NCBI GenBank assembly: GCA_022616535.1
Contig: JAKEEM010000007.1
Span: 1-64,000, forward strand
DNA from: Chlorobiota bacterium
GTDB taxonomy: Bacteria > Bacteroidota > Ignavibacteria > Tepidaquicellales > OLB5
Reading direction: 5' to 3'
Length of the DNA stretch: 64,000 nucleotides
The position numbers were made by a program, and so were the translations under genes. Each line of letters starts with the position of its first letter. Position 1 is the stretch's first letter. Of this stretch, positions 1 through 64,000 are shown piece after piece. The notes beneath the pieces are model-generated. The model did no database searches and was not told the origin of the DNA. It saw only the letters and a program-made list of their open reading frames with translations.

Positions 1-747
1 GTCGACCGTGCCCCCTCGTGAGCAGTTTATCAAAACCGCGTCTTTATGCATTTGAGATATACCCGCTTTATTTATTAGGTGACGAGTACTTTCATCAAGC
101 GGCGTGTGAATTGTAACAATATCAGACGACTTTAAAAGTGTGTTTAGACTTACAAACTTAATCCACTTATACTTGTTTTTAAGTGCGGGAATAATATCGT
201 TTCCCAGAATTTTCATGCCCAGTGCTTTCGAAATTTTAGCAACGTAAGAGCCGACTCTGCCAACGCCGATTATTCCGATTGTTTTACTGTACAGCTCGGA
301 ATTAGAAAATTCTTTGTAATCAAAAATTCCTCTTTTCATATCATAATTCGCCCGAATTATATTTTTCTTAATCAGCAAAATCAATGCAATTGTAAACTCA
401 CCAGCTGAAATGCTGTTTGCACCGGGAACATTCATTACTTTAATTCCGAGTTTTGTGCATGATATAACGTCAATGTTATCAAATCCCGAAGATACTGTGC
501 AAATCAATTTAATATCAGTTTGCTTTTTTATTTTTTTTGCAGTGAGATTGTCGATTTTTCTTGTTGAGCGGATTATAAGAGCGGAGCTTTTAGAATTAGG
601 GTCCGATAAAGCAGAAATTTTTTTTATAAGCTTCTTATTGTCGAGCCCTGAGAAGTTAAATACTTTAAATTTTTCTTTTAACAAATTAACGCCTTCTGAG
701 CTTAACTCACAGGTAATGTAGATATTAATATTTCGGGAAGATTTCAA
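1..747 (-). CDS. serA: D-2-hydroxyacid dehydrogenase, SerA-like (3' end cut by window edge)
   Basis: NAD-dependent D-isomer-specific 2-hydroxyacid dehydrogenase, most likely D-3-phosphoglycerate dehydrogenase, the first step of serine synthesis. Translating the minus strand gives about 249 residues running off the window. Visible are the Rossmann loop GVGRVG inside IIGVGRVGSYVAK, the substrate-loop stretch SSGFDNIDV, and the conserved TPLDESTRHLINK and LINCSRGGTVD segments of the family; the catalytic His and C-terminus lie outside. No ATG fits the N-terminus: an in-frame stop lies just upstream and the first usable start is TTG at 747, 15 bp after the aminotransferase stop, so the two genes are probably co-transcribed. 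The identity as serA rather than another hydroxyacid dehydrogenase rests mainly on the neighbouring aminotransferase. Confidence 0.8.
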   Translation of the reverse strand, partial: MKSSRNINIYITCELSSEGVNLLKEKFKVFNFSGLDNKKLIKKISALSDPNSKSSALIIRSTRKIDNLTAKKIKKQTDIKLICTVSSGFDNIDVISCTKLGIKVMNVPGANSISAGEFTIALILLIKKNIIRANYDMKRGIFDYKEFSNSELYSKTIGIIGVGRVGSYVAKISKALGMKILGNDIIPALKNKYKWIKFVSLNTLLKSSDIVTIHTPLDESTRHLINKAGISQMHKDAVLINCSRGGTVD

Positions 748-762
748 TCTTATTCTTTAATC

Positions 763-1848
763 TCAATCGTGTTCTTTAATCGCAGTAAACTCCTGCCTTA
801 TTAATTTACTAAGTTCAACGAAATCCGATAATTCCAAATCACCCATATGTGAAACTCTTGCAATTTTATCTCTTAATTCATCCTTTCCGTTAGCAATTTG
901 TATTCCGTATTTTTCCTTAAGCGCGCTGATAATCCTGCCCGTCGGAATGTTATCGGGGAGTGTAACAGCAGTCATTGAGTCGCTCGGACTTTTTGATAAA
1001 ATGCCAAAACCGTTTTTAAGGGATTCATTTCTGAAGTATTCTGCCATCCCGTGAACTCTTTTCCATTTATTTTCAAGACCTTCGTTTAAAATTATGTCGC
1101 AGGCTTTATCCAAACCGTAAAAAAGTCCGACGGCGGGAGTCCACATTGTCAATCCGTCTTCAAAGGATTTAATTTCTTTCCTTAAGTCAAAATAAAACCT
1201 TGGCATAGTGCTCTTAATCATTTTACTTTTTGCCTTTTCACTATATGCAATTACCGAAAGTCCCGGCGGAGTCATTAATCCTTTTTGCGAGGCGGAGACG
1301 GCAATATCAATACCCCACTCGTCCATTCTAAACTCAATCGCTCCAATTGAGGTAATTGCATCTACTGCAATCAAAGCGTCGGAGTTTGCCCTGATATACT
1401 CTGATATTCTCCTTATATCCGTAAGGGTAGCCGTTGAGGTTTCGCTGTGTGTGAGGAAAATGGCACTTGTGCTGCTTAAGTCCGCATCTTTTAAATCACT
1501 GGTCTGAACAGCATTCCCGTAGTCTTTATGAATCTCCGCCGCATTAAGCCCGTAAGCCCTGCATATAGCACCCCACCTCGCTCCAAACTTGCCCTGGTTA
1601 AAAAACAGGACATTATCGCCGGGTGAACAGAAATTTACAACAGCAGCTTCCATTGCTCCCGTGCCAGAAGAGGTAAGAACGGAGAGATTATGCTCCGTCA
1701 AAAAAATTTGTTTAAGCTTTTGAACGAAATTTTTGTGGAATTCTTTAAAATCCCTGCTTCTGTGGTAGGTTATAGAGGAAACGACAGCTTTTAGCACCTC
1801 GGGCGGCACCTGAGTCGGACCCGGCGTAAATACTTTTTTTGCTAACAA
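763..1848 (-). CDS. Class V aminotransferase (alanine-glyoxylate / serine-pyruvate type)
   Basis: PLP-dependent aminotransferase of fold type I, class V, 361 aa, close to the usual length. The N-terminal TPGPTQVPPEVL is typical of the alanine-glyoxylate/serine-glyoxylate group. SGTGAMEAA binds cofactor phosphate, Asp163 (in AVDAITS) should contact the pyridine nitrogen, and Lys189 in SASQKGL is the Schiff-base lysine. It precedes the serA-like gene by 15 bp, so the likely role is transamination of 3-phosphohydroxypyruvate in serine synthesis in place of SerC; glyoxylate or pyruvate transamination is the alternative. The start is TTG at 1848 with no clear Shine-Dalgarno, 16 bp after the engB stop. 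Confidence 0.8.
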   Translation of the reverse strand: MLAKKVFTPGPTQVPPEVLKAVVSSITYHRSRDFKEFHKNFVQKLKQIFLTEHNLSVLTSSGTGAMEAAVVNFCSPGDNVLFFNQGKFGARWGAICRAYGLNAAEIHKDYGNAVQTSDLKDADLSSTSAIFLTHSETSTATLTDIRRISEYIRANSDALIAVDAITSIGAIEFRMDEWGIDIAVSASQKGLMTPPGLSVIAYSEKAKSKMIKSTMPRFYFDLRKEIKSFEDGLTMWTPAVGLFYGLDKACDIILNEGLENKWKRVHGMAEYFRNESLKNGFGILSKSPSDSMTAVTLPDNIPTGRIISALKEKYGIQIANGKDELRDKIARVSHMGDLELSDFVELSKLIRQEFTAIKEHD

Positions 1849-1864
1849 AGGATTTGGAGTTTAT

Positions 1865-2473
1865 TTAGGAATTTAAGCTTTCTTCGATAAGCTTATTTAC
1901 CGTATCCTTACCTTCACCGGTAATAGCCGAAAAAGGGATGTAATCTTTGCATAAATCATCGTTGCTCACTATTTTGCTTGTCCTGTAGATTTGGCGTTCC
2001 ATCTTATTGGCTGAAATTTTATCCGCCTTGGTGAGTACAATAGCGTAGTTCAATTCATAATACTCAAGCCAGTTTATCATCAGCTGGTCTAAATATGTGG
2101 GGTCATGCCTTGAATCCATAAGCTCAAACACAAGCTTGATGTTATCTCGTGTGCTAATGTATTCTTCCACAAGCTTCCTCCAGCCTGTTTTAATTTGCTC
2201 GGGCACCTTTGCATATCCGTAGCCGGGCAAATCGACAAAGTAAAAGGATTCGTTAATCAGGTAGTAGTTTAACATGCGTGTCCGTCCGGGAACAGAGCTT
2301 GTTTTAGCAAGCTTTGATTTGCTGCATATTTTGTTTATTAACGAGGATTTCCCGACATTCGAGCGACCTATGAATACAATTTCCGGTAAATGTGCGGCGG
2401 GAAGCTGATCTAAATCAGAAACGCTATTTACAAATTCAGCTGTTACTATTTTCATTAATTTTAGGTAACTCAA
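1865..2473 (-). CDS. engB: Ribosome biogenesis GTP-binding protein EngB/YsxC
   Basis: Small GTPase of the TrmE-Era-EngA-YihA-Septin superfamily needed for assembly of the large ribosomal subunit. At 202 aa it has the family length. G1 is GRSNVGKSS at residues 36-44, the G2 threonine lies in SSVPGRTRMLNYY, G3 is DLPGYGYAKV, G4 is TKAD and G5 resembles FSAITGEG. A second in-frame ATG at 2455 (MKIVTAEF) matches the usual N-terminus better and may be the real start. It lies 19 bp downstream of rplQ at the end of the ribosomal cluster, which suits its function. Confidence 0.93.
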   Translation of the reverse strand: MSYLKLMKIVTAEFVNSVSDLDQLPAAHLPEIVFIGRSNVGKSSLINKICSKSKLAKTSSVPGRTRMLNYYLINESFYFVDLPGYGYAKVPEQIKTGWRKLVEEYISTRDNIKLVFELMDSRHDPTYLDQLMINWLEYYELNYAIVLTKADKISANKMERQIYRTSKIVSNDDLCKDYIPFSAITGEGKDTVNKLIEESLNS

Positions 2474-2492
2474 ATTACCCAGGTTATACTGA

Positions 2493-3032
2493 TTAGCTAC
2501 TCAGCTGCTTTTTTTTCTTTCTGCTTCTGGTGGATGTCTTTTCGGGTCCCTGGGCAGATGCTTTTTTAGTTTTTTTTTGTTTCGGTTTTGATTCCTTTTT
2601 AGGTTCTGTTTCAGCCGCCGAAGTTTCCTCTTTCTTAGTCTGCTCAATATTATAATCAACAAGCTCGATGAGAGCCATTTCGGCACTGTCTCCGAGCCTT
2701 CGACCCATTTTTAAAACTCTCGTATAACCGCCGTTTCTTTCGGCAACTTTCGGGGCTATTTCCTCAAATAAGGTTTTAACCGCACCCCTGTCGTTTAGAT
2801 ACTGGTTTATTTGCCTTCTGGCGTGGACGCCGAACTCAGGCTCGTTATTATTTAAGTAAGCCAGCTTAGACTTATTTATCATTGGCTCGATGAAAGTCCT
2901 GAGCTCCTTCGCCTTAGCAAGAGTAGTCTTTATCTTCTTGTTTTTTATTAATGAAACCGAAAGGTTAGACAACAATGCTTTCCTGTGCGACGCAGTTCTC
3001 TTTAACTTTCTTCCTTTTCTCCTGTGTATCAT
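2493..3032 (-). CDS. rplQ: 50S ribosomal protein L17 with Lys-rich C-terminal extension
   Basis: L17 lines the peptide-exit side of the 50S subunit. Residues 1-130 carry the whole family fold ([20 protein letters not shown] at the start, [20 protein letters not shown] near residue 110). From about residue 132 to 179 there is a low-complexity tail of Lys, Glu, Ser and Thr ([18 protein letters not shown] and onward) that makes it about 50 residues longer than E. coli L17. It follows rpoA by 23 bp, the standard alpha-operon order. Confidence 0.96.
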
Positions 3033-3055
3033 TACTTTTAGATTTTAAAAAATTT

Positions 3056-4048
3056 CTACTCTGATTCTTCTTTAATATATTTATCTACATCCATACCGAA
3101 GGATAGACCGTTTTCCTGCAGAATTTCGCCAAGCTCAGCAAGCGATTTCCTACCGAAGTTCCTGAACTGCAGCATTTCGACTTCCTGGTGCCTTACCAAA
3201 TCACCCAGTGTTTTAATATTTGCAGAACGCAGGCAATTCTGCGCCCTTACGGAAAGCTTCAGCTCGTCAACGTTTGTCAGAAGCATTTTTCTGATTCTTG
3301 CAAATTCAGTTTCCTCGTCTTTAGCTGGAACTTTTTTCTCCTCGGTAACTTTGCCAAAATTCTGAAACATCATTATATGTTCATTTAAAATAGTGGCTGA
3401 CTGAGTAAGCGCATCAACCGAGTTAATGGTGCCGTCTGTTGTTATCTCAAGAACCAGCTTCTCGTAATCAGTTTTTTGCCCGACTCTTGTGTACAAAACA
3501 TCATACTTCACGTTCTTAACAGGGGTAAAAATAGAGTCTATCGGAATCATCAATAAGTCCTGTTCATTATCCTTATTTTCTTCGGCGGGAACATAACCAA
3601 TGCCTGAGCTTATTTTTATCGAAATGCTTAAATCCGCATTTTTATTCAATGTTGCAATATGATGATTAGGATTTAATACTTCGAAATCTTCTGTCGCTTC
3701 TTGTATGTGCCTCGCAATAAATTCAACAGGACCTTTAAGCCTGAGCTCAACCTTATTTGCGCCTTTAACATTCTGCTTGAACCTTACTTCCTTTAAGTTT
3801 AATACGATTTCCGAAACGTCTTCAACGACATCCTTAATTGTCGTAAATTCATGCGGAACATTGTTGAGCTTAATACCTGTTATTGCAGTTCCCGGAAGCG
3901 AAGAGAGCAACACCCTTCTTAAGGTATTGCCGATAGTTATACCGTAGCCCTTTTCAAGCGGCTGGACAATAAATCTGCCAAAATACCTTGTATGTGTCTC
4001 TTTTTCTAATTCTAACTTCTCGGGGAATTGGATATAATGATTTTGCAT
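3056..4048 (-). CDS. rpoA: DNA-directed RNA polymerase subunit alpha
   Basis: Alpha subunit that dimerises to nucleate core RNA polymerase and contacts UP elements and activators through its C-terminal domain. At 330 aa it is of normal size. The alpha-NTD spans about 1-230 (KGYGITIGNTLRRVLLSSLP is the dimerisation helix region, then ITGIKLNNVPHEF). A linker is followed by the alpha-CTD at about 255-320 (LKLSVRAQNCLRSANIKTLG, then LQFRNFGRKSLAEL). It lies between rpsD and rplQ as in most bacteria. Confidence 0.98.
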   Translation of the reverse strand: MQNHYIQFPEKLELEKETHTRYFGRFIVQPLEKGYGITIGNTLRRVLLSSLPGTAITGIKLNNVPHEFTTIKDVVEDVSEIVLNLKEVRFKQNVKGANKVELRLKGPVEFIARHIQEATEDFEVLNPNHHIATLNKNADLSISIKISSGIGYVPAEENKDNEQDLLMIPIDSIFTPVKNVKYDVLYTRVGQKTDYEKLVLEITTDGTINSVDALTQSATILNEHIMMFQNFGKVTEEKKVPAKDEETEFARIRKMLLTNVDELKLSVRAQNCLRSANIKTLGDLVRHQEVEMLQFRNFGRKSLAELGEILQENGLSFGMDVDKYIKEESE

Positions 4049-4059
4049 TTTATTTTATA

Positions 4060-4689
4060 CTATTTTGAATATAATTCTACAATTAATTGTTCGTTTGCGT
4101 TGAATGGAATATCAATTCTTTGGGGAATCGAAAGCAGTGTACCTTTTAGTCCGGCTTTATCAACCTGAAGCCATGAAGGAAGCATATCGTCTTTCACTCT
4201 TTTCATCGATTCATGAAATACTTTAACCTGCTTGCTTTGGTCTTTTACCTGCACGGTATCCCCTGCTTTAAGCAGAAAAGAGGGAATATTTACATTCTTT
4301 CCGTTAATTTTAAAATGTTTGTGCAAAATCAATTGCCTCGCTGCTTTTCTTGAAGGAGCAAGCCCCGCCCTGTAAACAATGTTGTCAAGCCTTCTTTCTA
4401 GAAGCTTTACAAGATTTTCGCCTGTTCTTCCTTTTTGCCTGGATGCAAGTTCAAAATAATTTCTGAACTGGGACTCGAGTAACCCGTAAGTCCTTTTAAC
4501 TTTTTGCTTCTCTCTCAGCTGAATGGAGTAATCTGAAACTTTCGCTCTTCTTGAAAGCCCGTGCTGTCCCGGAGCATAGTTTTTCCTTTCAATCGGACAT
4601 TTTTCGGTAAAGCATTTTGTTCCTTTAAGAAACAGCTTCTGTTTTTCTCTCCTGCAAAGCTTGCAGCTTGGTCCCGTATATCTTGCCAT
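4060..4689 (-). CDS. rpsD: 30S ribosomal protein S4
   Basis: Primary 16S rRNA-binding assembly protein. The 209 residues open with MARYTGPSCKLCRREKQKL; the CxxC (Cys9, Cys12) and the later Cys in KCFTEKCPIE fit a zinc-binding N-terminal domain, the C+ form of S4. The S4 RNA-binding domain lies around residues 98-160 (RRLDNIVYRAGLAPSRKAAR). It stands between rpsK and rpoA. Confidence 0.98.
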   Translation of the reverse strand: MARYTGPSCKLCRREKQKLFLKGTKCFTEKCPIERKNYAPGQHGLSRRAKVSDYSIQLREKQKVKRTYGLLESQFRNYFELASRQKGRTGENLVKLLERRLDNIVYRAGLAPSRKAARQLILHKHFKINGKNVNIPSFLLKAGDTVQVKDQSKQVKVFHESMKRVKDDMLPSWLQVDKAGLKGTLLSIPQRIDIPFNANEQLIVELYSK

Positions 4690-4711
4690 TGGTTAGTTAA
4701 AAATAATTAAA

Positions 4712-5098
4712 TTATACTCTTCTTCTTTTAGGCGGTCTGCACCCGTTATGGGGAATAGGTGTAATATCCTTTATGCTTAAGATTGCAAGCCCGGCAGTCT
4801 GCAAAGACCTGATTGCCGCTTCTCTTCCTGCACCGGGACCTTTGATGTAAACATCGACTTTTCTCATCCCCATATCAACAGCGGATTTTGCGGCGCTCTC
4901 TGCCGCTATTTGCGCGGCAAAGGGTGTATTCTTCTTGGAACCCTTAAATCCCATTCTTCCTGAAGAAGCCCAAGAAATCGTGTTTCCCTGTGTATCGGTT
5001 AGGGTAACTATTACGTTATTAAAAGTCGCTTTAACGTGTGCTATACCCGATGCTTCAACGGTTGTTTTCTTTTTAGTTTTCTTTACCTGCTGGTTCAT
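4712..5098 (-). CDS. rpsK: 30S ribosomal protein S11
   Basis: Platform protein of the 30S subunit. The 128 residues contain the family motifs [53 protein letters not shown] and the C-terminal [19 protein letters not shown] Lys-rich N-terminus ([13 protein letters not shown]) precedes the domain. It sits 16 bp after rpsM. Confidence 0.98.
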
Positions 5099-5114
5099 TA
5101 ATTTGCTTTATTCA

Positions 5115-5498
5115 TTACTTCTTAGCTATAGCTTTTTTCTTTCCGGCAACAGTTTTCCTCTTGCCCTTTCTTGTTCTTGCGTTGGTTTTTGTTCTTTGTC
5201 CCCTTACAGGCAAACCTCTTCTGTGCCTTTTGCCCCTGTATGAGCCGATATCCATAAGTCTTTTAATATTTGCCTGCACCTCTGCCTTTAATGCACCCTC
5301 TACTTTAAACTCAGACGTAATGATATTACGGATTTGGTTGACTTCATCATCGGTTAATTCCTCAACCTTTTTATCGTAATTTATCCCAACCCTGTCAAGA
5401 ATTGATTTTGAAACCGATTTACCAATTCCGTAGATGGAGGTCAGCCCGATGATAACTCTTTTATGTTTGGGAAGGTCAATCCCCGCTATTCTTGCCAA
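5115..5498 (-). CDS. rpsM: 30S ribosomal protein S13
   Basis: Head protein of the 30S subunit that contacts the P-site tRNA and the 50S subunit. The 127 residues show [29 protein letters not shown], the conserved [20 protein letters not shown] and a basic tail ending KKAIAKK. It follows rpmJ. Confidence 0.98.
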
Positions 5499-5536
5499 TT
5501 ATTTTACTCCCTGATTAAAATTAAACGCCAAAAAAA

Positions 5537-5650
5537 TTAACCTTGTCTTTGCTTATGCTTTGGATTTTTGCAAATAACCCGGATAACACCTTTTCTTTTG
5601 ATTATCTTGCAGTGCTCACACAATTTTTTTACCGAACTTCTTACTTTCAT
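5537..5650 (-). CDS. rpmJ: 50S ribosomal protein L36
   Basis: A 37-residue gene found by translating the minus strand between infA and rpsM. The product starts [20 protein letters not shown] and ends NPKHKQRQG. It keeps the zinc ligands Cys11, Cys14, Cys27 and His32 of the C+ form of L36. Start ATG is at 5650 and stop TAA at 5537-5539. Position between infA and rpsM is the canonical one. Confidence 0.96.
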
Positions 5651-5690
5651 TATTTAAAACCCTCCTGCCGTATGGCGTGAAATTCTATGT

Positions 5691-5909
5691 TTATTTATAC
5701 CTGTATGTAATCCTTCCGCGCGTTAAGTCGTAAGGTGAAAGTTCAACCGAGACCTTATCCCCCTCCAGAATTTTAATGAAATTCATTCTCATCTTGCCGG
5801 AAATATGAGCAATTATCTCATGCCCGTTTTCAAGCTTAACTTTAAAAGCGGCATTAGGCAAAGTATCGGTAATAATTCCATCTACTTTTATGGTGCCCTG
5901 TTTTGCCAT
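5691..5909 (-). CDS. infA: Translation initiation factor IF-1
   Basis: The 72-residue S1/OB-fold factor that blocks the ribosomal A site during initiation. It reads [20 protein letters not shown], with [20 protein letters not shown] and [20 protein letters not shown], matching the family end to end. It lies 10 bp after map and before rpmJ. Confidence 0.98.
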
Positions 5910-5919
5910 TAAAGTATTT

Positions 5920-6672
5920 TTACAAAGTTAAAATTTCAGGTTTCCCCTTTGTTATTAAAACTGAATGCTCAAAATGGGCGCTCGGCTTACCATCGGCAGT
6001 TACGTAAGTCCAGTTATCATTTAAAACCTTCACTTTATAAGTGCCGTAATTCACCATCGGCTCGATTGCAACCGTCATCCCTTCCTTAAACTTATTTCTG
6101 TATCCGTTGTGGTAATAATTGGGAATCGGCGGGTCTTCATGCAGGCTTTTCCCGATTCCGTGCCCCACCAAATCCCTTACGACGGAAAACCCGGCTGACT
6201 CAACATGCTGCTGTATTGCAATTGAAACATCGTTTATGAAATTTCCGTCCTTAGCGTTATCTAGCCCGATATACAAGCTTTCCTCAGTAACCCTCATAAG
6301 CTTATTTTTTTGAGGACCTATATAGCCGATTGCATAGGTCTTCGCTCCGTCGCCGTAATAACCGTTTTTCTTAACTCCAACATCAATGCTGACTATATCG
6401 CCTTCAACCAGCTTCCTTTCTCCAGGAATACCATGGACTACTTCTTCATTTATCGATATGCAGGAATTTGCAGGAAAGACGTTTTTATGAACCTTATAAC
6501 CCTTAAAAGCAGGCGTAGCGTCTTTTGATTTAATGTAATCCTCAATTATTTCATCAAGCTCTAAAGTAGTAACACCCGGATTTAAGAACTTTTCAATATA
6601 AGAAAGAACACACGCTACAATTTTACAGCTTTCTCTTATTGCCTCTATTTCAGATAAGGTTTTAACCATCAA
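5920..6672 (-). CDS. map: Methionine aminopeptidase, type I
   Basis: Removes the initiator methionine from nascent proteins. At 250 aa it is a type I enzyme without an N-terminal zinc-finger extension. The five metal ligands are visible as Asp97 (VSIDVG), Asp108 (GYYGDGA), His171 (LVGHGIG), Glu204 (VAIEPM) and Glu235 (FEHSVLIT); His80 (EVVHGIPG) is the conserved substrate-binding histidine. It starts 7 bp after the secY stop; the second codon is also ATG and could be the start. The secY-map-infA-rpmJ order is typical. Confidence 0.97.
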
Positions 6673-6679
6673 ATGCAGA

Positions 6680-8017
6680 TTATCCTCTTCTGCCTTTTAT
6701 CCTTCCGCTTTTCATAAAGCCGTCGTAATGCCTCATAACCAGGTGTGATTCTATTTGCTGCAGTGTATCAAGCGCAACACCAACCACGATCAATAGGCTC
6801 GTTCCCCCGAAAAACTGAGCCATTCCTTGAGTAACTCCTGCTTGTGCAATAAAAGCTGGCAATATTGCAATAAATGCCAGAAATATTGAACCTGGCAGCG
6901 TAATCTTTGTTAATATGTTATCAATAAAGTCCGATGTGGCTTTGCCGGGTCTGACTCCCGGGATAAATCCGCCCTGGCGTTTCATATTATCTGAAACGTC
7001 TTTAGGATTAAAAGCAATCGCAGTATAAAAATACGTAAAAAACACAATCAATGTTCCGTAAAATAACGCATAAACTAAACTCGTTTGATCAAAATATTTA
7101 GAAAGTCCCTGCATGAACTCACTATCTGGAAAGAAAGTCAATATAGTATTCGGCACAAACATAATAGACTGCGCAAAAATTATAGGCATTACACCTGCCT
7201 GGTTAACTCTTAGCGGAATATACTGCGTAACACCGCCGTATATTTTTCTTCCCACAACCCTTTTTGCATACTGAACGGGAATTCTTCTCATTGCCTGAGT
7301 AACCAAAACTACTCCCGAAACTATTAAAACTAAGCCTGCAATTATAATCAGTTCGATAATTATGCTTCTAGCACCTGAGGCAACAACCTGGTACTCATCC
7401 AAGAATGCATACGGCAGTCTGTCAATAATCCCCACAAAAATAATCAGCGAAATTCCGTTTCCAATTCCCCGCTCGGTAATCTGCTCGCCCAGCCACATCA
7501 TAAATATCGTTCCGGCAGTCATCAGAATAATGCAGGATATAGTAAAAATTACAGGTGAAACATCGGGTGACAAAATGCTGACGCCTGCTACGTTTCTGCT
7601 TTTAAGCTGGACGCTTACTCCCCAGGCCTGCATTAAGGCAACAGGAACGGTTCCGTACCTTGTAAGCTGGTTGATTTTTTTTCTGCCAGCCTCGCCTTCT
7701 TTCTGCAGCTTTTGAAAATACGGCACAACTGCACCTAATAGCTGGATAATAATTGATGAGCTGATGTAGGGCATTATTCCAAGTGCAAAAATAGCAGCAT
7801 TGGAAAAAGCACCGCCGACAAACAAATCGTAAAGACCGAATAAAGTGTTGCTCGCCTGGTTTTTCGAAGCTTCGGCGAGTAACCCTGTGTCAATCCCTGG
7901 TAGAGTTATATGAGCACCGATTCTTACAACAATAAGGAGTAATACGGTAAATATTATCCTTTGGCGTAACTCCTGGATTTTGAAAATATTTCTGAAACTT
8001 TCAACAAAACCGCTCAT
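6680..8017 (-). CDS. secY: Protein translocase subunit SecY
   Basis: Channel-forming subunit of the Sec translocon in the inner membrane. The 445 residues contain about ten hydrophobic segments. The first conserved block is GAHITLPGIDT (plug/TM1 region), followed by GIMPYISSSIIIQLL in TM2, GIGNGISLIIFVGI, and QGGFIPGVRPGKATSDFI in the cytosolic loop before the last helices. It overlaps rplO by 4 bp (ATGA), implying translational coupling. Confidence 0.98.
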   Translation of the reverse strand: MSGFVESFRNIFKIQELRQRIIFTVLLLIVVRIGAHITLPGIDTGLLAEASKNQASNTLFGLYDLFVGGAFSNAAIFALGIMPYISSSIIIQLLGAVVPYFQKLQKEGEAGRKKINQLTRYGTVPVALMQAWGVSVQLKSRNVAGVSILSPDVSPVIFTISCIILMTAGTIFMMWLGEQITERGIGNGISLIIFVGIIDRLPYAFLDEYQVVASGARSIIIELIIIAGLVLIVSGVVLVTQAMRRIPVQYAKRVVGRKIYGGVTQYIPLRVNQAGVMPIIFAQSIMFVPNTILTFFPDSEFMQGLSKYFDQTSLVYALFYGTLIVFFTYFYTAIAFNPKDVSDNMKRQGGFIPGVRPGKATSDFIDNILTKITLPGSIFLAFIAILPAFIAQAGVTQGMAQFFGGTSLLIVVGVALDTLQQIESHLVMRHYDGFMKSGRIKGRRG

Positions 8018-8472
8018 AAAACGATAGTCTTACCTCCGGTTTTTTCGATTTTTTCGACTGCCGTTTTGCTGAATTTATGTGCGGTTATATCCAATTTTTG
8101 TTTCAAGTCGCCTTCTCCTAAAATCTTAAGGGGTGTATTATTTTTTGATAAAATACCCGCTTTATAGAGAATCTCAGGGTTTAGATTCTGGTCTTTCAGC
8201 TTGCCTTTTTCAATAAAATACTGAAGCTTACCAAGATTTAAAACCTGATATTCAATTTTGCTTGGATTTTTAAAACCAAATTTTGGCAGTCTTCTCTGTA
8301 ACGGCATCTGTCCGCCTTCGAACCATGCACGCCACTTGTTTCCTGCACGCGAACCTGCACCGTTCATACCCCTTGTTGAGGTTTTGCCGTGCCCCGAACC
8401 GGGACCTCTCCCGATTCTTTTTCTTTTCCTCTTCGAGCCTTCAGCGGATTTTAAATTGCTTAAAACGTTCAT
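8014..8472 (-). CDS. rplO: 50S ribosomal protein L15
   Basis: Late-assembly 50S protein. I place the start at ATG 8472 (MNVLSNLKSAEGSKRKRKR), giving 152 aa, because this matches the family N-terminus. An upstream in-frame ATG at 8511 would add 13 unrelated residues and overlaps the terminator hairpin of the preceding gene. RIGRGPGSGHGKTSTRGMNG, GFEGGQMPL-like WFEGGQMPLQRRLPK and the C-terminal GGKTIVL are conserved. A rpmD-rplO junction would be normal here, but an outer-membrane protein gene intervenes. Confidence 0.96.
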   Translation of the reverse strand: MNVLSNLKSAEGSKRKRKRIGRGPGSGHGKTSTRGMNGAGSRAGNKWRAWFEGGQMPLQRRLPKFGFKNPSKIEYQVLNLGKLQYFIEKGKLKDQNLNPEILYKAGILSKNNTPLKILGEGDLKQKLDITAHKFSKTAVEKIEKTGGKTIVL

Positions 8473-8501
8473 TTTCTTTTCGTGAAGTGTTACAATAAAG
8501 A

Positions 8502-8523
8502 CCCCTCGCATTTCTGCGAGGGG
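8502..8523 (-). terminator. Rho-independent terminator after the outer-membrane protein gene
   Basis: A perfect 9-bp stem (CCCCTCGCA / TGCGAGGGG) with a 4-base loop is followed on the minus strand by TCTTTATTG. It lies 28 bp after the stop of the 8551-9768 gene and upstream of rplO, so it would end or reduce transcription before rplO. Confidence 0.7.
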
Positions 8524-8550
8524 ACTTTAAAGTTAGAACAAAATATTTAC

Positions 8551-9768
8551 TTACTTACTAAAGTTATACGATGCCGAAATAATTCCGAACAAGTCTTCCG
8601 AATTCTGATTGTTCGAACCTGAGATCCAATATGGTCCTTGTTTCAGCCATCTTTCACTTACAGTTGCGTCAATGCTGAATCTGCCGAAATGGAAGCCAGC
8701 ACCAAGGCTTATTGAAGAGCTGTTGAAAGCAGACAGATCGCTGTATTCCAAAGTTGTACTAGGAGCAGTGTATTCATCGGAACCCATATTAATTCCCTTT
8801 ACAAAACCAAGTCTGCCGGTAATCCAGTCTGCAATTCTGGTTTCAACTGCCATATTGAATACAGGAGCTATAAAGTCAGTAAATTTGCTTTCATAGGTAC
8901 CTGTCGTATCAGAGAAAGAGGCCTTGTATGTATTATAAAATGCCTGAACACCTCCGGCAATCTGTATATCATCAACTATAGGCCAGTTTAAACCAACACC
9001 GCCATTAATATTAAGCCAGTTGTTTTCGTTACCTTCAACTGTCGTCGAACCAACCGTTGTTTTAGGGGTATAGCTGTAAGTATAGAAACCTAAAAGAGGA
9101 ACTACAGCAACCTTGCTTCCCTTTGATGGATAAATCCATCCTCTTAATCCAACGCTTAATTCAATTCCGCCGTCATTTTCCTGTGTGGTTAATGTGCCTC
9201 CGACTGTTGTTTCATCTTTATACTTATTCATTCTGAACTTAACGTTACCTTCAATCCATCCTTTCTTAACCATGTAGATGATACCTAAGTTTGCACCAAG
9301 AGAACTTGAACTTCTGTCATATGTGTAGCTGGTGTCTCCTGTCCACTTGGCATTCCACATAGCAACATAAGGAGCCAAGCCAATTTGGAAATCTTTGCTT
9401 GCTGTATAACCAATTAAACCCATAAAAGGTACTATGGGGGCATTAACTGAATCGACAGAAAAGTTATTCCAGCCATCCTGTCTTCTGTTTACAACCATGC
9501 CAAGGTTCCATTTCTTTCCTAAAGCAAAAGTCACACCCGCATGTCCATCAAAATCGCTTGATTCACCGAATTGGTTAAGGTCTGAAAATGCATAATTCCT
9601 GTATTGAGTGTTCCAAGCCGGGTTATTCAACATATCAATGTGAGCATCCAAAATGAATGGTGAATTGCCCAAGGCTGAGTATCTACCAGTACCGCTTGGT
9701 ATTGACTGGGCGTAAACGCCGACAGCCATGACAAGCAAGAACATAACTGCTAGAAAACGTTTTAACAT
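8551..9768 (-). CDS. Predicted outer-membrane beta-barrel protein inserted in the spc operon
   Basis: I recognise a class but not a named family. The 405 residues begin with a Sec signal peptide (MLKRFLAVMFLLVMAVGVYA, cleavage probably before QSIPSG). The mature part is rich in alternating polar/aromatic strands, Gly, Asn and Tyr and ends in an aromatic-rich strand (FGIISASYNFSK), as expected of an outer-membrane barrel; the N-terminal TGRYSALGNSPFILDAHIDM resembles barrel proteins of the PorV/FadL kind seen in Bacteroidota. The gene has an unusually strong Shine-Dalgarno (AGGAGG at 9779-9784, 10 nt before ATG), a palindrome upstream and its own terminator. It separates rpmD from rplO, which are normally adjacent. 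Confidence 0.75.
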   Translation of the reverse strand: MLKRFLAVMFLLVMAVGVYAQSIPSGTGRYSALGNSPFILDAHIDMLNNPAWNTQYRNYAFSDLNQFGESSDFDGHAGVTFALGKKWNLGMVVNRRQDGWNNFSVDSVNAPIVPFMGLIGYTASKDFQIGLAPYVAMWNAKWTGDTSYTYDRSSSSLGANLGIIYMVKKGWIEGNVKFRMNKYKDETTVGGTLTTQENDGGIELSVGLRGWIYPSKGSKVAVVPLLGFYTYSYTPKTTVGSTTVEGNENNWLNINGGVGLNWPIVDDIQIAGGVQAFYNTYKASFSDTTGTYESKFTDFIAPVFNMAVETRIADWITGRLGFVKGINMGSDEYTAPSTTLEYSDLSAFNSSSISLGAGFHFGRFSIDATVSERWLKQGPYWISGSNNQNSEDLFGIISASYNFSK

Positions 9769-9833
9769 TACTTTTTTTCCTCCTATAATGTTATTAAATG
9801 TTATTTTAATTTATTCACTTAATTACTACTTTA

Positions 9834-9856
9834 ATCATGATGACGTCAGTCATGAT
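9834..9856. promoter_or_regulatory. Near-perfect palindrome upstream of the outer-membrane protein gene
   Basis: ATCATGA, then the self-complementary TGACGTCA, then G, then TCATGAT. The whole 23-bp block is an inverted repeat broken only by one extra G. It lies between the rpmD stop and the start of the outer-membrane gene. It could be an operator for a dimeric regulator or a hairpin in the transcript; no T-tract follows it, so a terminator is less likely. Confidence 0.45.
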
Positions 9857-9866
9857 ATTTCGCTTT

Positions 9867-10043
9867 TTAAGTAAAAACTTGTACTAAATGCTTTACTTTT
9901 TCAATCATACCCCTTATTTGAGGAGTATCATTGTGCTGTTTTATTTTGCCTATTCTTCCAAGTCCCAGAGCCTCTATAACAAGCTTCTGGTTTTGGGGAC
10001 GGTCAATTGTGCTTCTAATCTGCTTTACCTTAATTGTTGCCAT
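9867..10043 (-). CDS. rpmD: 50S ribosomal protein L30
   Basis: A 58-residue product read from the minus strand: it starts MATIKVKQIRSTIDRPQNQK and continues with EALGLGRIGKIKQHNDTPQI and RGMIEKVKHLVQV. The QxRSxI, LGLGRI and H/NDTPxIRGM elements identify L30. It starts 3 bp after rpsE. Unusually, the next gene on the strand is not rplO but an outer-membrane protein. Confidence 0.96.
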   Translation of the reverse strand: MATIKVKQIRSTIDRPQNQKLVIEALGLGRIGKIKQHNDTPQIRGMIEKVKHLVQVFT

Positions 10044-10046
10044 AAA

Positions 10047-10553
10047 TCAATTCAGAAATACAGTTTTCAAATCCACGCCTCTTCTTGCCGCAAGCGATTT
10101 GGCATCATTAAGATTTCTTAGGGCATTTATCGTCGCCTTAACCATATTATGCGCGTTTGATGAGCCAAGTGATTTCGTAAGAACGTCCTGAACCCCGGCA
10201 GCTTCAAGAACAGCTCTAACTCCCCCGCCTGCAATCAACCCCGTTCCGGGTGAAGCAGGCCTTAACAAAACTCTCCCGGCACCATATTTCCCTATGACTT
10301 CATGGGGAAGCGTACCTCTTCTAAGCGGGATAAACATAAGGTTTTTTCTTGCATCATCGGCTCCTTTTGCAATAGCTGAAGAAACCTCGTTTGCCTTGCC
10401 CAAACCTATGCCTACGTGACCGTTTCCGTCGCCTACCACAATTACGGAGGTGAAGCTGAACCTCCTGCCACCCTTAACAACTTTGGCAACTCTGCCAATA
10501 TAAACAAGCTTATCCTTTAATTGAAGTTCTCCAGCCTTTACTTTTTTTGCCAT
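10047..10553 (-). CDS. rpsE: 30S ribosomal protein S5
   Basis: Accuracy-related 30S protein. The 168 residues show the double-stranded-RNA-binding-like domain ([40 protein letters not shown]) and the C-terminal domain with [20 protein letters not shown] and [19 protein letters not shown]. It is preceded by a tRNA gene rather than directly by rplR. Confidence 0.97.
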
Positions 10554-10642
10554 TAACCTTATTATTTCACAAAAAACTAATTACAAATATATATAAAAAA
10601 AAATTAAAAATCCAGAATTATTAATATTTTACAAATTTTCAG

Positions 10643-10713
10643 TTCTCAGGGGAGGATTCGAACCTCCACTAACGGCTCCAAAGGCCGCTGTCCTGCCATT
10701 AGACGACCCGAGA
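10643..10713 (-). tRNA. tRNA-Gln (anticodon TTG)
   Basis: A 71-nt cloverleaf on the minus strand. The acceptor stem is TCTCGGG / CCTGAGA with one G-T pair and discriminator A. The anticodon stem GCGGC / GCCGT closes the loop CTTTGGA, giving anticodon TTG (Gln). The T arm is GGAGG-TTCGAAT-CCTCC. CCA is not encoded. It lies between rplR and rpsE, inside the spc operon and in the same direction, so it probably has to be processed from the ribosomal protein mRNA or has its own promoter. Confidence 0.95.
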
Positions 10714-10767
10714 TTTACTTAAATTATTGTTTAATCGTGAATTAGGGTCGCTAAAATATGTAAAAAC

Positions 10768-11133
10768 TTAAAATTCTAACCCTGATTCACGGGCTGAATC
10801 GGCTATTGCCTTAACCCTGCCGTGACAAAGGTATCCGTTTCTGTCAAACACTACTTTTTTGATGTTGCTTTGCAAAGCCGCCTCGGCAATTTTCTTTCCG
10901 ACTAATTTGCTCTTCTCCATTTTTGCCTTTTCCTTAGATTCGGATTTAAGCTCTTTGCTGACAGACGAAACCGAGCACAAAGTCTTACCGTTAATATCAT
11001 CAATTAACTGAGCATAAATATTATTCAGGCTTCTGAAAATAACAAGTCTTGGTCTTTGGGCGGTTCCAGTTACCTTCTTCCTGATCCTGTATTTAATCTT
11101 CTGACGATGTGTTAATTTGGCTTTACTGGGCAT
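10768..11133 (-). CDS. rplR: 50S ribosomal protein L18
   Basis: 5S rRNA-binding protein of the central protuberance, 121 aa. Conserved segments are [54 protein letters not shown] and the end [10 protein letters not shown]. It follows rplF by 25 bp and is followed by the tRNA-Gln gene. Confidence 0.97.
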
Positions 11134-11158
11134 ATCGAATTAATAACTATTTTCTTTA

Positions 11159-11698
11159 TTATTTAGCTGCGGCTTTTCCGGCTTTGCGCCTGATATATTC
11201 ACCTTCGTATTTAATACCTTTGCCTTTGTACGGCTCGGGAAGTTTAAATGACCTGATTTTAGCGGCAACCAATCCTATAAGCTGTTTATCAATTCCGGAA
11301 ATAACAATCGTAGTATCGGTTGGCAGGTCAATCTTTATACCTTCGGGAGGGTTAAAAATTATCGGGTGAGAAAACCCCAAATTTAAAAATAATTTATTTT
11401 GCTTCATCTCTGCTCTGTATCCGATGCCGACCAGCTCAAGCTTTTTCGAAAAGCCTTCCGTTACACCGCTAATCATATTCTTTACAAGTATTGCGTATAA
11501 TCCATGCAAAGCTTTATCGCGCTTTAAATCGGAATCACGGGTAAACTCGATTTCCTCGTCTTTGATTTGGGTTTTAATAACAGGATTTAAGTATACTTCA
11601 AGAGAACCCTTGGGTCCGGTGACAAAAATATTATCCCCCTTTTTTTCTACTTTTACCCCCTTTAATATTTTAACCGGTTTCTTTCCTATTCTTGACAT
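11159..11698 (-). CDS. rplF: 50S ribosomal protein L6
   Basis: 179 residues with the two repeated L6 domains. The N-terminal MSRIGKKPVKILKGVKVEKK and the second-domain signature PEPYKGKGIKYEGEYIRRKA with the C-terminal GKAAAK are diagnostic. It lies near the factor-binding stalk base in the 50S subunit. It is 18 bp after rpsH. Confidence 0.98.
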   Translation of the reverse strand: MSRIGKKPVKILKGVKVEKKGDNIFVTGPKGSLEVYLNPVIKTQIKDEEIEFTRDSDLKRDKALHGLYAILVKNMISGVTEGFSKKLELVGIGYRAEMKQNKLFLNLGFSHPIIFNPPEGIKIDLPTDTTIVISGIDKQLIGLVAAKIRSFKLPEPYKGKGIKYEGEYIRRKAGKAAAK

Positions 11699-11716
11699 TT
11701 CTTTACTTGATTAAAG

Positions 11717-12112
11717 TTACCAAACATTACAAATTACTTCCCCGCCTACGCCGAGCTTTCTTGCTTCCTTATCGGTCATTAATCCTTTAGATGTGGAAAC
11801 GATTGCAACACCGAGTCCGTTTAAAACTTTTGGAATTTCATTATTCCGAACGTATCTCCTGATTCCCGGCCTGCTTACTCTTTCAAGCCCTAAGATTACG
11901 CCTTCGCCATCATTGTATTTGAGTTTGATAACAATATTACCCTGTTTATTTGGCGTTTCAACGACGTTAAAATCACTCACAAAGCCCTGCTTATTCAAAA
12001 TTTCGGTAATTTTCAGTTTTAATTTTGAAGCGGGTATCTCGACGGTTTTTCTCTTCGCCTTCTGTGCGTTTCTTATTCTTGTTAAATAGTCCGATATTGG
12101 GTCAGTATTCAT
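11717..12112 (-). CDS. rpsH: 30S ribosomal protein S8
   Basis: 16S rRNA central-domain binding protein, 131 aa. The N-terminus [20 protein letters not shown] and the C-terminal [20 protein letters not shown] and GGEVICNVW are characteristic; the [11 protein letters not shown] element is also conserved. S8 is the translational repressor of spc operons in E. coli; whether that holds here cannot be judged. Confidence 0.98.
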
Positions 12113-12133
12113 TTATTTCCTTCGCTTAATTTA

Positions 12134-12403
12134 TTACCAGCTTGCTTTTCTAACTCCGGGGATTTTTCCTTCGAGAGCCATTTTCCTGAATGTAAGTCTT
12201 GAAATTCCGAATTTTCTATAAAAACCCCTCGCTCTGCCCGTTACTGCGCACCTGTTATGAAGTCTTATCGGATTGCTGTTTCTGGGCAGCTGAGCAAGTG
12301 AATCGTAATCGCCTTTTGATTTAAGCTCTTTTCTTTTTTCAGCGTACTTATTTACAAGCCTGATTCTCTTATTCTGCCTGGCTACCTGTGATGTTTTTGC
12401 CAA
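12134..12403 (-). CDS. rpsN: 30S ribosomal protein S14 (zinc-independent form)
   Basis: 89 residues, the long C- form without a CxxC pair. It opens [20 protein letters not shown] and ends with [20 protein letters not shown] and [11 protein letters not shown]. Zinc-independent S14 contrasts with the zinc-binding L36 and S4 in the same cluster. Its upstream gap to rplE is filled by a 12-bp tandem repeat. Confidence 0.98.
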
Positions 12404-12417
12404 AAAATTCTCCCGTT

Positions 12418-12489
12418 ATTATTTTAATAATTATTTTAATAATTATTTTAATAATTAGTTTAATAATTAGTTTAATAATTAGTTTAATA
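12418..12489. repeat. 12-bp tandem repeat, six copies, pure A/T with one G variant
   Basis: Six head-to-tail 12-bp units fill the rplE-rpsN intergenic space: three copies of ATTATTTTAATA (12418-12453) then three of ATTAGTTTAATA (12454-12489). The last unit ends one base before the rplE stop codon. The block structure (3 + 3 of two variants) suggests stepwise expansion by slippage. Confidence 0.95.
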
Positions 12490-12490
12490 T

Positions 12491-13165
12491 TTAATTTAAT
12501 GAAACTTCTTTTTTAACAAACGGCATTCCAAACGCCCTCAACAGCTCTTTTGCTTCATCATCGGTTTTTGCAGTCGTTACAAAGGTAATATCCATTCCGA
12601 AAATTTTAGATACGTTATCAATGTTTATTTCCGGAAATATTATGTGCTCCTTTATACCCATTGTATAGTTGCCGTTGCCGTCGAAGGACTTATCCGAAAC
12701 TCCCCTGAAGTCTCTTATTCTCGGAATCGAAACATTAATCAGCCTGTCCAAAAACTCATACATTCTTGCCTTTCGCAGCGTAACCTTGCATCCGATTTTC
12801 ATTCCTTCTCTGAGCTTGAAATTAGAAACTGATTTTTTTGCCTTTGTAACAACAGCTTTTTGACCTACAATGTTTTCAACATCCTTGACAACAGTTTCTA
12901 TGATTTTAGAGTCCTGAGTTGCTGCACCAACACCCACGTTAACAGAAATCTTTTTCAATTTCGGTACCTGCAAAGCATTTTTGTATCCGAACCTTTTTGA
13001 AAGCTCGGGTATAACCTTGGTTCTGTAAAACTCATACAGTCTTACCGGGACTTTTTCTTCTTTGAACTCTTCGGCGCCTTCCTTCTTTTTGGAAGGTTTT
13101 TTGCCTTTTGTGTCTTCAGTTTTTTCCTGTTTTTTGGGTTTCTTTTCTTTCTTCTCTTCTGCCAT
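12491..13165 (-). CDS. rplE: 50S ribosomal protein L5 with charged N-terminal extension
   Basis: 5S rRNA-binding protein. The core begins at about residue 43 ([20 protein letters not shown]) and includes [37 protein letters not shown] and [16 protein letters not shown]. At 224 aa it is about 45 residues longer than E. coli L5 because of an N-terminal tail made almost only of Lys and Glu ([20 protein letters not shown] and following). No internal ATG sits at the core start, so the tail appears to be real. Confidence 0.96.
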
Positions 13166-13189
13166 AGTTAATGCACTTTTAGCTTACGA

Positions 13190-13519
13190 TTAACTTACTA
13201 TAATTTCTCCGCTTTTTTTGCCGTATCTCATTCTTTTTTTCTTGCCATTTTCATCTTCAATTATTTGCATACCAATCCTCGATGGCTCATTTGCCTTTGG
13301 GTCAATTAACATAACGTTAGAAATGTTAATAGGCGCTTCTTTCTGCGTTATACCGCCCTGTGGATTTTTCTGGTTCGGACGGGTATGGCGCTTTATAATA
13401 TTTACACCCTCGATTATAACCCTGTTTTTCTCCCGGAAAATTTTAAGGATTTTCCCTTCCTTACCCTTATGGTTTCCGGATATAACTTTCACTCTGTCGT
13501 TTTTCTTTAATCTTAACAT
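13190..13519 (-). CDS. rplX: 50S ribosomal protein L24
   Basis: KOW-domain assembly-initiator protein, 109 aa. The N-terminal [20 protein letters not shown] is the KOW motif, followed by [40 protein letters not shown] and a C-terminal part [18 protein letters not shown]. It starts 1 bp after rplN. Confidence 0.98.
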
Positions 13520-13520
13520 T

Positions 13521-13889
13521 CTATAATACCTCCGGAGCCAATGAAATAATTTTCATAAACTGTTTTTCCCTGAGCTCTCTTGCGACGGGTCCGAAAATTC
13601 TCGTCCCTCTCGGTTCGTTTTCAGCGTTAACAAGAACTGCTGCATTTTCGTCAAACCTTATGTATGTTCCGTCTTTTCTCCGCGTTTCTTTTTTTGTTCT
13701 TACTATAACCGCTTTAGAAACATCGCCTTTTTTAACGTTTCCGCCCGGAATTGCCGACTTAACTGAGACAACAATTAGGTCCCCGACTCCTGCATATCTT
13801 CTGTCAGAACCTCCCAAAACCCTGATACACCTGATTTTTTTGGCTCCTGAATTATCCGCTACGACTAAATTTGTTTCTTCCTGAATCAT
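13521..13889 (-). CDS. rplN: 50S ribosomal protein L14
   Basis: 122 residues, the invariant family length. It reads [20 protein letters not shown], with [40 protein letters not shown] and the end [20 protein letters not shown]. It forms an inter-subunit bridge in the ribosome. It lies 21 bp after rpsQ. Confidence 0.99.
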
Positions 13890-13910
13890 TTTATAATCCC
13901 AAAATAGAAA

Positions 13911-14225
13911 TTACTTTACTTTTTCAATTACTTCAACAAGTCTCCACCGTTTCCTTGCACTCAGGGGCCTGGTTTCCATTATCTTTACCGTATCACCAAT
14001 GTTTGCAACATTATTCTGGTCATGAGCCATAAATTTTGTGGTCTTCTTGAAGTATTTTTTATAAATCGGATGCATCATCTTTCTTTCGATGGCAACAATA
14101 ATGCTTTTATCCATTTTATTGCTTACCACCAAACCAACACGGGTTTTCCGCCTGTGTCTTCTTATAACCGGATTCTCCGAAGCGGTTTGGGGGTGGGCTA
14201 CTTTTTCTAAATTCTCGTTCATCAA
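13911..14225 (-). CDS. rpsQ: 30S ribosomal protein S17 with N-terminal extension
   Basis: OB-fold 16S rRNA-binding protein. The core starts near residue 27 ([20 protein letters not shown]), continues with [18 protein letters not shown] and ends with [19 protein letters not shown]. At 104 aa it has about 20 extra N-terminal residues ([19 protein letters not shown]). It overlaps rpmC by 4 bp (ATGA), so the two are probably translationally coupled. Confidence 0.97.
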
Positions 14226-14464
14226 ATTTGTTTACCTACTTTTTCTGATACCTCTTTTTCAGATGTTTCTTTTTCTGATGCTTCTCTTTCCTTAAGCACG
14301 GTGTGAATTCTTGCAATTAGCTTTTTTGTATTTTTTATGCTTTTAAAGTTTTCAAGCTGTCCCATAGATTTCTGAAAACGGAGATTTTCAAGCCCCTCGT
14401 TTTCTTCCCTAAGCCTGTTCTTCAGCTCTTCTGATGAAAGTGATTTTATTTCGTATATCTTCAT
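14222..14464 (-). CDS. rpmC: 50S ribosomal protein L29
   Basis: Small helical-hairpin protein at the tunnel exit. Residues 1-62 carry the family features ([52 protein letters not shown]). A tail of repeated Ser-Glu-Lys words ([18 protein letters not shown]) makes it 80 aa, a little longer than usual. Confidence 0.96.
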
Positions 14465-14488
14465 TTTCTAAAAATTTAAAAAAAATTA

Positions 14489-14911
14489 TTATTCGTGGTA
14501 ATCGTGTCTTACAACGAATTTGGTTTTAATAGGCAGCTTATGAGAAGCAAGCCTGATTGCTTCTTCTGCAATGGCTTTTGTTACGCCGCCGACTTCAAAC
14601 ATAATTGTTCCCGGTTTAACGACTGCAACCCAATATTCCGGAGCGCCCTTTCCTTTCCCCATTCGTGTTTCAAGGGGCTTTTTGGTAAACGGCTTATCGG
14701 GAAATATTCTAATCCACACTCTCCCGTCTCTTTTCATCTGTCTTGTTATGGCAATTCTGGCGGCTTCAATCTGCCTCTGGGTAATCCACGCCGGCTCCAT
14801 AGCTTTCAATCCGAAATTTCCGAAAGAAATTGTGTGTCCGCGCGTTGCCTTGCCGGTTCTTCTTCCCCTGTGCGCTTTTCTGTATTTTACTCTTTTTGGT
14901 ATTAGTGCCAT
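14489..14911 (-). CDS. rplP: 50S ribosomal protein L16
   Basis: 140-residue protein next to the peptidyl-transferase centre and the A-site tRNA elbow. Characteristic segments are [78 protein letters not shown] and the C-terminal [11 protein letters not shown]. It is 24 bp upstream of rpmC on the coding strand. Confidence 0.98.
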
Positions 14912-14952
14912 TTAAAAACTCTCTTCGGTTAAAAATCTCCTTTTCAAAAAAA

Positions 14953-15585
14953 TTATTTTCTGATTAGCTTATCGCCGATACATATCCAAACCTTTACACC
15001 GATTTTGCCTGCCGTTGTTCTTGCAGCCACGCTCGCATAATCTATATTGGTTCTTAATGTCTGTAGCGGAATTCTTCCTTCTTTAAACTGTTCGCTTCTT
15101 GCAATTTCGGCGCCGTTTAACCTGCCGCCGACATATATTTTTATGCCTTCTGCTCCCATTCTCATAGACGATGCCATTGCAGTCTTAATCGCTCTCCTGT
15201 ATGAAACTCTGTTTGATATTTGATTTGCAATAGTTTCAGCGACAAGATAAGCATCCAGCTCTGGTTTTTTGATTTCGGTTACAAGCACTTTAATATCCTT
15301 GCTTGTGATTTTTTTCAGCTCACCCTCAAGGTGGGTAATTTCCTTTCCGCTTTTTCCTATAACATAGCCGGGTCGCGATGTATGTATGGTTAAAGTAATT
15401 TTCTTTGGCGTCCGCTCAATCTCGATTTTTGAAATTCCCGCATTATCAAACCTTTTGCTTATGTATCCGCGTATCATGTTATCTTCCATAAGCTTTGCAG
15501 AAAAGCTTTTATCGTCATACCAGTTGGAATCCCAGCTGTTTATAAAGCCCAGTCTAAAGCCAATCGGATGTGTTTTTTGTCCCAA
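14953..15585 (-). CDS. rpsC: 30S ribosomal protein S3
   Basis: mRNA-entry-channel protein, 210 aa. It starts [20 protein letters not shown], has the KH domain with [12 protein letters not shown], and the C-terminal domain with [40 protein letters not shown] and [20 protein letters not shown]. It stops soon after the second domain and lacks the longer tail of E. coli S3. Confidence 0.98.
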
Positions 15586-15620
15586 ATATTTCTTTCTATA
15601 ATAGTTTTAAGATAATATTT

Positions 15621-15971
15621 TTAAGATTGCTCTTTTTCAGCTACGACAATTGTTAAGTGGTTCGAGCGTTTTCTTATTCTGTAAGCCCTGCCCTGAGGCG
15701 CGGGAAGCATACGCTTTAAAACCGGACCGCCGTCAACAAAGGCAGTTTTCACAAATAAATCCTTTTCATCAACCCTGCCTGACTCAAGCTTATTCGAAAG
15801 ATTCGAAACCGCAGACCTTAGAGTCATTTCAATCACTTTGGAAGAGTGCTTCGGGGAAAAATGTAGAATGTTCAGTGCTTCATTTACTGATTTTCCTCTT
15901 ATGAGGTCAACAACCAGGCGCATTTTCATTGGCGAGCTCTGTATGTACCTTTTGATTGCTTTTGCTTCCAT
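15621..15971 (-). CDS. rplV: 50S ribosomal protein L22
   Basis: 116-residue protein whose hairpin loop lines the peptide-exit tunnel. It begins MEAKAIKRYIQSSPMKMRLV and VDLIRGKSVNEALNIL, and the loop/C-terminus reads DGGPVLKRMLPAPQGRAYRI then RKRSNHLTIVV, as in the family. It starts 3 bp after rpsS. Confidence 0.98.
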   Translation of the reverse strand: MEAKAIKRYIQSSPMKMRLVVDLIRGKSVNEALNILHFSPKHSSKVIEMTLRSAVSNLSNKLESGRVDEKDLFVKTAFVDGGPVLKRMLPAPQGRAYRIRKRSNHLTIVVAEKEQS

Positions 15972-15974
15972 AAA

Positions 15975-16268
15975 TTATTTTGCTGCCTCCGGCGCTTTTT
16001 CTTCCTTCCTGTGCCCTGAATGAGCGCGGAATATTCTGGTCTGAGCAAACTCACCAAGCTTGTGCCCAACCATATTTTCAGTTATAAAAACAGGAACAAA
16101 CTTGTTTCCGTTATGAACTGCAAACGTGTGACCGACAAAATCGGGTGTTATTGTGCTTGACCTTGACCACGTTTTTAAAACTTTCTTCTGGTTTGAATTA
16201 TTCAGCTCCTCAACTTTTTTTAAAAGCTTAGGGTCAACAAACGGTCCTTTTTTCAGCGAACGAGGCAT
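15975..16268 (-). CDS. rpsS: 30S ribosomal protein S19
   Basis: 97-residue head protein. It begins [20 protein letters not shown] and contains [40 protein letters not shown] and [14 protein letters not shown], as expected. The gap to rplB upstream is 120 bp instead of the usual few bases and contains a repeat hairpin. Confidence 0.98.
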
Positions 16269-16340
16269 TTATTATTTTCTATTTAAAATGAGAATTTGTT
16301 TTTATTTTTGAAGTAGAATTAATTATAATATTATTAATGA

Positions 16341-16384
16341 GACCCTTCCTGCCTGCTGCAGGCAGGCGCATCGCTCAGGGTGAC
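16341..16384. repeat. REP-like nested palindrome between rplB and rpsS (copy 1 of 3)
   Basis: Outer arms GACCCT and AGGGT(GAC) enclose the palindrome CCTGCCTGCTGCAGGCAGG and, on the minus strand, the word CTGAGCGATGCG. The same design occurs at 38257-38298 and 38905-38944. It would fold as a long hairpin in the rplB-rpsS transcript. Confidence 0.8.
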
Positions 16385-16388
16385 TTCG

Positions 16389-17213
16389 TTACTTTCTTCT
16401 TTTAACTATTAATTTATTAGATAGATTCTTTTTCTTTCTTGTCTTGTATCCTTTGGTAGGCAAGCCCCAGGGACTGACAGGATGACCGCCGCCGGAGGTT
16501 TTTCCTTCGCCGCCGCCCATCGGGTGGTCAACGGGGTTCATTGCAACTCCCCTGACTTTAGGCCTTCTTCCGAGCCATCTTGAGCGTCCCGCCTTACCAA
16601 GACTCAGGTTCTCATGCTCAAGATTGCTTACAACTCCGATAGTTGCTCTGCAGGAATTTAAAACCATCCGCACTTCGCCTGAGGGAAGTTTAATCTGAGT
16701 ATACTTTTCATCTTTTGCCACTATTATACATGAGCTCCCTGCGCTTCGAGCAAGCTGTCCTCCCTTGCCTGGTTTCAATTCAACATTGTGAACAAATGTG
16801 CCGAGCGGAATATTTGCAAGCGGCAGTGTATTTCCAACCTGAATATCAGCGACTTCGCCTGAGGTAATAGAGCTTCCGACTTTTAAATTGTCTGGTGCAA
16901 TAATATAGGTTAATTCTCCGTCAGGGTACTTAATCAGCGCGATTCTTGCCGAACGGTTTGGGTCATACTCAATTGCTTCAACTTTGCCTTCAACGCCGGA
17001 TTTCTGTCTTTTAAAATCGATGATTCTGTACATCCGTTTATGCCCGCCGCCCCTGCGTCTGGAAGTAATTCTTCCTAAATTATTTCTGCCGCCTGATTTC
17101 TTTAACGGCTTTAATAATGACTTTTCGGGCGTAGTTTTAGTAATATCCTCGAATGAAGAAATTGTATAAAATCTCGTTCCCGGTGTTACTGGCTTTAACT
17201 TTTTTATGGGCAT
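16389..17213 (-). CDS. rplB: 50S ribosomal protein L2
   Basis: Peptidyl-transferase-centre protein, 274 aa. Typical blocks are [40 protein letters not shown], the central [15 protein letters not shown]-like region and the C-terminal [20 protein letters not shown] with [19 protein letters not shown]; the catalytic-centre-proximal His lies in [10 protein letters not shown]. It has its own near-consensus promoter because its normal upstream partner rplW lies 17.7 kb away. Confidence 0.98.
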
Positions 17214-17297
17214 TGCAATAAAATTCCGCTAAGACTCAAGTGTCTATTAAAATTTAAAAAATAAACAAAAAACGCTTAAATTTTTTGGTACAGAATA

Positions 17298-17328
17298 CAA
17301 ATATAGCTGTTTTCGAGATTAATGTCAA
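17298..17328 (-). promoter_or_regulatory. Near-consensus promoter for rplB and the downstream ribosomal genes
   Basis: On the minus strand TTGACA (17323-17328) is followed after exactly 17 bp by TATATTTG (17298-17305), which satisfies both a sigma70 -10 (TATATT) and the Bacteroidota TAnnTTTG box. It lies about 85 bp upstream of the rplB start. Confidence 0.8.
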
Positions 17329-17403
17329 CGCAGGGAATTACGGCAAACCCCCAAGTTATTTACTTTTATTTTAAGAAAGTTAGGCGAAATAAACAAAATA
17401 AAA

Positions 17404-17431
17404 AAGCGTTTTCTCATTTGAGAAAACGCTT
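17404..17431 (-). terminator. Terminator after the YCF48-repeat T9SS protein
   Basis: Perfect 13-bp stem AAGCGTTTTCTCA / TGAGAAAACGCTT with a 2-base loop, 20 bp after the stop of the 17452-19596 gene and followed on the minus strand by TTTTTATTTTG. It insulates the rplB promoter from the upstream gene. Confidence 0.85.
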
Positions 17432-17451
17432 AATTTTGCACAAAAATACCT

Positions 17452-19596
17452 TTATTTCACAAGAACCATTTTTTTAGTATCTATTTTATCATTATTAACA
17501 AACAGCGAGTAGAAATAAACACCAGAGGCAAACTCCGAGCCGTCGAAATCATAGCTAATGGTTCCGGGGTTAAACTCTACATTATTTATAAGCAGCTTAA
17601 CCTCCCTTCCTAAAATATCGTAGACTTTTAATGTTACCATTCCTGTCTTAGGCAGTCCGAATTTAATAGTAGTGCTTGGGTTAAAGGGGTTTGGATAGTT
17701 CTGCGACAATGTGTAGCGAACGGGAACCTCGCCATTCCATGTTATACCGCCTACAAAAGCGTCATATAATTTAAAAACATAACCGCTTGAGCCGCAAACA
17801 AATGCTGAATCATAACCTTTAGCAAAAATTCCATACATAGTTGAACCGCTTGTATTGAGCACCTGCCAAGTCGAACCGCCATTTGATGTTCTTATAGTAT
17901 ACCCGGTTGTCCCGCCGATAAAGCCTGTGTTCATATTAATAAATGATAATCCGTATTGGGTTTGTGTAAACGGTGTGGCAACGGTATCCCAATTTGTTCC
18001 GCCGTTTGTTGTTCTTCTGAGAGTTCCGCTAAATCCGATTAGATATCCGGAGGTTGCATTAAACATTTTTATATTATATAATGTCGAAGTGTAACCCGGA
18101 GTTTGAGCTGTCCAATTCGAACCTCCGTCTGTAGTTTTCCTAACAGCACCGCTTGAGCCGACAAACCAGCCGGTATTAGCATCTACCATATCTATTTTAT
18201 AAAGTGATGATGTGGTCCCTGTCGTCTGTAAAGCCCAGCTTGAACCGCCGTCAGTAGTTTTAAACACCCTGCCGCTTGAGCCGGATATCCACCCTGTATT
18301 AGCATTTACGAAATCAGCAGAATACAGCGTGGTCGAAGTGGCGTATACTGTCGATGTGTCCCAGTTGGCGCCGCCGTTTGTGGTTTTAAATAATTTGCTG
18401 GATGTTGCAGTCGCATAACCCGTATTGGAATTAAGCATAAATAAGCCATACAAAGTATATGTTCCAAGGTTAGCAGCCACACCATACTGCCATGTGGCGC
18501 CGCCATTGGTTGACATTATCACCTGGTCAGGCGATGCCGAACCAACGGCAATTACCCTTCCATTCATATTATCGCACCATATATCATTCAATGTACCCAA
18601 ATTTCCCAGATAATTATGAGCCACCCAGTTTGAGCCTGTATTAGTAGAAGTATTGAGTAATCCATAAGCTCCTCCGGTTACCATCGCAGTTCCGTTTCTA
18701 TCGAGAGTGTAATATGTCGATGTATAATACTGGTTTCCGGTAAATGATACCGAATCCCACGTCTGTCCGTCATTTGTGCTTCTGAATATGTAGAAAGTAT
18801 GTCCGCCGGCATACAAAGTGTTATTGTTGTAAGCCAGTCCGTAAAGAGTGCTCGTTGGAAGTCCCGTGCTCGTTTGAGTCCAGTTAGCCCCGCCATTGGT
18901 TGTAACCCTGATAGAACCTGATGAGCCGCATACCCAGCCGGTATTTGCGTCCTTAAAATACACATCATATTGGGTGACTGACGTTCCAGTCGACACTATT
19001 GTCCAGTTTGCTCCGCCGTTGGTTGTATATCTTAGATTAGCAGAAGATGAAGAACAGTAAATACGGTTTACGTCTACAGCATAAATATTGTATAATGCCG
19101 CAGAAGTTCCGGTAGAAATAGCTGTCCAGTTTAATCCGCCGTTTGTGGTTTTTAGAATATTTCCTCCGGATGATGTTGAAATAAATCCTGTTGTGGAATT
19201 TATAAAATGCATTCCATAAAGCGTTGCCGTTTCTCCTGAAGGAATTGTATCCCACGAGACGCCTGCATTTGTAGTTCTTGCAATTTTACCGCTGCTTCCG
19301 CATGCAAGTCCGGTGTTCATATCAAAAAACCAGCCGTTGTAAATTGCAATCTGGCTGGTTAGCGCTTCACCCATCACTTCATGATTGATAAACCAATTGG
19401 CTCCGCCGTTAGTAGTTTTAATGAACGTGCCGGCATAACCCAAGGCATAAAAAGTTGTTGTATTAAATGCTTTTACATGCCTCAGGTAATTTCCCTGCGG
19501 TTTAGGATGCGACCACTTCCACGGAGAATTTACCTGGGAAAGCAATGAATTGGTAAAAAGTAAAGTAATTATAGAAAAGAAAATCAATCTTTTCAT
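17452..19596 (-). CDS. Secreted YCF48/BNR-repeat beta-propeller protein with T9SS sorting domain
   Basis: 714-residue surface or extracellular protein. It has a Sec signal peptide (MKRLIFFSIITLLFTNSLLS), about twelve repeats of roughly 45 residues each marked by TTNGGANW-like words preceded by GWxxGSSG-like words, and a C-terminal T9SS type A sorting domain over the last 75 residues (NYPNPFNPSTTIKFGLP ... LKVYDILGREV ... SGVYFYSLFV ... KKMVLVK). The repeats resemble the photosystem II assembly factor Ycf48 and sortilin-type propeller blades, here surely unrelated to photosynthesis. The start is supported by AAGGGG 6 nt before ATG. Ligand and function are unknown. It lies between clpB-C and rplB. 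Confidence 0.85.
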   Translation of the reverse strand: MKRLIFFSIITLLFTNSLLSQVNSPWKWSHPKPQGNYLRHVKAFNTTTFYALGYAGTFIKTTNGGANWFINHEVMGEALTSQIAIYNGWFFDMNTGLACGSSGKIARTTNAGVSWDTIPSGETATLYGMHFINSTTGFISTSSGGNILKTTNGGLNWTAISTGTSAALYNIYAVDVNRIYCSSSSANLRYTTNGGANWTIVSTGTSVTQYDVYFKDANTGWVCGSSGSIRVTTNGGANWTQTSTGLPTSTLYGLAYNNNTLYAGGHTFYIFRSTNDGQTWDSVSFTGNQYYTSTYYTLDRNGTAMVTGGAYGLLNTSTNTGSNWVAHNYLGNLGTLNDIWCDNMNGRVIAVGSASPDQVIMSTNGGATWQYGVAANLGTYTLYGLFMLNSNTGYATATSSKLFKTTNGGANWDTSTVYATSTTLYSADFVNANTGWISGSSGRVFKTTDGGSSWALQTTGTTSSLYKIDMVDANTGWFVGSSGAVRKTTDGGSNWTAQTPGYTSTLYNIKMFNATSGYLIGFSGTLRRTTNGGTNWDTVATPFTQTQYGLSFINMNTGFIGGTTGYTIRTSNGGSTWQVLNTSGSTMYGIFAKGYDSAFVCGSSGYVFKLYDAFVGGITWNGEVPVRYTLSQNYPNPFNPSTTIKFGLPKTGMVTLKVYDILGREVKLLINNVEFNPGTISYDFDGSEFASGVYFYSLFVNNDKIDTKKMVLVK

Positions 19597-19653
19597 ACAA
19601 ACCCCTTTCTAATTCATGGTTGGTTAAAAATTAATGGATTTTTTTCAATTTTC

Positions 19654-19682
19654 AATATAGTTCAATAAAACTAATACAGCAA
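19654..19682 (-). promoter_or_regulatory. Candidate promoter for the YCF48-repeat protein
   Basis: TTGCTG (19677-19682) and TATATT (19654-19659) on the minus strand with a 17-bp spacer, about 57 bp before the start codon. The rest of the 219-bp gap to clpB-C shows nothing else I can name. Confidence 0.5.
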
Positions 19683-19815
19683 GGTAGTAATATTCCTACG
19701 AATGAGCATGGAAATGACTTATATCGGAATACGATAAACTATGACATTAACCAAAGGTATTACTAATAATAGTGATATTGATTATACACTAAAAAATTTA
19801 ATAAAAACGAAAAAT

Positions 19816-21180
19816 TTAGATGTAAAAGAGTTGAAATTTAGTTTGTGAACTATTTTTTATAAAATAAAAACCTGCCGCCATCAGTGCGGTAATTTCAGCT
19901 TTGTCCCCGGGGAGAATCTCACCGGAAAGGATTTTCTCTGAAAGCGGGTTTGTAATGTGGTTTTGGATTGTACGCTTCAGCGGTCTTGCCCCAAAGGTAA
20001 TCTCATAGCCGATTTTTGCAAGCCAGTCTTTTGCATCATCAGACACCGTAAGCACAATCTCACTATTCTTATGAAGTGTTTCCTTAATCTGATTAATCTG
20101 TATATCAACAATTTTCCTAAGCTCTTCACCAGTAAGGGGCTTAAACATAACGACTTCATCGATTCGGTTTAAAATCTCTGGACGGATTTTCTGCCTAAGC
20201 ATTTCAAAAAGCCGTTCGCGAAGTTTGCCTAATATCTCGTCACGGTTATCTTCGGTAATAAATCTAAGCTCGTCCTGAATCAAATGCGAGCCGAGATTTG
20301 ACGTCATAATAACAATTGTATTTTTAAAATTAACTTTCCTTCCCTGTGAATCGGTCAGTATACCGTCATCGAGCAGCTGCAGCAGAATATTGAACACATC
20401 GGGATGTGCTTTTTCAATTTCATCAAGAAGCACAACGCTGTATGGTTTTCTGCGGACTGCCTCTGTTAATTGTCCCCCTTCCTCATAGCCAACATACCCG
20501 GGCGGAGCGCCAATTAAACGGCTGACGGAAAACTTTTCCATATACTCGCTCATATCAATTCTGATTAAGTTATGTACATCATCGAACAAAAAACCTGCGA
20601 GCGCTTTTGCAAGCTCAGTTTTGCCCACCCCCGTTGTTCCGAGAAAAATAAAAGAACCGATTGGACGGTTTATATCCTGCAAGCCGGCACGGCTCCTTCT
20701 GATTGCATTTCCGACGGCGATGATAGCCTCGTCCTGCCCCACGACTCTCTTATGCAGATTTTCTTCGATATGCAAAAGCTTCTCACGCTCGCTCTCGAGC
20801 ATTTTAGATACTGGGATACCCGTCCACTTTGCAACTATTTCTGCAATATCTTCGGCATCGACTTCCTCTTTCAGCATTTTCCTCTCATTCTGAAGCTTGC
20901 TTAGCTTATTGGATTCACTATCTATTTTCTTTTGAAGCTCAATTATCTTTCCATATCTTATTTCAGCCACTTTACCTAGCTCGCCCTCCCGTTCATAATT
21001 ATCGGCTTCAAGCTTCAGGTTTTCAAGCTCTTCCTTCATCGATCGGATTTGCGAAATAAGCTCCTTTTCAAGCATCCAGTGTGCTTTCAGTTCATCCCTT
21101 TCAGAAGAAAGCTCCTTGATTTCCTTTTCGATGTCTTTCAGTCTTATTACTGCGGGATTTTCTTTCTTAGATTTCGCCAT
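19816..21180 (-). CDS. clpB: ClpB C-terminal half (M domain and NBD2) as a separate gene
   Basis: Second half of the ClpB disaggregase as a free-standing 454-residue protein. Residues 10-105 are a coiled coil matching the ClpB middle domain ([16 protein letters not shown] is the conserved M-domain core). The linker [20 protein letters not shown] leads into NBD2 with Walker A GTTGVGKT (181-188), pore loop GYVG (228-231), Walker B VVLLDE (249-254), sensor words MTSNLGS, LNRIDE and the sensor-2 GARPLKR. All catalytic elements are present. It has its own ATG start ([11 protein letters not shown]) 63 bp from a divergently oriented gene. The C-terminal 20 residues ([16 protein letters not shown]) diverge from known ClpB tails. 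It presumably pairs with the product of 26957-28273. Confidence 0.9.
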
Positions 21181-21243
21181 TGATAAGTTTAAAATGATTA
21201 ACTAAAAGCTTAGCGAAGATAACAATACTTCATATTTGATAAA

Positions 21244-22896
21244 ATGAATAGAATTTTAGACACATCTTGTATATATTTGTCATTTATGAGCAAAAGAAAA
21301 GCCGTTGAAAATACACTTAAAAAGGATGCGTCTGTAATTAACTTACCCTTCATAGAGTCGGAATTTGAAAAAAAATATTCACGCTACTACTGGCTCATAA
21401 TTCCTGTTTTAACAGTTTTGTTTTATTCGTACCGTGTGATTTCTTCGGGATTTTACCAGGACGACGAAGTCGCTCAGTATATAAATATGCTTAACTTCTG
21501 GCAGGACCCGTGGGTGATTTTAGGCAACGGTCCCAAGCCCGGATACAAGATTTTCATGGTTTTGCCTTCCCTGTTAAGCTATGGCGCCGTGCTAATCGTT
21601 AATTCAATCATTGCAGCAACAACTGTTTACCTTACCTATGTATTAATTAAAACTTATAATGTCAACAATGCTTTTTTCGGAGCGCTGCTTCTTGCCTCAC
21701 AGCCGCTTTATGTTAACCTGTCATTCCGTTCGTATTCCGAAATCTTTACCGCGCTGTGCATTGTAATTTTTTTGATACTTTACAGGAAGGAAAAATATTT
21801 TTTATGCGCTCTGGTTTTAGGGTATATTTTTACTATACGTCAGGAAGTTGCACTTTTAATCCTTGTTTTCGCATACATTTTTATTAAAGATAAAAAGTAT
21901 AGTTCAGCTGCAGCTATGTTTATATTCCCGATTATATACAATATACTCGGTTACGTTAAAACAGGAGACTTGTTTTTTGTTATAACCGAGATGAAAAACG
22001 TAGCGGGGCTTAATTACAAATCTCAGGGCTTATTGCATTATTTTAAAGTTTACATTTTCATTGTTGGGCCAATATGTCTTTCGCTTTTTTTGCTCGGCTT
22101 TTTCGGCTTCTTGAATGATACTTCTAAATTTAAAGATTACATTAAAAAATACGGAGTTTTTTACTTAGTCTTTGCTTCCATTTTCATAATTCAAATGCTG
22201 ACAATGATAAATGACGGACCTAATCCGGGCAATTGGAGATACCTTCTGCACATATCACCAATAACCGCATTTTTTGCAGCGGTCGGACTTAATAACCTTT
22301 CTCTTGAGAGATTCAAAAATACAAATTACTTAATCACGGGTTCGTTTGCCGTGCTTGTTCTTTTGTTTTTATCGAAGCAAACCGATGGTTTTATACTGCT
22401 TGAAAATTCTGACTACACAAAATTAGTATTTGTCAGCATGTTTCTTGTTCTTTCAATCGTTCTGTGGAACCATTCAAAAGCCAAATATACCGGCACGCTT
22501 GGGTCGATTCTCGTAATCCTCGCAATTGCTCATCTATATTTTGTTGAGCCCAAAAAACTGTCACCCGAAAACATTGCCGTAAAACAAACTGCGGAGTATA
22601 TAGATTCACTTCCCGAACTTAAAGATAAAGAAAAGCTCGCAAATCATCCTTTCGTTTTCTTTTATTCTAAAACGTACAAAGAAAATTTAAATTCATTTAA
22701 AAAACTGGACTTAAAAAACCTTACTCTGTCATCAAAAGGTTCAATAGTAATATGGGAGTCCCATTACGGATACAGACCTGAATTTTTGAATGATGTTAAG
22801 CTTGAATTGCTTCAGGATACGGCAAAATACAAGCTGATGAAACAGTTTGTTTCAGCTGATAAAAGATTTGTCTCGATTGTTTTCGAAAAATTATGA
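21244..22896 (+). CDS. GT-C type membrane glycosyltransferase (GT39/PMT-like)
   Basis: Integral membrane protein of 550 aa with roughly ten or more hydrophobic helices. Just after the first helix is FYQDDEVAQYINM, whose acidic pair fits the first extracytoplasmic loop of GT-C glycosyltransferases that use polyprenyl-phosphate sugars. The last 100 residues form a soluble domain. It is the first gene of a five-gene plus-strand cassette and overlaps the methyltransferase by 4 bp (ATGA). Two starts are possible: ATG 21244, or ATG 21287 (MSKRKAVENTL), which lies 7 nt after a TATATTTG box and would give an almost leaderless mRNA. Sugar and acceptor are unknown. Confidence 0.7.
   Translation: MNRILDTSCIYLSFMSKRKAVENTLKKDASVINLPFIESEFEKKYSRYYWLIIPVLTVLFYSYRVISSGFYQDDEVAQYINMLNFWQDPWVILGNGPKPGYKIFMVLPSLLSYGAVLIVNSIIAATTVYLTYVLIKTYNVNNAFFGALLLASQPLYVNLSFRSYSEIFTALCIVIFLILYRKEKYFLCALVLGYIFTIRQEVALLILVFAYIFIKDKKYSSAAAMFIFPIIYNILGYVKTGDLFFVITEMKNVAGLNYKSQGLLHYFKVYIFIVGPICLSLFLLGFFGFLNDTSKFKDYIKKYGVFYLVFASIFIIQMLTMINDGPNPGNWRYLLHISPITAFFAAVGLNNLSLERFKNTNYLITGSFAVLVLLFLSKQTDGFILLENSDYTKLVFVSMFLVLSIVLWNHSKAKYTGTLGSILVILAIAHLYFVEPKKLSPENIAVKQTAEYIDSLPELKDKEKLANHPFVFFYSKTYKENLNSFKKLDLKNLTLSSKGSIVIWESHYGYRPEFLNDVKLELLQDTAKYKLMKQFVSADKRFVSIVFEKL
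21272..21279 (+). promoter_or_regulatory. Candidate -10 box of the glycosylation cassette
   Basis: TATATTTG matches the TAnnTTTG -10 box used elsewhere in this window. No good -35 hexamer is found 16-18 bp upstream. If used, transcription would begin only a few bases before ATG 21287, excluding the 21244 start. Confidence 0.4.
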
Positions 22897-23585
22897 AGCC
22901 AGATAAGGAATCGTTTTACCGTTGGAATGAAGAGCACGCAATTAAACATGACTTGGATAAATTCTATAACCATCCGAACAGGCTTTTCCGGTTCATTGAA
23001 AACAAAAGAATCAGTGTATTGATAGATTACGCAGGAATTAACGAATCGGATTCTGTTCTTGAAGTCGGCTGCGGTGCCGGAAACATACTTGAGAGAATCA
23101 AAAAAGGAAAGTTAACCGGGATCGATATTTCTAAGACACAAATAGAAAGAGCAGGAAAAAAACTGAAAAACAGGGCAGAGCTAATCCAGAGTCCGGGAGA
23201 GAAAACTCAGTTTGCTGATAAACACTTCGACGTAATAATATGCACCGAGGTATTTGAGCACGTTCTTGATCCTGTTGAAATATTAAAGGAAATGAAGAGA
23301 ATTTTGAAAGACAGCGGGACGATTTCTCTTTCGGTTCCGAATGAAAAATTAATTATATTTACAAAATGGTTTTTGCTCAATTTCGGATTCAGGCGGGTGC
23401 TTGAGCCAAAGGAAAGCCAGTGGGACTTAGCATCGAAAAACAATCTTGATGAATGGCATATTCACAACTACAGCCTGAAGCTTATAAAATTGCAAGTTAA
23501 AGATTATTTTAAAATTTACAAAATTGCAAGAATTCCTTTTTTCTTTATTCCGTTCAGATACGTTTTAAAACTGAAAAAATATTAA
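22893..23585 (+). CDS. Class I SAM-dependent methyltransferase
   Basis: 230-residue Rossmann-fold methyltransferase. Motif I is LEVGCGAGNI at 56-65, an acidic residue follows in LTGIDISKTQI, motif post I/II is FDVIICTEVFEHVLDP, and motif III region reads LSVPNEKL. This is the Ubie/Methyltransf_11 pattern. The C-terminal third is basic and aromatic (FFFIPFRYVLKLKKY), perhaps membrane-associated. Within the cassette it most likely methylates a sugar or a lipid-linked glycan; substrate cannot be read from sequence. It overlaps the gene before it by 4 bp and ends 1 bp before the next. Confidence 0.8.
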   Translation: MKPDKESFYRWNEEHAIKHDLDKFYNHPNRLFRFIENKRISVLIDYAGINESDSVLEVGCGAGNILERIKKGKLTGIDISKTQIERAGKKLKNRAELIQSPGEKTQFADKHFDVIICTEVFEHVLDPVEILKEMKRILKDSGTISLSVPNEKLIIFTKWFLLNFGFRRVLEPKESQWDLASKNNLDEWHIHNYSLKLIKLQVKDYFKIYKIARIPFFFIPFRYVLKLKKY

Positions 23586-23586
23586 A

Positions 23587-24519
23587 ATGAAAAAAAGCTG
23601 CATAATTTACGGAGGCGCGGGATTTATTGGCTCACATATTGCCGATGATTTGCTTGCCCGGAATTTTAAAGTCACGGTATTTGACAAGTTAAATGCATCA
23701 AGGAAAAACGTAGAACACATTTTAGATAAAATAGATTTTATTGAGGGGGATTTCAATAATAAAGTTGATATAAACAAATCGTCAAAAAAAGCAGATTATG
23801 TTGTTCACCTAGTGAGCTCAACTTTGCCTGCAAATTCAAATTTAAATCCGTTTTACGATGTTGAAAGCAATTTGCTATCAACTCTGAACTTACTTGAAAG
23901 CTGTGTAAAAAATAATATAAAAAAAGTTATATTTATTTCATCCGGGGGAACGGTTTATGGAAATCCGTTAAAGTTGCCTATAAAAGAGGACCATCCGACT
24001 AATCCGATGAGCTCCTACGGTATCATAAAGCTGTCAATAGAAAAGTATCTTGGATTATATAGAAATTTAAAAAGATTGAACTATAAAATATTGCGGTTTT
24101 CAAATCCATTCGGGGAGCGACAAAATCCAAAACTGCGTCAGGGGTTAATAACTCACCTGCTTTACAGAATTAAGAACAAAATGCCCATTGAAATCTGGGG
24201 TGACGGGAAAACAATAAGGGATTACTTCTATATTAAAGACGGAGCCAAGTCAGTATATAAATCTATAATTGATAATTCACAAAATTATATTTATAACATA
24301 AGCAGTTCAAAAGGATTATCCATTAACCAGATACTTGAAAAATTCAGGAGAATATTAAAACTAAATTTTAAGGTTAAATACCTAGAATCGAGGAGGTTTG
24401 ACGTAAGTGTAAATATCCTTGATAACAGGCTTGCGGCTAAATACCTCGGCTGGGAAACTGAAACAGATTTCAGCACAGCATTAAAAAATACGTGGAGATA
24501 TATACTGGATTATGAATAA
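23587..24519 (+). CDS. NAD-dependent epimerase/dehydratase (UDP-sugar, extended SDR)
   Basis: 310-residue extended short-chain dehydrogenase, as in UDP-glucose 4-epimerase relatives. The NAD-binding GGAGFIGS spans 9-16, SSGGTVYG precedes the catalytic Tyr144-x3-Lys148 (SSYGIIKLS), and RFSNPFGERQNPKLRQGLI plus the later IWGDGKTIRDYFYIKDGA are nucleotide-sugar epimerase signatures. It likely prepares the sugar donor for the neighbouring transferases. It overlaps the GT2 gene by 8 bp. Confidence 0.85.
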   Translation: MKKSCIIYGGAGFIGSHIADDLLARNFKVTVFDKLNASRKNVEHILDKIDFIEGDFNNKVDINKSSKKADYVVHLVSSTLPANSNLNPFYDVESNLLSTLNLLESCVKNNIKKVIFISSGGTVYGNPLKLPIKEDHPTNPMSSYGIIKLSIEKYLGLYRNLKRLNYKILRFSNPFGERQNPKLRQGLITHLLYRIKNKMPIEIWGDGKTIRDYFYIKDGAKSVYKSIIDNSQNYIYNISSSKGLSINQILEKFRRILKLNFKVKYLESRRFDVSVNILDNRLAAKYLGWETETDFSTALKNTWRYILDYE

Positions 24520-25234
24520 AGATATACGGCTTTCTGTTTTTTTCCCGGCGTATTACGATGAAAAGAACATTGATAAGGTAGTCCGAAAAGCCGTGCAGGT
24601 ACTTGAAGAACTACAGCTAAAGGATTACGAAATAACGATAATCGAAGACGGAAGTCCCGATAAAACCGGTGAAGTAGCCGACAGGCTTGCCGCCCAATAT
24701 CCAAAAGTCAAAGTAATTCACCATGCTAAAAACAAAGGATACGGGGCTACGCTGTGGGAGGGATTTACAACAGCAAAGTTTGAACATGTTTTTTATACCG
24801 ACGGAGATAATCAGTTTGACCTGGATGAGCTAAAGAAATTCGTCGCTGTAATTCCGTACAGCGATATGGTTATCGGCTACAGAAAAAAAAAGCAGTATTC
24901 GTTATACAGAAAGATTACCAGCTTTGTATACAATCTTATTTTAAGATATATTTTTGAAATTGATTATATAGATATCGACTGCGCTTTTAAAATACTTCCG
25001 GGCGAGCTTTTTAAAAAAATTTCAGTTAAAACAAAAGATGCATTTATCGATGCAGAAATTATGATTAAAGCAAATCTGCTTGGCTATACTTCTACAGAGC
25101 TTGGTGTCAAACACCTGCCCAGGGTAGACGGGATTTCTACAGCGGCTCGCCCGTCTATAATTTTCAGAACAATAAGGGAAATTCTGGAACTCAGAAAAGA
25201 ATACAAAGAGGAATTGAGTGGAAGAAGAGCTTAA
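24512..25234 (+). CDS. Family 2 glycosyltransferase, polyprenyl-phosphate sugar synthase-like
   Basis: 240-residue GT-A enzyme resembling dolichol-phosphate mannosyltransferase. SVFFPAYYDEKNIDKVV is the nucleotide-binding start, EDGSPD (45-50) and TDGDNQFD (96-103) carry the metal- and donor-binding aspartates, and KNKGYGATLWEGF is the usual helix between them. No long C-terminal membrane segments follow, so it is the DPM1-like short form. It probably charges a polyprenyl phosphate with the sugar later used by the GT-C protein of the same cassette. Confidence 0.88.
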   Translation: MNKDIRLSVFFPAYYDEKNIDKVVRKAVQVLEELQLKDYEITIIEDGSPDKTGEVADRLAAQYPKVKVIHHAKNKGYGATLWEGFTTAKFEHVFYTDGDNQFDLDELKKFVAVIPYSDMVIGYRKKKQYSLYRKITSFVYNLILRYIFEIDYIDIDCAFKILPGELFKKISVKTKDAFIDAEIMIKANLLGYTSTELGVKHLPRVDGISTAARPSIIFRTIREILELRKEYKEELSGRRA

Positions 25235-26954
25235 TAATAACATTAAAGAATCCACCGACCTTAAGGATATTGTAATTATTTTCTCGGTAATTATTCTGAT
25301 TCTAGTGGCCGCCTCAATGCTCGATATATTTGTTCTTATGAGAAATATTGCGGCTGACGAAGAGGGGTTCAGGATAGTTGAGCTGCTGTTTGTTCTTGCT
25401 CTGTTTGCTTTTGCGTATGCAATTTATTCAAGAAGGAGAGTAAAAGAATTAAAACAGAAAATTCTAATTCTCGATAAAGAAATTGAAGATCTGAAAGACA
25501 ATGTTAACCGATTGAGAAGCACTGTTGACCTTTCTCCCGACACAATAACAGTTCATCGTGACGGTAAACTGCTCTTTGTAAATAAAGCGGGTCTTTCATT
25601 ATTCGGTGCACAAAGTGAAGAGCAGCTTATAGGTATGACAGTGAAAGAACTCCTTCATTTTTCGTACTGGGATAAAGTTTCCCAGCGGCTTGAAAGCATG
25701 ACTAAATATATGAAGCAGGTACCCGCTATTGATGTAACAATTAAAAGAATAGACGGTTCATACATAGATGTAAGCGTGGCATCAACACCCGTATTATACC
25801 ACTCGATTCCGCATGTAATTACAATTATAAGAGATATTACCGAAAGAAAGAAAAACGAGGAAATTAAATCTCACTTAGCAGCCATTGTACTAAATTCCAG
25901 CGATGCAATTTACGCAATGAGTCTTGACGGCCAGATACAAAGCTGGAACCCGGGCGCGGAGAAACTATACGGATTCAGCGAGCGTGAGGCTATAGGAAGA
26001 AATATCTCCATTGTTATTCCTGTTGAGAAAAAAAGCGAGCTGAACCATCTCTTAAACAAAATTTCAAAAGGCGAAAGAATCGAATCATACGAAACAAAGA
26101 GACAAAGAAAAGATAAATCGATACTTGATGTTTCATTAACAATCTCACCAATCAGAGATGAATCGGGTCTTATCGCGGGTGCATCGGCAATATCAAGGGA
26201 TATAACATACAAAAAACAGGTTGAGGAGGAATTAAGGATATATGCTGAAGAGCTGGCATTATCGAATGAGGAACTTTACGTATTTTCTTATGCTGCATCC
26301 CATGATTTACAGGAACCATTAAGGTCCGTGCAGAATTTTATTGAAACTCTGAATAAAAAATACAAGAAACGGCTTGGGCATGAAATGGAAGAGGAAATAA
26401 ATTCTGCAGAAGACGGTGTTACCCGAATGTACAGACTTATAACGGATTTTTTGATGTACTCCAGAGTCGGAACTGAAAAAGCCACAAAAGAGGAAATTGA
26501 CTGCAACCATACCTTAAAAGATGCTATTTCCAACCTTGAGGTTGCGATTAAAGAAAGCAAAACACAGATTAAACAATATACACTCCCAAAAGTCTGGGGA
26601 AACTTTGTGCAAATTACACAGGTTTTCCAAAACCTCATAGCTAATGCAATTAAATACCAGGGGGATAATACCCCGGTAATTGAAATCTCAGCCGAAAAGA
26701 AAAACGGAATGTGGCAGTTTGCAGTTAAAGACAACGGCATTGGTATTGAACAGTGGTTCTCTGAGAGAATCTTTATCGTATTTCAAAAGCTGCACGACCA
26801 CAGAAAATATCCGGGTTCAGGAATAGGTTTGGCTTTGTGTAAGAGGGTAATTGAAAAACATGGGGGAAAAATCTGGTTTGAATCCGAGGTAGGCAAAGGA
26901 ACAACATTTTATTTCACTATCCCGATACTTGAGGAGAAAAAGAAAATTAAGTAA
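25218..26954 (+). CDS. Membrane-anchored PAS-PAS sensor histidine kinase
   Basis: 578-residue two-component sensor kinase. Two hydrophobic helices (about 18-41 and 53-70) precede a coiled coil, two PAS domains (about 100-210 and 215-335, both ending in a RDIT word) and a kinase core. His362 in ASHDLQEPLR is the phospho-accepting residue, and N (QNLIANAIKYQ), G1 (DNGIGIE), F (IFIVFQKLH) and G2 (GSGIGLALC) boxes are intact. No response regulator is encoded beside it. The GTG start at 25218 follows AGAGG by 7 nt and lies inside the end of the GT2 gene (17-bp overlap), so expression is coupled to the glycosylation genes. It ends 2 bp from the convergent clpB-N stop. Confidence 0.9.
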   Translation: MEEELNNNIKESTDLKDIVIIFSVIILILVAASMLDIFVLMRNIAADEEGFRIVELLFVLALFAFAYAIYSRRRVKELKQKILILDKEIEDLKDNVNRLRSTVDLSPDTITVHRDGKLLFVNKAGLSLFGAQSEEQLIGMTVKELLHFSYWDKVSQRLESMTKYMKQVPAIDVTIKRIDGSYIDVSVASTPVLYHSIPHVITIIRDITERKKNEEIKSHLAAIVLNSSDAIYAMSLDGQIQSWNPGAEKLYGFSEREAIGRNISIVIPVEKKSELNHLLNKISKGERIESYETKRQRKDKSILDVSLTISPIRDESGLIAGASAISRDITYKKQVEEELRIYAEELALSNEELYVFSYAASHDLQEPLRSVQNFIETLNKKYKKRLGHEMEEEINSAEDGVTRMYRLITDFLMYSRVGTEKATKEEIDCNHTLKDAISNLEVAIKESKTQIKQYTLPKVWGNFVQITQVFQNLIANAIKYQGDNTPVIEISAEKKNGMWQFAVKDNGIGIEQWFSERIFIVFQKLHDHRKYPGSGIGLALCKRVIEKHGGKIWFESEVGKGTTFYFTIPILEEKKKIK

Positions 26955-26956
26955 AT

Positions 26957-28273
26957 CTATTCCGAAAGCTCTCTCTTAAGAGCTTCTCTTTCAATTTCAA
27001 GCTGTTTGATTTTCTTTTCTATAATATCAAGTTCCTCCGGCATCGAGTCGATTTCAATTCTAAGCTTGCTTGCTGCTTCGTCAATTAAATCGATTGCTTT
27101 GTCCGGTAAAAATCTATCGGAAATATACCTGTGCGATAACGTGGCTGCTGAAACAATTGCTGCGTCAGTTATTCTAACTCCGTGGTGGACTTCGTACTTT
27201 TCTTTGAGTCCTCTAAGAATAGAAATAGTATCTTCAACAGAAGGCTCATCAATTAAAACCGGCTGAAATCTCCGTTCAAGCGCCGGGTCTTTTTCAATAT
27301 ATTTCCTGTATTCATCCAGCGTGGTTGCGCCAATTGCGTGAAGCTCACCTTTGGCAAGCGCGGGCTTTAGAATATTGGCTGCATCCATAGCCCCTTCCGA
27401 CTTTCCAGCACCTACTAATGTATGCATCTCATCGATAAAGAGTATAATTTCTCCTTCGCTTTGTCTAACTTCATTTACGACTGCCTTAAGTCTTTCTTCG
27501 AACTGCCCTCTGTAACTTGCACCTGCAATCAAAGCACCCATATCAAGAGCAACAACCCTTTTTGTTCTTAAATTCTCCGGAACCCCGCCGTTAACAATTC
27601 TGAATGCAAGGCCCTCGGCAATTGCAGTTTTGCCAACCCCGGGTTCACCTACTAAAACGGGGTTATTTTTAGTTCTTCTCGATAACACCTGAAGGACCCT
27701 CCTTATTTCATCATCTCTTCCAATCACAGGGTCAAGCTTTCCCAGCTTTGCAAGCTGGTTCAAATCCCTCCCGTATCTCGTAAGTGCCTGGTAAGTTTCT
27801 TCTGGAGACTGTGAGGTAACTCTCTGGCTTCCGCGTATATCCTTAAGGGCAATTAAAACATTATCTTTAGTAATGCCCTGCTCTTCTAAAAGCTTCCCCG
27901 CGTTTCCCTTATCTTCTGTAAGGGCAATCAGCATATGTTCAAGGCTAATATACTCGTCTTTCAAGCTGTTAGCAATTTTAAAACATTCATCGAGAAGCTT
28001 CTGAAGATTACCCGAAAGGAACTGGTTTGAAGTTGAAGCTGAAGAAACTTTTGGAAGCTTATCTATTAATGATGATGTTTTTACTCTAAGAAAGTCTGCG
28101 TCCACACCGATTTTTGTAATTAAAGAAACTGCTAAGCTATTATTGTTTTGAAGAAGTGCCGTAAGAAGGTGTTCAGGTTCAATTTGCTGGTTGGAATAGC
28201 CTGCGGCAATTTCGCTGGCTGCCTGGAAAGCCTCCTGAACTTTAATTGTAAATCTGTTAAAGTTAACTGCCAT
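26957..28273 (-). CDS. clpB: ClpB N-terminal half (NTD and NBD1) as a separate gene
   Basis: First half of ClpB as a separate 438-residue protein. The double-Clp N-domain spans about 1-145 ([27 protein letters not shown], and the second repeat [11 protein letters not shown]). NBD1 has Walker A GEPGVGKT (209-216), Walker B ILFIDE (277-282), pore loop region [12 protein letters not shown] and arginine fingers in LERRFQPV (Arg334/335). It ends [18 protein letters not shown] then stop, that is, at the start of the first M-domain helix. The reading frame stops exactly where a five-gene plus-strand cassette begins (2 bp to the kinase stop). The missing part is encoded 5.8 kb further on at 19816-21180. 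Together they make 892 residues, slightly more than full ClpB. Confidence 0.9.
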
Positions 28274-28336
28274 CTTCAGTTTTAAACTAAGTTAATTAAT
28301 TTTCTTTTATTATTCAATCTTCATGACCAAATAAAA

Positions 28337-28360
28337 AAGCCGTTTCAAAGGAAACGGCTT
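28337..28360 (-). terminator. Terminator after the T9SS metalloprotease gene
   Basis: Perfect 10-bp stem AAGCCGTTTC / GAAACGGCTT with loop of 4, followed on the minus strand by TTTTTATTTGG. It sits between the metalloprotease stop and the clpB-N start. Confidence 0.88.
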
Positions 28361-28382
28361 CGAATTTGAACATTATAAATTA

Positions 28383-30626
28383 TCATTTTATAAGAATCAT
28401 CTTTGAAGTTTTAACAAAATCACCGGCTTCAATTTTATAGAAATATACACCGCTAGGGAAATTTGTCGCATCCCAGTCTGCCTCAAACTCTCCTGCTTTA
28501 AGATTTTCATTGACAAGAACTGCAGATTCCCGCCCTAAAATGTCATAAACAGTAATATTCACAAATGTGGCTTTGGGAAGTCCGAAGCGGATTTTTGTCA
28601 CTGGATTAAACGGATTCGGATAATTAGGCATTACGAAAAATTCCTTTGGAATAATTTGTGAAATTGGGTGTATTCCGATGATGCTTCTAACAAAGGTAAT
28701 AAGGAAATTTGTTGAACTTGACCCTAAAGAATCTAACTGGGAGTATGCCTTTACAAACCATCTTCCCCTGATAGAATCACCGACATTTGCCCCCCACCCG
28801 GCAGCTATTGAATCGAGTTTACCGAGTGTAACTGAAACAACTGTATCGCTTCCGTTGTTGTTTGAAAACTGGTTGTAATTAATGGTATTATTATTATTAT
28901 TTAAGTTCCATTTATATTTTATTTCAGGGAGTGAGCCCGCACTCGTCCAAGTAAAATGCAGTTTGGTTGTATCACCCTGATAAGTATAAACCCTGTAGAA
29001 AATAGGAGGAAAAACCATATTAAAGCTTTGGATAGCGGGTCTAATTTGAAAAGCACTGTCGCTTTGGTCTCCGTTTGACTGATTACCTGTTTCATAAACT
29101 CGTACGCGAGCTTGCGTAGTGGTGCTCATATAAGGTATTGAGGTCCACGTAAAATTCCTCAATGATGCACTAACGTTATTCTGAATGGTAGTCCAAGCTG
29201 AACCATTATTTGTGGAATATTCGATGTTAACATTTCCGTTAAATGCAGTGCCCCAAACAATATATGCATTATTGCCTGAACGGTATATTTCTCCTCCATT
29301 TGGAGTTGCTACAAAGAAACCGCTTACAGTGTTGATACAGGAAGCAACTTCAGCGCTTGTTCGAATCAGTTGGGTCGGCAGAGGACCAAATCCCTGAACC
29401 AGAGAAATGCCGCCGTTTAAATGGCAGTAGCTCATAATAGTTCCGACTCTGGCAATTGCAGGGCCGTTATAGCATCCGCCCTCAACCGGTACATAACAGG
29501 TATCAATGGGTCCACCTGACCAGGAGCAATTATGTGTATGCGGCGAGCCAAAATTGTGGCCCGTTTCGTGAGAAACAACCATGACATCCCAAGAATATGC
29601 CGGAAGGGGTTGGAAGGTTCCGTCAACATCACTGAACGCATAACCAAATCCCGAAGATGTGTTGGCGCATAAAACATTAAGGTATGCAATGCCCCCGAGT
29701 CCCCCGGGGCGGGTAGCAATATAATGCGCTATTGCCCTTGGCACAGACTGCATATTAGCATTCCAATAACTCCTGAATGCCACTAATAACGTGTTTGAAG
29801 ACGTTGCATTGGGATAGGGGTCGTTTATATCTGACCAAACTCTTAAATAACTGACCTGCAAACGGACATTTATATCCCTGACGTAGAGTGCTGAAACAGA
29901 TGCAAAAAGCGATAATAAATAATTCGATGCTCTTGGGACTGAACTGCCGAATGCCGTGAAGGTTTCATAATCGGATTCAATTGCAACATCGGCCTTCAGC
30001 AATGTTGATAAGGAATAGTCTTTTAAATTCGGAGAAATGCTCCGCTGCATTTCCCGGATTTTATCAGGAATCTCAAAACTTTCAGTACCGCAGACAAAAT
30101 CTTTGTGAGTTTTAACTCTGCTGTTTTGAAATAATAAATAGTCTGAATTTTTATCGTCTTTATCTAACTTTGATAGGACAAAAACATCGCTGATTGTAAC
30201 CACTATCGCGTAGACTTCGTTTTCTGAAAAAGTAACAATAACAAGAGGTGAGTTCTTATCGTATAAATTCGAAGTATATGCAACAAAGAAATTGCTGAAA
30301 TTTACCGGCTTATCACCATACCGGGTGCCTTCAACTATCCTTGCGTTAGGTGCAAGTATATCAAATTTTTCAAGCATAAAATTCAAATTACCATTCTGAT
30401 ATGGTAGCTTCAGAGAAATTTTCTCAAATTTTTGAGACACGATTTGCATTATGATATTTAGATTTACATCCAAAATCTTTGCATCATCAACAATACTGGT
30501 TATGCTTGAGGGCATTGAATTTGTTTTCTGCTGATTTATTTCAAAAGGAGCGAAAACCTGCTGAGAGAATAAAGAAACAGAACACAAAAATCCCGCAAGC
30601 AAAAAAAAGTACTTTAAATGTTTCAT
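28383..30626 (-). CDS. Secreted metzincin metalloprotease with T9SS sorting domain
   Basis: 747-residue extracellular zinc protease. A Sec signal peptide (MKHLKYFFLLAGFLCSVSLF) and a propeptide-like region are followed by a reprolysin/M12-like catalytic domain: HETGHNFGSPH (His353, Glu354, His357, His363) is the metzincin HExxHxxGxxH motif and GTIMSYCHL supplies the Met-turn. A Ser/Asn-rich fibronectin-like stretch follows, then the T9SS type A sorting domain (NYPNPFNPVTKIRFGLP to KTSKMILIK). It is the last gene of the SBP-NlpC-permease-protease run, 17 bp after the permease stop, so secreted proteolysis and peptide import may be co-expressed. Confidence 0.92.
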   Translation of the reverse strand: MKHLKYFFLLAGFLCSVSLFSQQVFAPFEINQQKTNSMPSSITSIVDDAKILDVNLNIIMQIVSQKFEKISLKLPYQNGNLNFMLEKFDILAPNARIVEGTRYGDKPVNFSNFFVAYTSNLYDKNSPLVIVTFSENEVYAIVVTISDVFVLSKLDKDDKNSDYLLFQNSRVKTHKDFVCGTESFEIPDKIREMQRSISPNLKDYSLSTLLKADVAIESDYETFTAFGSSVPRASNYLLSLFASVSALYVRDINVRLQVSYLRVWSDINDPYPNATSSNTLLVAFRSYWNANMQSVPRAIAHYIATRPGGLGGIAYLNVLCANTSSGFGYAFSDVDGTFQPLPAYSWDVMVVSHETGHNFGSPHTHNCSWSGGPIDTCYVPVEGGCYNGPAIARVGTIMSYCHLNGGISLVQGFGPLPTQLIRTSAEVASCINTVSGFFVATPNGGEIYRSGNNAYIVWGTAFNGNVNIEYSTNNGSAWTTIQNNVSASLRNFTWTSIPYMSTTTQARVRVYETGNQSNGDQSDSAFQIRPAIQSFNMVFPPIFYRVYTYQGDTTKLHFTWTSAGSLPEIKYKWNLNNNNNTINYNQFSNNNGSDTVVSVTLGKLDSIAAGWGANVGDSIRGRWFVKAYSQLDSLGSSSTNFLITFVRSIIGIHPISQIIPKEFFVMPNYPNPFNPVTKIRFGLPKATFVNITVYDILGRESAVLVNENLKAGEFEADWDATNFPSGVYFYKIEAGDFVKTSKMILIK

Positions 30627-30643
30627 GGCTAATATAATTAAGT

Positions 30644-31570
30644 TTACGATAATTTAATTTTCGGATCCAGAAATGCATAAATAATATCCACTATCATATT
30701 AACAATAATGAATATTACAGCAGTAAACAGTACAGTGCCTTGAATCATTGGAAAATCAAGTGAGAGAATGGAATTTATTGCAAGCAGGCCTATTCCCGGC
30801 CAATTAAAGATATATTCTATAAAGAAAGCTCCGCCCAACAGGGCTGCGAGCCAGGCACTTACTGTAGTAACAACCGGATTTAAAGCATTTCTTAATGCAT
30901 GCTTTATTATTACTTTCCATTCATTCACGCCCTTTGCGCGTGCTGTTCTTACGAAATCCTGCCCCAAAACGTCAAGCATGCTAGAACGTGTTAATCTCGC
31001 TATTATAGCAAGCGGTCTTAAAGCCAATGTGAGCATGGGCAGAACAAGATATACCAGTCCGTTATTAACATACCCCGAAATTGGAAACCACTTTAAAACC
31101 GCGCCGAAAACAAGGGCCATAATTAACCCAAAAGCAAAGGGAGGAAAAGAAATACCAAACAAAGCAAACAGCATTGAAATATTATCAGCCCAAGTATAGG
31201 GACGAACTGAAGAAATAACACCAATTAATATTCCAACAATAGATGAGATTATTAACGCCGAGACAGCCAGAAGTGCGGTTGCCGGGAAGGTTTCAATTAT
31301 AGTTTTAAGCACTTCTCTGTTGGAAGAATACGACCGGCCTAAATCTCCCTGAACAGCTTTAACTATAAACCTTCCGTATTGTACGTAAATCGGGTCATCT
31401 AGCCCAAGCTGCTTTCTAACTGCTTCGATTGATGCAATATCAGCTCTTTGACCGAGCATTAGCCTCGCCGGGTCACCCGGTATTACATACATTAATGAAA
31501 AAGTTACCGTAATTACCCCAAAAAGTATTAGGACAGAATACAGTAACTTTCTGAATACATAGGTTAACAT
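30644..31570 (-). CDS. Peptide ABC transporter permease, DppB/OppB type
   Basis: 308-residue inner-membrane permease with six predicted helices. The N-terminus LTYVFRKLLYSVLILFGVIT and the YVIPGDPARLMLGQRAD loop are typical of DppB/OppB, and the EAA-like motif VRTARAKGVNEWKVIIKHAL contacts the ATPase. Its usual partners (second permease DppC and ATPases DppD/F) are not in this window. It overlaps the NlpC/P60 gene by 1 bp and ends 17 bp before the metalloprotease. Confidence 0.92.
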   Translation of the reverse strand: MLTYVFRKLLYSVLILFGVITVTFSLMYVIPGDPARLMLGQRADIASIEAVRKQLGLDDPIYVQYGRFIVKAVQGDLGRSYSSNREVLKTIIETFPATALLAVSALIISSIVGILIGVISSVRPYTWADNISMLFALFGISFPPFAFGLIMALVFGAVLKWFPISGYVNNGLVYLVLPMLTLALRPLAIIARLTRSSMLDVLGQDFVRTARAKGVNEWKVIIKHALRNALNPVVTTVSAWLAALLGGAFFIEYIFNWPGIGLLAINSILSLDFPMIQGTVLFTAVIFIIVNMIVDIIYAFLDPKIKLS

Positions 31571-32169
31571 TATTTTATGACACGTCTAGATGTTACGTAT
31601 CTTGAACTGTAATATTCTTCGTCAAGCGAGTTTGTTTTAACTCCTCCGTTGGATGACGAGTGAGCAAAAACTCCTTCTCCTAGATAGATTCCCACATGAG
31701 AGATTCTTCTTCCTAATGTATTAAAAAAAACCAAATCACCGAACTGCAAGTTTTCCCTAGTAACTTCATCACCGACTGTTGATTGCATTATAGATGTCCT
31801 CGGCAAATCAATATTTAGAGCATATTTCATTACTCTCTGGCAAAATGCGGAGCAATCAATTCCGTTTGTTGTGGTACCGCCCCACAGATAAGGTGTATTG
31901 ATTAACTCAATAATCTTAATCATAACTGCATCTCTGTCAACGGTTGGATTCGAATATTCAGAAACAATGTTTGTTAAAGTCTCAAGACTCGACTGTTCAA
32001 TCAAACTTTTTTTCTGAATACCGGTTAAGCTGGCAACCTCCTGCTGTTTTTTAACTTTCTTGTTTGTTTTTACGGAATATTCTTCATTACTGCTTGAACC
32101 GGAGCACCCGACAAAACCTGCAAAAGAAACAAATAAAACAAAACAGAGGGCATAAAGTTTCTTATACAA
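31570..32169 (-). CDS. NlpC/P60 cell-wall endopeptidase, lipoprotein
   Basis: 199-residue lipoprotein. Signal MYKKLYALCFVLFVSFAG with lipobox ending at Cys22 (GFVGC). The NlpC/P60 domain has the catalytic Cys106 (GIDCSAFCQRV), His158 (RISHVGIYLG) and His170 (FAHSS), expected to cut the peptide stem of peptidoglycan. The start is TTG preceded by GGAGG at a good distance. It stands between a peptide-binding lipoprotein and a DppB-type permease, suggesting release and uptake of muropeptides. Confidence 0.92.
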   Translation of the reverse strand: MYKKLYALCFVLFVSFAGFVGCSGSSSNEEYSVKTNKKVKKQQEVASLTGIQKKSLIEQSSLETLTNIVSEYSNPTVDRDAVMIKIIELINTPYLWGGTTTNGIDCSAFCQRVMKYALNIDLPRTSIMQSTVGDEVTRENLQFGDLVFFNTLGRRISHVGIYLGEGVFAHSSSNGGVKTNSLDEEYYSSRYVTSRRVIK

Positions 32170-32251
32170 TAATTATCCTCCTTTCTTAACTAATTAATAA
32201 TATAAATATCATATAATTTTAAAAAAACACTAAAATAGCTATATTAAAAAA

Positions 32252-33997
32252 TCACTTATCAAGCCATGTATATCTCATATTGACTCTGTGCATCGGGTCC
32301 AGAGCAAATCCTCTTACATATGGCTGAACTAAACGGTAATCAACATCATAAAAAATAAATAATACCGGCGCTTCGTTTACTGCAATCTGCTCTGCCTGCT
32401 GGTAAATTTTATATCTTTCCGTCATGTCGCTTATTCTCAGTGCCTGCTCAAATAATTCATCATATTTCGGATTTATATACCTGAAGGAATTAATAGGGCT
32501 TTTTTCCTTCGGGTTTGCGGGCACATTTTTTCCGTAAAAAAGGTTTAGAAAATTTTCAGGGTCTGGATAATCGGCTATCCACCCGAGACGATAGAAGTCA
32601 CTTCGCCCTGCATCAAGATTATCAAGGTGCTGCGCGAACTGCAAAGTTTGAATCTTTATGCTGATGCCAAGCTCTTTGAGCATATTCTGGAGAGCTTCCA
32701 TAACCTGAATATTTCTGCCTCCGCCTTCGTTAATATTAAGTGTTACCTCGGGGAACCCCTTTCCGCCCGGATATCCCGCTTCGTTCATCAACTGCTTTGC
32801 CTTTTCCAAATCATATGAGTATCCTTTAATATTTTTGATATCATAGCCGGGCATTCCGGGGGGAACAACTCCGTAGACTGCGGGCGTTCCTGTTCCTTTT
32901 AGTACATATTTAATTATTCTTTCTCTGTCAATTGCATAATTAAATGCCTGTCTCACCTTAGGATTGGAAAATATTTTCCCGTTTGTTAAAAAACCGTAAT
33001 ACTGAATTGCATATGCATTTTTTACCTGTAAAATAAATTTTGAATATTCAGGAGTCAATGAGCCGTCTTCATTAACTATGCTTGAGGTTAATTCCGTAGG
33101 TATTCTGTAAGAATCATCGATGTTCCCGTTTTTAAATTCCAATAGCTGCTGGGATATATCCTTTATAAATCTGAATTTTACTTTGTCAAGATACGGGATA
33201 TTGTTTCCGAACTCATCTTTTTCCCAGTAGTTGGGATTTTTTCGCATGTTAATTTCTAAATCAGGTGTCCAATTTTCAAATATAAACGGTCCCGTCCCTA
33301 CAGGGTTCTGAAAAAAATCCTTGCCGTATTTCTCAACAGCTTCACGGGGAACTACATAAGCAAAACCAAGACACATGTAATAAATAAATGGACCAAACGG
33401 TTTCTTAAGCTTAATTACAAATGTTGAATCATCCTTTGCAATGAAACCCGAAACATCTTTAATTTTCGGGTCGCGGTTTTCGGAGATTGATTTGGAAACT
33501 TCATCGATAAATTCTTTAGCTCCCTCCACGTAATTTTTATAGTAATCAAAGCCAAGAGAGCCTGTTCGGGGGTCTAAAATCCGATTAAAGGAGTATTTAG
33601 CGTCCTCGGCATAAAATTCCCTGCCCTTTCCGTTTGGAAAGCATGCGTTATCGTGGAAGTAAACACCTTTTCTTAAATGAAAAGTATATGTCAGTCCGTC
33701 TTCACTTATTTCCCATCGTGTAGCCAGTGTCGGCTTCAGGTTCATATTAGAATCCAAATCAATTAATAAATCATATATCTGGTGAGAAACATGATGAGAG
33801 ACCACATCATTAATGCCGGTCGGGTCAAGGCTTCTGATATTTTCGGTTTCATTTGTAGTAAAGAGTCCGCCGCCTTTGATTCCTCCTTTAAGCTCAACAA
33901 GATTGAAATCATTATCCTTTTTTCCGCAGGAGAAAAGCAATAATGCGGCAAGGAAAACCGCAAAAGTAAATAAACCAAAATTTTTTTTATTTAACAT
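32252..33997 (-). CDS. Oligopeptide ABC transporter substrate-binding lipoprotein
   Basis: 581-residue extracytoplasmic solute-binding protein of family 5 (OppA/DppA type). Lipobox Cys24 (LALL-like FLAALLLFSC). The family signatures ATRWEISEDGLTYTFHLRKG and FFQNPVGTGPFIFENW and KNPNYW are present, and the C-terminal DYPDPENFLNLFYG region is typical. It is the first gene of a unit with the NlpC/P60 lipoprotein and the DppB-like permease. Cargo is probably peptides. Confidence 0.93.
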   Translation of the reverse strand: MLNKKNFGLFTFAVFLAALLLFSCGKKDNDFNLVELKGGIKGGGLFTTNETENIRSLDPTGINDVVSHHVSHQIYDLLIDLDSNMNLKPTLATRWEISEDGLTYTFHLRKGVYFHDNACFPNGKGREFYAEDAKYSFNRILDPRTGSLGFDYYKNYVEGAKEFIDEVSKSISENRDPKIKDVSGFIAKDDSTFVIKLKKPFGPFIYYMCLGFAYVVPREAVEKYGKDFFQNPVGTGPFIFENWTPDLEINMRKNPNYWEKDEFGNNIPYLDKVKFRFIKDISQQLLEFKNGNIDDSYRIPTELTSSIVNEDGSLTPEYSKFILQVKNAYAIQYYGFLTNGKIFSNPKVRQAFNYAIDRERIIKYVLKGTGTPAVYGVVPPGMPGYDIKNIKGYSYDLEKAKQLMNEAGYPGGKGFPEVTLNINEGGGRNIQVMEALQNMLKELGISIKIQTLQFAQHLDNLDAGRSDFYRLGWIADYPDPENFLNLFYGKNVPANPKEKSPINSFRYINPKYDELFEQALRISDMTERYKIYQQAEQIAVNEAPVLFIFYDVDYRLVQPYVRGFALDPMHRVNMRYTWLDK

Positions 33998-34033
33998 ATC
34001 GAAATTTATTTGAGGGCGAATAAATTACAAAAA

Positions 34034-34062
34034 AAAGCACGCCTTTTTAATAAGCATGCTTT
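34034..34062 (-). terminator. Terminator after the primary sigma factor gene
   Basis: Stem AAAGCATGC / GCGTGCTTT (one G-T pair) followed on the minus strand by a run of eight Ts. It begins 6 bp after the rpoD stop and separates it from the solute-binding protein gene. Confidence 0.82.
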
Positions 34063-34068
34063 TATGTT

Positions 34069-34935
34069 TTATCCAAGGTATGTTTTTAACTGTTTGCTTT
34101 TTGAAGCGTGCTTAAGTCTTCTGATTGCCTTTTCTTTGATTTGTCGGACTCTTTCTCTGGTAAGCTTGAACTTCTCTCCAATTTCCTCAAGGGTCAAAGG
34201 ATTCTCCTGGTCAAGCCCGTAATAAAGCTTCAATACGTCTCTTTCTCTCTGGCTAAGGGAATTAAGCGCTCTTTGTATCTCAATCTTTAATGACTCATTT
34301 ATTAGATTATGGTCCGGCAGGGGCTGGTTTTGATTTGGCATTATATCGACAAGCTTGCTGTCTTCTCCGTGAACAAAAGGCGCATCGATTGATAAGTGCC
34401 TGCCTGAAATCTTCAGCGTATCGGAAACTTCGTATAGAGACATATCAAGCTGTTCGGCAAGCTCATCAGCGCTTGGCTCTCTTTCAAATTCCTGTTCAAG
34501 GTGGCTGTATGCTTTTCCAATTTTGTTAAGCGCTCCGACCCTGTTAAGGGGAAGCCTTACTATTCTGGACTGCTCTGCAAGTGCCTGGAGTATGGACTGC
34601 CTTATCCACCAAACGGCATATGATATAAATTTGAAACCCCTTGTCTCGTCGAACCTTTTTGCAGCTTTAATCAGTCCGAGATTTCCCTCGTTGATTAAGT
34701 CACCAAGCGATAATCCCTGATTCTGATACTGCTTTGCAACGCTGACAACGAAGCGAAGGTTGGCCTTGGTAAGCTTTTCCAGAGCTTTTTGTTTTTCCTT
34801 GTCATCTCCGTATTTGATTTTTTTTGCAAGGTCAATTTCTTCCTCTACATCGAGAAGCTCGACTTTGCCGATTTCCTGGAGATACTTATCAATTGACTGG
34901 GATTCCCTATTTGTAAATTGTTTGCCAATTTTCAT
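34069..34935 (-). CDS. rpoD: Primary RNA polymerase sigma factor (short RpoD/SigA)
   Basis: 288-residue sigma factor of the compact primary type found in Bacteroidota. Region 1.2/2.1 starts [20 protein letters not shown], region 2.3/2.4 is [20 protein letters not shown], region 3 contains [15 protein letters not shown], and region 4.2 ([20 protein letters not shown]) is the -35-reading helix-turn-helix. It follows rplW by 45 bp on the same strand with a terminator after it, so it may be read as the tail gene of the rpsL-rplW operon. Its presence fits the TAnnTTTG promoters seen in this window. Confidence 0.95.
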
Positions 34936-34980
34936 AGGCTTAAGACTGGTTTAAATTTAAAAAATATTGATGTGACGGTA

Positions 34981-35280
34981 TTACGCAGCGGTTTCAAAAA
35001 GATCAATTTTACTTTCTTTGCTCAGCGTAACAATTGCTCTTTTTCTGGTTGGTCTGTAGCCCTTGAACCTGCCTCTTTTTGTAAATTGCGACTTACGTTT
35101 TCCTTTTAATGTAATTGTCCTGACGCTTTCAACTTTAACATTGAATTTTTTCTGGATTGCATGCTGGATATCTATTTTCGAAGCGCCGGGGTCGACTTCA
35201 AAAGCATACTGATTCTTTTGCTCCTGAAGCATTGTCATTTTCTCTGTTATAACAGGTTTTATTAAAACACTTCTTGCCAT
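34981..35280 (-). CDS. rplW: 50S ribosomal protein L23
   Basis: Tunnel-exit protein that docks trigger factor and SRP. The 99 residues start MARSVLIKPVITEKMTMLQE, include YAFEVDPGASKIDIQHAIQK and the loop with GKRKSQFTKRGRFKGYRPTR. Normally followed at once by rplB; here followed by rpoD, with rplB 17.7 kb away. Confidence 0.97.
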   Translation of the reverse strand: MARSVLIKPVITEKMTMLQEQKNQYAFEVDPGASKIDIQHAIQKKFNVKVESVRTITLKGKRKSQFTKRGRFKGYRPTRKRAIVTLSKESKIDLFETAA

Positions 35281-35305
35281 TTAATTTACTTTCAAATGAA
35301 TAAAA

Positions 35306-35935
35306 TTAATTTAAAAGAGGCTTGCACAAATCATCAAACGCGCTTTTCTGAATCAAAATCATATTATTGTTTAACAAGTCATATGTTGCTGCGTTAGACG
35401 CATTCCTTACATTAACTTTCTTGATATTCCTTCCGGACTTATACACATTCACATTTCCGTTAACAGTTAACATCAAAATCTTTTTCCCGTCAACGTTTAA
35501 ATTCCTCAAAATTGAACAAAAGTCTTTGGTTTTAGGTTTCTCAAAGTTGATATCTTCGACAATCATTATCTCACCTGCTTTGGCTTTCAGACTCAAAGCA
35601 CTTTTTCTTGCAATCTGAGCAGATTTCTTAGTCATTTTAAGCTCATACGCATGCGGTTTTGGTCCGTGAATCGTTCCTCCGCCCACCCATAATGGAGAGC
35701 GCGTTGTACCGGCTCTTGCAGTACCTCTGCCCTTCTGTCTCCACGGTTTCTTACCGCCCCCTCTTACTTCGTTTCTTTCCTTAGCTTTATGAGTTCCCTG
35801 TCTTTGATTAGAAAGAAACGTCCTTACGGACTGGTAAATCAAATGATGATTCGGTTCCATCTCAAATATACTTGAGGGAAGTTCAACTTTTTCCTTTGAT
35901 TCAGTACCGTCTATTTTGTATACGCTTAACTTCAT
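35306..35935 (-). CDS. rplD: 50S ribosomal protein L4
   Basis: 209-residue protein with the tunnel loop GTHKAKERNEVRGGGKKPWR and QKGRGTARAGTTRSPLWVGG and a C-terminal globular part. L4 autoregulates S10 operons in gammaproteobacteria; no such leader can be recognised here. It overlaps rplC by 1 bp. Confidence 0.97.
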   Translation of the reverse strand: MKLSVYKIDGTESKEKVELPSSIFEMEPNHHLIYQSVRTFLSNQRQGTHKAKERNEVRGGGKKPWRQKGRGTARAGTTRSPLWVGGGTIHGPKPHAYELKMTKKSAQIARKSALSLKAKAGEIMIVEDINFEKPKTKDFCSILRNLNVDGKKILMLTVNGNVNVYKSGRNIKKVNVRNASNAATYDLLNNNMILIQKSAFDDLCKPLLN

Positions 35936-36561
35936 TATTTTAGCTTATAAATTTCAACAATTCCGGAATTTGCGCCTGGCACTGCTCCTTTTACCAGCAT
36001 TAAATTCGAATCCGGAATAACTTTTATTACCTTGAGATTGCGGACTGATTTTTTTTTCCCTCCGGTTCTTCCAGCCATCCTCTGTCCTTTAAACACCCTG
36101 GATGGGTATGAGCTCGCGCCGATTGAACCCGGTGCCCTTAACCTGTCGCTCTGCCCGTGGGTAACGGAACCGCCGCCGAATCCGTGTCTTTTTACGACAC
36201 CCTGAAACCCTTTTCCTTTGCTTATCCCCGTAACCTTAACACTATCACCCTCATTAAACAAATCTACTTTCAGTACATCGCCTAATTTTAACTGGTCTGA
36301 GTCTTCAAAATCCCTTATCTCTTTCAGAAATCTTAACAGAGGTAATTTTTTCTTTTTAAAGTTTTTTACCTGAGCTTCTGCCAATCTTTTTTCGCTTCTT
36401 TCAGCAAAACCAAGCTGAACGGAGGCGTATCCGTCATTATCCTTGGTTTTAAGAGCAGTAACGTAACAGGGTCCCGCCTCGATAAGAGTGCAGGGCACGC
36501 TGGAACCATCATCGGTAAATACCGAAGTCATTCCAATTTTTCTTCCGATTAATCCCTTCAT
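35935..36561 (-). CDS. rplC: 50S ribosomal protein L3
   Basis: Early 50S assembly protein, 208 aa. MKGLIGRKIGMTSVFTDDGS, the tip loop KRHGFGGGSVTHGQSDRLRA with GSIGASSYPSRVFKGQRMAG and the end GIVEIYKLK are conserved. The loop Gln targeted by PrmB methylation in other bacteria lies in THGQSD. It lies between rpsJ and rplD. Confidence 0.98.
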   Translation of the reverse strand: MKGLIGRKIGMTSVFTDDGSSVPCTLIEAGPCYVTALKTKDNDGYASVQLGFAERSEKRLAEAQVKNFKKKKLPLLRFLKEIRDFEDSDQLKLGDVLKVDLFNEGDSVKVTGISKGKGFQGVVKRHGFGGGSVTHGQSDRLRAPGSIGASSYPSRVFKGQRMAGRTGGKKKSVRNLKVIKVIPDSNLMLVKGAVPGANSGIVEIYKLK

Positions 36562-36582
36562 ATTTTCCCGTTCTACTTAAGC

Positions 36583-36891
36583 TTAGGTTTTGATTTCTAT
36601 ATAAACGCCGCCAGGAGGGTCAAGCTTGGTCAAAGCATCGACCGTTTTTTTATTAGAGTTTAAAATATCGATAATTCTTTTGTGAGACCTGATTTCAAAC
36701 TGTTCACGTGATTTCTTATCAACATGAGGTGACCTTAAAACTGTATAAACTGATTTTCTCGTAGGCAGCGGTATCGGCCCTGATACAACTCCCCCTGTTG
36801 ACTTAATTGTTTTAATAATCCTATCGGTCCACTTATCAATCAATCTGTGGTCATAAGATTTTAGCTTAATTCGTATTTTCTGGTTTGCCAA
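36583..36891 (-). CDS. rpsJ: 30S ribosomal protein S10
   Basis: 102 residues, full length. [40 protein letters not shown] and [19 protein letters not shown] identify S10, the head protein that also binds NusB in antitermination complexes. It lies 29 bp after tuf. Confidence 0.98.
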
Positions 36892-36920
36892 GTTTATCTT
36901 TCGCCTGTATAGTTTTTCGA

Positions 36921-38156
36921 TTATTCAATAATTTTTGTTACGACACCTGCACCAACCGTTCTTCCGCCTTCACGGATAGCGAACCTTAATCCCTCTTCCA
37001 TTGCGATGGGGGTAATAAGCTCGACCTTCAAGTTATCAACGTTATCCCCGGGCATAACCATCTGCACTCCGTCAGGAAGGTTAACTACGCCGGTTACATC
37101 AGTAGTTCTGAAATAAAACTGCGGCCTGTAATTACCGAAAAACGGAGTGTGTCTTCCGCCTTCTTCTTTGGAAAGAACATAAACCTGGCAATTGAAGGTC
37201 TTATGCGGAGTAATCGAAGCGGGCTTTGCGACGACCATCCCGCGTTCAATGTCATTCTTTTCAACGCCTCTTAAAAGCAGTCCCAAATTATCGCCTGCGA
37301 TACCTTCATCAAGCTCTTTCTGGAACATTTCGATTCCGGTTACAACGGTTTTTTTATGCTGTCCAAGTCCTATTACTTCGACTTCCTCACCCATTTTTAC
37401 TTTCCCTCTCTCAACTCTTCCGGTAGCAACAGTTCCGCGCCCTGTTATTGAAAATACATCTTCTACGGACATTAAGAACGGCTTATCAACTTCTCTTGCG
37501 GGCTCGGGAACATAATTATCAACCGCATCCATCAGGTCATAAATACATTTTAAAGCAGGGTCGTCCGTGGAAGTTCCTTCCTTGAGACCCACCTCCATCG
37601 CCTTCAATGCACTTCCTCTGATTATAGGAATTTCGTCCCCGGGGAACTCATAGCTCTTTAATATGTCCCTTAACTCGGATTCAACGACCTCAAGAAGCAA
37701 TTCGGCATCTTCAGGTGTTTTCTCCTGTTCATAAATCATATCAACCTTGTTCAAGAAAACAACAATTCTCGGCACTCCGACCTGTCTGGCTAAAAGAATA
37801 TGCTCTTTTGTCTGTGGCATGGCACCGTCATTAGCCGCAACAACAAGAATAGCTCCGTCCATCTGTGCAGCACCCGTTATCATATTTTTTACATAGTCAG
37901 CGTGTCCCGGACAGTCAACGTGGGCATAATGCCTTTTGTCGGTCTCATACTCAACGTGAGCGGTAGCAATCGTTATTCCTCTTGCTTTTTCTTCGGGAGC
38001 ATTATCGATTGAATCGAACGCCCTGACTTTTGCCTTACCCTTTTTTGCCAGTGCCATTGTGATAGCAGCTGTAAGTGTCGTTTTTCCATGGTCAACGTGA
38101 CCGATGGTGCCGACGTTTACGTGCGGTTTGCTTCTATCGAACTTTTCTTTAGCCAT
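36921..38156 (-). CDS. tuf: Elongation factor Tu
   Basis: Delivers aminoacyl-tRNA to the ribosome. G1 is GHVDHGKT (19-26), G3 DCPGHADY and G4 NKVD; domain 2 carries [20 protein letters not shown] and domain 3 ends [16 protein letters not shown]. At 411 aa it is about 15 residues longer than E. coli EF-Tu, with small insertions such as [20 protein letters not shown] and [11 protein letters not shown]. Shine-Dalgarno TTAGGAGA lies 11 nt upstream. Confidence 0.98.
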
Positions 38157-38219
38157 TTTCTGTTATGTCTCCTAAAATAATTTTATGATTTTTTAGATTT
38201 TAATTAATACAGTATTCTT

Positions 38220-38227
38220 CAAAACTA
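38220..38227 (-). promoter_or_regulatory. Candidate -10 box for tuf
   Basis: TAGTTTTG on the minus strand matches TAnnTTTG. The nearest -35-like word, TTGCAA, is only 15 bp upstream, so support is weak. It lies 64 bp before the tuf start. Confidence 0.35.
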
Positions 38228-38256
38228 ACAACGATATTCAATTTGCAATTAACTTA

Positions 38257-38298
38257 GATTCTTCCCTGCCCCTGCAGGCAGGCGCCTCGCTCAGAAAT
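38257..38298. repeat. REP-like nested palindrome (copy 2 of 3)
   Basis: On the minus strand CTGAGCGAGGCG runs into the palindrome CCTGCCTGCAGGGGCAGG and then GAAGAATC. Same design as copies at 16341-16384 and 38905-38944. It lies between the tRNA-Ile region and tuf. Confidence 0.75.
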
Positions 38299-38318
38299 TA
38301 CACTAAAGTGAACAAGGG

Positions 38319-38380
38319 ACCCCGAGTTCTCGGGAGAACCTCCCACCTTATAGCGGGACGCTCTTAAGCTCTGAGCTACT
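38319..38380 (-). pseudogene. Decayed tRNA copy with palindromes in place of arms (copy C)
   Basis: The minus strand keeps AGTAGCTCAG of the D arm, AAGAGCG, then TCCCGCTATAAGG in place of the anticodon arm, then GTGGGAGGTTC as in the neighbouring tRNA-Ile T arm. The rest of the T arm is replaced by the palindrome CCCGAGAACTCGGGG. The acceptor stem is absent, so no tRNA can form. It lies 15 bp downstream of the intact tRNA-Ile. Confidence 0.65.
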
Positions 38381-38395
38381 TTTAAAATTTTAAAG

Positions 38396-38469
38396 TGGGC
38401 CAGGGAGGAATCGAACCTCCCACCTCGTGCTTATAAGGCACGCGCTCTAACCGACTGAGCTACTGGCCC
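38396..38469 (-). tRNA. tRNA-Ile (anticodon TAT)
   Basis: A complete 74-nt cloverleaf. Acceptor GGGCCAG / CTGGCCC with discriminator A; D arm GCTC-AGTCGGTTA-GAGC; anticodon stem CGTGC / GCACG around the loop CTTATAA, giving anticodon TAT; variable AGGTG; T arm GGAGG-TTCGATT-CCTCC. The body resembles the usual bacterial tRNA-Ile(GAT) with G34 changed to T. Anticodon UAU would read AUA directly. CCA is not encoded. Confidence 0.93.
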
Positions 38470-38641
38470 GGTAGTCAGTTGGAAATCTTCAATTAAGACC
38501 CTTGATGTTGAAGATTTTACAGAATTTTTACGTTAACCTAAATTGACGAGTCCCGAATAAATCGGATTGACCCAAATTTTATTTAAAGAACACTTATAAC
38601 TTCGAGAAATCTTTTTATTCCCCGTTTTTTAATCTTCGCAT
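38470..38641. repeat. Duplicated tRNA leader segment, copy A
   Basis: About 170 bp upstream (transcription sense) of tRNA-Ile are clearly similar to 38744-38910: shared words include GAAGATTTTACAGAA, TTTACGTT, ATTGACG, GTCCCGAATAA and TTTAAAGAACA. It contains an inverted repeat AAATCTTCAA / TTGAAGATTT. No open reading frame is evident. The 38157-38947 gap otherwise holds only the tRNA, its decayed copies and repeats. Confidence 0.85.
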
Positions 38642-38682
38642 TGCCATGGCGACTCAATCTCTTATCTAAATTAGAAGTAGAG

Positions 38683-38745
38683 CCTTAGAACCTCTCACCT
38701 TCCCGCCTATGGCGGGACGCTTCTAACCTACTGAGCTACTGGCCA
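38683..38745 (-). pseudogene. Decayed tRNA-Ile copy with a palindrome replacing the anticodon arm (copy B)
   Basis: The minus strand reads GGCCAGTAGCTCAGTAGGTT as in the intact tRNA-Ile, then AGAAGCG, then the palindrome TCCCGCCATAGGCGGGA where the anticodon arm should be, then AGGTGAGAGGTTC. The 3' acceptor strand is missing. It is followed upstream by the second copy of the leader segment. Confidence 0.7.
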
Positions 38746-38910
38746 GCACTCAGTTGTAAATCCTCAGTTTAAGACTCTTAATCCTGAAGATTTTACAGAA
38801 CGTTTACGTTTACCTAATTGACGGGTCCCGAATAATCGGTTTGACCCTAAGTTTTTTAAAGAACATTTATATCTTCAAGAAACCTTTTTGATTCCTCACT
38901 TCTTAATCCT
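38744..38910. repeat. Duplicated tRNA leader segment, copy B
   Basis: Second copy of the segment at 38470-38641, diverged by roughly a fifth of positions by eye. Its hairpin stem reads AAATCTTCAG / CTGAGGATTT, that is, changed on both strands compared with copy A but still able to pair (one G-U). Confidence 0.85.
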
Positions 38911-38944
38911 GCCTACTGCATGCAGGCGCTTTCGCTCAGAATCT
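38905..38944. repeat. REP-like nested palindrome (copy 3 of 3)
   Basis: On the minus strand TCTGAGCGAAAGCG followed by CCTGCATGCAGTAGGCAGG. It ends a few bases before the fusA stop codon. Confidence 0.7.
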
Positions 38945-38947
38945 TTA

Positions 38948-41038
38948 TTAAGCAGCTTCTTTGCCTTTGAACTTTTCTATAATCTGGTCTGAAATCGATT
39001 TCGGCACTTCCTCATAGTGAGAAAACTCCATATTATAAATCGCACGCCCCTGAGTCATAGAGCGCATCGAAGTAGCGTAACCGAACATTTCCGAAAGCGA
39101 CACCATTGCTCTTATCACCTGTGCATCCGCGCGCTGGGACATACCTTCGATTTTTCCCCTGCGTGAGCTTAAATCACCCATAATATCGCCCATATACTCA
39201 TCAGGAGTGGTTACTTCGACTTTCATAATCGGCTCAAGTATAACCGGACCTGCCTTTAAAGCGCCTGACTTAAAAGCTATGGAACCCGCAATTTTAAAAG
39301 CCATTTCCGATGAATCAACCTCATGGTAAGAACCGTCAAACAAAGTAGCTTTAATATCTTCCACAGGATAACCAGCAAGAACACCATTTTTCATTGACTC
39401 TTCGATACCATCTTCAACAGCGGGAATGTATTCTTTCGGAATAGAGCCTCCGATGATTTTATTTTCAAATATAAATCCTTTGCCTTTTTCATTCGGCTCA
39501 ATTGTAATCCAAACATGCCCAAACTGCCCGCGTCCTCCGGACTGCCTTACAAACTTTCCTTCCTGTTCGACTTTCTTAGTAATTGTTTCCTTGTATGCAA
39601 CCTGTGGTTTACCGATATTAGCTTCGACTTTAAACTCCCTTTTCAGACGGTCAACTATAATTTCAAGATGTAGCTCTCCCATACCGCTTATCAAGGTCTG
39701 ACCGGTTTCTTCATTAGAAGAAATCCTCAAGGTTGGGTCTTCCTCTGCAAGCTTGGAAAGGGACTCTGAAAGCTTATCCTGGTCGGCTTTGGTTTTCGGC
39801 TCAATTGCAATAGAAATAACCGGCTCAGGGAACGTCATTCTTTCTAAAATTATCGGGTCTGATTCATCGCAAAGTGTATCGCCTGTTTTAGTATATTTTA
39901 ATCCTATTGCAGCAGCGATATCACCTGCAAATACTTCATCGATGTCTTCCCTATGGTTGGCGTGCATTTGAAGCAGTCTGCCGATTCTCTCTTTTTTATT
40001 AGAATTCGGATTGAAAGTATATGAGCCTGCTTTCAAAATCCCGGAATACACCCTGAAAAAAGTAAGCTTGCCGACAAACGGATCAGTCATAATCTTAAAA
40101 GCTAGAGAGGAAAATTTTTCTTTATCGTCAATTTCCCTTGTTATATGGTCATCGCTGTGAATATGGTGACCCCAAACCTCGCCGATGTCCTTCGGGCACG
40201 GAAGATAATCAACTACTGCATCAAGCAGAGACTGAACCCCCTTGTTCTTAAACGAGGAGCCGCAAAGAACAGGGATAATCTTAACCTTCAGCGTAGCCTG
40301 CCTTAAAACCTTTTTAATTTCCTGCTCCGTAATTTCCTTACCGTCAAGATATTTGCTTAAAAGAGTATCGTCTTCTTCAGATACCGCTTCAAGAAGCTTA
40401 ATTCTGTACTCTTTTGCTTTTTCAACTAGCGAAGCGGGAATTGCCTGCTCATCCCATGTCTGCCCAAGAGTATCGGCATTATAAATCAGCGCTTTCATTG
40501 TGATTAAATCAATCTGTCCCACAAACATTTCACCCTGACCGATTGGCAGCTGAATTGGAACGGCATTAGCTTTAAGACGCTGCTTCATCATATCGATAAC
40601 ATTATAGAAATCAGCACCGGTTCTATCCATTTTGTTGACAAAAGCAATTCTTGGAACACCGTATTTATCAGCCTGTCTCCAAACTGTTTCGGACTGCGGT
40701 TCAACACCGCCGACGGCACAGAACAATGCAACTGCTCCGTCAAGAACTCTTAACGAACGCTCAACCTCTGCGGTAAAATCAACGTGTCCGGGTGTGTCTA
40801 TTATATTTATTCTGTGCTCTTTCCAGAAACAGGTTGTTGCAGCGCTTGTGATTGTGATACCTCTTTCTTTTTCCTGCTCCATCCAGTCCATAGTAGCAGC
40901 ACCTTCGTGAACCTCGCCCATTCTGTGCAAACGTCCTGTATAATACAGAATTCGCTCCGTAGTTGTAGTTTTACCGGCATCGATGTGAGCCATTATACCA
41001 ATATTACGAGTCTTTTCTAATGTTACTTTTCTTGGCAT
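38948..41038 (-). CDS. fusA: Elongation factor G
   Basis: Translocase of 696 aa. G1 is AHIDAGKT (17-24), G3 DTPGHVDF and G4 NKMDR; domains II-V follow, with domain IV containing [15 protein letters not shown] and domain V ending with [20 protein letters not shown]. The length and motifs are those of canonical EF-G1. It lies downstream of rpsG in standard str-operon order; the tuf gene after it is separated by the tRNA region. Confidence 0.98.
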
Positions 41039-41109
41039 TATATTTATATAGTCCTATTTCCTATTACTTAAAAAAATGTAAAAAAATAAGCGTAAGAATA
41101 ACCCATGGA

Positions 41110-41577
41110 TTACCATCTGAAATGGGCAAAAGCTTTGTTTGCTTCAGCCATGCGATGAACATCTTCCTTTTTCTTTACTGCGCTTCCCTCATTATTTGCT
41201 GCAGCCATTAATTCGCTAGCAACTTTTTCAGACATCGATTTTCCGGCTTTTTCATTGGCATAAGTAAGTATCCATTTTATTGCAAGAGCCTTCCTTCTTT
41301 CCGGTCTGACTTCAGTCGGCACCTGATAGTTCGAGCCGCCGACACGCCTTGAGCGAACTTCAAGAAGAGGTTCGCAGTTTTGAATCGCTTTTTTAAATAC
41401 TTCCACGGGCTCAGTATTAAGCTTATTCTTTATAATATCAAAGGCCCCGTATACAACATTTTCCGCTTTCTGCTTAAGCCCTCTTTTCATAACGCAGTTT
41501 ATAAATCTTCCAACCAGAATATCATTATACATTCTGTCAGGTCTTCTAGTTCTTTTTTGTGCTTGTCTTTTTCTCAA
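41110..41577 (-). CDS. rpsG: 30S ribosomal protein S7
   Basis: 155-residue 16S 3'-domain organiser. MRKRQAQKRTRRPDRMYND, VEVFKKAIQNCEPLLEVRSR, RVGGSNYQVPTEVRPERRKA and the end MAEANKAFAHFRW are typical. It is 25 bp after rpsL. Confidence 0.98.
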   Translation of the reverse strand: MRKRQAQKRTRRPDRMYNDILVGRFINCVMKRGLKQKAENVVYGAFDIIKNKLNTEPVEVFKKAIQNCEPLLEVRSRRVGGSNYQVPTEVRPERRKALAIKWILTYANEKAGKSMSEKVASELMAAANNEGSAVKKKEDVHRMAEANKAFAHFRW

Positions 41578-41602
41578 TTAAAATTAATTACTTTCAAAAA
41601 AA

Positions 41603-41986
41603 TTATTTTGATGCAGTTTTAGATTTCTTGGCACCGTATTTTGAGCGGCCTTGTTTTCTATCGGCAACTCCGCTTGAATCAACGGCACCTCTTACGATAT
41701 GGTATCTAACGCCGGGCAAATCCTTCACTCTGCCGCCCCTAATTAAAACAATCGAATGTTCCTGAAGGTTGTGCCCTTCGCCCGGAATGTAAGCTGTTAC
41801 CTCAATTCCGTGAGAAAGCCTTACCCTTGCTACTTTACGCAACGCTGAATTCGGCTTCTTTGGCGTTGTTGTATAAACTCTTGTGCAAACCCCCCTTTTT
41901 TGCGGGCAGGAATTTAAAGCAGGTGATTTGCTTTTAAACTTTAATACTTTTCTTCCTTTGCGAACTAACTGGTTTATTGTCGGCAC
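41603..41986 (-). CDS. rpsL: 30S ribosomal protein S12
   Basis: 127-residue decoding-centre protein and first gene of the str operon here. [20 protein letters not shown] keeps the wild-type Lys of the streptomycin-sensitive form, and [19 protein letters not shown] includes the second decoding loop. It has a good promoter 70 bp upstream, divergent from the protease gene. Confidence 0.98.
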
Positions 41987-42055
41987 GTAGCTTTCCTGTA
42001 GCCTTTATTAGCTAAATTATTTTAAAATTAAGCAATTGCTTATCTTTAGAAACTA

Positions 42056-42086
42056 CAAAATTAGCGATTTTTTAAGAAATAGTCAA
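42056..42086 (-). promoter_or_regulatory. Promoter of the rpsL (str) operon
   Basis: TTGACT (42081-42086) and TAATTTTG (42056-42063) on the minus strand with a 17-bp spacer. The arrangement is the same as at the rplB promoter. Confidence 0.78.
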
Positions 42087-42155
42087 GTTATGATAAAATA
42101 TAGGAAGGCAATATTATTTAGACGAATAGCGAAAAACTCTAACCTTTTTAGACAA

Positions 42156-42185
42156 TTGAAAAGTTAATTATTTTCATTATATTTG
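42156..42185 (+). promoter_or_regulatory. Promoter of the HtrA-TPR protease gene
   Basis: TTGAAA (42156-42161), 16-bp spacer, TATATTTG (42178-42185). Transcription from here excludes a start at TTG 42183 and supports ATG 42210. Confidence 0.7.
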
Positions 42186-42209
42186 AATTACTCTAGAAAA
42201 GGGAGGCAG

Positions 42210-43334
42210 ATGACTAAAATCCATAAATTCCTGCTAATTTTGCTATCGGTTTTGAGCGTTAAGTTAGCCTCACAGGAACTTTCCGCAGACAAGCTCTTTG
42301 AGCTTGTAAATAACTCCGTCGTGGTTATTGTAGCTTACGATAACTTCGGCAATATCTTTCAGGGTAGCGGAGTTGTTATCGATAAAAACGGACTGGTTGC
42401 AACAAACCATCATGTTTGCAGAGACGCAAACAGAATTGAAATCAAGCATTATGAAAACGAGTTTAAAGACGTTGAGGTTGTATTTACTGATGAGCTGAAA
42501 GACATTCTGATTCTGCGTGTAAACAACTTTTCCCTTAGCCCTATGCCAAGAGGCACTAGCACGTCTTTAAAAACAGGGCAGCGAATTTATGCTATAGGTA
42601 GTCCGGAAGGTTATGAAAATTCAATATCCGACGGAATTATAAGCGGATTCAGAACGGATAACAACAAAGTCAGCTTAATACAAATGACCACACCGATAAC
42701 AGAAGGCTCAAGCGGAGGTGCAGTGGTTAATGCAAGGGGCGAGCTTATCGGAATCTGCGTGAGCGGACAACACGAAGGGAATTTATATTTCGCAATCCCC
42801 ATTAATGAAATCTACTCGCTTGCAGGATTAAACAACACAGTTGCTGAGAACAACGAGTCCATAGATTACTACCAAATAGGCACTGAAGCTTACAAAAACC
42901 AGAACTATGAAGATGCCGAGTTTTATTTCTCCAAATATTTGGAAAAATTTTCGAGCGATGTGGGCGCATATTACAACCGCGGGTATGCAAGGTTCAAGCT
43001 AAGGGAATTCAGCAAAGCAATAAACGATTTTTCAAAAGTAATTGAGTTTAATTTGGCTTCATCGGACTCATATTTTTACAGAGGGAATTGCTACTATTCG
43101 ATTAAAGAGTATCAAAAAGCATACAGCGATTATACGATAGCTCTTGAAAAGGAACCTGATAATCCAGATATATTTTACAACAGGGGTTACACATTGTTCA
43201 GAATGAATAAATACCCTGAAGCAATTGGTGACTGGCAAAAAGCAGTAGAGCTTAATTCCTCGCTGTATGATGAGCTTTCACAGAAAATTAAAATCGCCGA
43301 AGAACAACTGGCTAAGAGCAAAGCAAAAAAATAA
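42210..43334 (+). CDS. Secreted trypsin-like (HtrA family) serine protease with TPR repeats
   Basis: 374-residue exported protein. The start is ATG 42210, preceded by the strong Shine-Dalgarno GGGAGG at 4 nt. A signal peptide (MTKIHKFLLILLSVLSVKLA) is followed by a trypsin-like domain with His68 (ATNHHV), Asp98 (LKDILIL) and Ser168 (TEGSSGGAV). There is no PDZ domain. Instead about four tetratricopeptide repeats fill 215-375 (GTEAYKNQNYEDAEFYFSKY, YNRGYARFKLREFSKAINDF and so on). It probably degrades or senses damaged envelope proteins and uses the TPRs to recruit partners. Confidence 0.9.
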   Translation: MTKIHKFLLILLSVLSVKLASQELSADKLFELVNNSVVVIVAYDNFGNIFQGSGVVIDKNGLVATNHHVCRDANRIEIKHYENEFKDVEVVFTDELKDILILRVNNFSLSPMPRGTSTSLKTGQRIYAIGSPEGYENSISDGIISGFRTDNNKVSLIQMTTPITEGSSGGAVVNARGELIGICVSGQHEGNLYFAIPINEIYSLAGLNNTVAENNESIDYYQIGTEAYKNQNYEDAEFYFSKYLEKFSSDVGAYYNRGYARFKLREFSKAINDFSKVIEFNLASSDSYFYRGNCYYSIKEYQKAYSDYTIALEKEPDNPDIFYNRGYTLFRMNKYPEAIGDWQKAVELNSSLYDELSQKIKIAEEQLAKSKAKK

Positions 43335-43345
43335 GTTATTGCAGA

Positions 43346-43450
43346 TTGTTTTTATCAAAGTTTAACCATCCCACTCAATTCTACCTTTTGTTTGTGATAA
43401 TTTTTTTATTAATTATCGGCATCGGTATTTATATAGGCATTATAAGATAA
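43346..43450 (+). CDS. Possible 34-residue single-pass membrane microprotein
   Basis: An open frame from TTG 43346 to TAA 43450, ending 1 bp before the YciI-like gene. The product would be MFLSKFNHPTQFYLLFVIIF followed by LLIIGIGIYIGIIR: a short N-terminus and one long hydrophobic helix. There is no clear Shine-Dalgarno. The hydrophobic composition may be partly due to AT richness, so this is only a candidate. Confidence 0.3.
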   Translation: MFLSKFNHPTQFYLLFVIIFLLIIGIGIYIGIIR

Positions 43451-43451
43451 A

Positions 43452-43754
43452 ATGCAGAATAATAAGCTTCAGTTTCTCTACATGATAAAGCCGTTCAAGG
43501 AAAACTTTTCGGAGTCGATGAATGAGGAAGAATCAAAGATTATGAGCTCTCATTTTGAATACCTAAAAACCCTCCTCGAAAGTAAAAAGCTTGTGCTTGC
43601 GGGTCCTGAGACTTCGGGCAAATTCGGACTTGTAGTATTTGAAGCGGAATCGGAAGACGAAGCCAAAAGCTTAATGAATAACGACCCTGCAGTAAAGAGC
43701 GGAATTGTCTCGGCGGAACTTTTCCCCTACAGAGTCAGTTTATTGAAAAGTTGA
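43452..43754 (+). CDS. YciI-like domain protein
   Basis: 100-residue protein with the ferredoxin-like YCII fold pattern: FLYMIKPFKENF at the start, a helix with HFEYLKTLLESKKLVLAGPE, GKFGLVVFEAESEDEAKSLM, then NNDPAVKSGIVSAELFPYRV. The conserved His and Asp of the family (SSHFEYL, NNDPAV) are present. Biochemical role is unknown for most members. It is followed 10 bp later by a secreted hypothetical gene. Confidence 0.75.
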   Translation: MQNNKLQFLYMIKPFKENFSESMNEEESKIMSSHFEYLKTLLESKKLVLAGPETSGKFGLVVFEAESEDEAKSLMNNDPAVKSGIVSAELFPYRVSLLKS

Positions 43755-43763
43755 AAAGAAATA

Positions 43764-44294
43764 ATGAAACTTATACTTTCCATATTATTTGTAATTGTAA
43801 TTTCACCCTATTTAATATCAGACCAGCTTTACCTTTTAAGCAAAGAGGATGCTACTTCAGCTGCGGATTACCTGAGAACACAGGAATATGTCCTGCTTTT
43901 TTGCGCATGCTGTGAATACGATTCCGTAACAATAATAAAAATAGATGAGGTTCTCAGAGTGCCTGACAAGGAAAAAGAGGGATATTATTATATTAAAATC
44001 GGGGGTGATTTGGTTGCTTCGTTTAACTTTAATAAACTTACATTAAACTTCGAAAAACCTAACCTGCTTAAAGGGAAATTTTACGACAAAGTTGATTTAA
44101 TGGCTGTCCATGCTTATTGGAGCAAGGCAAACAATATAGAAAGCCAGCTAACAGCAACAAATACTGCAAGAGTAATAGAAAAATACGGCAACCCCTGCGT
44201 TGATTATTTCAGGTTCCCAAAATATTCCGAGATGCCCGAGGAAATCAAAGTCGGCGATTTTACCAGCTGGGTAATGGACATGTTAAAAAAATAA
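43764..44294 (+). CDS. Secreted protein of unknown function with a CACC motif
   Basis: I do not recognise the family. 176 residues with a signal peptide (MKLILSILFVIVISPYLISD). The mature part has a Cys cluster LLFCACCEYD near residue 47, a lone Cys in KYGNPCVDYF, and mixed beta structure with many Tyr and Lys. It is likely co-transcribed with the YciI-like gene and ends in a possible hairpin terminator. Confidence 0.7.
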   Translation: MKLILSILFVIVISPYLISDQLYLLSKEDATSAADYLRTQEYVLLFCACCEYDSVTIIKIDEVLRVPDKEKEGYYYIKIGGDLVASFNFNKLTLNFEKPNLLKGKFYDKVDLMAVHAYWSKANNIESQLTATNTARVIEKYGNPCVDYFRFPKYSEMPEEIKVGDFTSWVMDMLKK

Positions 44295-44316
44295 AGTCCC
44301 TGCTTCCCGGGGCTTT
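44293..44316 (+). terminator. Possible terminator after the secreted CACC protein
   Basis: AAAGTCCC / GGGGCTTT stem with an 8-base loop beginning at the stop codon. The following T-tract is poor (CTAATTT). It is followed by a 14-bp direct repeat, AAGCCCTACTTTTT twice (44324-44351). Confidence 0.45.
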
Positions 44317-44363
44317 CTAATTTAAGCCCTACTTTTTAAGCCCTACTTTTTAATTCTTATTAC

Positions 44364-44903
44364 TTACTTATTTTCTTCGTTACCTTGCTTTTTTTGAAAA
44401 TCAAGTGATGCCGAGTTTATGCAGTATCTTAATCCGGTTGGATTTGGTCCGTCATCAAAAACATGTCCCAAATGCGCTCCGCAGTTTGAACATATAACTT
44501 CTGTTCTGGTCATCCAAAGGCTCGTATCGGTTTCTTCTTCAATATTTTCCTTTTTTAACGGCTGCCAGAAGCTGGGCCATCCGGTGCCCGATTCAAATTT
44601 AGTTTCGGAGCTGAAAAGTTCATGCCCGCAGCACACACATTTGTAGATACCCTCATCATGGTTATCCCAGTATTTATTTTTAAAAGGACGCTCGGTCCCC
44701 TTCTCACGTGTGACGTGATACTGCTCGTCTGTAAGCTTCTTTTCCCATTCTTCGTTTGTTTTCATAATATTGTATTTTTTTTCTGTTGACCGGTTAGTTG
44801 AATCGCTTAATGAAATATTCCGGTTCGATTGAACATTCTTATGCCCGCAGCTGAATAAAGCCCCTGCAGCTAAAATTAATGCTAATATAAACATTGTTTT
44901 CAC
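44364..44903 (-). CDS. msrB: Peptide-methionine (R)-S-oxide reductase, lipoprotein form
   Basis: Reduces methionine-R-sulfoxide in damaged proteins. The MsrB domain fills residues about 45-170: zinc ligands CVCCG and [15 protein letters not shown] in the active-site region, and the catalytic Cys in [12 protein letters not shown] choose GTG 44903 ([19 protein letters not shown]), which gives a lipoprotein signal with lipobox ALFSC; the longer frame from 44939 would begin upstream of the -10 box at 44923-44930. So the enzyme is predicted to sit in the envelope. Confidence 0.9.
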
Positions 44904-44922
44904 TTTTTTAAATTTATAATTA

Positions 44923-44930
44923 CAAACATA
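44923..44930 (-). promoter_or_regulatory. Candidate -10 box for msrB
   Basis: TATGTTTG on the minus strand, a TAnnTTTG match; no clear -35. It lies about 20 bp before the GTG start. Confidence 0.4.
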
Positions 44931-45024
44931 TATACGCAAAAGAACGTTTCATGGTTTTGTTAAACCGTAATTTAGTAAATTTTTTCTTAATACAAAATTA
45001 ATAGCATTACAAAAGATTATTGAT

Positions 45025-45032
45025 TATATTTG
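45025..45032 (+). promoter_or_regulatory. Candidate -10 box for phoH
   Basis: TATATTTG about 105 bp before the phoH start; no clear -35 hexamer at 16-18 bp. The 45033-45137 leader contains CGTATCCCGCAGCCGGGATA, a short hairpin of unknown meaning. Confidence 0.4.
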
Positions 45033-45137
45033 TAAAGTTAAATTGATTAGTTCCTGTATTCTACTACATATCGTATCCCGCAGCCGGGATAAAAAAACCT
45101 TAAAAAAATCACATCTTTTTCAAATCAAGCAAATTAA

Positions 45138-46481
45138 ATGAAGCGTAATAAATCCTCCAAAAAAACGTTTATTTTAGACACCAATGTTATTCTTCATGAC
45201 TCATCCTGCATAAATCAGTTCCAGGAGCATGACATTGTAATTCCGATTACTGTTATCGAGGAACTCGACCACTTCAAAAGGGGCAGCCAGGTTATAAATC
45301 TTAACGCAAGAGAGTTTGCAAGAACTATTGACAGTCTTACCGGTTCGGCGCTTTTTGACGGCGGGATTCCTTTAGGCAAAGGGCGGGGAAAGGTATCCAT
45401 TGCGATAAGCAAGGGATTAAATGATGAAATCAGAGATATATTCAAGGAGGATAATCCCGACCACAGGATATTAAGTGTTGCGCTTGATATAAAGAAGAAG
45501 AAAAACTCAGATAATGTAACCCTGATTACTAAGGACGTAAATCTCCGGATGAAGGCGAAAGCTGTTGGGGTTAAATCCGAAGATTATACGACAGATAAAA
45601 TCATAAATGTCGAAGAGCTTTACAGCGGAAAGGAAACTGTGGAAAATTTCAGCCACGAAATGATTGAAAAGCTCTACCAGCCGCCTTTTGAAGTTCCCAT
45701 TAAAACCACGCTCAAAAAAACTAAAACTGAAATTGTTCCTAACAAGTATTTGGTTTTAAGAAACTCAAGCCACTCTGTACTTGCTTCAATAGATAATAAA
45801 AAAGAGCTGCTGAGAAAAATTGATAAAAACAACGTGTACGGAATCAAACCGCGAAATGCCGAGCAGACTTTTGCAATCGACGCACTAACTAACCTAAACA
45901 TCCCCTTAGTTACAATTACCGGCAAAGCCGGCACAGGTAAAACTCTTTTAGCTTTGGCTTCCGCCTTACACATTAAGAAAAATTACAGACAGATTTACGT
46001 AGCTCGCCCTGTAGTGCCGTTGAGCAATAAAGATATCGGCTATCTGCCGGGTGATGTTGAGTCTAAGCTCGCACCTTATATGCAGCCGCTTTGGGATAAT
46101 CTGAGAGTTATTCAGGACCAGTATCTTGAAACGGAAAAACAGCACCAGCAGATAATTCTGATGGTGAAAGACCAAAAGCTTGTCATAGAGCCGTTAAGCT
46201 ATATCAGAGGCAGGAGCTTACAAAGGATATTTTTTATTGTTGATGAATCTCAGAATTTGACACCCCACGAAGTTAAGACAATCATAACAAGGGTTGGCGA
46301 GGGCTCTAAAATTGTATTCACGGGCGATATATATCAGATTGACCATCCGTATCTTGATTCACAGTCAAACGGCTTAACATATCTTATAGAGCATTTTAAA
46401 GGGATGCATTTATACGCGCATATAAACCTTATTAAAGGCGAACGCTCCGAATTGGCCGAGATGGCAAGTAATTTATTGTAA
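45138..46481 (+). CDS. phoH: PIN-PhoH family RNase/ATPase
   Basis: 447-residue protein of the PhoH2 type. An N-terminal PIN nuclease domain (KTFILDTNVILHD, VIEELDHFKRGS, ILSVALDIKKK and the LITKDVNLRMKA end) is fused to a PhoH P-loop ATPase with Walker A GKAGTGKT (262-269), Walker B IFFIVDES (364-371) and sensor FTGDIYQID. Such proteins are thought to unwind and cleave RNA. It is a single gene with convergent neighbour stop only 1 bp away and no visible terminator between them. Confidence 0.93.
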   Translation: MKRNKSSKKTFILDTNVILHDSSCINQFQEHDIVIPITVIEELDHFKRGSQVINLNAREFARTIDSLTGSALFDGGIPLGKGRGKVSIAISKGLNDEIRDIFKEDNPDHRILSVALDIKKKKNSDNVTLITKDVNLRMKAKAVGVKSEDYTTDKIINVEELYSGKETVENFSHEMIEKLYQPPFEVPIKTTLKKTKTEIVPNKYLVLRNSSHSVLASIDNKKELLRKIDKNNVYGIKPRNAEQTFAIDALTNLNIPLVTITGKAGTGKTLLALASALHIKKNYRQIYVARPVVPLSNKDIGYLPGDVESKLAPYMQPLWDNLRVIQDQYLETEKQHQQIILMVKDQKLVIEPLSYIRGRSLQRIFFIVDESQNLTPHEVKTIITRVGEGSKIVFTGDIYQIDHPYLDSQSNGLTYLIEHFKGMHLYAHINLIKGERSELAEMASNLL

Positions 46482-46482
46482 T

Positions 46483-48522
46483 TTATTGCTTCAATTTCTC
46501 CAAATTATCCTTAGCAATCACATTTGTAGGGTCTGTTTCGACTGCTTTTTGGTAATTCTCAATCGCTTTAGTTTTATCCCCGAGTTTTTCATAGCATTGT
46601 CCAAGATTGTTATACCCTGTCGAAAAATTCGGTTCTTCCCTCACTGCGAATGTAAAAAAATCGATTGCTTCATGATATTTTTGCTGGTCCAAATAGCACA
46701 TTCCGATATTGTTATAATAGCCTGAAGCCCGAAGCGGATTTATTTTTATCAATTCTTTCAGCTCTTCTATCGCCTTTGAGTAGTTTTTGTTTTGATAATT
46801 CTGGTAGGTCGATTGTTCAAGCTTAAGGATTTTGCTTTGGATTTCCGAATCAGGGTTTTTGTTTTCCTGTGTATCTGTCGATGGGCTTGATGTCATCTGT
46901 TGTTTGGCTTTAAGCTCCTGCAACATTTGTGCAGAATTCATGTAATTAGGAGCAAAGCTTTGCATCTTCTCAAGCCAATGGATTGCCTCCGGCAGCTTGT
47001 CAAACCTTGCATACAGCTGTGCAAGCGCATGCATCGGCTCGGGCGAAAGTGTATCAAGCAAATATCCCTTGTACATGTAATAATAAGCTGAGTCAAAATT
47101 TCCCTTTACCATAAAGATTTTTCCAAGGTTGTTGTTTGCAAGAACTGTTTCTCTCTTTAAATCAAGAGCTTTTCTGTAATAAACCTCTGCAATATCAAAT
47201 TGCCCGTTATTAGCATACATGTTTCCAAGATTAACATATAAAACTGTCCCCGGCCTGCCTTCGGCGCTTAAAAATAAGTCATCATTGGTTTTCCAGTCGG
47301 CATTTCTAGAGATTGTCATATATCCATAAATTATTATTACTATTCCGCCTGAAACCATTATTATATTTGCGGTTTTATCGGAGTAATATTTCAAGATTAA
47401 GGCAATAATTGCTATACTTAAAAATGCGGAGGGTATATACAAAAACCTGTCTGCCATAAAGTTCATTGTAGGAACAATATTTAAAACAGGGACAAGCGAT
47501 GTAAAGAAAAAAACGAGCGCGTAGGAAACATACGGAAGTCTTTTATACAAATAAATTATAACAAATACTGTTATTAAAATGAAGACTATAGAAAATAAAA
47601 CATTAAATGCAAACAGCGAAGATTGATATGGCAAATAGCCGCTGTAATGATAAAGCATTCCGTAAGGAGCAACGGACAGGCGGAAATAAATTGGGATGGT
47701 TTGGAGCATAGTGTAAACAACTGTGGCGAAGTCCAAGCCGTAGAAGTAATAATAAGTCACTCTAATAGGCACATCTTTTAACGCATACCACCTTAATAAC
47801 ATAAAAAGAAGCGACAGAACAATAAGAGCTGAATAAAGGGGTAATTTTTTCTTCAGCTCATGTCTAAACTTTAGTTTGTTAATTACAGCATCATATAAAA
47901 TTATAATTACCGGAAACGTTATAGCCATCTCTTTTGCGAACAAAGCAAAGAGATAAAACAAAAGTGTCAATGCAAAATTTAAATTTCTGCCTTGTTCTGA
48001 GTACTTTAAGTAATAAATAAATGCGGCAAAGAAAAAAGTGCATGATAAGCCGTCGGTTCTGCCGCTTACCCAGGCAACTACTTCAGTATGAATCGGATGA
48101 ACAGCGAATATTACGGCACCAATTAAGACTGCATAATCTTTAAAATCAGACCCGCTTTTAGCAAACATCAGCAAAAGTAATCTGTAGAAAAGCAAAGTAT
48201 TGATAATATGGAGCAAAATATTAGTCAAATGAAAGCCGAAAGGTCTGAAATTCCACAAAGCGTAGTCAATAGCGTAGGAGGAAGAAACAGCCGGTCTGTA
48301 GTAGGCCCCTATAACTTTATGGAAACCCATTTCACCTGTAAAGAAGTTTGGAATATTGGAAAGCTTTTCTATTGTAGGGTCGCTCAGAATAACAGACTCG
48401 TCATCAAATACAAAACCGTTTGAAATAGAATTTGCATAGACGGCAAAACTTATTACAGCAAGAATTATGTAATAAACAAAAGATTTATTTCTATCTGTCG
48501 TTTTAGCCTTTTTGCCAGGCAT
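46483..48522 (-). CDS. TMTC-like membrane glycosyltransferase with C-terminal TPRs
   Basis: 679-residue inner-membrane protein. About ten hydrophobic helices fill residues 15-410; the first loop FVFDDESVILSDP contains the Asp-Asp of GT-C transferases, and HPIHTEVVAWVSGRTDGLSC is a signature of the TMTC/DUF1736 group. Residues 420-679 hold about six TPRs (GTVLYVNLGNMYANNGQFDI, VLANNNLGKIFMVKGNFDSA, ASGYYNNIGMCYLDQQKYHE). Animal TMTC proteins are O-mannosyltransferases; a similar protein-glycosylation role here is inference. Confidence 0.8.
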   Translation of the reverse strand: MPGKKAKTTDRNKSFVYYIILAVISFAVYANSISNGFVFDDESVILSDPTIEKLSNIPNFFTGEMGFHKVIGAYYRPAVSSSYAIDYALWNFRPFGFHLTNILLHIINTLLFYRLLLLMFAKSGSDFKDYAVLIGAVIFAVHPIHTEVVAWVSGRTDGLSCTFFFAAFIYYLKYSEQGRNLNFALTLLFYLFALFAKEMAITFPVIIILYDAVINKLKFRHELKKKLPLYSALIVLSLLFMLLRWYALKDVPIRVTYYYFYGLDFATVVYTMLQTIPIYFRLSVAPYGMLYHYSGYLPYQSSLFAFNVLFSIVFILITVFVIIYLYKRLPYVSYALVFFFTSLVPVLNIVPTMNFMADRFLYIPSAFLSIAIIALILKYYSDKTANIIMVSGGIVIIIYGYMTISRNADWKTNDDLFLSAEGRPGTVLYVNLGNMYANNGQFDIAEVYYRKALDLKRETVLANNNLGKIFMVKGNFDSAYYYMYKGYLLDTLSPEPMHALAQLYARFDKLPEAIHWLEKMQSFAPNYMNSAQMLQELKAKQQMTSSPSTDTQENKNPDSEIQSKILKLEQSTYQNYQNKNYSKAIEELKELIKINPLRASGYYNNIGMCYLDQQKYHEAIDFFTFAVREEPNFSTGYNNLGQCYEKLGDKTKAIENYQKAVETDPTNVIAKDNLEKLKQ

Positions 48523-48600
48523 TTATATATTGAAAATAGAGTTAAAAGCTTATAATTATATTAGTAAATTTACAGAAATTAAAATAGGATTACAATTACA

Positions 48601-49053
48601 ATGAAATTTGTTAATTCTCGTAAAATGCTCAATATTATTTTACTTGTGTTTGCTCAGTTTTGTTCATGTGGAAATATACACAAGACCCCGAATGGATGTG
48701 TCGTTGCTTTTATAGTAGCAGCTGAACAGAGGGATATGACTAAGGCATGGAACATACTCGGGCCTGATGCACAAAGCTCATATAACAGCCTGGGGGAGAA
48801 AATGCGTAAGTCCGGCAGAGGAGCTCTAGAAAACGAAATAAGCAGAATTTCAAAGTTCAGAATCGTTAAAAGAGATTACAAAATTGTTGTTGACTCTACA
48901 GACCCGAACTTAGTTAAAATTGTTACAATCGGGGGACCTGAACATCGTATCGAAACCATCAACGAAAATGGAAATTATAAAATTAAGGATATTTACTCAG
49001 TGAGAAATCTTTTAAACGGTATTTCAGCTGAAGTAAAAAATGAACATTATTGA
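48601..49053 (+). CDS. Small predicted lipoprotein, NTF2/DUF4878-like
   Basis: 150 residues. A hydrophobic N-terminus ends in Cys residues (VFAQFCSCGN) and may be lipidated. The mature part has a helix VVAFIVAAEQRDMTKAWNIL then mixed strands ending YKIKDIYSV, a layout like DUF4878/lumazine-binding-like domains. Identity is uncertain. It is flanked by divergent and convergent genes and so is a single-gene unit. Confidence 0.55.
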   Translation: MKFVNSRKMLNIILLVFAQFCSCGNIHKTPNGCVVAFIVAAEQRDMTKAWNILGPDAQSSYNSLGEKMRKSGRGALENEISRISKFRIVKRDYKIVVDSTDPNLVKIVTIGGPEHRIETINENGNYKIKDIYSVRNLLNGISAEVKNEHY

Positions 49054-49069
49054 GCTGCTTATTAAGCTC

Positions 49070-50341
49070 CTAATAATTTAATCTGAACCTTGTATCCCAA
49101 ATCGGAGTTACAAGCCTGTAATCACCAAATCCGGAATTATCAACAAAGAGAAATTGCCTGTTCAAATTATAATAATCCCAGATTTCATAAGGTTTGGTAT
49201 CCATTTCATACGGATGCCTGTCTATATTATCAGGCTGTCCGAAAATTATGAAAACCATCCCCATATCCGTCTTCCAGCCTTTAACGTATGAGGTTGAGAA
49301 GCGTTCATCGGCAATCTTGAGTCTCCTGTAATATTCGTACATTACTTCGTTTCGTTTAGTCAGTGGTGTAGGGTCTTTTTTCTTCCAAAAATCTATGAAT
49401 CTTTTTTGTTTTTCAGCATCGGTCTTTCCGTCCCGCATATAACTTATCTCATCATCCTTAGCGATATACTGAAGCTGGTCGATTAATAAATCAATATCCT
49501 TCATTGGAAGCGGGAAATCATAGCTCTGATTCTCAAACGAAGATTTTATAGAAGTATTGTAATTTTTGCTTGCAGCCGTTATTTCAACAGTATAAGTTCC
49601 GAACGCGAAATTAGCCGTCGAAATCGGATTAAAAACCTGATTCTGAAAGTCCATTCCGCTAAAAATATCTATGGTTTCGCTCGATGAGAAAACTTCTTTA
49701 TTGTCTTTATCAGTTATTTTGCAACTTACACTAACCTTTTCATCATCATTGTTTTTATATACATAATAAAACAAATAAAAGGTATCGATATTGCCTACAT
49801 TTCTTGAAACATCAGGGGTAATCATTGTTTTTCCGTCTTTCTCCGTCAACCGTGATACAATCATAACATCGCTTATACTCAGAGGATGAGTAATATAGTC
49901 TTCTACCTTTACACTTCTTTCCTCATTGGAGGTTTTTTTTGTATTTTGTTCATATATAGAGACTTTAACTGTATAATCCCCCGGGGGAAGGAAAAGGTTT
50001 CTTGTCAATATCTGGGAATTTTGAGCCAGATACTGAGTTCCTGCTTCTTTCGATTTTACCTCTTCCTTTGAAACATTACTGTAAACCTGCGAGCCGTTTT
50101 CATCATTAACTTCGATATTTAAATCAAATTTCGAGGAATAGACTGATTTATCTTCCTTGGAACGCTTGAACTCAAGATTCGAAAACGGCACTTCAACGTA
50201 AACATCAACTCTTGATTTAGTGCCTTCGGTTGAGTAAAAATTCAGAACATCAAGATTAAAAAGTTTTGTTTTAATCTCTTTCTGAGAAACTGAAGGCTGA
50301 ACAAGAAGGGCTAAAAGTAACGAGGTAATGATTGTTCTCAT
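49070..50341 (-). CDS. GWxTD domain-containing secreted protein
   Basis: 423-residue exported protein. Signal peptide MRTIITSLLLALLVQPSVSQ; two beta-rich repeats in the middle (LPPGDYTVKVSIYEQN and FAFGTYTVEITAAS); and the GWxTD motif at 355-359 (KGWKTDMGMVFIIFGQPDNI), followed by YEIWDYY and FVDNSGFGDYRLV, the expected remainder of that domain. Such proteins are common in FCB-group genomes and have no assigned activity. Confidence 0.88.
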   Translation of the reverse strand: MRTIITSLLLALLVQPSVSQKEIKTKLFNLDVLNFYSTEGTKSRVDVYVEVPFSNLEFKRSKEDKSVYSSKFDLNIEVNDENGSQVYSNVSKEEVKSKEAGTQYLAQNSQILTRNLFLPPGDYTVKVSIYEQNTKKTSNEERSVKVEDYITHPLSISDVMIVSRLTEKDGKTMITPDVSRNVGNIDTFYLFYYVYKNNDDEKVSVSCKITDKDNKEVFSSSETIDIFSGMDFQNQVFNPISTANFAFGTYTVEITAASKNYNTSIKSSFENQSYDFPLPMKDIDLLIDQLQYIAKDDEISYMRDGKTDAEKQKRFIDFWKKKDPTPLTKRNEVMYEYYRRLKIADERFSTSYVKGWKTDMGMVFIIFGQPDNIDRHPYEMDTKPYEIWDYYNLNRQFLFVDNSGFGDYRLVTPIWDTRFRLNY

Positions 50342-50492
50342 TATTAATATTTATGAGATTTAATGAATTATTTCTAAATATTAAATACATTGATTGTGAA
50401 AAACAATGAAATTTTTGGTCAATTGTTTCATACAGTTTTGACAATATTTAGATAATTGTGTGACATACGTATACTTTAGTCAAAAATTAAAG

Positions 50493-50812
50493 CTAGTTAA
50501 CCCAGTGGCTTTGGCGCTCTTTCTTTAAAATATTATCAATGTTAGCCCAACATTCATCAAATTTTGCCTTTTTCTTTTCCCCATACTTAGTGATCGCTCT
50601 TCGAATAAAATTAGGCAGCGGGCCGTTTAAAACTGAATAATTGTGAATTCTGGTTCCCCTTTCAGTAGGTTCAAGCTTAAACGTCATTAAATGATATTTA
50701 AGAACTCGCTTAAAATTTCCTGCGAGTGTTCAATTTCCGTTGACGCCATAAATGAAGTGTATCCGGAAATATCCGATAGCAGAAGGTATCCTTTTTGAAT
50801 TTTTGAATCCAT
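50493..50812 (-). pseudogene. Remnant of a DUF2652/SRPBCC cyclase-like gene with internal deletion
   Basis: Two short frames joined by TAATG. The first (50687-50812) encodes 41 residues starting MDSKIQKGYLLLSDISGYTS and ending EHSQEILSEFLNII; this matches the first strand-helix of nucleotide-cyclase-like DUF2652 proteins (LLADISGYTxF, ELEHAxEVLxELL). The second (50493-50687, 64 aa) begins MTFKLEPTERGTRIHNYSVL and ends KKERQSHWVN, like the end of the SRPBCC domain that follows in the same proteins. About 250 expected middle residues are missing, so I read it as a gene that lost its centre. Confidence 0.6.
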
Positions 50813-50928
50813 TTACATACTACTATGATTTATTTCCAAGTTTTCAAAAATGGGTTATAAAAATAAAAAAAACAAGTTTTAACTTAAGAATTGATTCAGG
50901 ATTTAGTTCAAAAGAGAAAATTCGATAA

Positions 50929-52041
50929 TCAGACATTAAACCTAAAGTAAATAATATCGCCGTCTTTTACCACATAGTCCTTGCCTTCAAGCCGCATAAG
51001 CCCTTTTTCTTTTACTGTATGCTCGCTTCCTAAAGAAATTAAATCGCCATAATTCATAATCTCAGCACGGATAAAACCATGTTCAAAATCGGTATGAATC
51101 GCTCCCCCAGCCTGAGGGGCTTTTGTGTCTTTGTGTACTGTCCAAGCGTGAACCTCCTTTTCACTGACTGTAAAGAAGGTGATTAAACCCAGTAATTTAT
51201 AAGCAGTGTGGATTAATTTATCGAGCCCTGGTTCACTAATGCTTAGCTCTTTAATAAACTCAGCTTTTTCATCTGATTCAAGCAAAGAAAGCTCGGCTTC
51301 CATTTCTACTGATAAGACAATAGCTTCCTCACATTCCTTTTTGGCAATCTCCTCAACAACTTTTGAATACATGTTTCCGCTTAAATGCTTGTCATCAACA
51401 TTGGCAACGTATAAAACGTGTTTATCGGTAAGAAGGCAAAGACTATTAATATGTTCAACATCGTCTGGTGAATGGTTTTTTCTGTATTCAAAAGTAAAAT
51501 ACTTTGCTAATCGCCCAGAAGCAAGATGCTCCTTCAAAGCAACGTAGCTTTCGTATTCTTCTTTTATTTTCTTATCTCCCGACTTCAACAGCTTCTCGGT
51601 CTTACTAAGCCTGTTTTCGACAGTTTCCATGTCCTTTAGAATCAGTTCGGTTTCAATAATCTCAATATCAGATTTCGGGTCGATTTTATCTGCAACGTGA
51701 GCTACATTTTCGTCCTCAAAACAGCGTACTATGTGGATAATCGCATCAACCTCTCGGATGTGGGATAAGAATTGATTACCAAGCCCTTCACCCTTTGATG
51801 CACCGGCAACAAGCCCCGCAATATCCACAAACTCAATGACAGTTTCAGTAATTTTTTTCGGATTATATATTTTAGCAAGCTCATCAACGCGTTTATCGGG
51901 GACAGTAACTATGCCTACATTAGGTTCTATGGTACAGAAAGGATAATTGGCTGCTTCTGCCAGATGTGATGAAGTCAGACAATTAAACAGAGTTGATTTA
52001 CCTACATTCGGCAATCCTACAATACCGCACTTTAAAGGCAT
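50929..52041 (-). CDS. ychF: Obg-family NTPase YchF
   Basis: 370-residue redox-responsive ATPase linked to ribosomes. G1 is GLPNVGKST (9-17), G3 DIAGLVAGASKGEGLGNQFL, and the NVDD word replaces the usual NKxD, which explains the family's preference for ATP. The C-terminal TGS domain includes FTVSEKEVHAWTVHKDTKAP and ends with DGDIIYFRFNV. It starts 6 bp after the polyprenol-kinase-like gene. Confidence 0.97.
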   Translation of the reverse strand: MPLKCGIVGLPNVGKSTLFNCLTSSHLAEAANYPFCTIEPNVGIVTVPDKRVDELAKIYNPKKITETVIEFVDIAGLVAGASKGEGLGNQFLSHIREVDAIIHIVRCFEDENVAHVADKIDPKSDIEIIETELILKDMETVENRLSKTEKLLKSGDKKIKEEYESYVALKEHLASGRLAKYFTFEYRKNHSPDDVEHINSLCLLTDKHVLYVANVDDKHLSGNMYSKVVEEIAKKECEEAIVLSVEMEAELSLLESDEKAEFIKELSISEPGLDKLIHTAYKLLGLITFFTVSEKEVHAWTVHKDTKAPQAGGAIHTDFEHGFIRAEIMNYGDLISLGSEHTVKEKGLMRLEGKDYVVKDGDIIYFRFNV

Positions 52042-52047
52042 TTATAA

Positions 52048-52710
52048 TTAAATTAATATTGTATCAGGAAATAAAATCCAGTACAAAACATACATTACAC
52101 CGCAGCACGTAACCGGAATAGTAAAGTTATCATCAACGGGCAGACTCAATGCATCTGCCGCAGTTGTAGCAATAAGAGCGGTAAATGCCAAAAGATATTC
52201 CTTAGCCGTACCGAAATATTTCGGAGAAAAAAGTACGACTAAAATCCCGATTGTAAAAAAAGCTACAGTTCCAATATAAGTCCTGTTAGGAGCAAACTGT
52301 TTTTTCCCCCAAAGCCTTCCAGCAAGAGCGGAGGTGCTGTCGGCAAAGGACAACATCAATAATCCCGTTACAGCTATAAGCTTAGGAAATAAGATTATGC
52401 AAAATACACCCGAAAATACCACCCACGATGCACCGTTAATTCTAAACCTTCGTCTGTCATACTCATGCTCACGGAGCATATCTTTGAAATACCTCATATA
52501 AAGGTTATAAACTGAATCACTTTTGTATTTAACAAGCTCAACTAAAAAAAGTAATAATAATATTATTCCTAGGATAAGCAGAACAGTGTTCTTTTCGATG
52601 TAAAGATAGCCAATAGGGATCGAAGCCGATGAATAATGAATCAGCTTTCTGAAAATTTCACCCTTAAAGGGAGTAGAGTTATTTCCGTTTTCTGTAAGCT
52701 CCCCCTGCAT
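52048..52710 (-). CDS. Polyprenol/diacylglycerol kinase-like membrane protein (DGK1/SEC59/VTE5 type)
   Basis: 220-residue protein with six or seven hydrophobic helices. FRKLIHYSSASIPIGYLYI at the N-terminus and SFADSTSALAGRLWGKKQF with ATTAADALSLPVDDN toward the end are the conserved CTP-dependent dolichol/diacylglycerol kinase features (compare phosphatidate cytidylyltransferase). It would phosphorylate a lipid alcohol in the membrane; polyprenol phosphate would link to the polyprenyl-sugar genes elsewhere in the window. It lies between ftsH (after a terminator) and ychF. Confidence 0.8.
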   Translation of the reverse strand: MQGELTENGNNSTPFKGEIFRKLIHYSSASIPIGYLYIEKNTVLLILGIILLLLFLVELVKYKSDSVYNLYMRYFKDMLREHEYDRRRFRINGASWVVFSGVFCIILFPKLIAVTGLLMLSFADSTSALAGRLWGKKQFAPNRTYIGTVAFFTIGILVVLFSPKYFGTAKEYLLAFTALIATTAADALSLPVDDNFTIPVTCCGVMYVLYWILFPDTILI

Positions 52711-52727
52711 AAAAAAATTTCAATCAA

Positions 52728-52750
52728 AAAAGCGGGATTTACCCGCTTTT
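52728..52750 (-). terminator. Terminator after ftsH
   Basis: AAAAGCGGG / CCCGCTTTT perfect 9-bp stem with 5-base loop, T-rich downstream on the minus strand (TTTTTTGATT). It ends the hpt-ftsH unit before the lipid kinase gene. Confidence 0.87.
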
Positions 52751-52791
52751 GAAAACCCTATTGCTTAAACTATATTGTTCTTAAATGAAAA

Positions 52792-54822
52792 TTAATTTTT
52801 CTTAACTTTTTCTTCTGTTTTTACTTCCGAACCGTTTGTTGCGGCGTCTTTTGGAAAATCCCCGTTTACCTGAACAGCTTTTTCAAAAGGAGGAAGTGCT
52901 TCTCCCTTCATTACTTTTTCAATTTCCTCAGCATCTAGTATCTCCCTTTCAAGCAGTGCAGCTGATAACCTGTGCAAGACATCTATATTTTCCATCAATA
53001 TTTTTTCAGCTCTTTTCATTCCCTTGTCAACAATTTTCTTCACTTCTTCATCAATTAAAATAGCTGTTTGCTCGCTGTAATCCCTGTGCTGTGCAATTTC
53101 CCTGCCAAGGAATATTTCTTCTTCCTTCTTGCCAAAAGTCAACGGACCCATTTTTTCGCTCATTCCCCATTCGCAAACCATCTTTCGTGCAAGAGCAGTT
53201 GCTCTTTCGATATCATTGCCTGCACCCGTGGTAAGCTGATTGAACACAATCTTTTCAGCTGCTCTTCCGCCCATAGCGTAAGCAATCATTGCCTCAAGGT
53301 ATTCTTTCGAATAAGTGTGTTTCTCGTCAATCGGCAGATAAGTTGTAACACCAAGAGCTCTTCCCCTTGGAATTATTGTTACTTTGTGAACAGGGTCTGC
53401 TTCGGGAGTCATTTTTGCGACAAGAACGTGCCCGGTTTCATGATAAGCTGTGGTTCTTTTTTCCTTTTCTGAAATAATCAGGCTTTTTCTCTCCATACCC
53501 ATCATAACCTTATCTTTTGCTTCTTCAAAATCTGCCATAGTCACCTTATCCTTGTTCTTCCTTGCAGCAAGAAGAGCTGCTTCATTAACCAGATTAGCAA
53601 TATCCGCGCCTGCAAGTCCGGGAGTGCCTTTAGCAAGTACTTCGAGACTTACATTTTTGTCCAATGGAATATTCCGGGTATGAACTTTAAATATACCTTC
53701 GCGCCCCTTAACATCCGGCCTATCAACTACAACCTGCCTGTCAAATCTCCCCGGTCTTAAAAGAGCAGGGTCAAGGACGTCGGGCCTGTTAGTAGCAGCT
53801 ATAATGATTACGCCCGTATTCTGCTCAAAGCCATCCATTTCAACAAGAAGCTGGTTTAATGTTTGCTCTCTCTCGTCGTGTCCTCCTCCCAGCCCAGCAC
53901 CGCGGTGGCGGCCAACTGCATCAATCTCATCGATAAAAATAATACAGGGTGCATTCTTCTTCCCTTTTTCAAACAAGTCACGCACTCTCGAAGCACCGAC
54001 GCCAACGAACATTTCAACAAAATCCGCCCCGCTTATAGAAAAGAAAGGAACTCCGGCCTCGCCTGCGACGGCGCGGGCTAAAAGAGTCTTTCCTGTTCCC
54101 GGAGGACCCAGAAGTAAAACGCCTTTTGGAATTTTTCCGCCAAGCTTCTGAAACTTTGTTGGCTCTCTTAAAAACTCAATAATTTCCTCGAGTTCATACT
54201 TAGCTTCGTCGGCTCCCGCAACATCTTTAAATGTAACGCGAATCTGGTTTTCGTTGAGCATCTTTGCTCTTGATTTGCCGAAGGAGAAAATACCTTTGGT
54301 TCCCCCTGCCTGCCCCTGCATGCGCCTCATAACAATTATCCAGAAAACAATGATAATTATCCAGGGTAAAGCGCCTATTAACGGCCCCAGCCAGCTTGTA
54401 TCTTCTTTTTCAATTCTGAATGCGATGTTTTTCTCATTCCATTTTTTTATGACTTCGTCATCGATATTTGTGTAAGGAAGCAGGACACTGAACTTATCGG
54501 CTGTAACTTGCCTTGTACCAATGTTAAGGTTTTCAGGCTGCTTTAAAACACCGTGGAAGGTATAGCTGTTATCGAGCTTCTTTACAACAGCTTCTTTGAT
54601 TTTATCTTCGTTAAGGAGTTTTTGATACTGGTCAAACCCAATTTCCACTTCGGTGCCGTCACCGGATTTTGACCATATCATTATAAGGAAGAAACCAAAT
54701 AAAATGGCGCTCCAGCCTAAAACTACTTTAAATACCCTGTTCCAGTTGAATTCTTCGTTCCTTCTCCTTTTGGGAGGTTTTTGATTCAAAGGGTTATTAT
54801 TATTTTTAAAATCCTCGGGCAT
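52792..54822 (-). CDS. ftsH: ATP-dependent zinc metalloprotease FtsH
   Basis: 676-residue membrane-bound AAA+ protease. Transmembrane helices at about 33-50 and 147-165 enclose a periplasmic domain; Walker A is GPPGTGKT (239-246), Walker B CIIFIDE, the pore loop is [12 protein letters not shown] and the second region of homology ends [12 protein letters not shown]. The protease zinc site is HETGH (461-465). The basic N-terminal 30 residues and the Lys/Glu C-terminus are typical of Bacteroidota FtsH. It lies 8 bp after hpt, a common pairing. Confidence 0.98.
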
Positions 54823-54830
54823 CTGAAAAA

Positions 54831-55364
54831 TTAATGTTTCAAAATGTAAATCTGTTTTAAATTTCTGAACTTCTGCGCATAATCCAAACCATATCCGACA
54901 ACAAATTTATTTGGTATTTTGAATCCCACATATTTAATATCAAAATCCAAATTATTTACATCATCTTTAAGAAGCAAAGATACAAACTCTAAAGAAGCCG
55001 GCTTACGGCTTATGATCAAATCACGAATATATTTTACCGACAGTCCGGAATCGATAATATCATCAACAACAATAACATTTCGACCTTCAATCTGGCAATT
55101 TAAATCCTTAAGCAGTATCACTTCTCCGGAGGATATTTTGCTGTCTCCATAGCTTGAGAGCTTTAAAAAGTCGATTTCTATATCGATTTTAAGCTCCCTT
55201 ACCAAATCCGAAATAAAAATAAAAGAACCATTTAAAACACCAATCAGTATCGGAACCTTATTCTTATAATCCCTGCTTATTTTCTTTGCAATCTTCCTTA
55301 CCTTTTTTTGAATCAGCCTGCTGCTTACAAATAGCTTTAACTTCTCCTTTTGCTGTAATTTCAA
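54831..55364 (-). CDS. hpt: Hypoxanthine phosphoribosyltransferase
   Basis: 177-residue purine salvage enzyme making IMP/GMP from hypoxanthine/guanine and PRPP. The PRPP-binding loop is [11 protein letters not shown] (97-107), [13 protein letters not shown] holds the first loop with the non-proline cis-peptide region and FLKLSSYGD the flexible catalytic loop; the end [20 protein letters not shown] holds base contacts. It precedes ftsH as in many bacteria. Confidence 0.96.
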
Positions 55365-55423
55365 GATTTAAAACACTTTTTGCCTGATAGCAGTTTCAAA
55401 TTCTCAAGACCTATAATAAAAAA

Positions 55424-55454
55424 CCCATCCAAAAAATAATTGCGAGCGGATGGG
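55424..55454 (-). terminator. Terminator after rpsU
   Basis: CCCATCC / GGATGGG stem with a 17-base AT-rich loop, followed on the minus strand by TTTTTTATT. It lies 25 bp after the rpsU stop. Confidence 0.7.
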
Positions 55455-55478
55455 GCAAAACTCTTTTAATTATTATAA

Positions 55479-55676
55479 TTAAGTTGTTTCTTCAGCAATA
55501 GTTCTCTTGTTGCGTCTGATAGCCTTTGCTTTTTTCATTCTCCTTTTTACTGAAGGCTTTACGTAGAATCCTCTTTTTCTGACTTCCTTCAATATCCCCG
55601 CTTTTTCATATTTCTTTTTGAATCGCTTTAGGACCTTGTCAATGGATTCGCCATCCTGCAAAGTTACTTTAATCAA
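55479..55676 (-). CDS. rpsU: 30S ribosomal protein S21
   Basis: 65-residue protein near the anti-Shine-Dalgarno end of 16S rRNA. It starts from TTG 55676 (MIKVTLQDGESIDKVLKRFK) and ends in a basic helix (RRMKKAKAIRRNKRTIAEET). Length and pattern match Bacteroidota S21. It has its own promoter and terminator. Confidence 0.95.
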   Translation of the reverse strand: MIKVTLQDGESIDKVLKRFKKKYEKAGILKEVRKRGFYVKPSVKRRMKKAKAIRRNKRTIAEETT

Positions 55677-55713
55677 ATTTAATTCACCCCTTTATTTTTA
55701 TTATTTTAGCCTA

Positions 55714-55744
55714 CAAATATAACGATATTAAAAATTAAAGTCTA
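55714..55744 (-). promoter_or_regulatory. Promoter of rpsU
   Basis: TAGACT (55739-55744), 17-bp spacer, TATATTTG (55714-55721) on the minus strand, about 38 bp before the TTG start. Confidence 0.68.
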
Positions 55745-55804
55745 TAATATATGAATGTTACTCAAAAAGTGAGCATTTTGCTTAAATAACGCAAATAGAT
55801 ATAA

Positions 55805-55826
55805 AAAAGGGGCGTTAGCCCCTTTT
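55805..55826 (-). terminator. Terminator after the frameshifted T9SS surface protein
   Basis: AAAAGGGGC / GCCCCTTTT, a perfect 9-bp stem with loop of 4, T-rich on the minus strand. It lies 20 bp after the stop of the sorting-domain fragment. Confidence 0.85.
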
Positions 55827-55846
55827 GAATGTTTTAAATATGGATT

Positions 55847-57334
55847 CTACTTTATTAAAACCATTTTCTTGCTGTCAACAAAAGTTCCGGCTTGAATTCT
55901 ATAAATATACACACCACTTGCAAGGTTAGCGCCGTCAAAAGATGCTTCATAAAATCCGGGTTCTTTAAGCTCATTTATAAGAGTTTTGACTTCCCTTCCC
56001 AATAAATCATAAATTACGATTTTAACGAGCGAATGCTTTGGAATATCGTATTTAATTCTTGATACCGGATTAAACGGATTCGGATAATTCTGATATAATT
56101 TGAAAGAAAAAGGAACACTTGAATTCATAATCTTGTTTTTAATTTCTTCACCTATAATTAACGACAGAATATCATATTTATGTTCTTCAACAGAGTTATT
56201 TCCGTTTGGATTATCACCGCCGGAAGACATATTTATCAGACATAGCTCATTAATTAGCGCGTGCTGACCCTTTGAGTTGTTTTGGTTATTCTGGTATATA
56301 GTGTGGTAATCGGCAATAGCTTCTTCATACAGGTTACGTTTAACCTTTGACTTAATTGCAAAATCTTCAGCAAGGTCTCTGGTTTCTGTTGGATATGCCG
56401 AACTGTTCTTTATATTTGAGTAATAACTGTGGATTGTCTGATAATCGGTGTAAGTGCTGTTATTCTTTTCCAGGCAGTTGAAGATTCTTGAAAGCGATAC
56501 AGGAGCAAATGATGAAGTTTTATATTCTGAGACAACCTCTTTGTACAATGTGATTGCGTCTTCATATTCCGCTGCCATTTCCTTATTATATGCTTGCATA
56601 AAAAGCAACTGCGCGGTTGGATTATCGCCTAAATCTTTCACATAGACCGTATCATAAAGTCCAAACCCAAGTGAATTTAAGTTATAATAATCCGTTGAGG
56701 GCAGTGATGAGCCGTCAAATGCCGGTTCATAATAAACAGTGCCGCCTGTGACTTCAAACGAGGGGTCTTCCCAGTAGTTCACTCTTGCGTATAAATCATT
56801 GTCCAGCTCGCCGCTTATGCTGAATGTGCTCGTTATATTTGTTACGTTGTAACCTGAGTCAATTAGCGGATACGCGCTTGATTCAAGCGTAATTGCTGCC
56901 TCGGAAGGTGTGCCGTTTAAATAGTTGTTGCCTCCGAGCCATAGAAGTGTTGAGCCTGATATTACAGGTCTCATTACGGGGACTGAGCTGGTTTTAATAC
57001 CTACATTTATTTCATCTGCATCCGAAAGTGTGTTTTTAAGCAGGTAGGGCGAGGAATACAGGAACTGAATTGAAATATCGAAATTATTGATAGTGTTATA
57101 TTCAATCGTTCCATTTGAGTTATCAAGGTATATGCCCTTGCCCGTGCTTGTCTGCCCGGTTATTGTGTTTCTTGCTATGTAGGGCGAGGACTGGATAACG
57201 CTTATACCCGTTGTAACGTTATTTATCGTATTGTCAACTACAATAACGCCGTTTGAGGGGCAATACTCTGTTATAATGCCTGAAGTAAACTTGCCTGACG
57301 AAGTTACCGCCGATGAACACCCTTTAACAAGCAC
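55847..57334 (-). CDS. T9SS surface protein, 3' fragment after frameshift (beta-helix and sorting domain)
   Basis: C-terminal part of the gene that begins at 59042. The listed frame starts at GTG 57334, but the same frame is open upstream to about 57458 and encodes NPGIGDPPATEISNCTFKNT and more, continuing the beta-helix of the 5' fragment. It contains right-handed beta-helix rungs (GVIVVDNTINNVTTG, GTIEYNTINNFD), an alpha-helical TPR-like region with LFMQAYNKEMAAEYEDAITL, and the T9SS sorting domain NYPNPFNPVSRIKYDIP to KKMVLIK. Without the frame correction it would lack a signal peptide and could not be exported. Confidence 0.8.
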   Translation of the reverse strand: MLVKGCSSAVTSSGKFTSGIITEYCPSNGVIVVDNTINNVTTGISVIQSSPYIARNTITGQTSTGKGIYLDNSNGTIEYNTINNFDISIQFLYSSPYLLKNTLSDADEINVGIKTSSVPVMRPVISGSTLLWLGGNNYLNGTPSEAAITLESSAYPLIDSGYNVTNITSTFSISGELDNDLYARVNYWEDPSFEVTGGTVYYEPAFDGSSLPSTDYYNLNSLGFGLYDTVYVKDLGDNPTAQLLFMQAYNKEMAAEYEDAITLYKEVVSEYKTSSFAPVSLSRIFNCLEKNNSTYTDYQTIHSYYSNIKNSSAYPTETRDLAEDFAIKSKVKRNLYEEAIADYHTIYQNNQNNSKGQHALINELCLINMSSGGDNPNGNNSVEEHKYDILSLIIGEEIKNKIMNSSVPFSFKLYQNYPNPFNPVSRIKYDIPKHSLVKIVIYDLLGREVKTLINELKEPGFYEASFDGANLASGVYIYRIQAGTFVDSKKMVLIK

Positions 57335-57446
57335 ATTTTGGCTGTTATTGACATAAACATAGTTTAAAAGATTAGTCGAAGTTGTATTTTTAAACGTGCA
57401 GTTTGAAATTTCTGTAGCGGGCGGGTCACCGATACCCGGGTTAACT

Positions 57447-59042
57447 TTATCCTCTACATTTTATGCCGTTATAAGCATTTTCAATCGTGCAGTTCTTTAA
57501 GGTGTCGTAACTCATATCCGATAAGTAAATTCCGTCCCAAGTCGAGTCAGCGTCTGTTGAAGCGAACTTTGTTCCGTTTGCAAATAAACTTGCTCCGTTT
57601 TTGAAGAGCATTTTTGAGTTTTTACCGAACCTTATTGAACTAACCGGATTACAGATTAGCTTTGCTTTTGCGCCGTCAAATATAATTACGCTGTTCGGGG
57701 CAATTTCCAAATTTGCAGAATCCTCAAGCACAACGTTAACGCTGTCCCTGAAAATGAGCGTATCTTCGGCTGTTAGTTCGTCGCTGCCCGGTCCGGTTTC
57801 ATAAACTATAGTTCCTCTGCCTCCGATTATAGCGCCTTTGTTAAAAAACCTTGACTGCACCTGTAATCTGATTTTTGAGCCGTTATCCAGATATACAGTG
57901 CTGTATTTATTAAGTACAAGGGTTGAATATTTCTGGACAATTAGCTCCGCGCTTGGTCGTAGGATTAGATTTGCCAAACCGATAGTCGGTATATCATAAT
58001 TCGGGTCGCCTTTTATCGTCATAGTTGCGGCATCAGTTGTGTTATCATACTGTCTCATAGTTAGATGTTTACTATTATAAATCTCCAATAATGCATCTGA
58101 TAAAACGACAATGTTTCGCGCGTAAAAACCTGAGGATGGGGCTTCAGGATCAATATAGAAAGTTGCGGGTGTGGTGACATCCGTTTGCATACTTAATGAC
58201 AAACTTAGCACACACGATAACTCTGATGTAAAAGATTGTCGTTCATCATGTTCATTTGGTATTATACAGTCCCTCCTTGAATCTTGCATAATGGGCATAC
58301 TATTGCTGCCATCGTAAATAATTTTATCAATGCCAATATTTTTTGCTCTTGTAAGGATTTCAATCTGCTGGGTGCTAATGTTCTTCCTTGGCTGACGCCA
58401 TGCTTCTATTTTTCTATTAATTCTCGAATCGGCAACATCTAAGTACGAATCATCATTATAAGTGGTACAATTAAAAGGGTCAATACCCGACCATTTGAAT
58501 TCGACGCGATTGGGATTAGACTTAACCTCAAAGTAAATATCGTAGCCCAAACATGGGTTACTGAAGTCAACGTTATGTCCATAATCCCACTCCACCCAAA
58601 ATGTGTCTATCAAACCTCCTTGGTTGTCCTTGATTTCGAACTTATATATTCCAAGTCCAACTATTCCTGAGTCGCAATCTGTTGGAGACTGGTTGGTTTG
58701 AAAGTCGTATGCTAGACCGAGAAGCCGGTTTTCAATCGTTGTCCCAACAATGAAAGGAGAACCTGCCCTTATCTTGTTTGTTGCACCTATGAATCTTGAA
58801 TTTCTCTCTGGGGGTGGAGTTGAAACTCTTGCAATAAGGTCATATTTGTACAATGATCCGTGGGTTACAGTTTTAAAAACCATGCTGACGGGATAGACCT
58901 TTACTGAAATATTAGAGCCAGTAAAGTTATATATCCAGACCTCGGGACCTGCATTCCCGCAGGGTGGGTTCTCACCCTGAGAGAACAAGGCGTTTGAAAC
59001 AACGAGAACGAGAATAACAGTTATGTGTTTAATTATGTTCAT
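57447..59042 (-). CDS. T9SS surface protein, 5' fragment before frameshift
   Basis: 531-residue N-terminal part with a signal peptide (MNIIKHITVILVLVVSNALF, then SQGENPP). The middle is unrecognised; the last third is a beta-helix-like run (LIVQKYSTLVLNKYSTVYLD, GAKAKLICNPVSSIRFGKNS). It ends ENAYNGIKCRG then TAA, directly after the A-run at 57459-57462. Removing one base there restores NGINVEDKVNPG and joins it to the 3' fragment, giving a protein of about 1060 residues. Confidence 0.8.
   Translation of the reverse strand: MNIIKHITVILVLVVSNALFSQGENPPCGNAGPEVWIYNFTGSNISVKVYPVSMVFKTVTHGSLYKYDLIARVSTPPPERNSRFIGATNKIRAGSPFIVGTTIENRLLGLAYDFQTNQSPTDCDSGIVGLGIYKFEIKDNQGGLIDTFWVEWDYGHNVDFSNPCLGYDIYFEVKSNPNRVEFKWSGIDPFNCTTYNDDSYLDVADSRINRKIEAWRQPRKNISTQQIEILTRAKNIGIDKIIYDGSNSMPIMQDSRRDCIIPNEHDERQSFTSELSCVLSLSLSMQTDVTTPATFYIDPEAPSSGFYARNIVVLSDALLEIYNSKHLTMRQYDNTTDAATMTIKGDPNYDIPTIGLANLILRPSAELIVQKYSTLVLNKYSTVYLDNGSKIRLQVQSRFFNKGAIIGGRGTIVYETGPGSDELTAEDTLIFRDSVNVVLEDSANLEIAPNSVIIFDGAKAKLICNPVSSIRFGKNSKMLFKNGASLFANGTKFASTDADSTWDGIYLSDMSYDTLKNCTIENAYNGIKCRG
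57459..57462 (-). other. Single-base frameshift site in an A-run
   Basis: The minus strand reads GGC ATA AAA TGT; with one A fewer it reads GGC ATA AAT GTA GAG GAT, which runs into the open frame of the 3' fragment. This is a one-base insertion relative to an intact gene (mutation, phase-variable tract or sequencing error). Confidence 0.8.
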
Positions 59043-59056
59043 GGCTTACTCCTAAA

Positions 59057-60535
59057 TTATTTGATTAATATCATCTTTCGAACAAAAATGTTCGAAGATG
59101 CATAAAGTGTCAAAAAATAAACTCCGCTTGGAAAGTTTGCAGCATCCCAAAATGTTTCATAAATTCCCGGCTGCAATTCTTCATTTACCAAAACATCAAC
59201 CTCCATTCCAAGAACATTAAAAATAGCCAGTTTTACACTTCCCGATTTTGAAATTTGAAATTTGATTTTTGACTTGCTGTTGAACGGGTTAGGATAGTTT
59301 TGTTGTAAGTTAAATTCATTGGGTATTTCGTTACTTGCTGGAATTATTCCTATCGGCGGTGCATTAAGCAAACTGTCTGTTCTCGCAAGGTAAACATCGT
59401 ACCACTGGCTAAGAAAAGGTTTGATTTGGCCAGCAAAAACAATATCGCCGTTACTCAGCGGCAGTATTGCCTCAAACAATGGAAACCGTTCATATACAAA
59501 GAATCTCTGCAAGAGAGTGTTTCCCAGAGAATCAGTTACAACCACATGGCATGTAGAATCCTCAGCAATTGTGTTAGAGGCAGCAAATGTGAAAATGAAT
59601 CTATTAGGTCCTACAAGTTTCATATCGCGGAAATCTGAACCCGGGTAGGTGTAATACTCAGTGAATACTTTTGTAAATAGTATATTTCCGTTAAGGTCCG
59701 TTCTAACAAAGAATGGAGGGACCCTTCCGCCAGCAATATAGTTATTCCCTAACTTTGAAATGGATCGCAGGCCTGAAGAAAGGGTATTGGTGGTTCTGAA
59801 GATTCTTTCCCATAAAATGTTTCCTGCTGTGTCAGTTTTAACTAAATTAGCTTTGACAGTATCCGCCTCCCAAACCCCGCCTGCCAAAATGTAACCACCG
59901 TCAAGAGCCACTTCAATTGCCACAAATGATCTGTCATCAAACGCTGGATATGTTCTTTGCCATATAAGGTTGCCATTCGAATCAATCTTTAGTAGATAAC
60001 CTTTGTCAAATGATTGACTTCCATCAACACCACATATAACGAAATTGCCATCCGTATCGCGTATGATATCATAACCTATAACATTGTTATTATTCCCCGC
60101 ATAGTGTTTCCGCCAGACTAAATTTCCGGAAGAACTAAATTTGATAGCGAATACAGAGTCGCCAAGTCCTGTAACAACGCAACCACTGTCAGAAGAAGGT
60201 GCAACTGCATATGCATTCAATCCAGGTATGATTCTTGTCCACAAGGAATCACCATTGTAAGGATTTAATTTCAATACATATAATCCATTATTGATTGGAA
60301 TTGGGGTTCCGGCTCCTACAGCGTAAAAATATCCATCTGAGGACTCGCAAATATCATAAGCCACGTCGTTATTATTACCGGGTCCATTGTAAATCTTCTG
60401 CCAAGTAATGCTCTGCGGGTACAAGTTTAAGGTTACAAGTTGCAGGTTGCAGGTTAAAATTAATATGTATATCAGTTTTTTCAAGTCGTAGGCATTGCCG
60501 TAGGCACAAGAGGGCGGTTGTTTTTTGTAAAACAT
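59057..60535 (-). CDS. Secreted beta-propeller-like protein with T9SS sorting domain
   Basis: 492 residues from ATG 60535. A TTG at 60484 (giving MKKLIYILILTCNLQLVTLN) would produce a clean signal peptide and may be the real start, since the 17 residues before it (MFYKKQPPSCAYGNAYD) come from a direct-repeat sequence. The body has about six blades of the form DGYFYAVGAG, DSGCVVTGLGD, DGNFVICGVDG, DGGYILAGGV each followed by KxDxxGNxLW (YLLKIDSNGNLIWQRTY, NLVKTDTAGNILWERIF). The C-terminus is a T9SS domain (NYPNPFNSKSKIKFQIS to RKMILIK). Confidence 0.87.
   Translation of the reverse strand: MFYKKQPPSCAYGNAYDLKKLIYILILTCNLQLVTLNLYPQSITWQKIYNGPGNNNDVAYDICESSDGYFYAVGAGTPIPINNGLYVLKLNPYNGDSLWTRIIPGLNAYAVAPSSDSGCVVTGLGDSVFAIKFSSSGNLVWRKHYAGNNNNVIGYDIIRDTDGNFVICGVDGSQSFDKGYLLKIDSNGNLIWQRTYPAFDDRSFVAIEVALDGGYILAGGVWEADTVKANLVKTDTAGNILWERIFRTTNTLSSGLRSISKLGNNYIAGGRVPPFFVRTDLNGNILFTKVFTEYYTYPGSDFRDMKLVGPNRFIFTFAASNTIAEDSTCHVVVTDSLGNTLLQRFFVYERFPLFEAILPLSNGDIVFAGQIKPFLSQWYDVYLARTDSLLNAPPIGIIPASNEIPNEFNLQQNYPNPFNSKSKIKFQISKSGSVKLAIFNVLGMEVDVLVNEELQPGIYETFWDAANFPSGVYFLTLYASSNIFVRKMILIK
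60421..60455. repeat. Five 7-bp units inside a signal-peptide coding region
   Basis: On the minus strand AACCTGC AACCTGC AACTTGT AACCTTA AACTTGT, five units of 7 bp (two identical, three variants), encoding the end of the signal peptide of the 59057-60535 gene. A second short direct repeat, CGTAGGCA twice, lies at 60487-60506. Confidence 0.75.
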
Positions 60536-60631
60536 AACGAAACTTTAAAAGCAAATCAAGTCCAAATACAGCTAAAATTAATTATAAAGCTTTAACAAAA
60601 TCTTAATTCAAGCCCATTAAGCTTCTTTGCC

Positions 60632-60662
60632 TTGAAACTGATGTTAATAATAGCTAAAATTG
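60632..60662 (+). promoter_or_regulatory. Promoter of the PpiC-SurA gene pair
   Basis: TTGAAA (60632-60637), 17-bp spacer, TAAAATTG (60655-60662). It overlaps the longer open frame starting at 60660 and so supports ATG 60705 as the start. Confidence 0.65.
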
Positions 60663-60704
60663 TTCTTTATTTTTCCCAAAAAACAAATAATATCATCAAA
60701 TTTT

Positions 60705-62462
60705 ATGAACAAATTCAGAACAGTTAAAATGTTTAGTATTTTATTAATTATAGCAATAATAGGACTTTCAGCAACTAACTGCAGCAGAGAAAACAGAACT
60801 CTTGCTGAATTAGGGGACGAAAAAATAACACTCGGAGAGTTTGAAAAACAGTACTTAAAAACCGTCGGAAATATCGACACTGCCAAGAATAAACCGCTGG
60901 AAGACAAACAGCAGTTCTTGAATCTATACGTTAACTTCCGATTAAAAGTTAAGGATGCACGGGAAAGAGGGCTCTTAAACAACCCTGAAATCCAGAAAGA
61001 TATAGAGGAATACAAAAGAAATTATTCACCTACATATTTAGTGGATAAAGAAATTGTAGAAAGCGAAGTTAAAAAGCTTTATGACATGAAAAAAGACGAA
61101 GTAAGGGCATCGCACATACTAATCCAGATGCCTGAAAATGCGTCACCGGAAGATTCTGCTGCTGCTTACCAAAAAGCGGATACAATAATACAAAAATTAG
61201 AAGACGGCGCGAACTTCGAAGATTTAGCCGTTGAATACTCGCAGGACAGAACTGTTAGAACCAACAGAGGGGATTTATATTACTTTACAGGCGGAATGAC
61301 TGTCCCTGAATTTGAAGATGCTGTATATGATATGAGAGTCGGTCAATTCACAAAAAAGCCGGTTAGAACGATGTTCGGACTTCATATAGTTAAATTAACC
61401 GATAGAAAAGGCAGAATCGAGTCGGTTAGAATATCTCATATATTAATTCAGGATAAACGGGACAGCCTTGGCAACATAATTGACTCTGTTGAGACTTATC
61501 AAAAGACATTAGACATCTATAACAGAGCTAAAGGGGGCGAGAGCTTCGAGGAACTGGCAAATCAATTTACAGAAGACCAGGGTTCTAAAAACCAAATGGG
61601 CGATATAGGTTATATGGAAAGAAGACGCTTAGCCCAGCCGCTTGACTCAGTTGCCTTTAATACAAAAGTAGGCGATATTTCAGGACCAATTAGAACTCCA
61701 TACGGATGGCATATAATTAAAAAAACCGATGAGAAGCCTCTTGCTTCATTTGAAAAACAATTCGAAAACCTGAAGAATGAATATAAGAAAACCCAAAAGT
61801 ATAAAGAGGATTACGCAAAGTTTGTTGAAACATTAAAGGAAAAATATAGTTATAAAATATTAGACGAGGGGATGGGCTTTCTGCAAAGTAAATTCGATAC
61901 ATCGAAGACAATTGCCGACTACAACCTTGACAGCTTGTTTTCACAGGCAGACAAGGAGGTTAAGCTGGCGGCTTATGACGGAGGAGATATAAAGATAATC
62001 GATATTATAAATCATATGAATATAAACAGAGATTACCAAAGAATGGCTTTAAACAAGGAAACAATTATAAAAATTATAAACTCCTCGGCGGAGAATTCTT
62101 TGTTAAACAAACGGGCTGACGATTTGGGAATCGAGGATGACGAAGAATACATAGCTAACCTCACTGATTACGAAAATGGTTTACTGGTATTCAGAATAGA
62201 CCAAGACGAGTTATGGTCAAAAGTTAAGGTTAATGAAAACGACCTGGTTTCATATTACGAGGCAAACAGGTCAAAATTCACTAAAGTCGATTCAACCGGA
62301 AATTCTATCCCAAAAACATTTGATGAAGTTAGGGCTGAAATTTCTAACGAGCTGCAGCAAATAAAATACAAAGATACAGAAAAAGCATACCTTGAGTCAT
62401 TAAGACAAAAATATCCGGTTAAAATTTATGATGAAGTTCTTGCCGAGGCGTTTAAAGAGTAG
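60705..62462 (+). CDS. Periplasmic peptidyl-prolyl isomerase, two PpiC domains, lipoprotein
   Basis: 585-residue folding factor. Start ATG 60705 gives a lipoprotein signal with Cys26 in LSATNC. A SurA-like N-terminal helical region (KITLGEFEKQYLKTVGNIDT, FVNLYVNFRLKVKDARERG-like) is followed by two parvulin domains, the first opening EVRASHILIQMPEN, the second VRISHILIQDKRD, each ending with a GxHIVKL or GWHIIKK word. A third, degenerate helical domain follows. It likely escorts outer-membrane or T9SS cargo through the periplasm with the SurA-like gene 6 bp downstream. Confidence 0.9.
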   Translation: MNKFRTVKMFSILLIIAIIGLSATNCSRENRTLAELGDEKITLGEFEKQYLKTVGNIDTAKNKPLEDKQQFLNLYVNFRLKVKDARERGLLNNPEIQKDIEEYKRNYSPTYLVDKEIVESEVKKLYDMKKDEVRASHILIQMPENASPEDSAAAYQKADTIIQKLEDGANFEDLAVEYSQDRTVRTNRGDLYYFTGGMTVPEFEDAVYDMRVGQFTKKPVRTMFGLHIVKLTDRKGRIESVRISHILIQDKRDSLGNIIDSVETYQKTLDIYNRAKGGESFEELANQFTEDQGSKNQMGDIGYMERRRLAQPLDSVAFNTKVGDISGPIRTPYGWHIIKKTDEKPLASFEKQFENLKNEYKKTQKYKEDYAKFVETLKEKYSYKILDEGMGFLQSKFDTSKTIADYNLDSLFSQADKEVKLAAYDGGDIKIIDIINHMNINRDYQRMALNKETIIKIINSSAENSLLNKRADDLGIEDDEEYIANLTDYENGLLVFRIDQDELWSKVKVNENDLVSYYEANRSKFTKVDSTGNSIPKTFDEVRAEISNELQQIKYKDTEKAYLESLRQKYPVKIYDEVLAEAFKE

Positions 62463-62468
62463 GGCTGA

Positions 62469-63761
62469 ATGAATAATTTGACAAATCCAAAAAAAAAGTT
62501 TTTTGCCCTTTTATTTAGCATAATTTCCTTGCCATGTTTCTCGCAGGGTGAAGGCGACAGAATAATTGCTATTGTGGGGAATGACATAATCCTCCAGTCC
62601 GAATTAAATTTTCAAATATACAATTTCGCTACTCAAAATAATCTCCAGCAAATCAATGATGCTGTTATCCAAAAAGTATTTCAAAACCTTCTGACCGAAA
62701 AACTAATTCTTGCTAAGGCAGAACAGGACAGCATTTACGTGACCCAGGATGAAATTAATAAACAGGTCGAGGGGAGACTTAAGGAGCTTGTCAGCCAGTT
62801 CGGCTCGGAAAAAAATCTTGAAAGCGTTTATGGAATAACGATTTCAAAAATTAAATCCCTTTTGGGCGAACAGGTCGAAAGAAGCATTAAGGTGAACCGA
62901 GTAAAACAGGAAAAATTCGGCTACGGCATTTCCGTTTCCAAGCGCGAAGCTGTAAAATTTTTTGAGGAATACCAGGATTCGATTCCCGCTGTGCCTGAAA
63001 CCTTTGAACTATACCAGATAGTTCGAATACCTAAGATTACCGAAGATGCGAAGTATATGGCAAAGGAAAAAGCTCTTCAGATTTTAGACAGCATAAAAGC
63101 CGGGAAGGATTTTTCAGAACTTGCTAAAAAATACTCCGACGATTCTTTATCGGCAATTCAAGGCGGTAATTTAGGCAAAGCCAAAAAAGGAACATTTGTT
63201 AAAGAATTTGAAAATGCCGCTTATCTGCTTAAGGAAGGTGAAGTATCTGACGTTGTTGAAACAGAATTCGGATATCATGTAATAAAGCTGTTAGCAAGAA
63301 CTGGAGATATAATTGAAACCCAGCATATTTTAATCAGATTTCCGAGGCTTGAGGCGGCCGATTTTGCAGAAATAGGTTTTCTGAAGGATTTAAAATCGAA
63401 AATATTAAACGGAGAGTTAAGTTTTAAAAAAGCCGCCTCACTCCATTCACAGGAAACACAGTCTGCAGCAGACAGCGGATACGTGGGAAAAATCAGCATT
63501 ACAAACCTTGACAGTCTGGAAATTATTGCATTAAGAGATTTAAATGCCGGTGAGATATCTGACCCTGTGAAGGTTGGTGATGACCGGAATTACGGATATT
63601 ATATGTATTTGCTGAAAGAAAGAATTCCCGAACATAAGGCTTCACTGGAATCGGATTATCAGTTAATTGAAAACTTCGCATTGAGGTTCAAAGAGCAAAA
63701 ACTGCTTAATGAATGGATGGAAGAACTGAAAAAAACAATCTATGTAGAAATCAAAATTTAA
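62469..63761 (+). CDS. surA: SurA-like periplasmic chaperone / peptidyl-prolyl isomerase
   Basis: 430-residue exported protein. Signal MNNLTNPKKKFFALLFSIIS ending at CFSQG, then the SurA N-terminal domain (GDRIIAIVGNDIILQSELNF, NLLTEKLILAKAEQDSIYVT) and two parvulin domains (ELYQIVRIPKITEDA ... GYHVIKLLA; IETQHILIRFPRLEA ... YGYYMYLLKE). The layout matches SurA for outer-membrane protein delivery. It is coupled with the PpiC lipoprotein gene. Confidence 0.9.
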   Translation: MNNLTNPKKKFFALLFSIISLPCFSQGEGDRIIAIVGNDIILQSELNFQIYNFATQNNLQQINDAVIQKVFQNLLTEKLILAKAEQDSIYVTQDEINKQVEGRLKELVSQFGSEKNLESVYGITISKIKSLLGEQVERSIKVNRVKQEKFGYGISVSKREAVKFFEEYQDSIPAVPETFELYQIVRIPKITEDAKYMAKEKALQILDSIKAGKDFSELAKKYSDDSLSAIQGGNLGKAKKGTFVKEFENAAYLLKEGEVSDVVETEFGYHVIKLLARTGDIIETQHILIRFPRLEAADFAEIGFLKDLKSKILNGELSFKKAASLHSQETQSAADSGYVGKISITNLDSLEIIALRDLNAGEISDPVKVGDDRNYGYYMYLLKERIPEHKASLESDYQLIENFALRFKEQKLLNEWMEELKKTIYVEIKI

Positions 63762-63805
63762 CCAACGGGTAACTTTATTAAGAAGCACACTTTAAAAAAT
63801 TTCTG

Positions 63806-64000
63806 ATGCTTAGCCTTTCTTCAACTTATTCCCCTTTTCTTTTTGCTCTCGCACTTGTTTTATCAGCCGCAATATCTTATTATTTTTACAGAAACTCTTT
63901 ACTTCTTAAAACTAAGAAATATTTTTTGATATGTCTAAGAGCGGCGGGGGTTTTTTTGCTATTGTCTTTGTTCATTGAGCCGGTCATAAGGCTGCTGGTT
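63806..64000 (+). CDS. Membrane protein, 5' part only (cut by window edge)
   Basis: 65 residues of an open frame running off the window, from ATG 63806. It reads MLSLSSTYSPFLFALALVLS, then AAISYYFYRNSLLLK and two hydrophobic helices with LRAAGVFLLLSLFIEPVIRL. A first helix, an LR..AG word and a second helix ending in (E/D)P is common at the N-terminus of BatA/VWA- or DUF4159-type membrane proteins; the family cannot be settled from this part. Confidence 0.65.
   Translation, partial: MLSLSSTYSPFLFALALVLSAAISYYFYRNSLLLKTKKYFLICLRAAGVFLLLSLFIEPVIRLLV

Follow-up and report, generated by a model that had tools for sequence, protein, structure and literature searches.

An outer-membrane barrel gene, probably of the PopA superfamily, in an old and exchangeable slot of the spc ribosomal operon in one order of Ignavibacteria

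According to the available text of its description, PopA (Bd0427), a lipid-trapping pentamer, is Bdellovibrio's major outer-membrane protein; it shows no porin behaviour in that account, and its fold is made up of a 16-stranded barrel, a short inner edge and a helical plug (PMC12228718). The same text describes a PopA superfamily whose members assemble radially around loop 8 into tetramers, pentamers or hexamers that have a lipid-filled chamber, counts a protein of Ignavibacter (IPM56_03505) among them, and sets alongside this superfamily a second, unrelated radial superfamily of 8-stranded barrels (BT1926-like) (PMC12228718). For another outer-membrane protein, OmpA of Escherichia coli, the accessible part of the source reports that the 5' UTR stabilises the mRNA when cells grow fast (PMC2777011). 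It is an open question how cells scale their surface proteins as they grow, and in the locus described here a surface gene is seemingly placed inside a ribosomal operon.

Here we show that the position between rpmD and rplO in the spc operon of one little-studied order of Ignavibacteria is an old slot, exchangeable between unrelated families of outer-membrane barrels or empty. The window, that is, the whole analysed stretch of 64,000 nucleotides, comes from a genome that was placed by similarity in a group whose representative is Candidatus Tepidiaquacellales bacterium OLB5 (Ignavibacteriota, class Ignavibacteria). A literature search that covered few subscription papers found no prior report of such an arrangement in the spc slot.

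On the minus strand of the window the spc genes run rplR, tRNA-Gln, rpsE, rpmD, a 405-aa gene, a terminator, rplO, secY, map, infA and rpsM (Table 1). A preliminary description of this DNA had placed a gene for a 405-aa barrel-like protein with a signal peptide between rpmD and rplO, and both the place and the product were borne out: the open reading frame lies there, encodes 405 aa and starts with a signal-like stretch. It is present as one copy in the window's genome. For rplO, alignment to relatives gives the internal ATG at 8472 as the likely start, versus 8511 in the mechanical call.

Table 1. Features of the rpmD-rplO slot and its surroundings in the window
Feature	Position	Strand	Basis
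secY, 4-base overlap with rplO, 3' of the terminator	6680..8017	-	
rplO (L15), downstream neighbour	8014..8472	-	TIGR01071 match
Intrinsic-terminator-like hairpin between barrel gene and rplO	8502..8523	-	scan, conservation, folding
405-aa barrel gene, PopA-superfamily-like, signal-like N-terminus	8551..9768	-	ORF, NCBIfam PopA match, fold matches
AGGAGG ribosome-binding signal (CCTCCT on the plus strand), 10 nt 5' of the ATG	9779..9784	-	sequence
Upstream RNA hairpin, 7-bp arms, 9-nt loop ending in GACGTCA	9834..9856	-	covariation, uniqueness
rpmD (L30), upstream neighbour	9867..10043	-	PF00327 match
tRNA-Gln (TTG) between rplR and rpsE	10642-10713		ARAGORN

The window protein was found in 26 of the 59 genomes searched, which comprised the window's own and its relatives. 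The slot could be read in 42 of the 44 genomes analysed from the order, two being left out (G006, where the contig ends inside rplO, and G013, with no rplO match). The PopA-like gene (state A) occupies it in 24 genomes, an unrelated small barrel of about 229-240 aa (state B) in 7, and in 11 it is empty; no genome among the 42 carries both types in one slot. State A comprises all 13 informative genomes of the window's family and 11 of the 29 members of the order's other family. Since the gene sits in the same place in every informative family member, its absence from close relatives, which the preliminary description had named as grounds for dropping the idea, is not what is found. The placement is real and old. 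With 11 of 42 informative genomes living with an empty slot, the arrangement is not essential. A contig break interrupts the barrel gene in three of the 15 family assemblies (G002, G004 and G014; loci L012, L027, L129 and L146), possibly a sign of strain-level variation.

No gene was seen in the slot outside the order. That rpmD and rplO normally form a tight pair, as had been claimed, agrees with rpsE-rplO distances of 209-362 bases in all of the 60 class genomes listed out of 347 outside the order, and the regions fetched from other class members are likewise closed. Among 70 further loci with both rpsE and rplO, three of which belong to the order (L042, L043 and L044), the distance exceeds 400 in one, L043, a slot-B member of the order. 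The slot-A profile does match in 65 of the 347 class genomes outside the order; among the 39 of these for which a rplO or rpsE position was listed as well, none has such a gene near rplO or rpsE, the matches lying on different contigs or more than 200 kb apart. As far as read, the insertion between rpmD and rplO is thus specific to one order.

The window protein has no credible match in Pfam or PHROGs and none, by sequence, among solved structures. It does match the NCBIfam PopA model (NF053618) over residues 12-403 with 30.6 bits (E 2e-7), against a cut-off of 150 that is reached in none of the 15 window-family genomes; each of the 21 slot-A proteins aligned is hit by the same model (best E 3e-15). 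A profile of the slot-A proteins retrieved from the solved structures weak OmpA matches (best E 0.007) and did not find the PopA structures, so the link to PopA rests on the NCBIfam model together with a fold search. The latter used a model built from nine sequences with a mean pLDDT of 53, in which the strand count is unreliable. With this low-confidence model, the top four Foldseek matches were chains of the PopA structures 9gf0/9ga1 (E 1e-6 to 1e-5), the only matches in the PDB with E below 0.001, the next standing at 1e-3. VIA-align, applied to the same pLDDT-53 model, gave Z scores of 19.8 and 19.7 for PopA, the best match having an rmsd of 4.5 over 298 aligned positions, followed by FhuA at 17.0. 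The slot-A protein is probably a distant member of the PopA superfamily and an outer-membrane β-barrel.

The small proteins of state B match Pfam OMP_b-brl, five of the seven above its cut-off, and a tblastn search with the slot-A protein left their genes unmatched. A single-sequence fold model of a slot-B protein was unusable (pLDDT 39.5). Genes like those of slot B also lie off-slot in G023, G041 and G027, with two extra copies in G028, and a longer paralogue of the slot-A gene lies off-slot in G029 and G040. In G023, where the slot holds the A gene, a slot-B-like gene broken by one TAG (L225 579-1259) is located on the slot's own contig, about 9 kb upstream, and the genome has an intact copy at another site. 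The leaders of three slot-B genes (L166, L157 and L167) contain a small hairpin, a AAGAAAGGA signal and an open frame of two or three codons before the barrel gene (ATG GTA TAA, ATG AAG TAA and ATG GTA TCA TAA).

The start signal of the window's gene had been described as far stronger than those of its neighbours, and this stands: AGGAGG occurs within 20 nt upstream of three of 253 background genes of the window's genome and before none of its 22 listed ribosomal, secY and rpmD starts. It is found in 11 of the 11 window-family upstream regions listed, and is limited to that family. The element reported as a 23-bp palindrome upstream is present but is no perfect palindrome of that length; it consists of two perfect 7-bp arms around 9 nt, and is therefore better described as an RNA hairpin. 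The window leader of 102 nt folds with a z of -2.0. Across 11 sequences, 97.4% of the hairpin's cells are paired and three of its seven pairs have changed on both sides, which exceeds every slid control. The pattern matches just once in each of 11 family genomes out of 15, always some 80 bases ahead of the barrel gene, which favours a local RNA element over a regulator site (a reversed pattern gave two matches in all across the 15). An operator of a regulon was rejected as an interpretation, a second copy being present in none of the 15. In G026 and G015 strong leader hairpins of different sequence occupy the same position (z -6.9 and -2.1, respectively). The upstream hairpin is not universal: the leader of G025, one representative of genus g10, folds no better than shuffled sequences; the same holds for the whole leader of G001, whose hairpin is based on the covariation count alone. 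An Rfam scan of seven loci returned tRNAs only.

Downstream of the barrel gene, the claimed terminator was confirmed as a stem of nine pairs, seven of them G-C, with a U-rich tail (TCTTTATTGT) and a folding z of -6.5. All seven counted stem positions are paired in 18 of 18 aligned relatives, one pair showing changes on both sides. Terminator-like sites across 16 kb number 15 against 14.9 expected, no excess over chance, and the case for this site therefore rests on its strength and conservation. Its G+C-rich stem, its U-rich tail and its retention in relatives fit a candidate intrinsic terminator. Of the 21 complete slot-A loci, 20 have a terminator 3' of the slot gene (G037 has the gene without it), as do all seven slot-B loci. 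The terminator's sequence type tracks that of the occupant: the arms read CCCCT(C/T)G in 19 of the 20 slot-A cases, G038 being the exception, and are of TCCT type in slot B. Because it follows the barrel type, the terminator points first to the 3' end of the barrel gene.

A species tree was built by a quick method from up to ten ribosomal and SecY proteins in 41 genomes of the order, with many rows partly filled; it left out G014 (state A) and the unread G006 and G013. On this tree the states A, B and empty require at least nine changes. Sister pairs join G040 (A) with G029 (B) and G037 (A) with G030 (empty), and G036 (B) is sister to five A genomes. The tree of the A gene broadly matches the species tree, G038 and G037 being unsure, and therefore suggests mostly vertical inheritance of the PopA-like gene; recent horizontal exchange as the cause of the alternation is unsupported for the same reason. 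Little can be drawn from the weak slot-B tree beyond the grouping of G036 with off-slot copies from two genomes of g10. We favour the reading that the alternation arose through differential loss and replacement of ancestral genes.

The ribosomal cluster holds other insertions. The tRNA-Gln (TTG) was detected by ARAGORN at the same spot in 15 of 15 relatives' loci scanned, and is thus, besides the barrel gene, another conserved addition to the spc operon. The window's S10 operon is split, in that a gene for a 714-aa secreted repeat protein (17452-19596), whose C-terminus resembles a type IX sorting domain, comes before rplB (16389-17213), and a match to rplC (L3) lies at 36019-36273, about 19 kb beyond. 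Between rplV and rpsC, G001 carries a gene for a 131-aa protein that starts with a signal-like stretch (L226 5820-6215), another predicted envelope-type insertion, which the window does not have.

Codon usage is uninformative as a sign of expression in the window's genome. The barrel gene has a CAI of 0.739, above 75% of the background, and the ribosomal genes themselves are not separated from it (mean 0.726 versus 0.721).

On balance we consider it probable that the PopA-superfamily-like barrel gene is an insulated cistron in an ancient, exchangeable spc slot, its product being made in step with ribosomes. The gene would be read as part of the ribosomal operon or driven by an unrecognised internal promoter; at the two ends of its mRNA the upstream hairpin and the terminator would serve as marks or as protection, and high translation would come from the strong AGGAGG. 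The outcome would be a surface protein, probably abundant, produced in step with ribosomes, while rplO-secY would be supplied by partial read-through or a separate start. The alternation of occupants would follow from differential loss and replacement of ancestral genes at a site suiting such proteins. Judged from sequence, coupling of an abundant envelope protein to ribosome production, as raised in the preliminary description, is plausible. More speculatively, and with doubts of our own, the order may keep a swappable spc position for its main surface protein, the occupant being made in fixed proportion to ribosomes and SecY and exchanged between two unrelated barrel families, perhaps under phage or predator pressure.

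Alternatively, the barrel gene might be a unit with its own promoter, independent of ribosome synthesis, and its terminator might serve to stop over-expression of rplO-secY, which we find possible but doubtful: a terminator follows the gene directly in nearly all complete loci of both types, about 100 nt between rpmD and the barrel gene leave room for a promoter, and strong hairpins stand 3' of rpmD in some relatives; however, these hairpins have no U runs behind them, and the leader shows no convincing sigma-70-type promoter on the same strand, as judged by a consensus that may not be the host's. Attenuation of rplO-secY, the other suggestion of the preliminary description, is possible, but we think it unlikely that the main role of the hairpin ahead of rplO is to attenuate rplO-secY and the genes downstream, with the barrel gene secondary to it. 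Four empty slots do retain a TCCTTTG/CAAAGGA hairpin, with arms as in the small-barrel terminators; yet seven empty slots are without it, and the four fold with z values of only -1.2 to -2.1. Because hairpin sequence tracks the type of barrel gene, we read these four as what is left of a B gene that has been lost.

A neutral origin, in which the gene was inserted once, long ago and by chance, and has since been passed on with no advantage from its location, seems to us quite improbable. The 11 empty slots agree with it, and one insertion followed by losses would explain much of an A gene tree that broadly tracks the species tree. Chance does not, however, sit well with a spot taken by an unrelated barrel family in seven genomes, with B genes off-slot in two g10 genomes that hold A in the slot, or with the conservation of hairpin and terminator and the rarity of the start signal. 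Our preferred reading remains the insulated cistron made in step with ribosomes.

With its PopA-like, small-barrel, empty and empty-with-hairpin slots, the order amounts to a natural experiment, in which one may ask whether ribosomal operons act as growth-coupled expression sites for envelope proteins; the same genomes bear on the effect of a mid-operon terminator on rplO and secY. If true, the swappable position would be a built-in growth law joining envelope and ribosome production.

Set against PopA, the slot-A protein has a barrel of similar length behind a signal-like stretch, PopA structures are its best matches in the PDB, and its model places two short N-terminal helices where PopA has the plug; on the other hand, identity is about 15%, the NCBIfam score falls far under the cut-off, and the available text on PopA mentions no ribosomal-operon location (PMC12228718). 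Insertions into the conserved ribosomal cluster have been published, and resemble the present case in that genes were inserted into an otherwise kept cluster; in the accessible parts of those accounts, however, they lie mostly between operons, apart from a recombined rpsN within spc, and no single slot alternating between unrelated envelope proteins is described. To our knowledge, ompA of E. coli lies outside any ribosomal operon. Its likeness to the locus lies in a hairpin upstream of a strong ribosome-binding signal on the mRNA of an outer-membrane protein, as described in the accessible part of the source (PMC2777011). With the spc operon as usually found (rplN ... rpmD-rplO-secY), the order's loci examined share an otherwise ordinary gene order, and differ from it in two additions, an outer-membrane gene in the rpmD-rplO interval and a tRNA-Gln in that of rplR and rpsE.

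Follow-up and report, generated by a model that had tools for sequence, protein, structure and literature searches.

Palindromised tRNA copies between fusA and tuf in a Chlorobiota genome: probable scars of a tRNA-targeting GIY-YIG element

We find that the region between fusA and tuf in the window (the whole 64,000-nucleotide stretch of contig JAKEEM010000007.1 analysed here) is quite probably the degraded remnant of a small mobile element resident at tRNA genes. It would best be read as the scars of a tRNA-targeting, SegB-like free-standing GIY-YIG element, and this reading draws on observations of anatomy, recurrence, isotype specificity, presence or absence in close relatives, and remnants in the window. 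One point against it is that the nuclease lacks the extra DNA-binding domain of known GIY-YIG homing nucleases.

Layout of the fusA-tuf locus

Along the minus strand, fusA is followed by a leader, copy B, a second leader, the intact tRNA-Ile(UAU), copy C and finally tuf; the parts are as follows.

38948..41038, minus strand: fusA, ORF of 696 aa, the neighbour on the upstream side
38859..38910, minus strand: probable GIY-YIG C-terminal remnant 1 (RIKK*GIKK / KRFLEDIN), frame-broken
38745..38908, minus strand: leader copy 1 with boxA-like TGTTCTTTAA, in a 226-bp direct repeat with leader copy 2 (81%)
38688..38744, minus strand: tRNA-Ile copy B, nt 2-57, truncated at GGTTC in the T loop (blastn)
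38701..38717, minus strand: palindrome TCCCGCCATAGGCGGGA, standing where copy B would have its 17-nt anticodon arm
38601..38678, minus strand: GIY-YIG remnant 2, TSNLDKRLSRHGNAKIKKRGIKRFLE, with an internal deletion (tblastn E=5e-5)
38470..38634, minus strand: leader copy 2, which belongs to the intact tRNA (direct repeat; conserved in relatives)
38395..38469, minus strand: intact tRNA-Ile(UAU) (ARAGORN; Rfam 74.8 bits; locus conserved through the order)
38319..38384 (about), minus strand: copy C, a partial tRNA on the downstream side of the intact one (self-alignment with copy B)
38346..38358, minus strand: half-eroded palindrome TCCCGCTATAAGG at the anticodon arm of copy C (sequence)
38320..38335, minus strand: palindrome TCCCGAGAACTCGGGG, sited within the copy C T loop (sequence)
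36921..38156, minus strand: tuf, ORF of 411 aa, the neighbour on the downstream side

The direct repeat comprises the leader and tRNA nt 1-57 (E=3e-48), in agreement with the claim of an earlier, sequence-only reading that a unit of tRNA and leader is present twice. That reading described the repeated interval as leader; the leader is indeed duplicated, but GIY-YIG remnants lie inside the repeats as well, and the nuclease gene that accompanies the copies had been missed. Remnant 2 has copy B on one side and the second leader on the other, the start of this leader overlapping the end of the remnant; its tblastn target is the ORF that a relative (G005) has at this site. Remnant 1 gives weak tblastn pieces against the Ile-site ORFs of relatives (E 0.09-0.6) and sits ahead of a leader copy, matching the arrangement in G003, G005 and G011. 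Judged from these matches, the nuclease gene in the window appears to have shrunk to one clear and one probable remnant. The two palindromised copies, B and C, would be the scars left around a functional tRNA-Ile(UAU).

Copy B matches nt 2-57 of the intact tRNA (blastn E=1.8e-8), and, as had been claimed, its anticodon arm has been swapped for a palindrome: TCCCGCCATAGGCGGGA, a 7-bp perfect stem, takes the place of nt 27-43, and the same nucleotides are swapped likewise in relatives. Copy C (80% identical to copy B in self-alignment, E=5e-6) is the third tRNA scrap that had been noticed past the intact gene. Its arms were described only partly correctly: there is a palindrome at the T arm, but it is inserted after GGTTC and does not cleanly replace the arm, and the anticodon arm does carry a palindrome, which is half-eroded. 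Uneroded equivalents of the latter are found in five relatives (G001, G003, G005, G008, G012). Similarly, the word decay suits the element, which is degraded in this strain, but not the palindromised copy, which is itself a regular part of the element.

ARAGORN and Rfam recognise only the intact tRNA at the window locus. Its UAU anticodon is conserved, between fusA and tuf, across the order; in most bacteria the AUA codon is read by a lysidine-modified CAU tRNA. The whole tRNA array is bracketed by the near-direct repeats CAGGCAGGCGCCTCGCTCAGAA and CATGCAGGCGCTTTCGCTCAGAA (window 38265-38300 and 38907-38945), and the CATGCAGGCGCTTTCGCTCAGAA stretch has just one further near match in the genome.

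Recurrence at tRNA genes within and beyond the order

The order fusA, tRNA-Ile(UAU), tuf is conserved throughout the taxonomic order, and the content of the spacer varies within the same family. It is empty in four genomes (G004, G009, G010, G013), while three (G001, G008, G012) have one or two palindromised partial copies behind the tRNA. In G003, G005 and G011 we find a palindromised tRNA ending at GGTTC(A), a GIY-YIG ORF and a second leader with an intact tRNA, followed downstream by palindromised partial copies, whose number ranges from 1 to at least 5; two genomes of another family (G034, G028) follow a like plan with TGGCGCTTTCAGCGCCA. Across leader and tRNA, the filled G008 and the empty G010 are 98.5% identical, and G003 and G010 are 96.3% identical, so that gain or loss is recent. 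The alignment of related strains that the sequence-only reading had proposed thus turns up both empty and filled sites among close relatives. No site-specific recombinase gene was found in the fusA-tuf spacers (at most 1.1 kb), which hold only the GIY-YIG ORF, and no Y1 tyrosine transposase in the filled Ile sites, where the GIY-YIG is the sole ORF.

Palindromes confined to this locus, the case that the earlier reading had set against itself, are not what we find: they recur at further tRNAs of the same genome. We took the flanks of all detected tRNAs and examined 46, and 11 gave partial-copy matches, one of which (Trp) is mere cross-similarity to the Gly copy. Palindromised copies adjoin Ile(UAU), Ile(GAU) in the rrn spacer, Asp, Leu(CAA), Leu(UAG), Gly, Gln(CUG), Cys and Ser(GCU), as well as Leu(UAA), where they occur twice in tandem. 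All five single-domain GIY-YIG matches of this genome adjoin tRNA genes. In its exact form, TCCCGCCNNNGGCGGGA has two occurrences in the genome, each within a tRNA hybrid, and a generally dispersed palindrome was rejected on this ground. A weak tRNA-like sequence after tRNA-Ala in the rrn spacer of this genome (L016, about 1913-1990, minus strand), called tRNA-Tyr(AUA) by ARAGORN, is possibly another pseudo-tRNA.

The geometry of the exchange is regular. In seven isotypes (Ile(UAU), Ile(GAU), Gly, Thr, Gln, Leu(UAA), Pro) a palindrome of 15-21 nt replaces nt 27-43, give or take one nucleotide, that is, the whole anticodon arm; the commonest exchange puts TCCCG..CGGGA in place of the entire 17-nt arm. 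In tRNA-Asp, in at least 8 genomes, the junctions lie at nt 50 and 59, with varying interiors on a common TCCCG/CGGGA base. The position varies by isotype between anticodon arm, half T-arm and D loop, a variation that a single cut site would not lead one to expect and that counts against the proposed element. GC-rich palindromes (arms of at least 6) are present in 36 of the 56 partial tRNA copies of the order, whereas random genomic segments gave 2.4 and shuffled copies 2.5, with a maximum of 6 in either control; intact tRNAs are free of them. The earlier observation of different palindromes exactly at tRNA hairpin positions thus extends to many tRNAs, genomes and phyla. CGTC precedes the stem in 9 and CATC in 20 of the 33 tRNA-copy palindromes, AT pairs are absent, and the CGTC tag with AT pairs at the stem base that marks CGTC-tagged REPs was not found in these palindromes.

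Of 14 upstream copies, eight break off at the GTTC of the T loop. For Gly and Pro, this tetranucleotide is common to the tRNA and to the boxA-like GTTCTTTAA of the leader, possibly as a microhomology join. Downstream copies mostly start in the D loop, the TAG of which can act as the stop codon of the ORF. The T-loop motif GTTCSAWTY is gone from T-loop-truncated copies and from half-T-arm swaps, and is retained in several downstream copies (L093, L059).

The link between these copies and one class of nuclease is close. Among 20 related Ignavibacteria-type genomes surveyed at the level of the order, 43 of 86 single-domain GIY-YIG matches have an intact tRNA no more than 400 bp away, in every case with the same strand orientation, where we estimate about one such match to be expected from tRNA density. 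The ORFs split into a short class (about 80-90 aa) and a long class (97-125 aa). Short ORFs are found at tRNA or tRNA-hybrid loci in 48 of 49 cases, a figure that includes five at contig ends or in arrays that were judged by eye, while the long class is not tRNA-linked. An independent phylum-wide sample gave 26/29 near a tRNA for the short class and 0/27 for the long class, with strand agreement in 26/26. In a maximum-likelihood tree, whose few alignment columns leave deep forks poorly supported, ORF clades correspond about one-to-one to tRNA isotypes: there are 14 isotype changes, where the minimum is 13 and the shuffled mean 42.6, and none of 200 shuffles was as low. Single isotype clades (Asp, Pro) extend over two families of the order, and in being bound to an isotype the clades would resemble site-specific homing enzymes.

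The proteins are predicted to be GIY-YIG nucleases from their domain (PF01541, the GIY-YIG catalytic domain, E 1.6e-17 to 6e-17) and from the catalytic-type residues Y5, Y16, G18, R26, H30 and E62, which are invariant in 15 tRNA-linked ORFs. The domain takes up nearly all of the 80-90 aa protein, which has no separate C-terminal DNA-binding domain. As with free-standing homing genes, the ORF adjoins its presumed target gene and the target is lineage-specific; by anatomy, the proteins thus appear to behave like such genes, without the DNA-binding domain of the known ones. At L205 and L240 the C-terminal residues of the ORF (GVEQPGSSQGS, AELVDLLRLASQSGARRA) resemble translated tRNA sequence, which gives rise to misannotated termini.

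Beyond the order, 84,980 species genomes were scanned, the query being a Ser-type alignment that over-samples tRNA-Ser; this gave 80 loci, 35 of them within 400 bp of a tRNA and all of these on the same strand. These 35 belong to Bacteroidota, Ignavibacteriota, Calditrichota, Fidelibacterota, Omnitrophota, Firestoneibacteriota (Firestonebacteria) and several CPR phyla. Palindromised copies occur in other phyla too, for example at tRNA-Asp in Gottesmanbacteria, with TCCCGACTCTGTCGGGA, and across 61 loci from the wide scan and the phylum sample a partial tRNA copy was present at 53 and a palindrome flanked by tRNA sequence at 34. Many of the genomes are MAGs; closed or near-closed and cultured genomes give the same pattern, and Pedobacter ureilyticus and Flavobacteriaceae PS02338 (loci L200 and L190) are carriers in culture. 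Viral contigs were scanned for relatives that would indicate phage carriage, and none were found. A third GIY-YIG clade, with an LKSYFTG C-terminus, is common in Bacteroidota (many loci, L213-L265) and has few palindromes; no tRNA or rRNA was found near its loci.

Proposed mechanism and alternative explanations

On this reading, the intact element has a short nuclease gene of the single-domain GIY-YIG type with a copy of the same tRNA gene on either side, each nuclease lineage being bound to one isotype. One tRNA copy remains intact, allowing the cell to survive, and the other is truncated at the D loop or T loop, with one or more hairpin arms replaced by a perfect palindrome. The nuclease may cut the tRNA gene, and the T-loop GTTC is the likely site because breakpoints fall there and by analogy with phage SegB; repair of the break could then yield tandem tRNA copies and spread the element. 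The palindrome would probably disarm the spare copy, both as a nuclease target and as a tRNA. As several downstream copies retain the T loop, loss of the T-loop site alone would be insufficient for immunity, and the anticodon arm or the overall arm structure would need to matter too. The exact exchange of arms might be explained by structure-specific cutting at hairpin bases, which is one possibility.

A variant of this explanation, which differs in the role given to the palindrome, is addiction: the element palindromises the resident tRNA and supplies its own intact copy, so that the cell cannot lose it. At L059, L071, L096 and L209 the palindromised halves do lie outside, with the ORF and intact tRNA inside. 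Many loci are palindromised on one side only, however, and the empty sites in close relatives imply that loss or non-acquisition is tolerated, for which reasons we regard addiction as possible but rather doubtful. Less probable, and in our view unlikely, is that the palindromes are independently mobile REP-like units that enter any hairpin, with the nuclease neighbours hitch-hiking. Such units would account for a core common to several isotypes, for palindromes in D, anticodon and T arms alike, and for the 74 TCCCG..CGGGA sites in this genome (18 for the reversed control); yet no fewer than 11 of these 74 are located inside partial tRNA copies, which span well under 0.1% of the genome, exact TCCCGCCNNNGGCGGGA is limited to two tRNA hybrids, and intact tRNAs are spared.

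The sequence-only reading had also offered that the copies were rebuilt by template switching. Local switching or quasi-palindrome correction during replication could have perfected the imperfect hairpins of duplicated tRNA copies, and both the siting of palindromes at hairpins, with junctions at arm bases, and the proneness of tandem copies to switching agree with this. The palindromes are not perfected forms of the arms they replace, however: unrelated tRNAs and isotypes carry the same TCCCG..CGGGA core in their anticodon and T arms, on which ground de novo switching was rejected, and tRNA-Asp copies share their junctions yet differ in their interiors. Switching would moreover leave the near-total link with one nuclease class unexplained, and we hold it to be highly improbable. 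We give equally little credence to the hybrids being a conserved structured RNA, such as a tuf regulator or a decoy tRNA, an outcome that had been named as adverse to the earlier reading. Although the hairpin is retained with a constant 17-nt length and a variable interior, and recurs at the same site, this fits poorly with close relatives that share the fusA-tRNA-tuf order and have no hybrids, with the same hybrids beside many tRNAs with unrelated neighbours, and with copies that have lost one acceptor strand or the T arm. No Rfam family matches the hybrids; even at a loose threshold Rfam returned only the intact tRNA and a below-threshold match on its opposite strand. The relatives and the Rfam result led us to reject this candidate.

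If the tRNA-targeting GIY-YIG element is real, one of the most strongly conserved classes of bacterial genes is the regular home of a minute selfish nuclease that ranges over Ignavibacteria, Bacteroidota and further groups as far as several CPR phyla, and palindromised tRNA halves are its visible fossil record. It would account for the tRNA fragments that clutter many genomes, and it would be the chromosomal counterpart of the phage SegB system. How an 85-residue protein selects one tRNA, and what mobilises CGTC-type palindromic repeats, would become testable at the bench. In the openly readable full-text literature we found no account of GIY-YIG elements that are linked to bacterial tRNAs and accompanied by palindromised copies, and no earlier description of tRNA copies with whole hairpin arms swapped for perfect palindromes, which is not proof of absence.

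Relation to known systems

Like integrase-type tRNA islands and phages, the elements have an intact tRNA on one side and a partial 3′ copy on the other, but here there is no integrase, only a single ORF of about 250 bp, and the partial copy begins in the D loop and bears a palindrome. The nearest solved relatives by sequence (E=5e-7) are single-domain GIY-YIG proteins of the UPF0213 type (EF2693, BH0048), which are alike in domain and size; we know of no report of UPF0213-type proteins as tRNA-linked mobile genes. Rickettsia palindromic elements reside mainly in protein ORFs, unlike the palindromes in the tRNA copies described here, and to our knowledge have no GIY-YIG link. They are likewise palindromic inserts within genes (PMC3733652).

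The long GIY-YIG class often has a palindrome, [CT]GTCATNCCCGCGAANGCGGGNATCCA, 9-27 bp upstream of its start, sometimes with an inverted copy downstream (L072, L086, L100, L104, L079, L080, L120, L123; in other families L276, L270, L272, L274). It is present at 14 of 36 long-class ORFs (2.4 expected) and at 9 of 27 in the phylum sample (1.4 expected), and from its sequence it appears to be of the CGTC-REP type; a rival reading is that these are translational-control hairpins, as in T4 seg genes. According to a published survey, CGTC-tagged REPs have no known transposase or mobiliser (PMC3733652). REP/RAYT systems and CGTC REPs resemble our elements in that small GC-rich palindromes are tied to a nuclease gene, but the enzyme here is a GIY-YIG nuclease, whereas RAYT is a Y1 tyrosine transposase, and the palindromes here lie inside tRNA copies, mostly without CGTC tag and AT pairs. 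Speculatively, small single-domain GIY-YIG proteins could be general palindrome-handling mobility enzymes, one branch of which swaps the hairpin arms of tRNA copies and so gives rise to tRNA-nested elements across phyla, while a sister branch, lying between inverted CGTC-type REPs, might mobilise these.

The closest parallel in mode of action would be SegB, the GIY-YIG nuclease of phages T4 and T6, which cuts within tRNA genes at RAWTSGAAC, a motif complementary to GTTCSAWTY of the T loop, and whose breaks lead to tandem tRNA amplification (PMC13096335). In both systems a GIY-YIG nuclease gene adjoins tRNA genes (PMC13096335; PMC2988022), and the breakpoints at GTTC and the tandem tRNA copies found here fit SegB chemistry. 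SegB is phage-borne, whereas the elements described here sit on bacterial chromosomes and encode a single domain of 80-90 aa in strictly isotype-specific lineages. They differ also in their palindromised tRNA copies, which the SegB literature consulted does not report.
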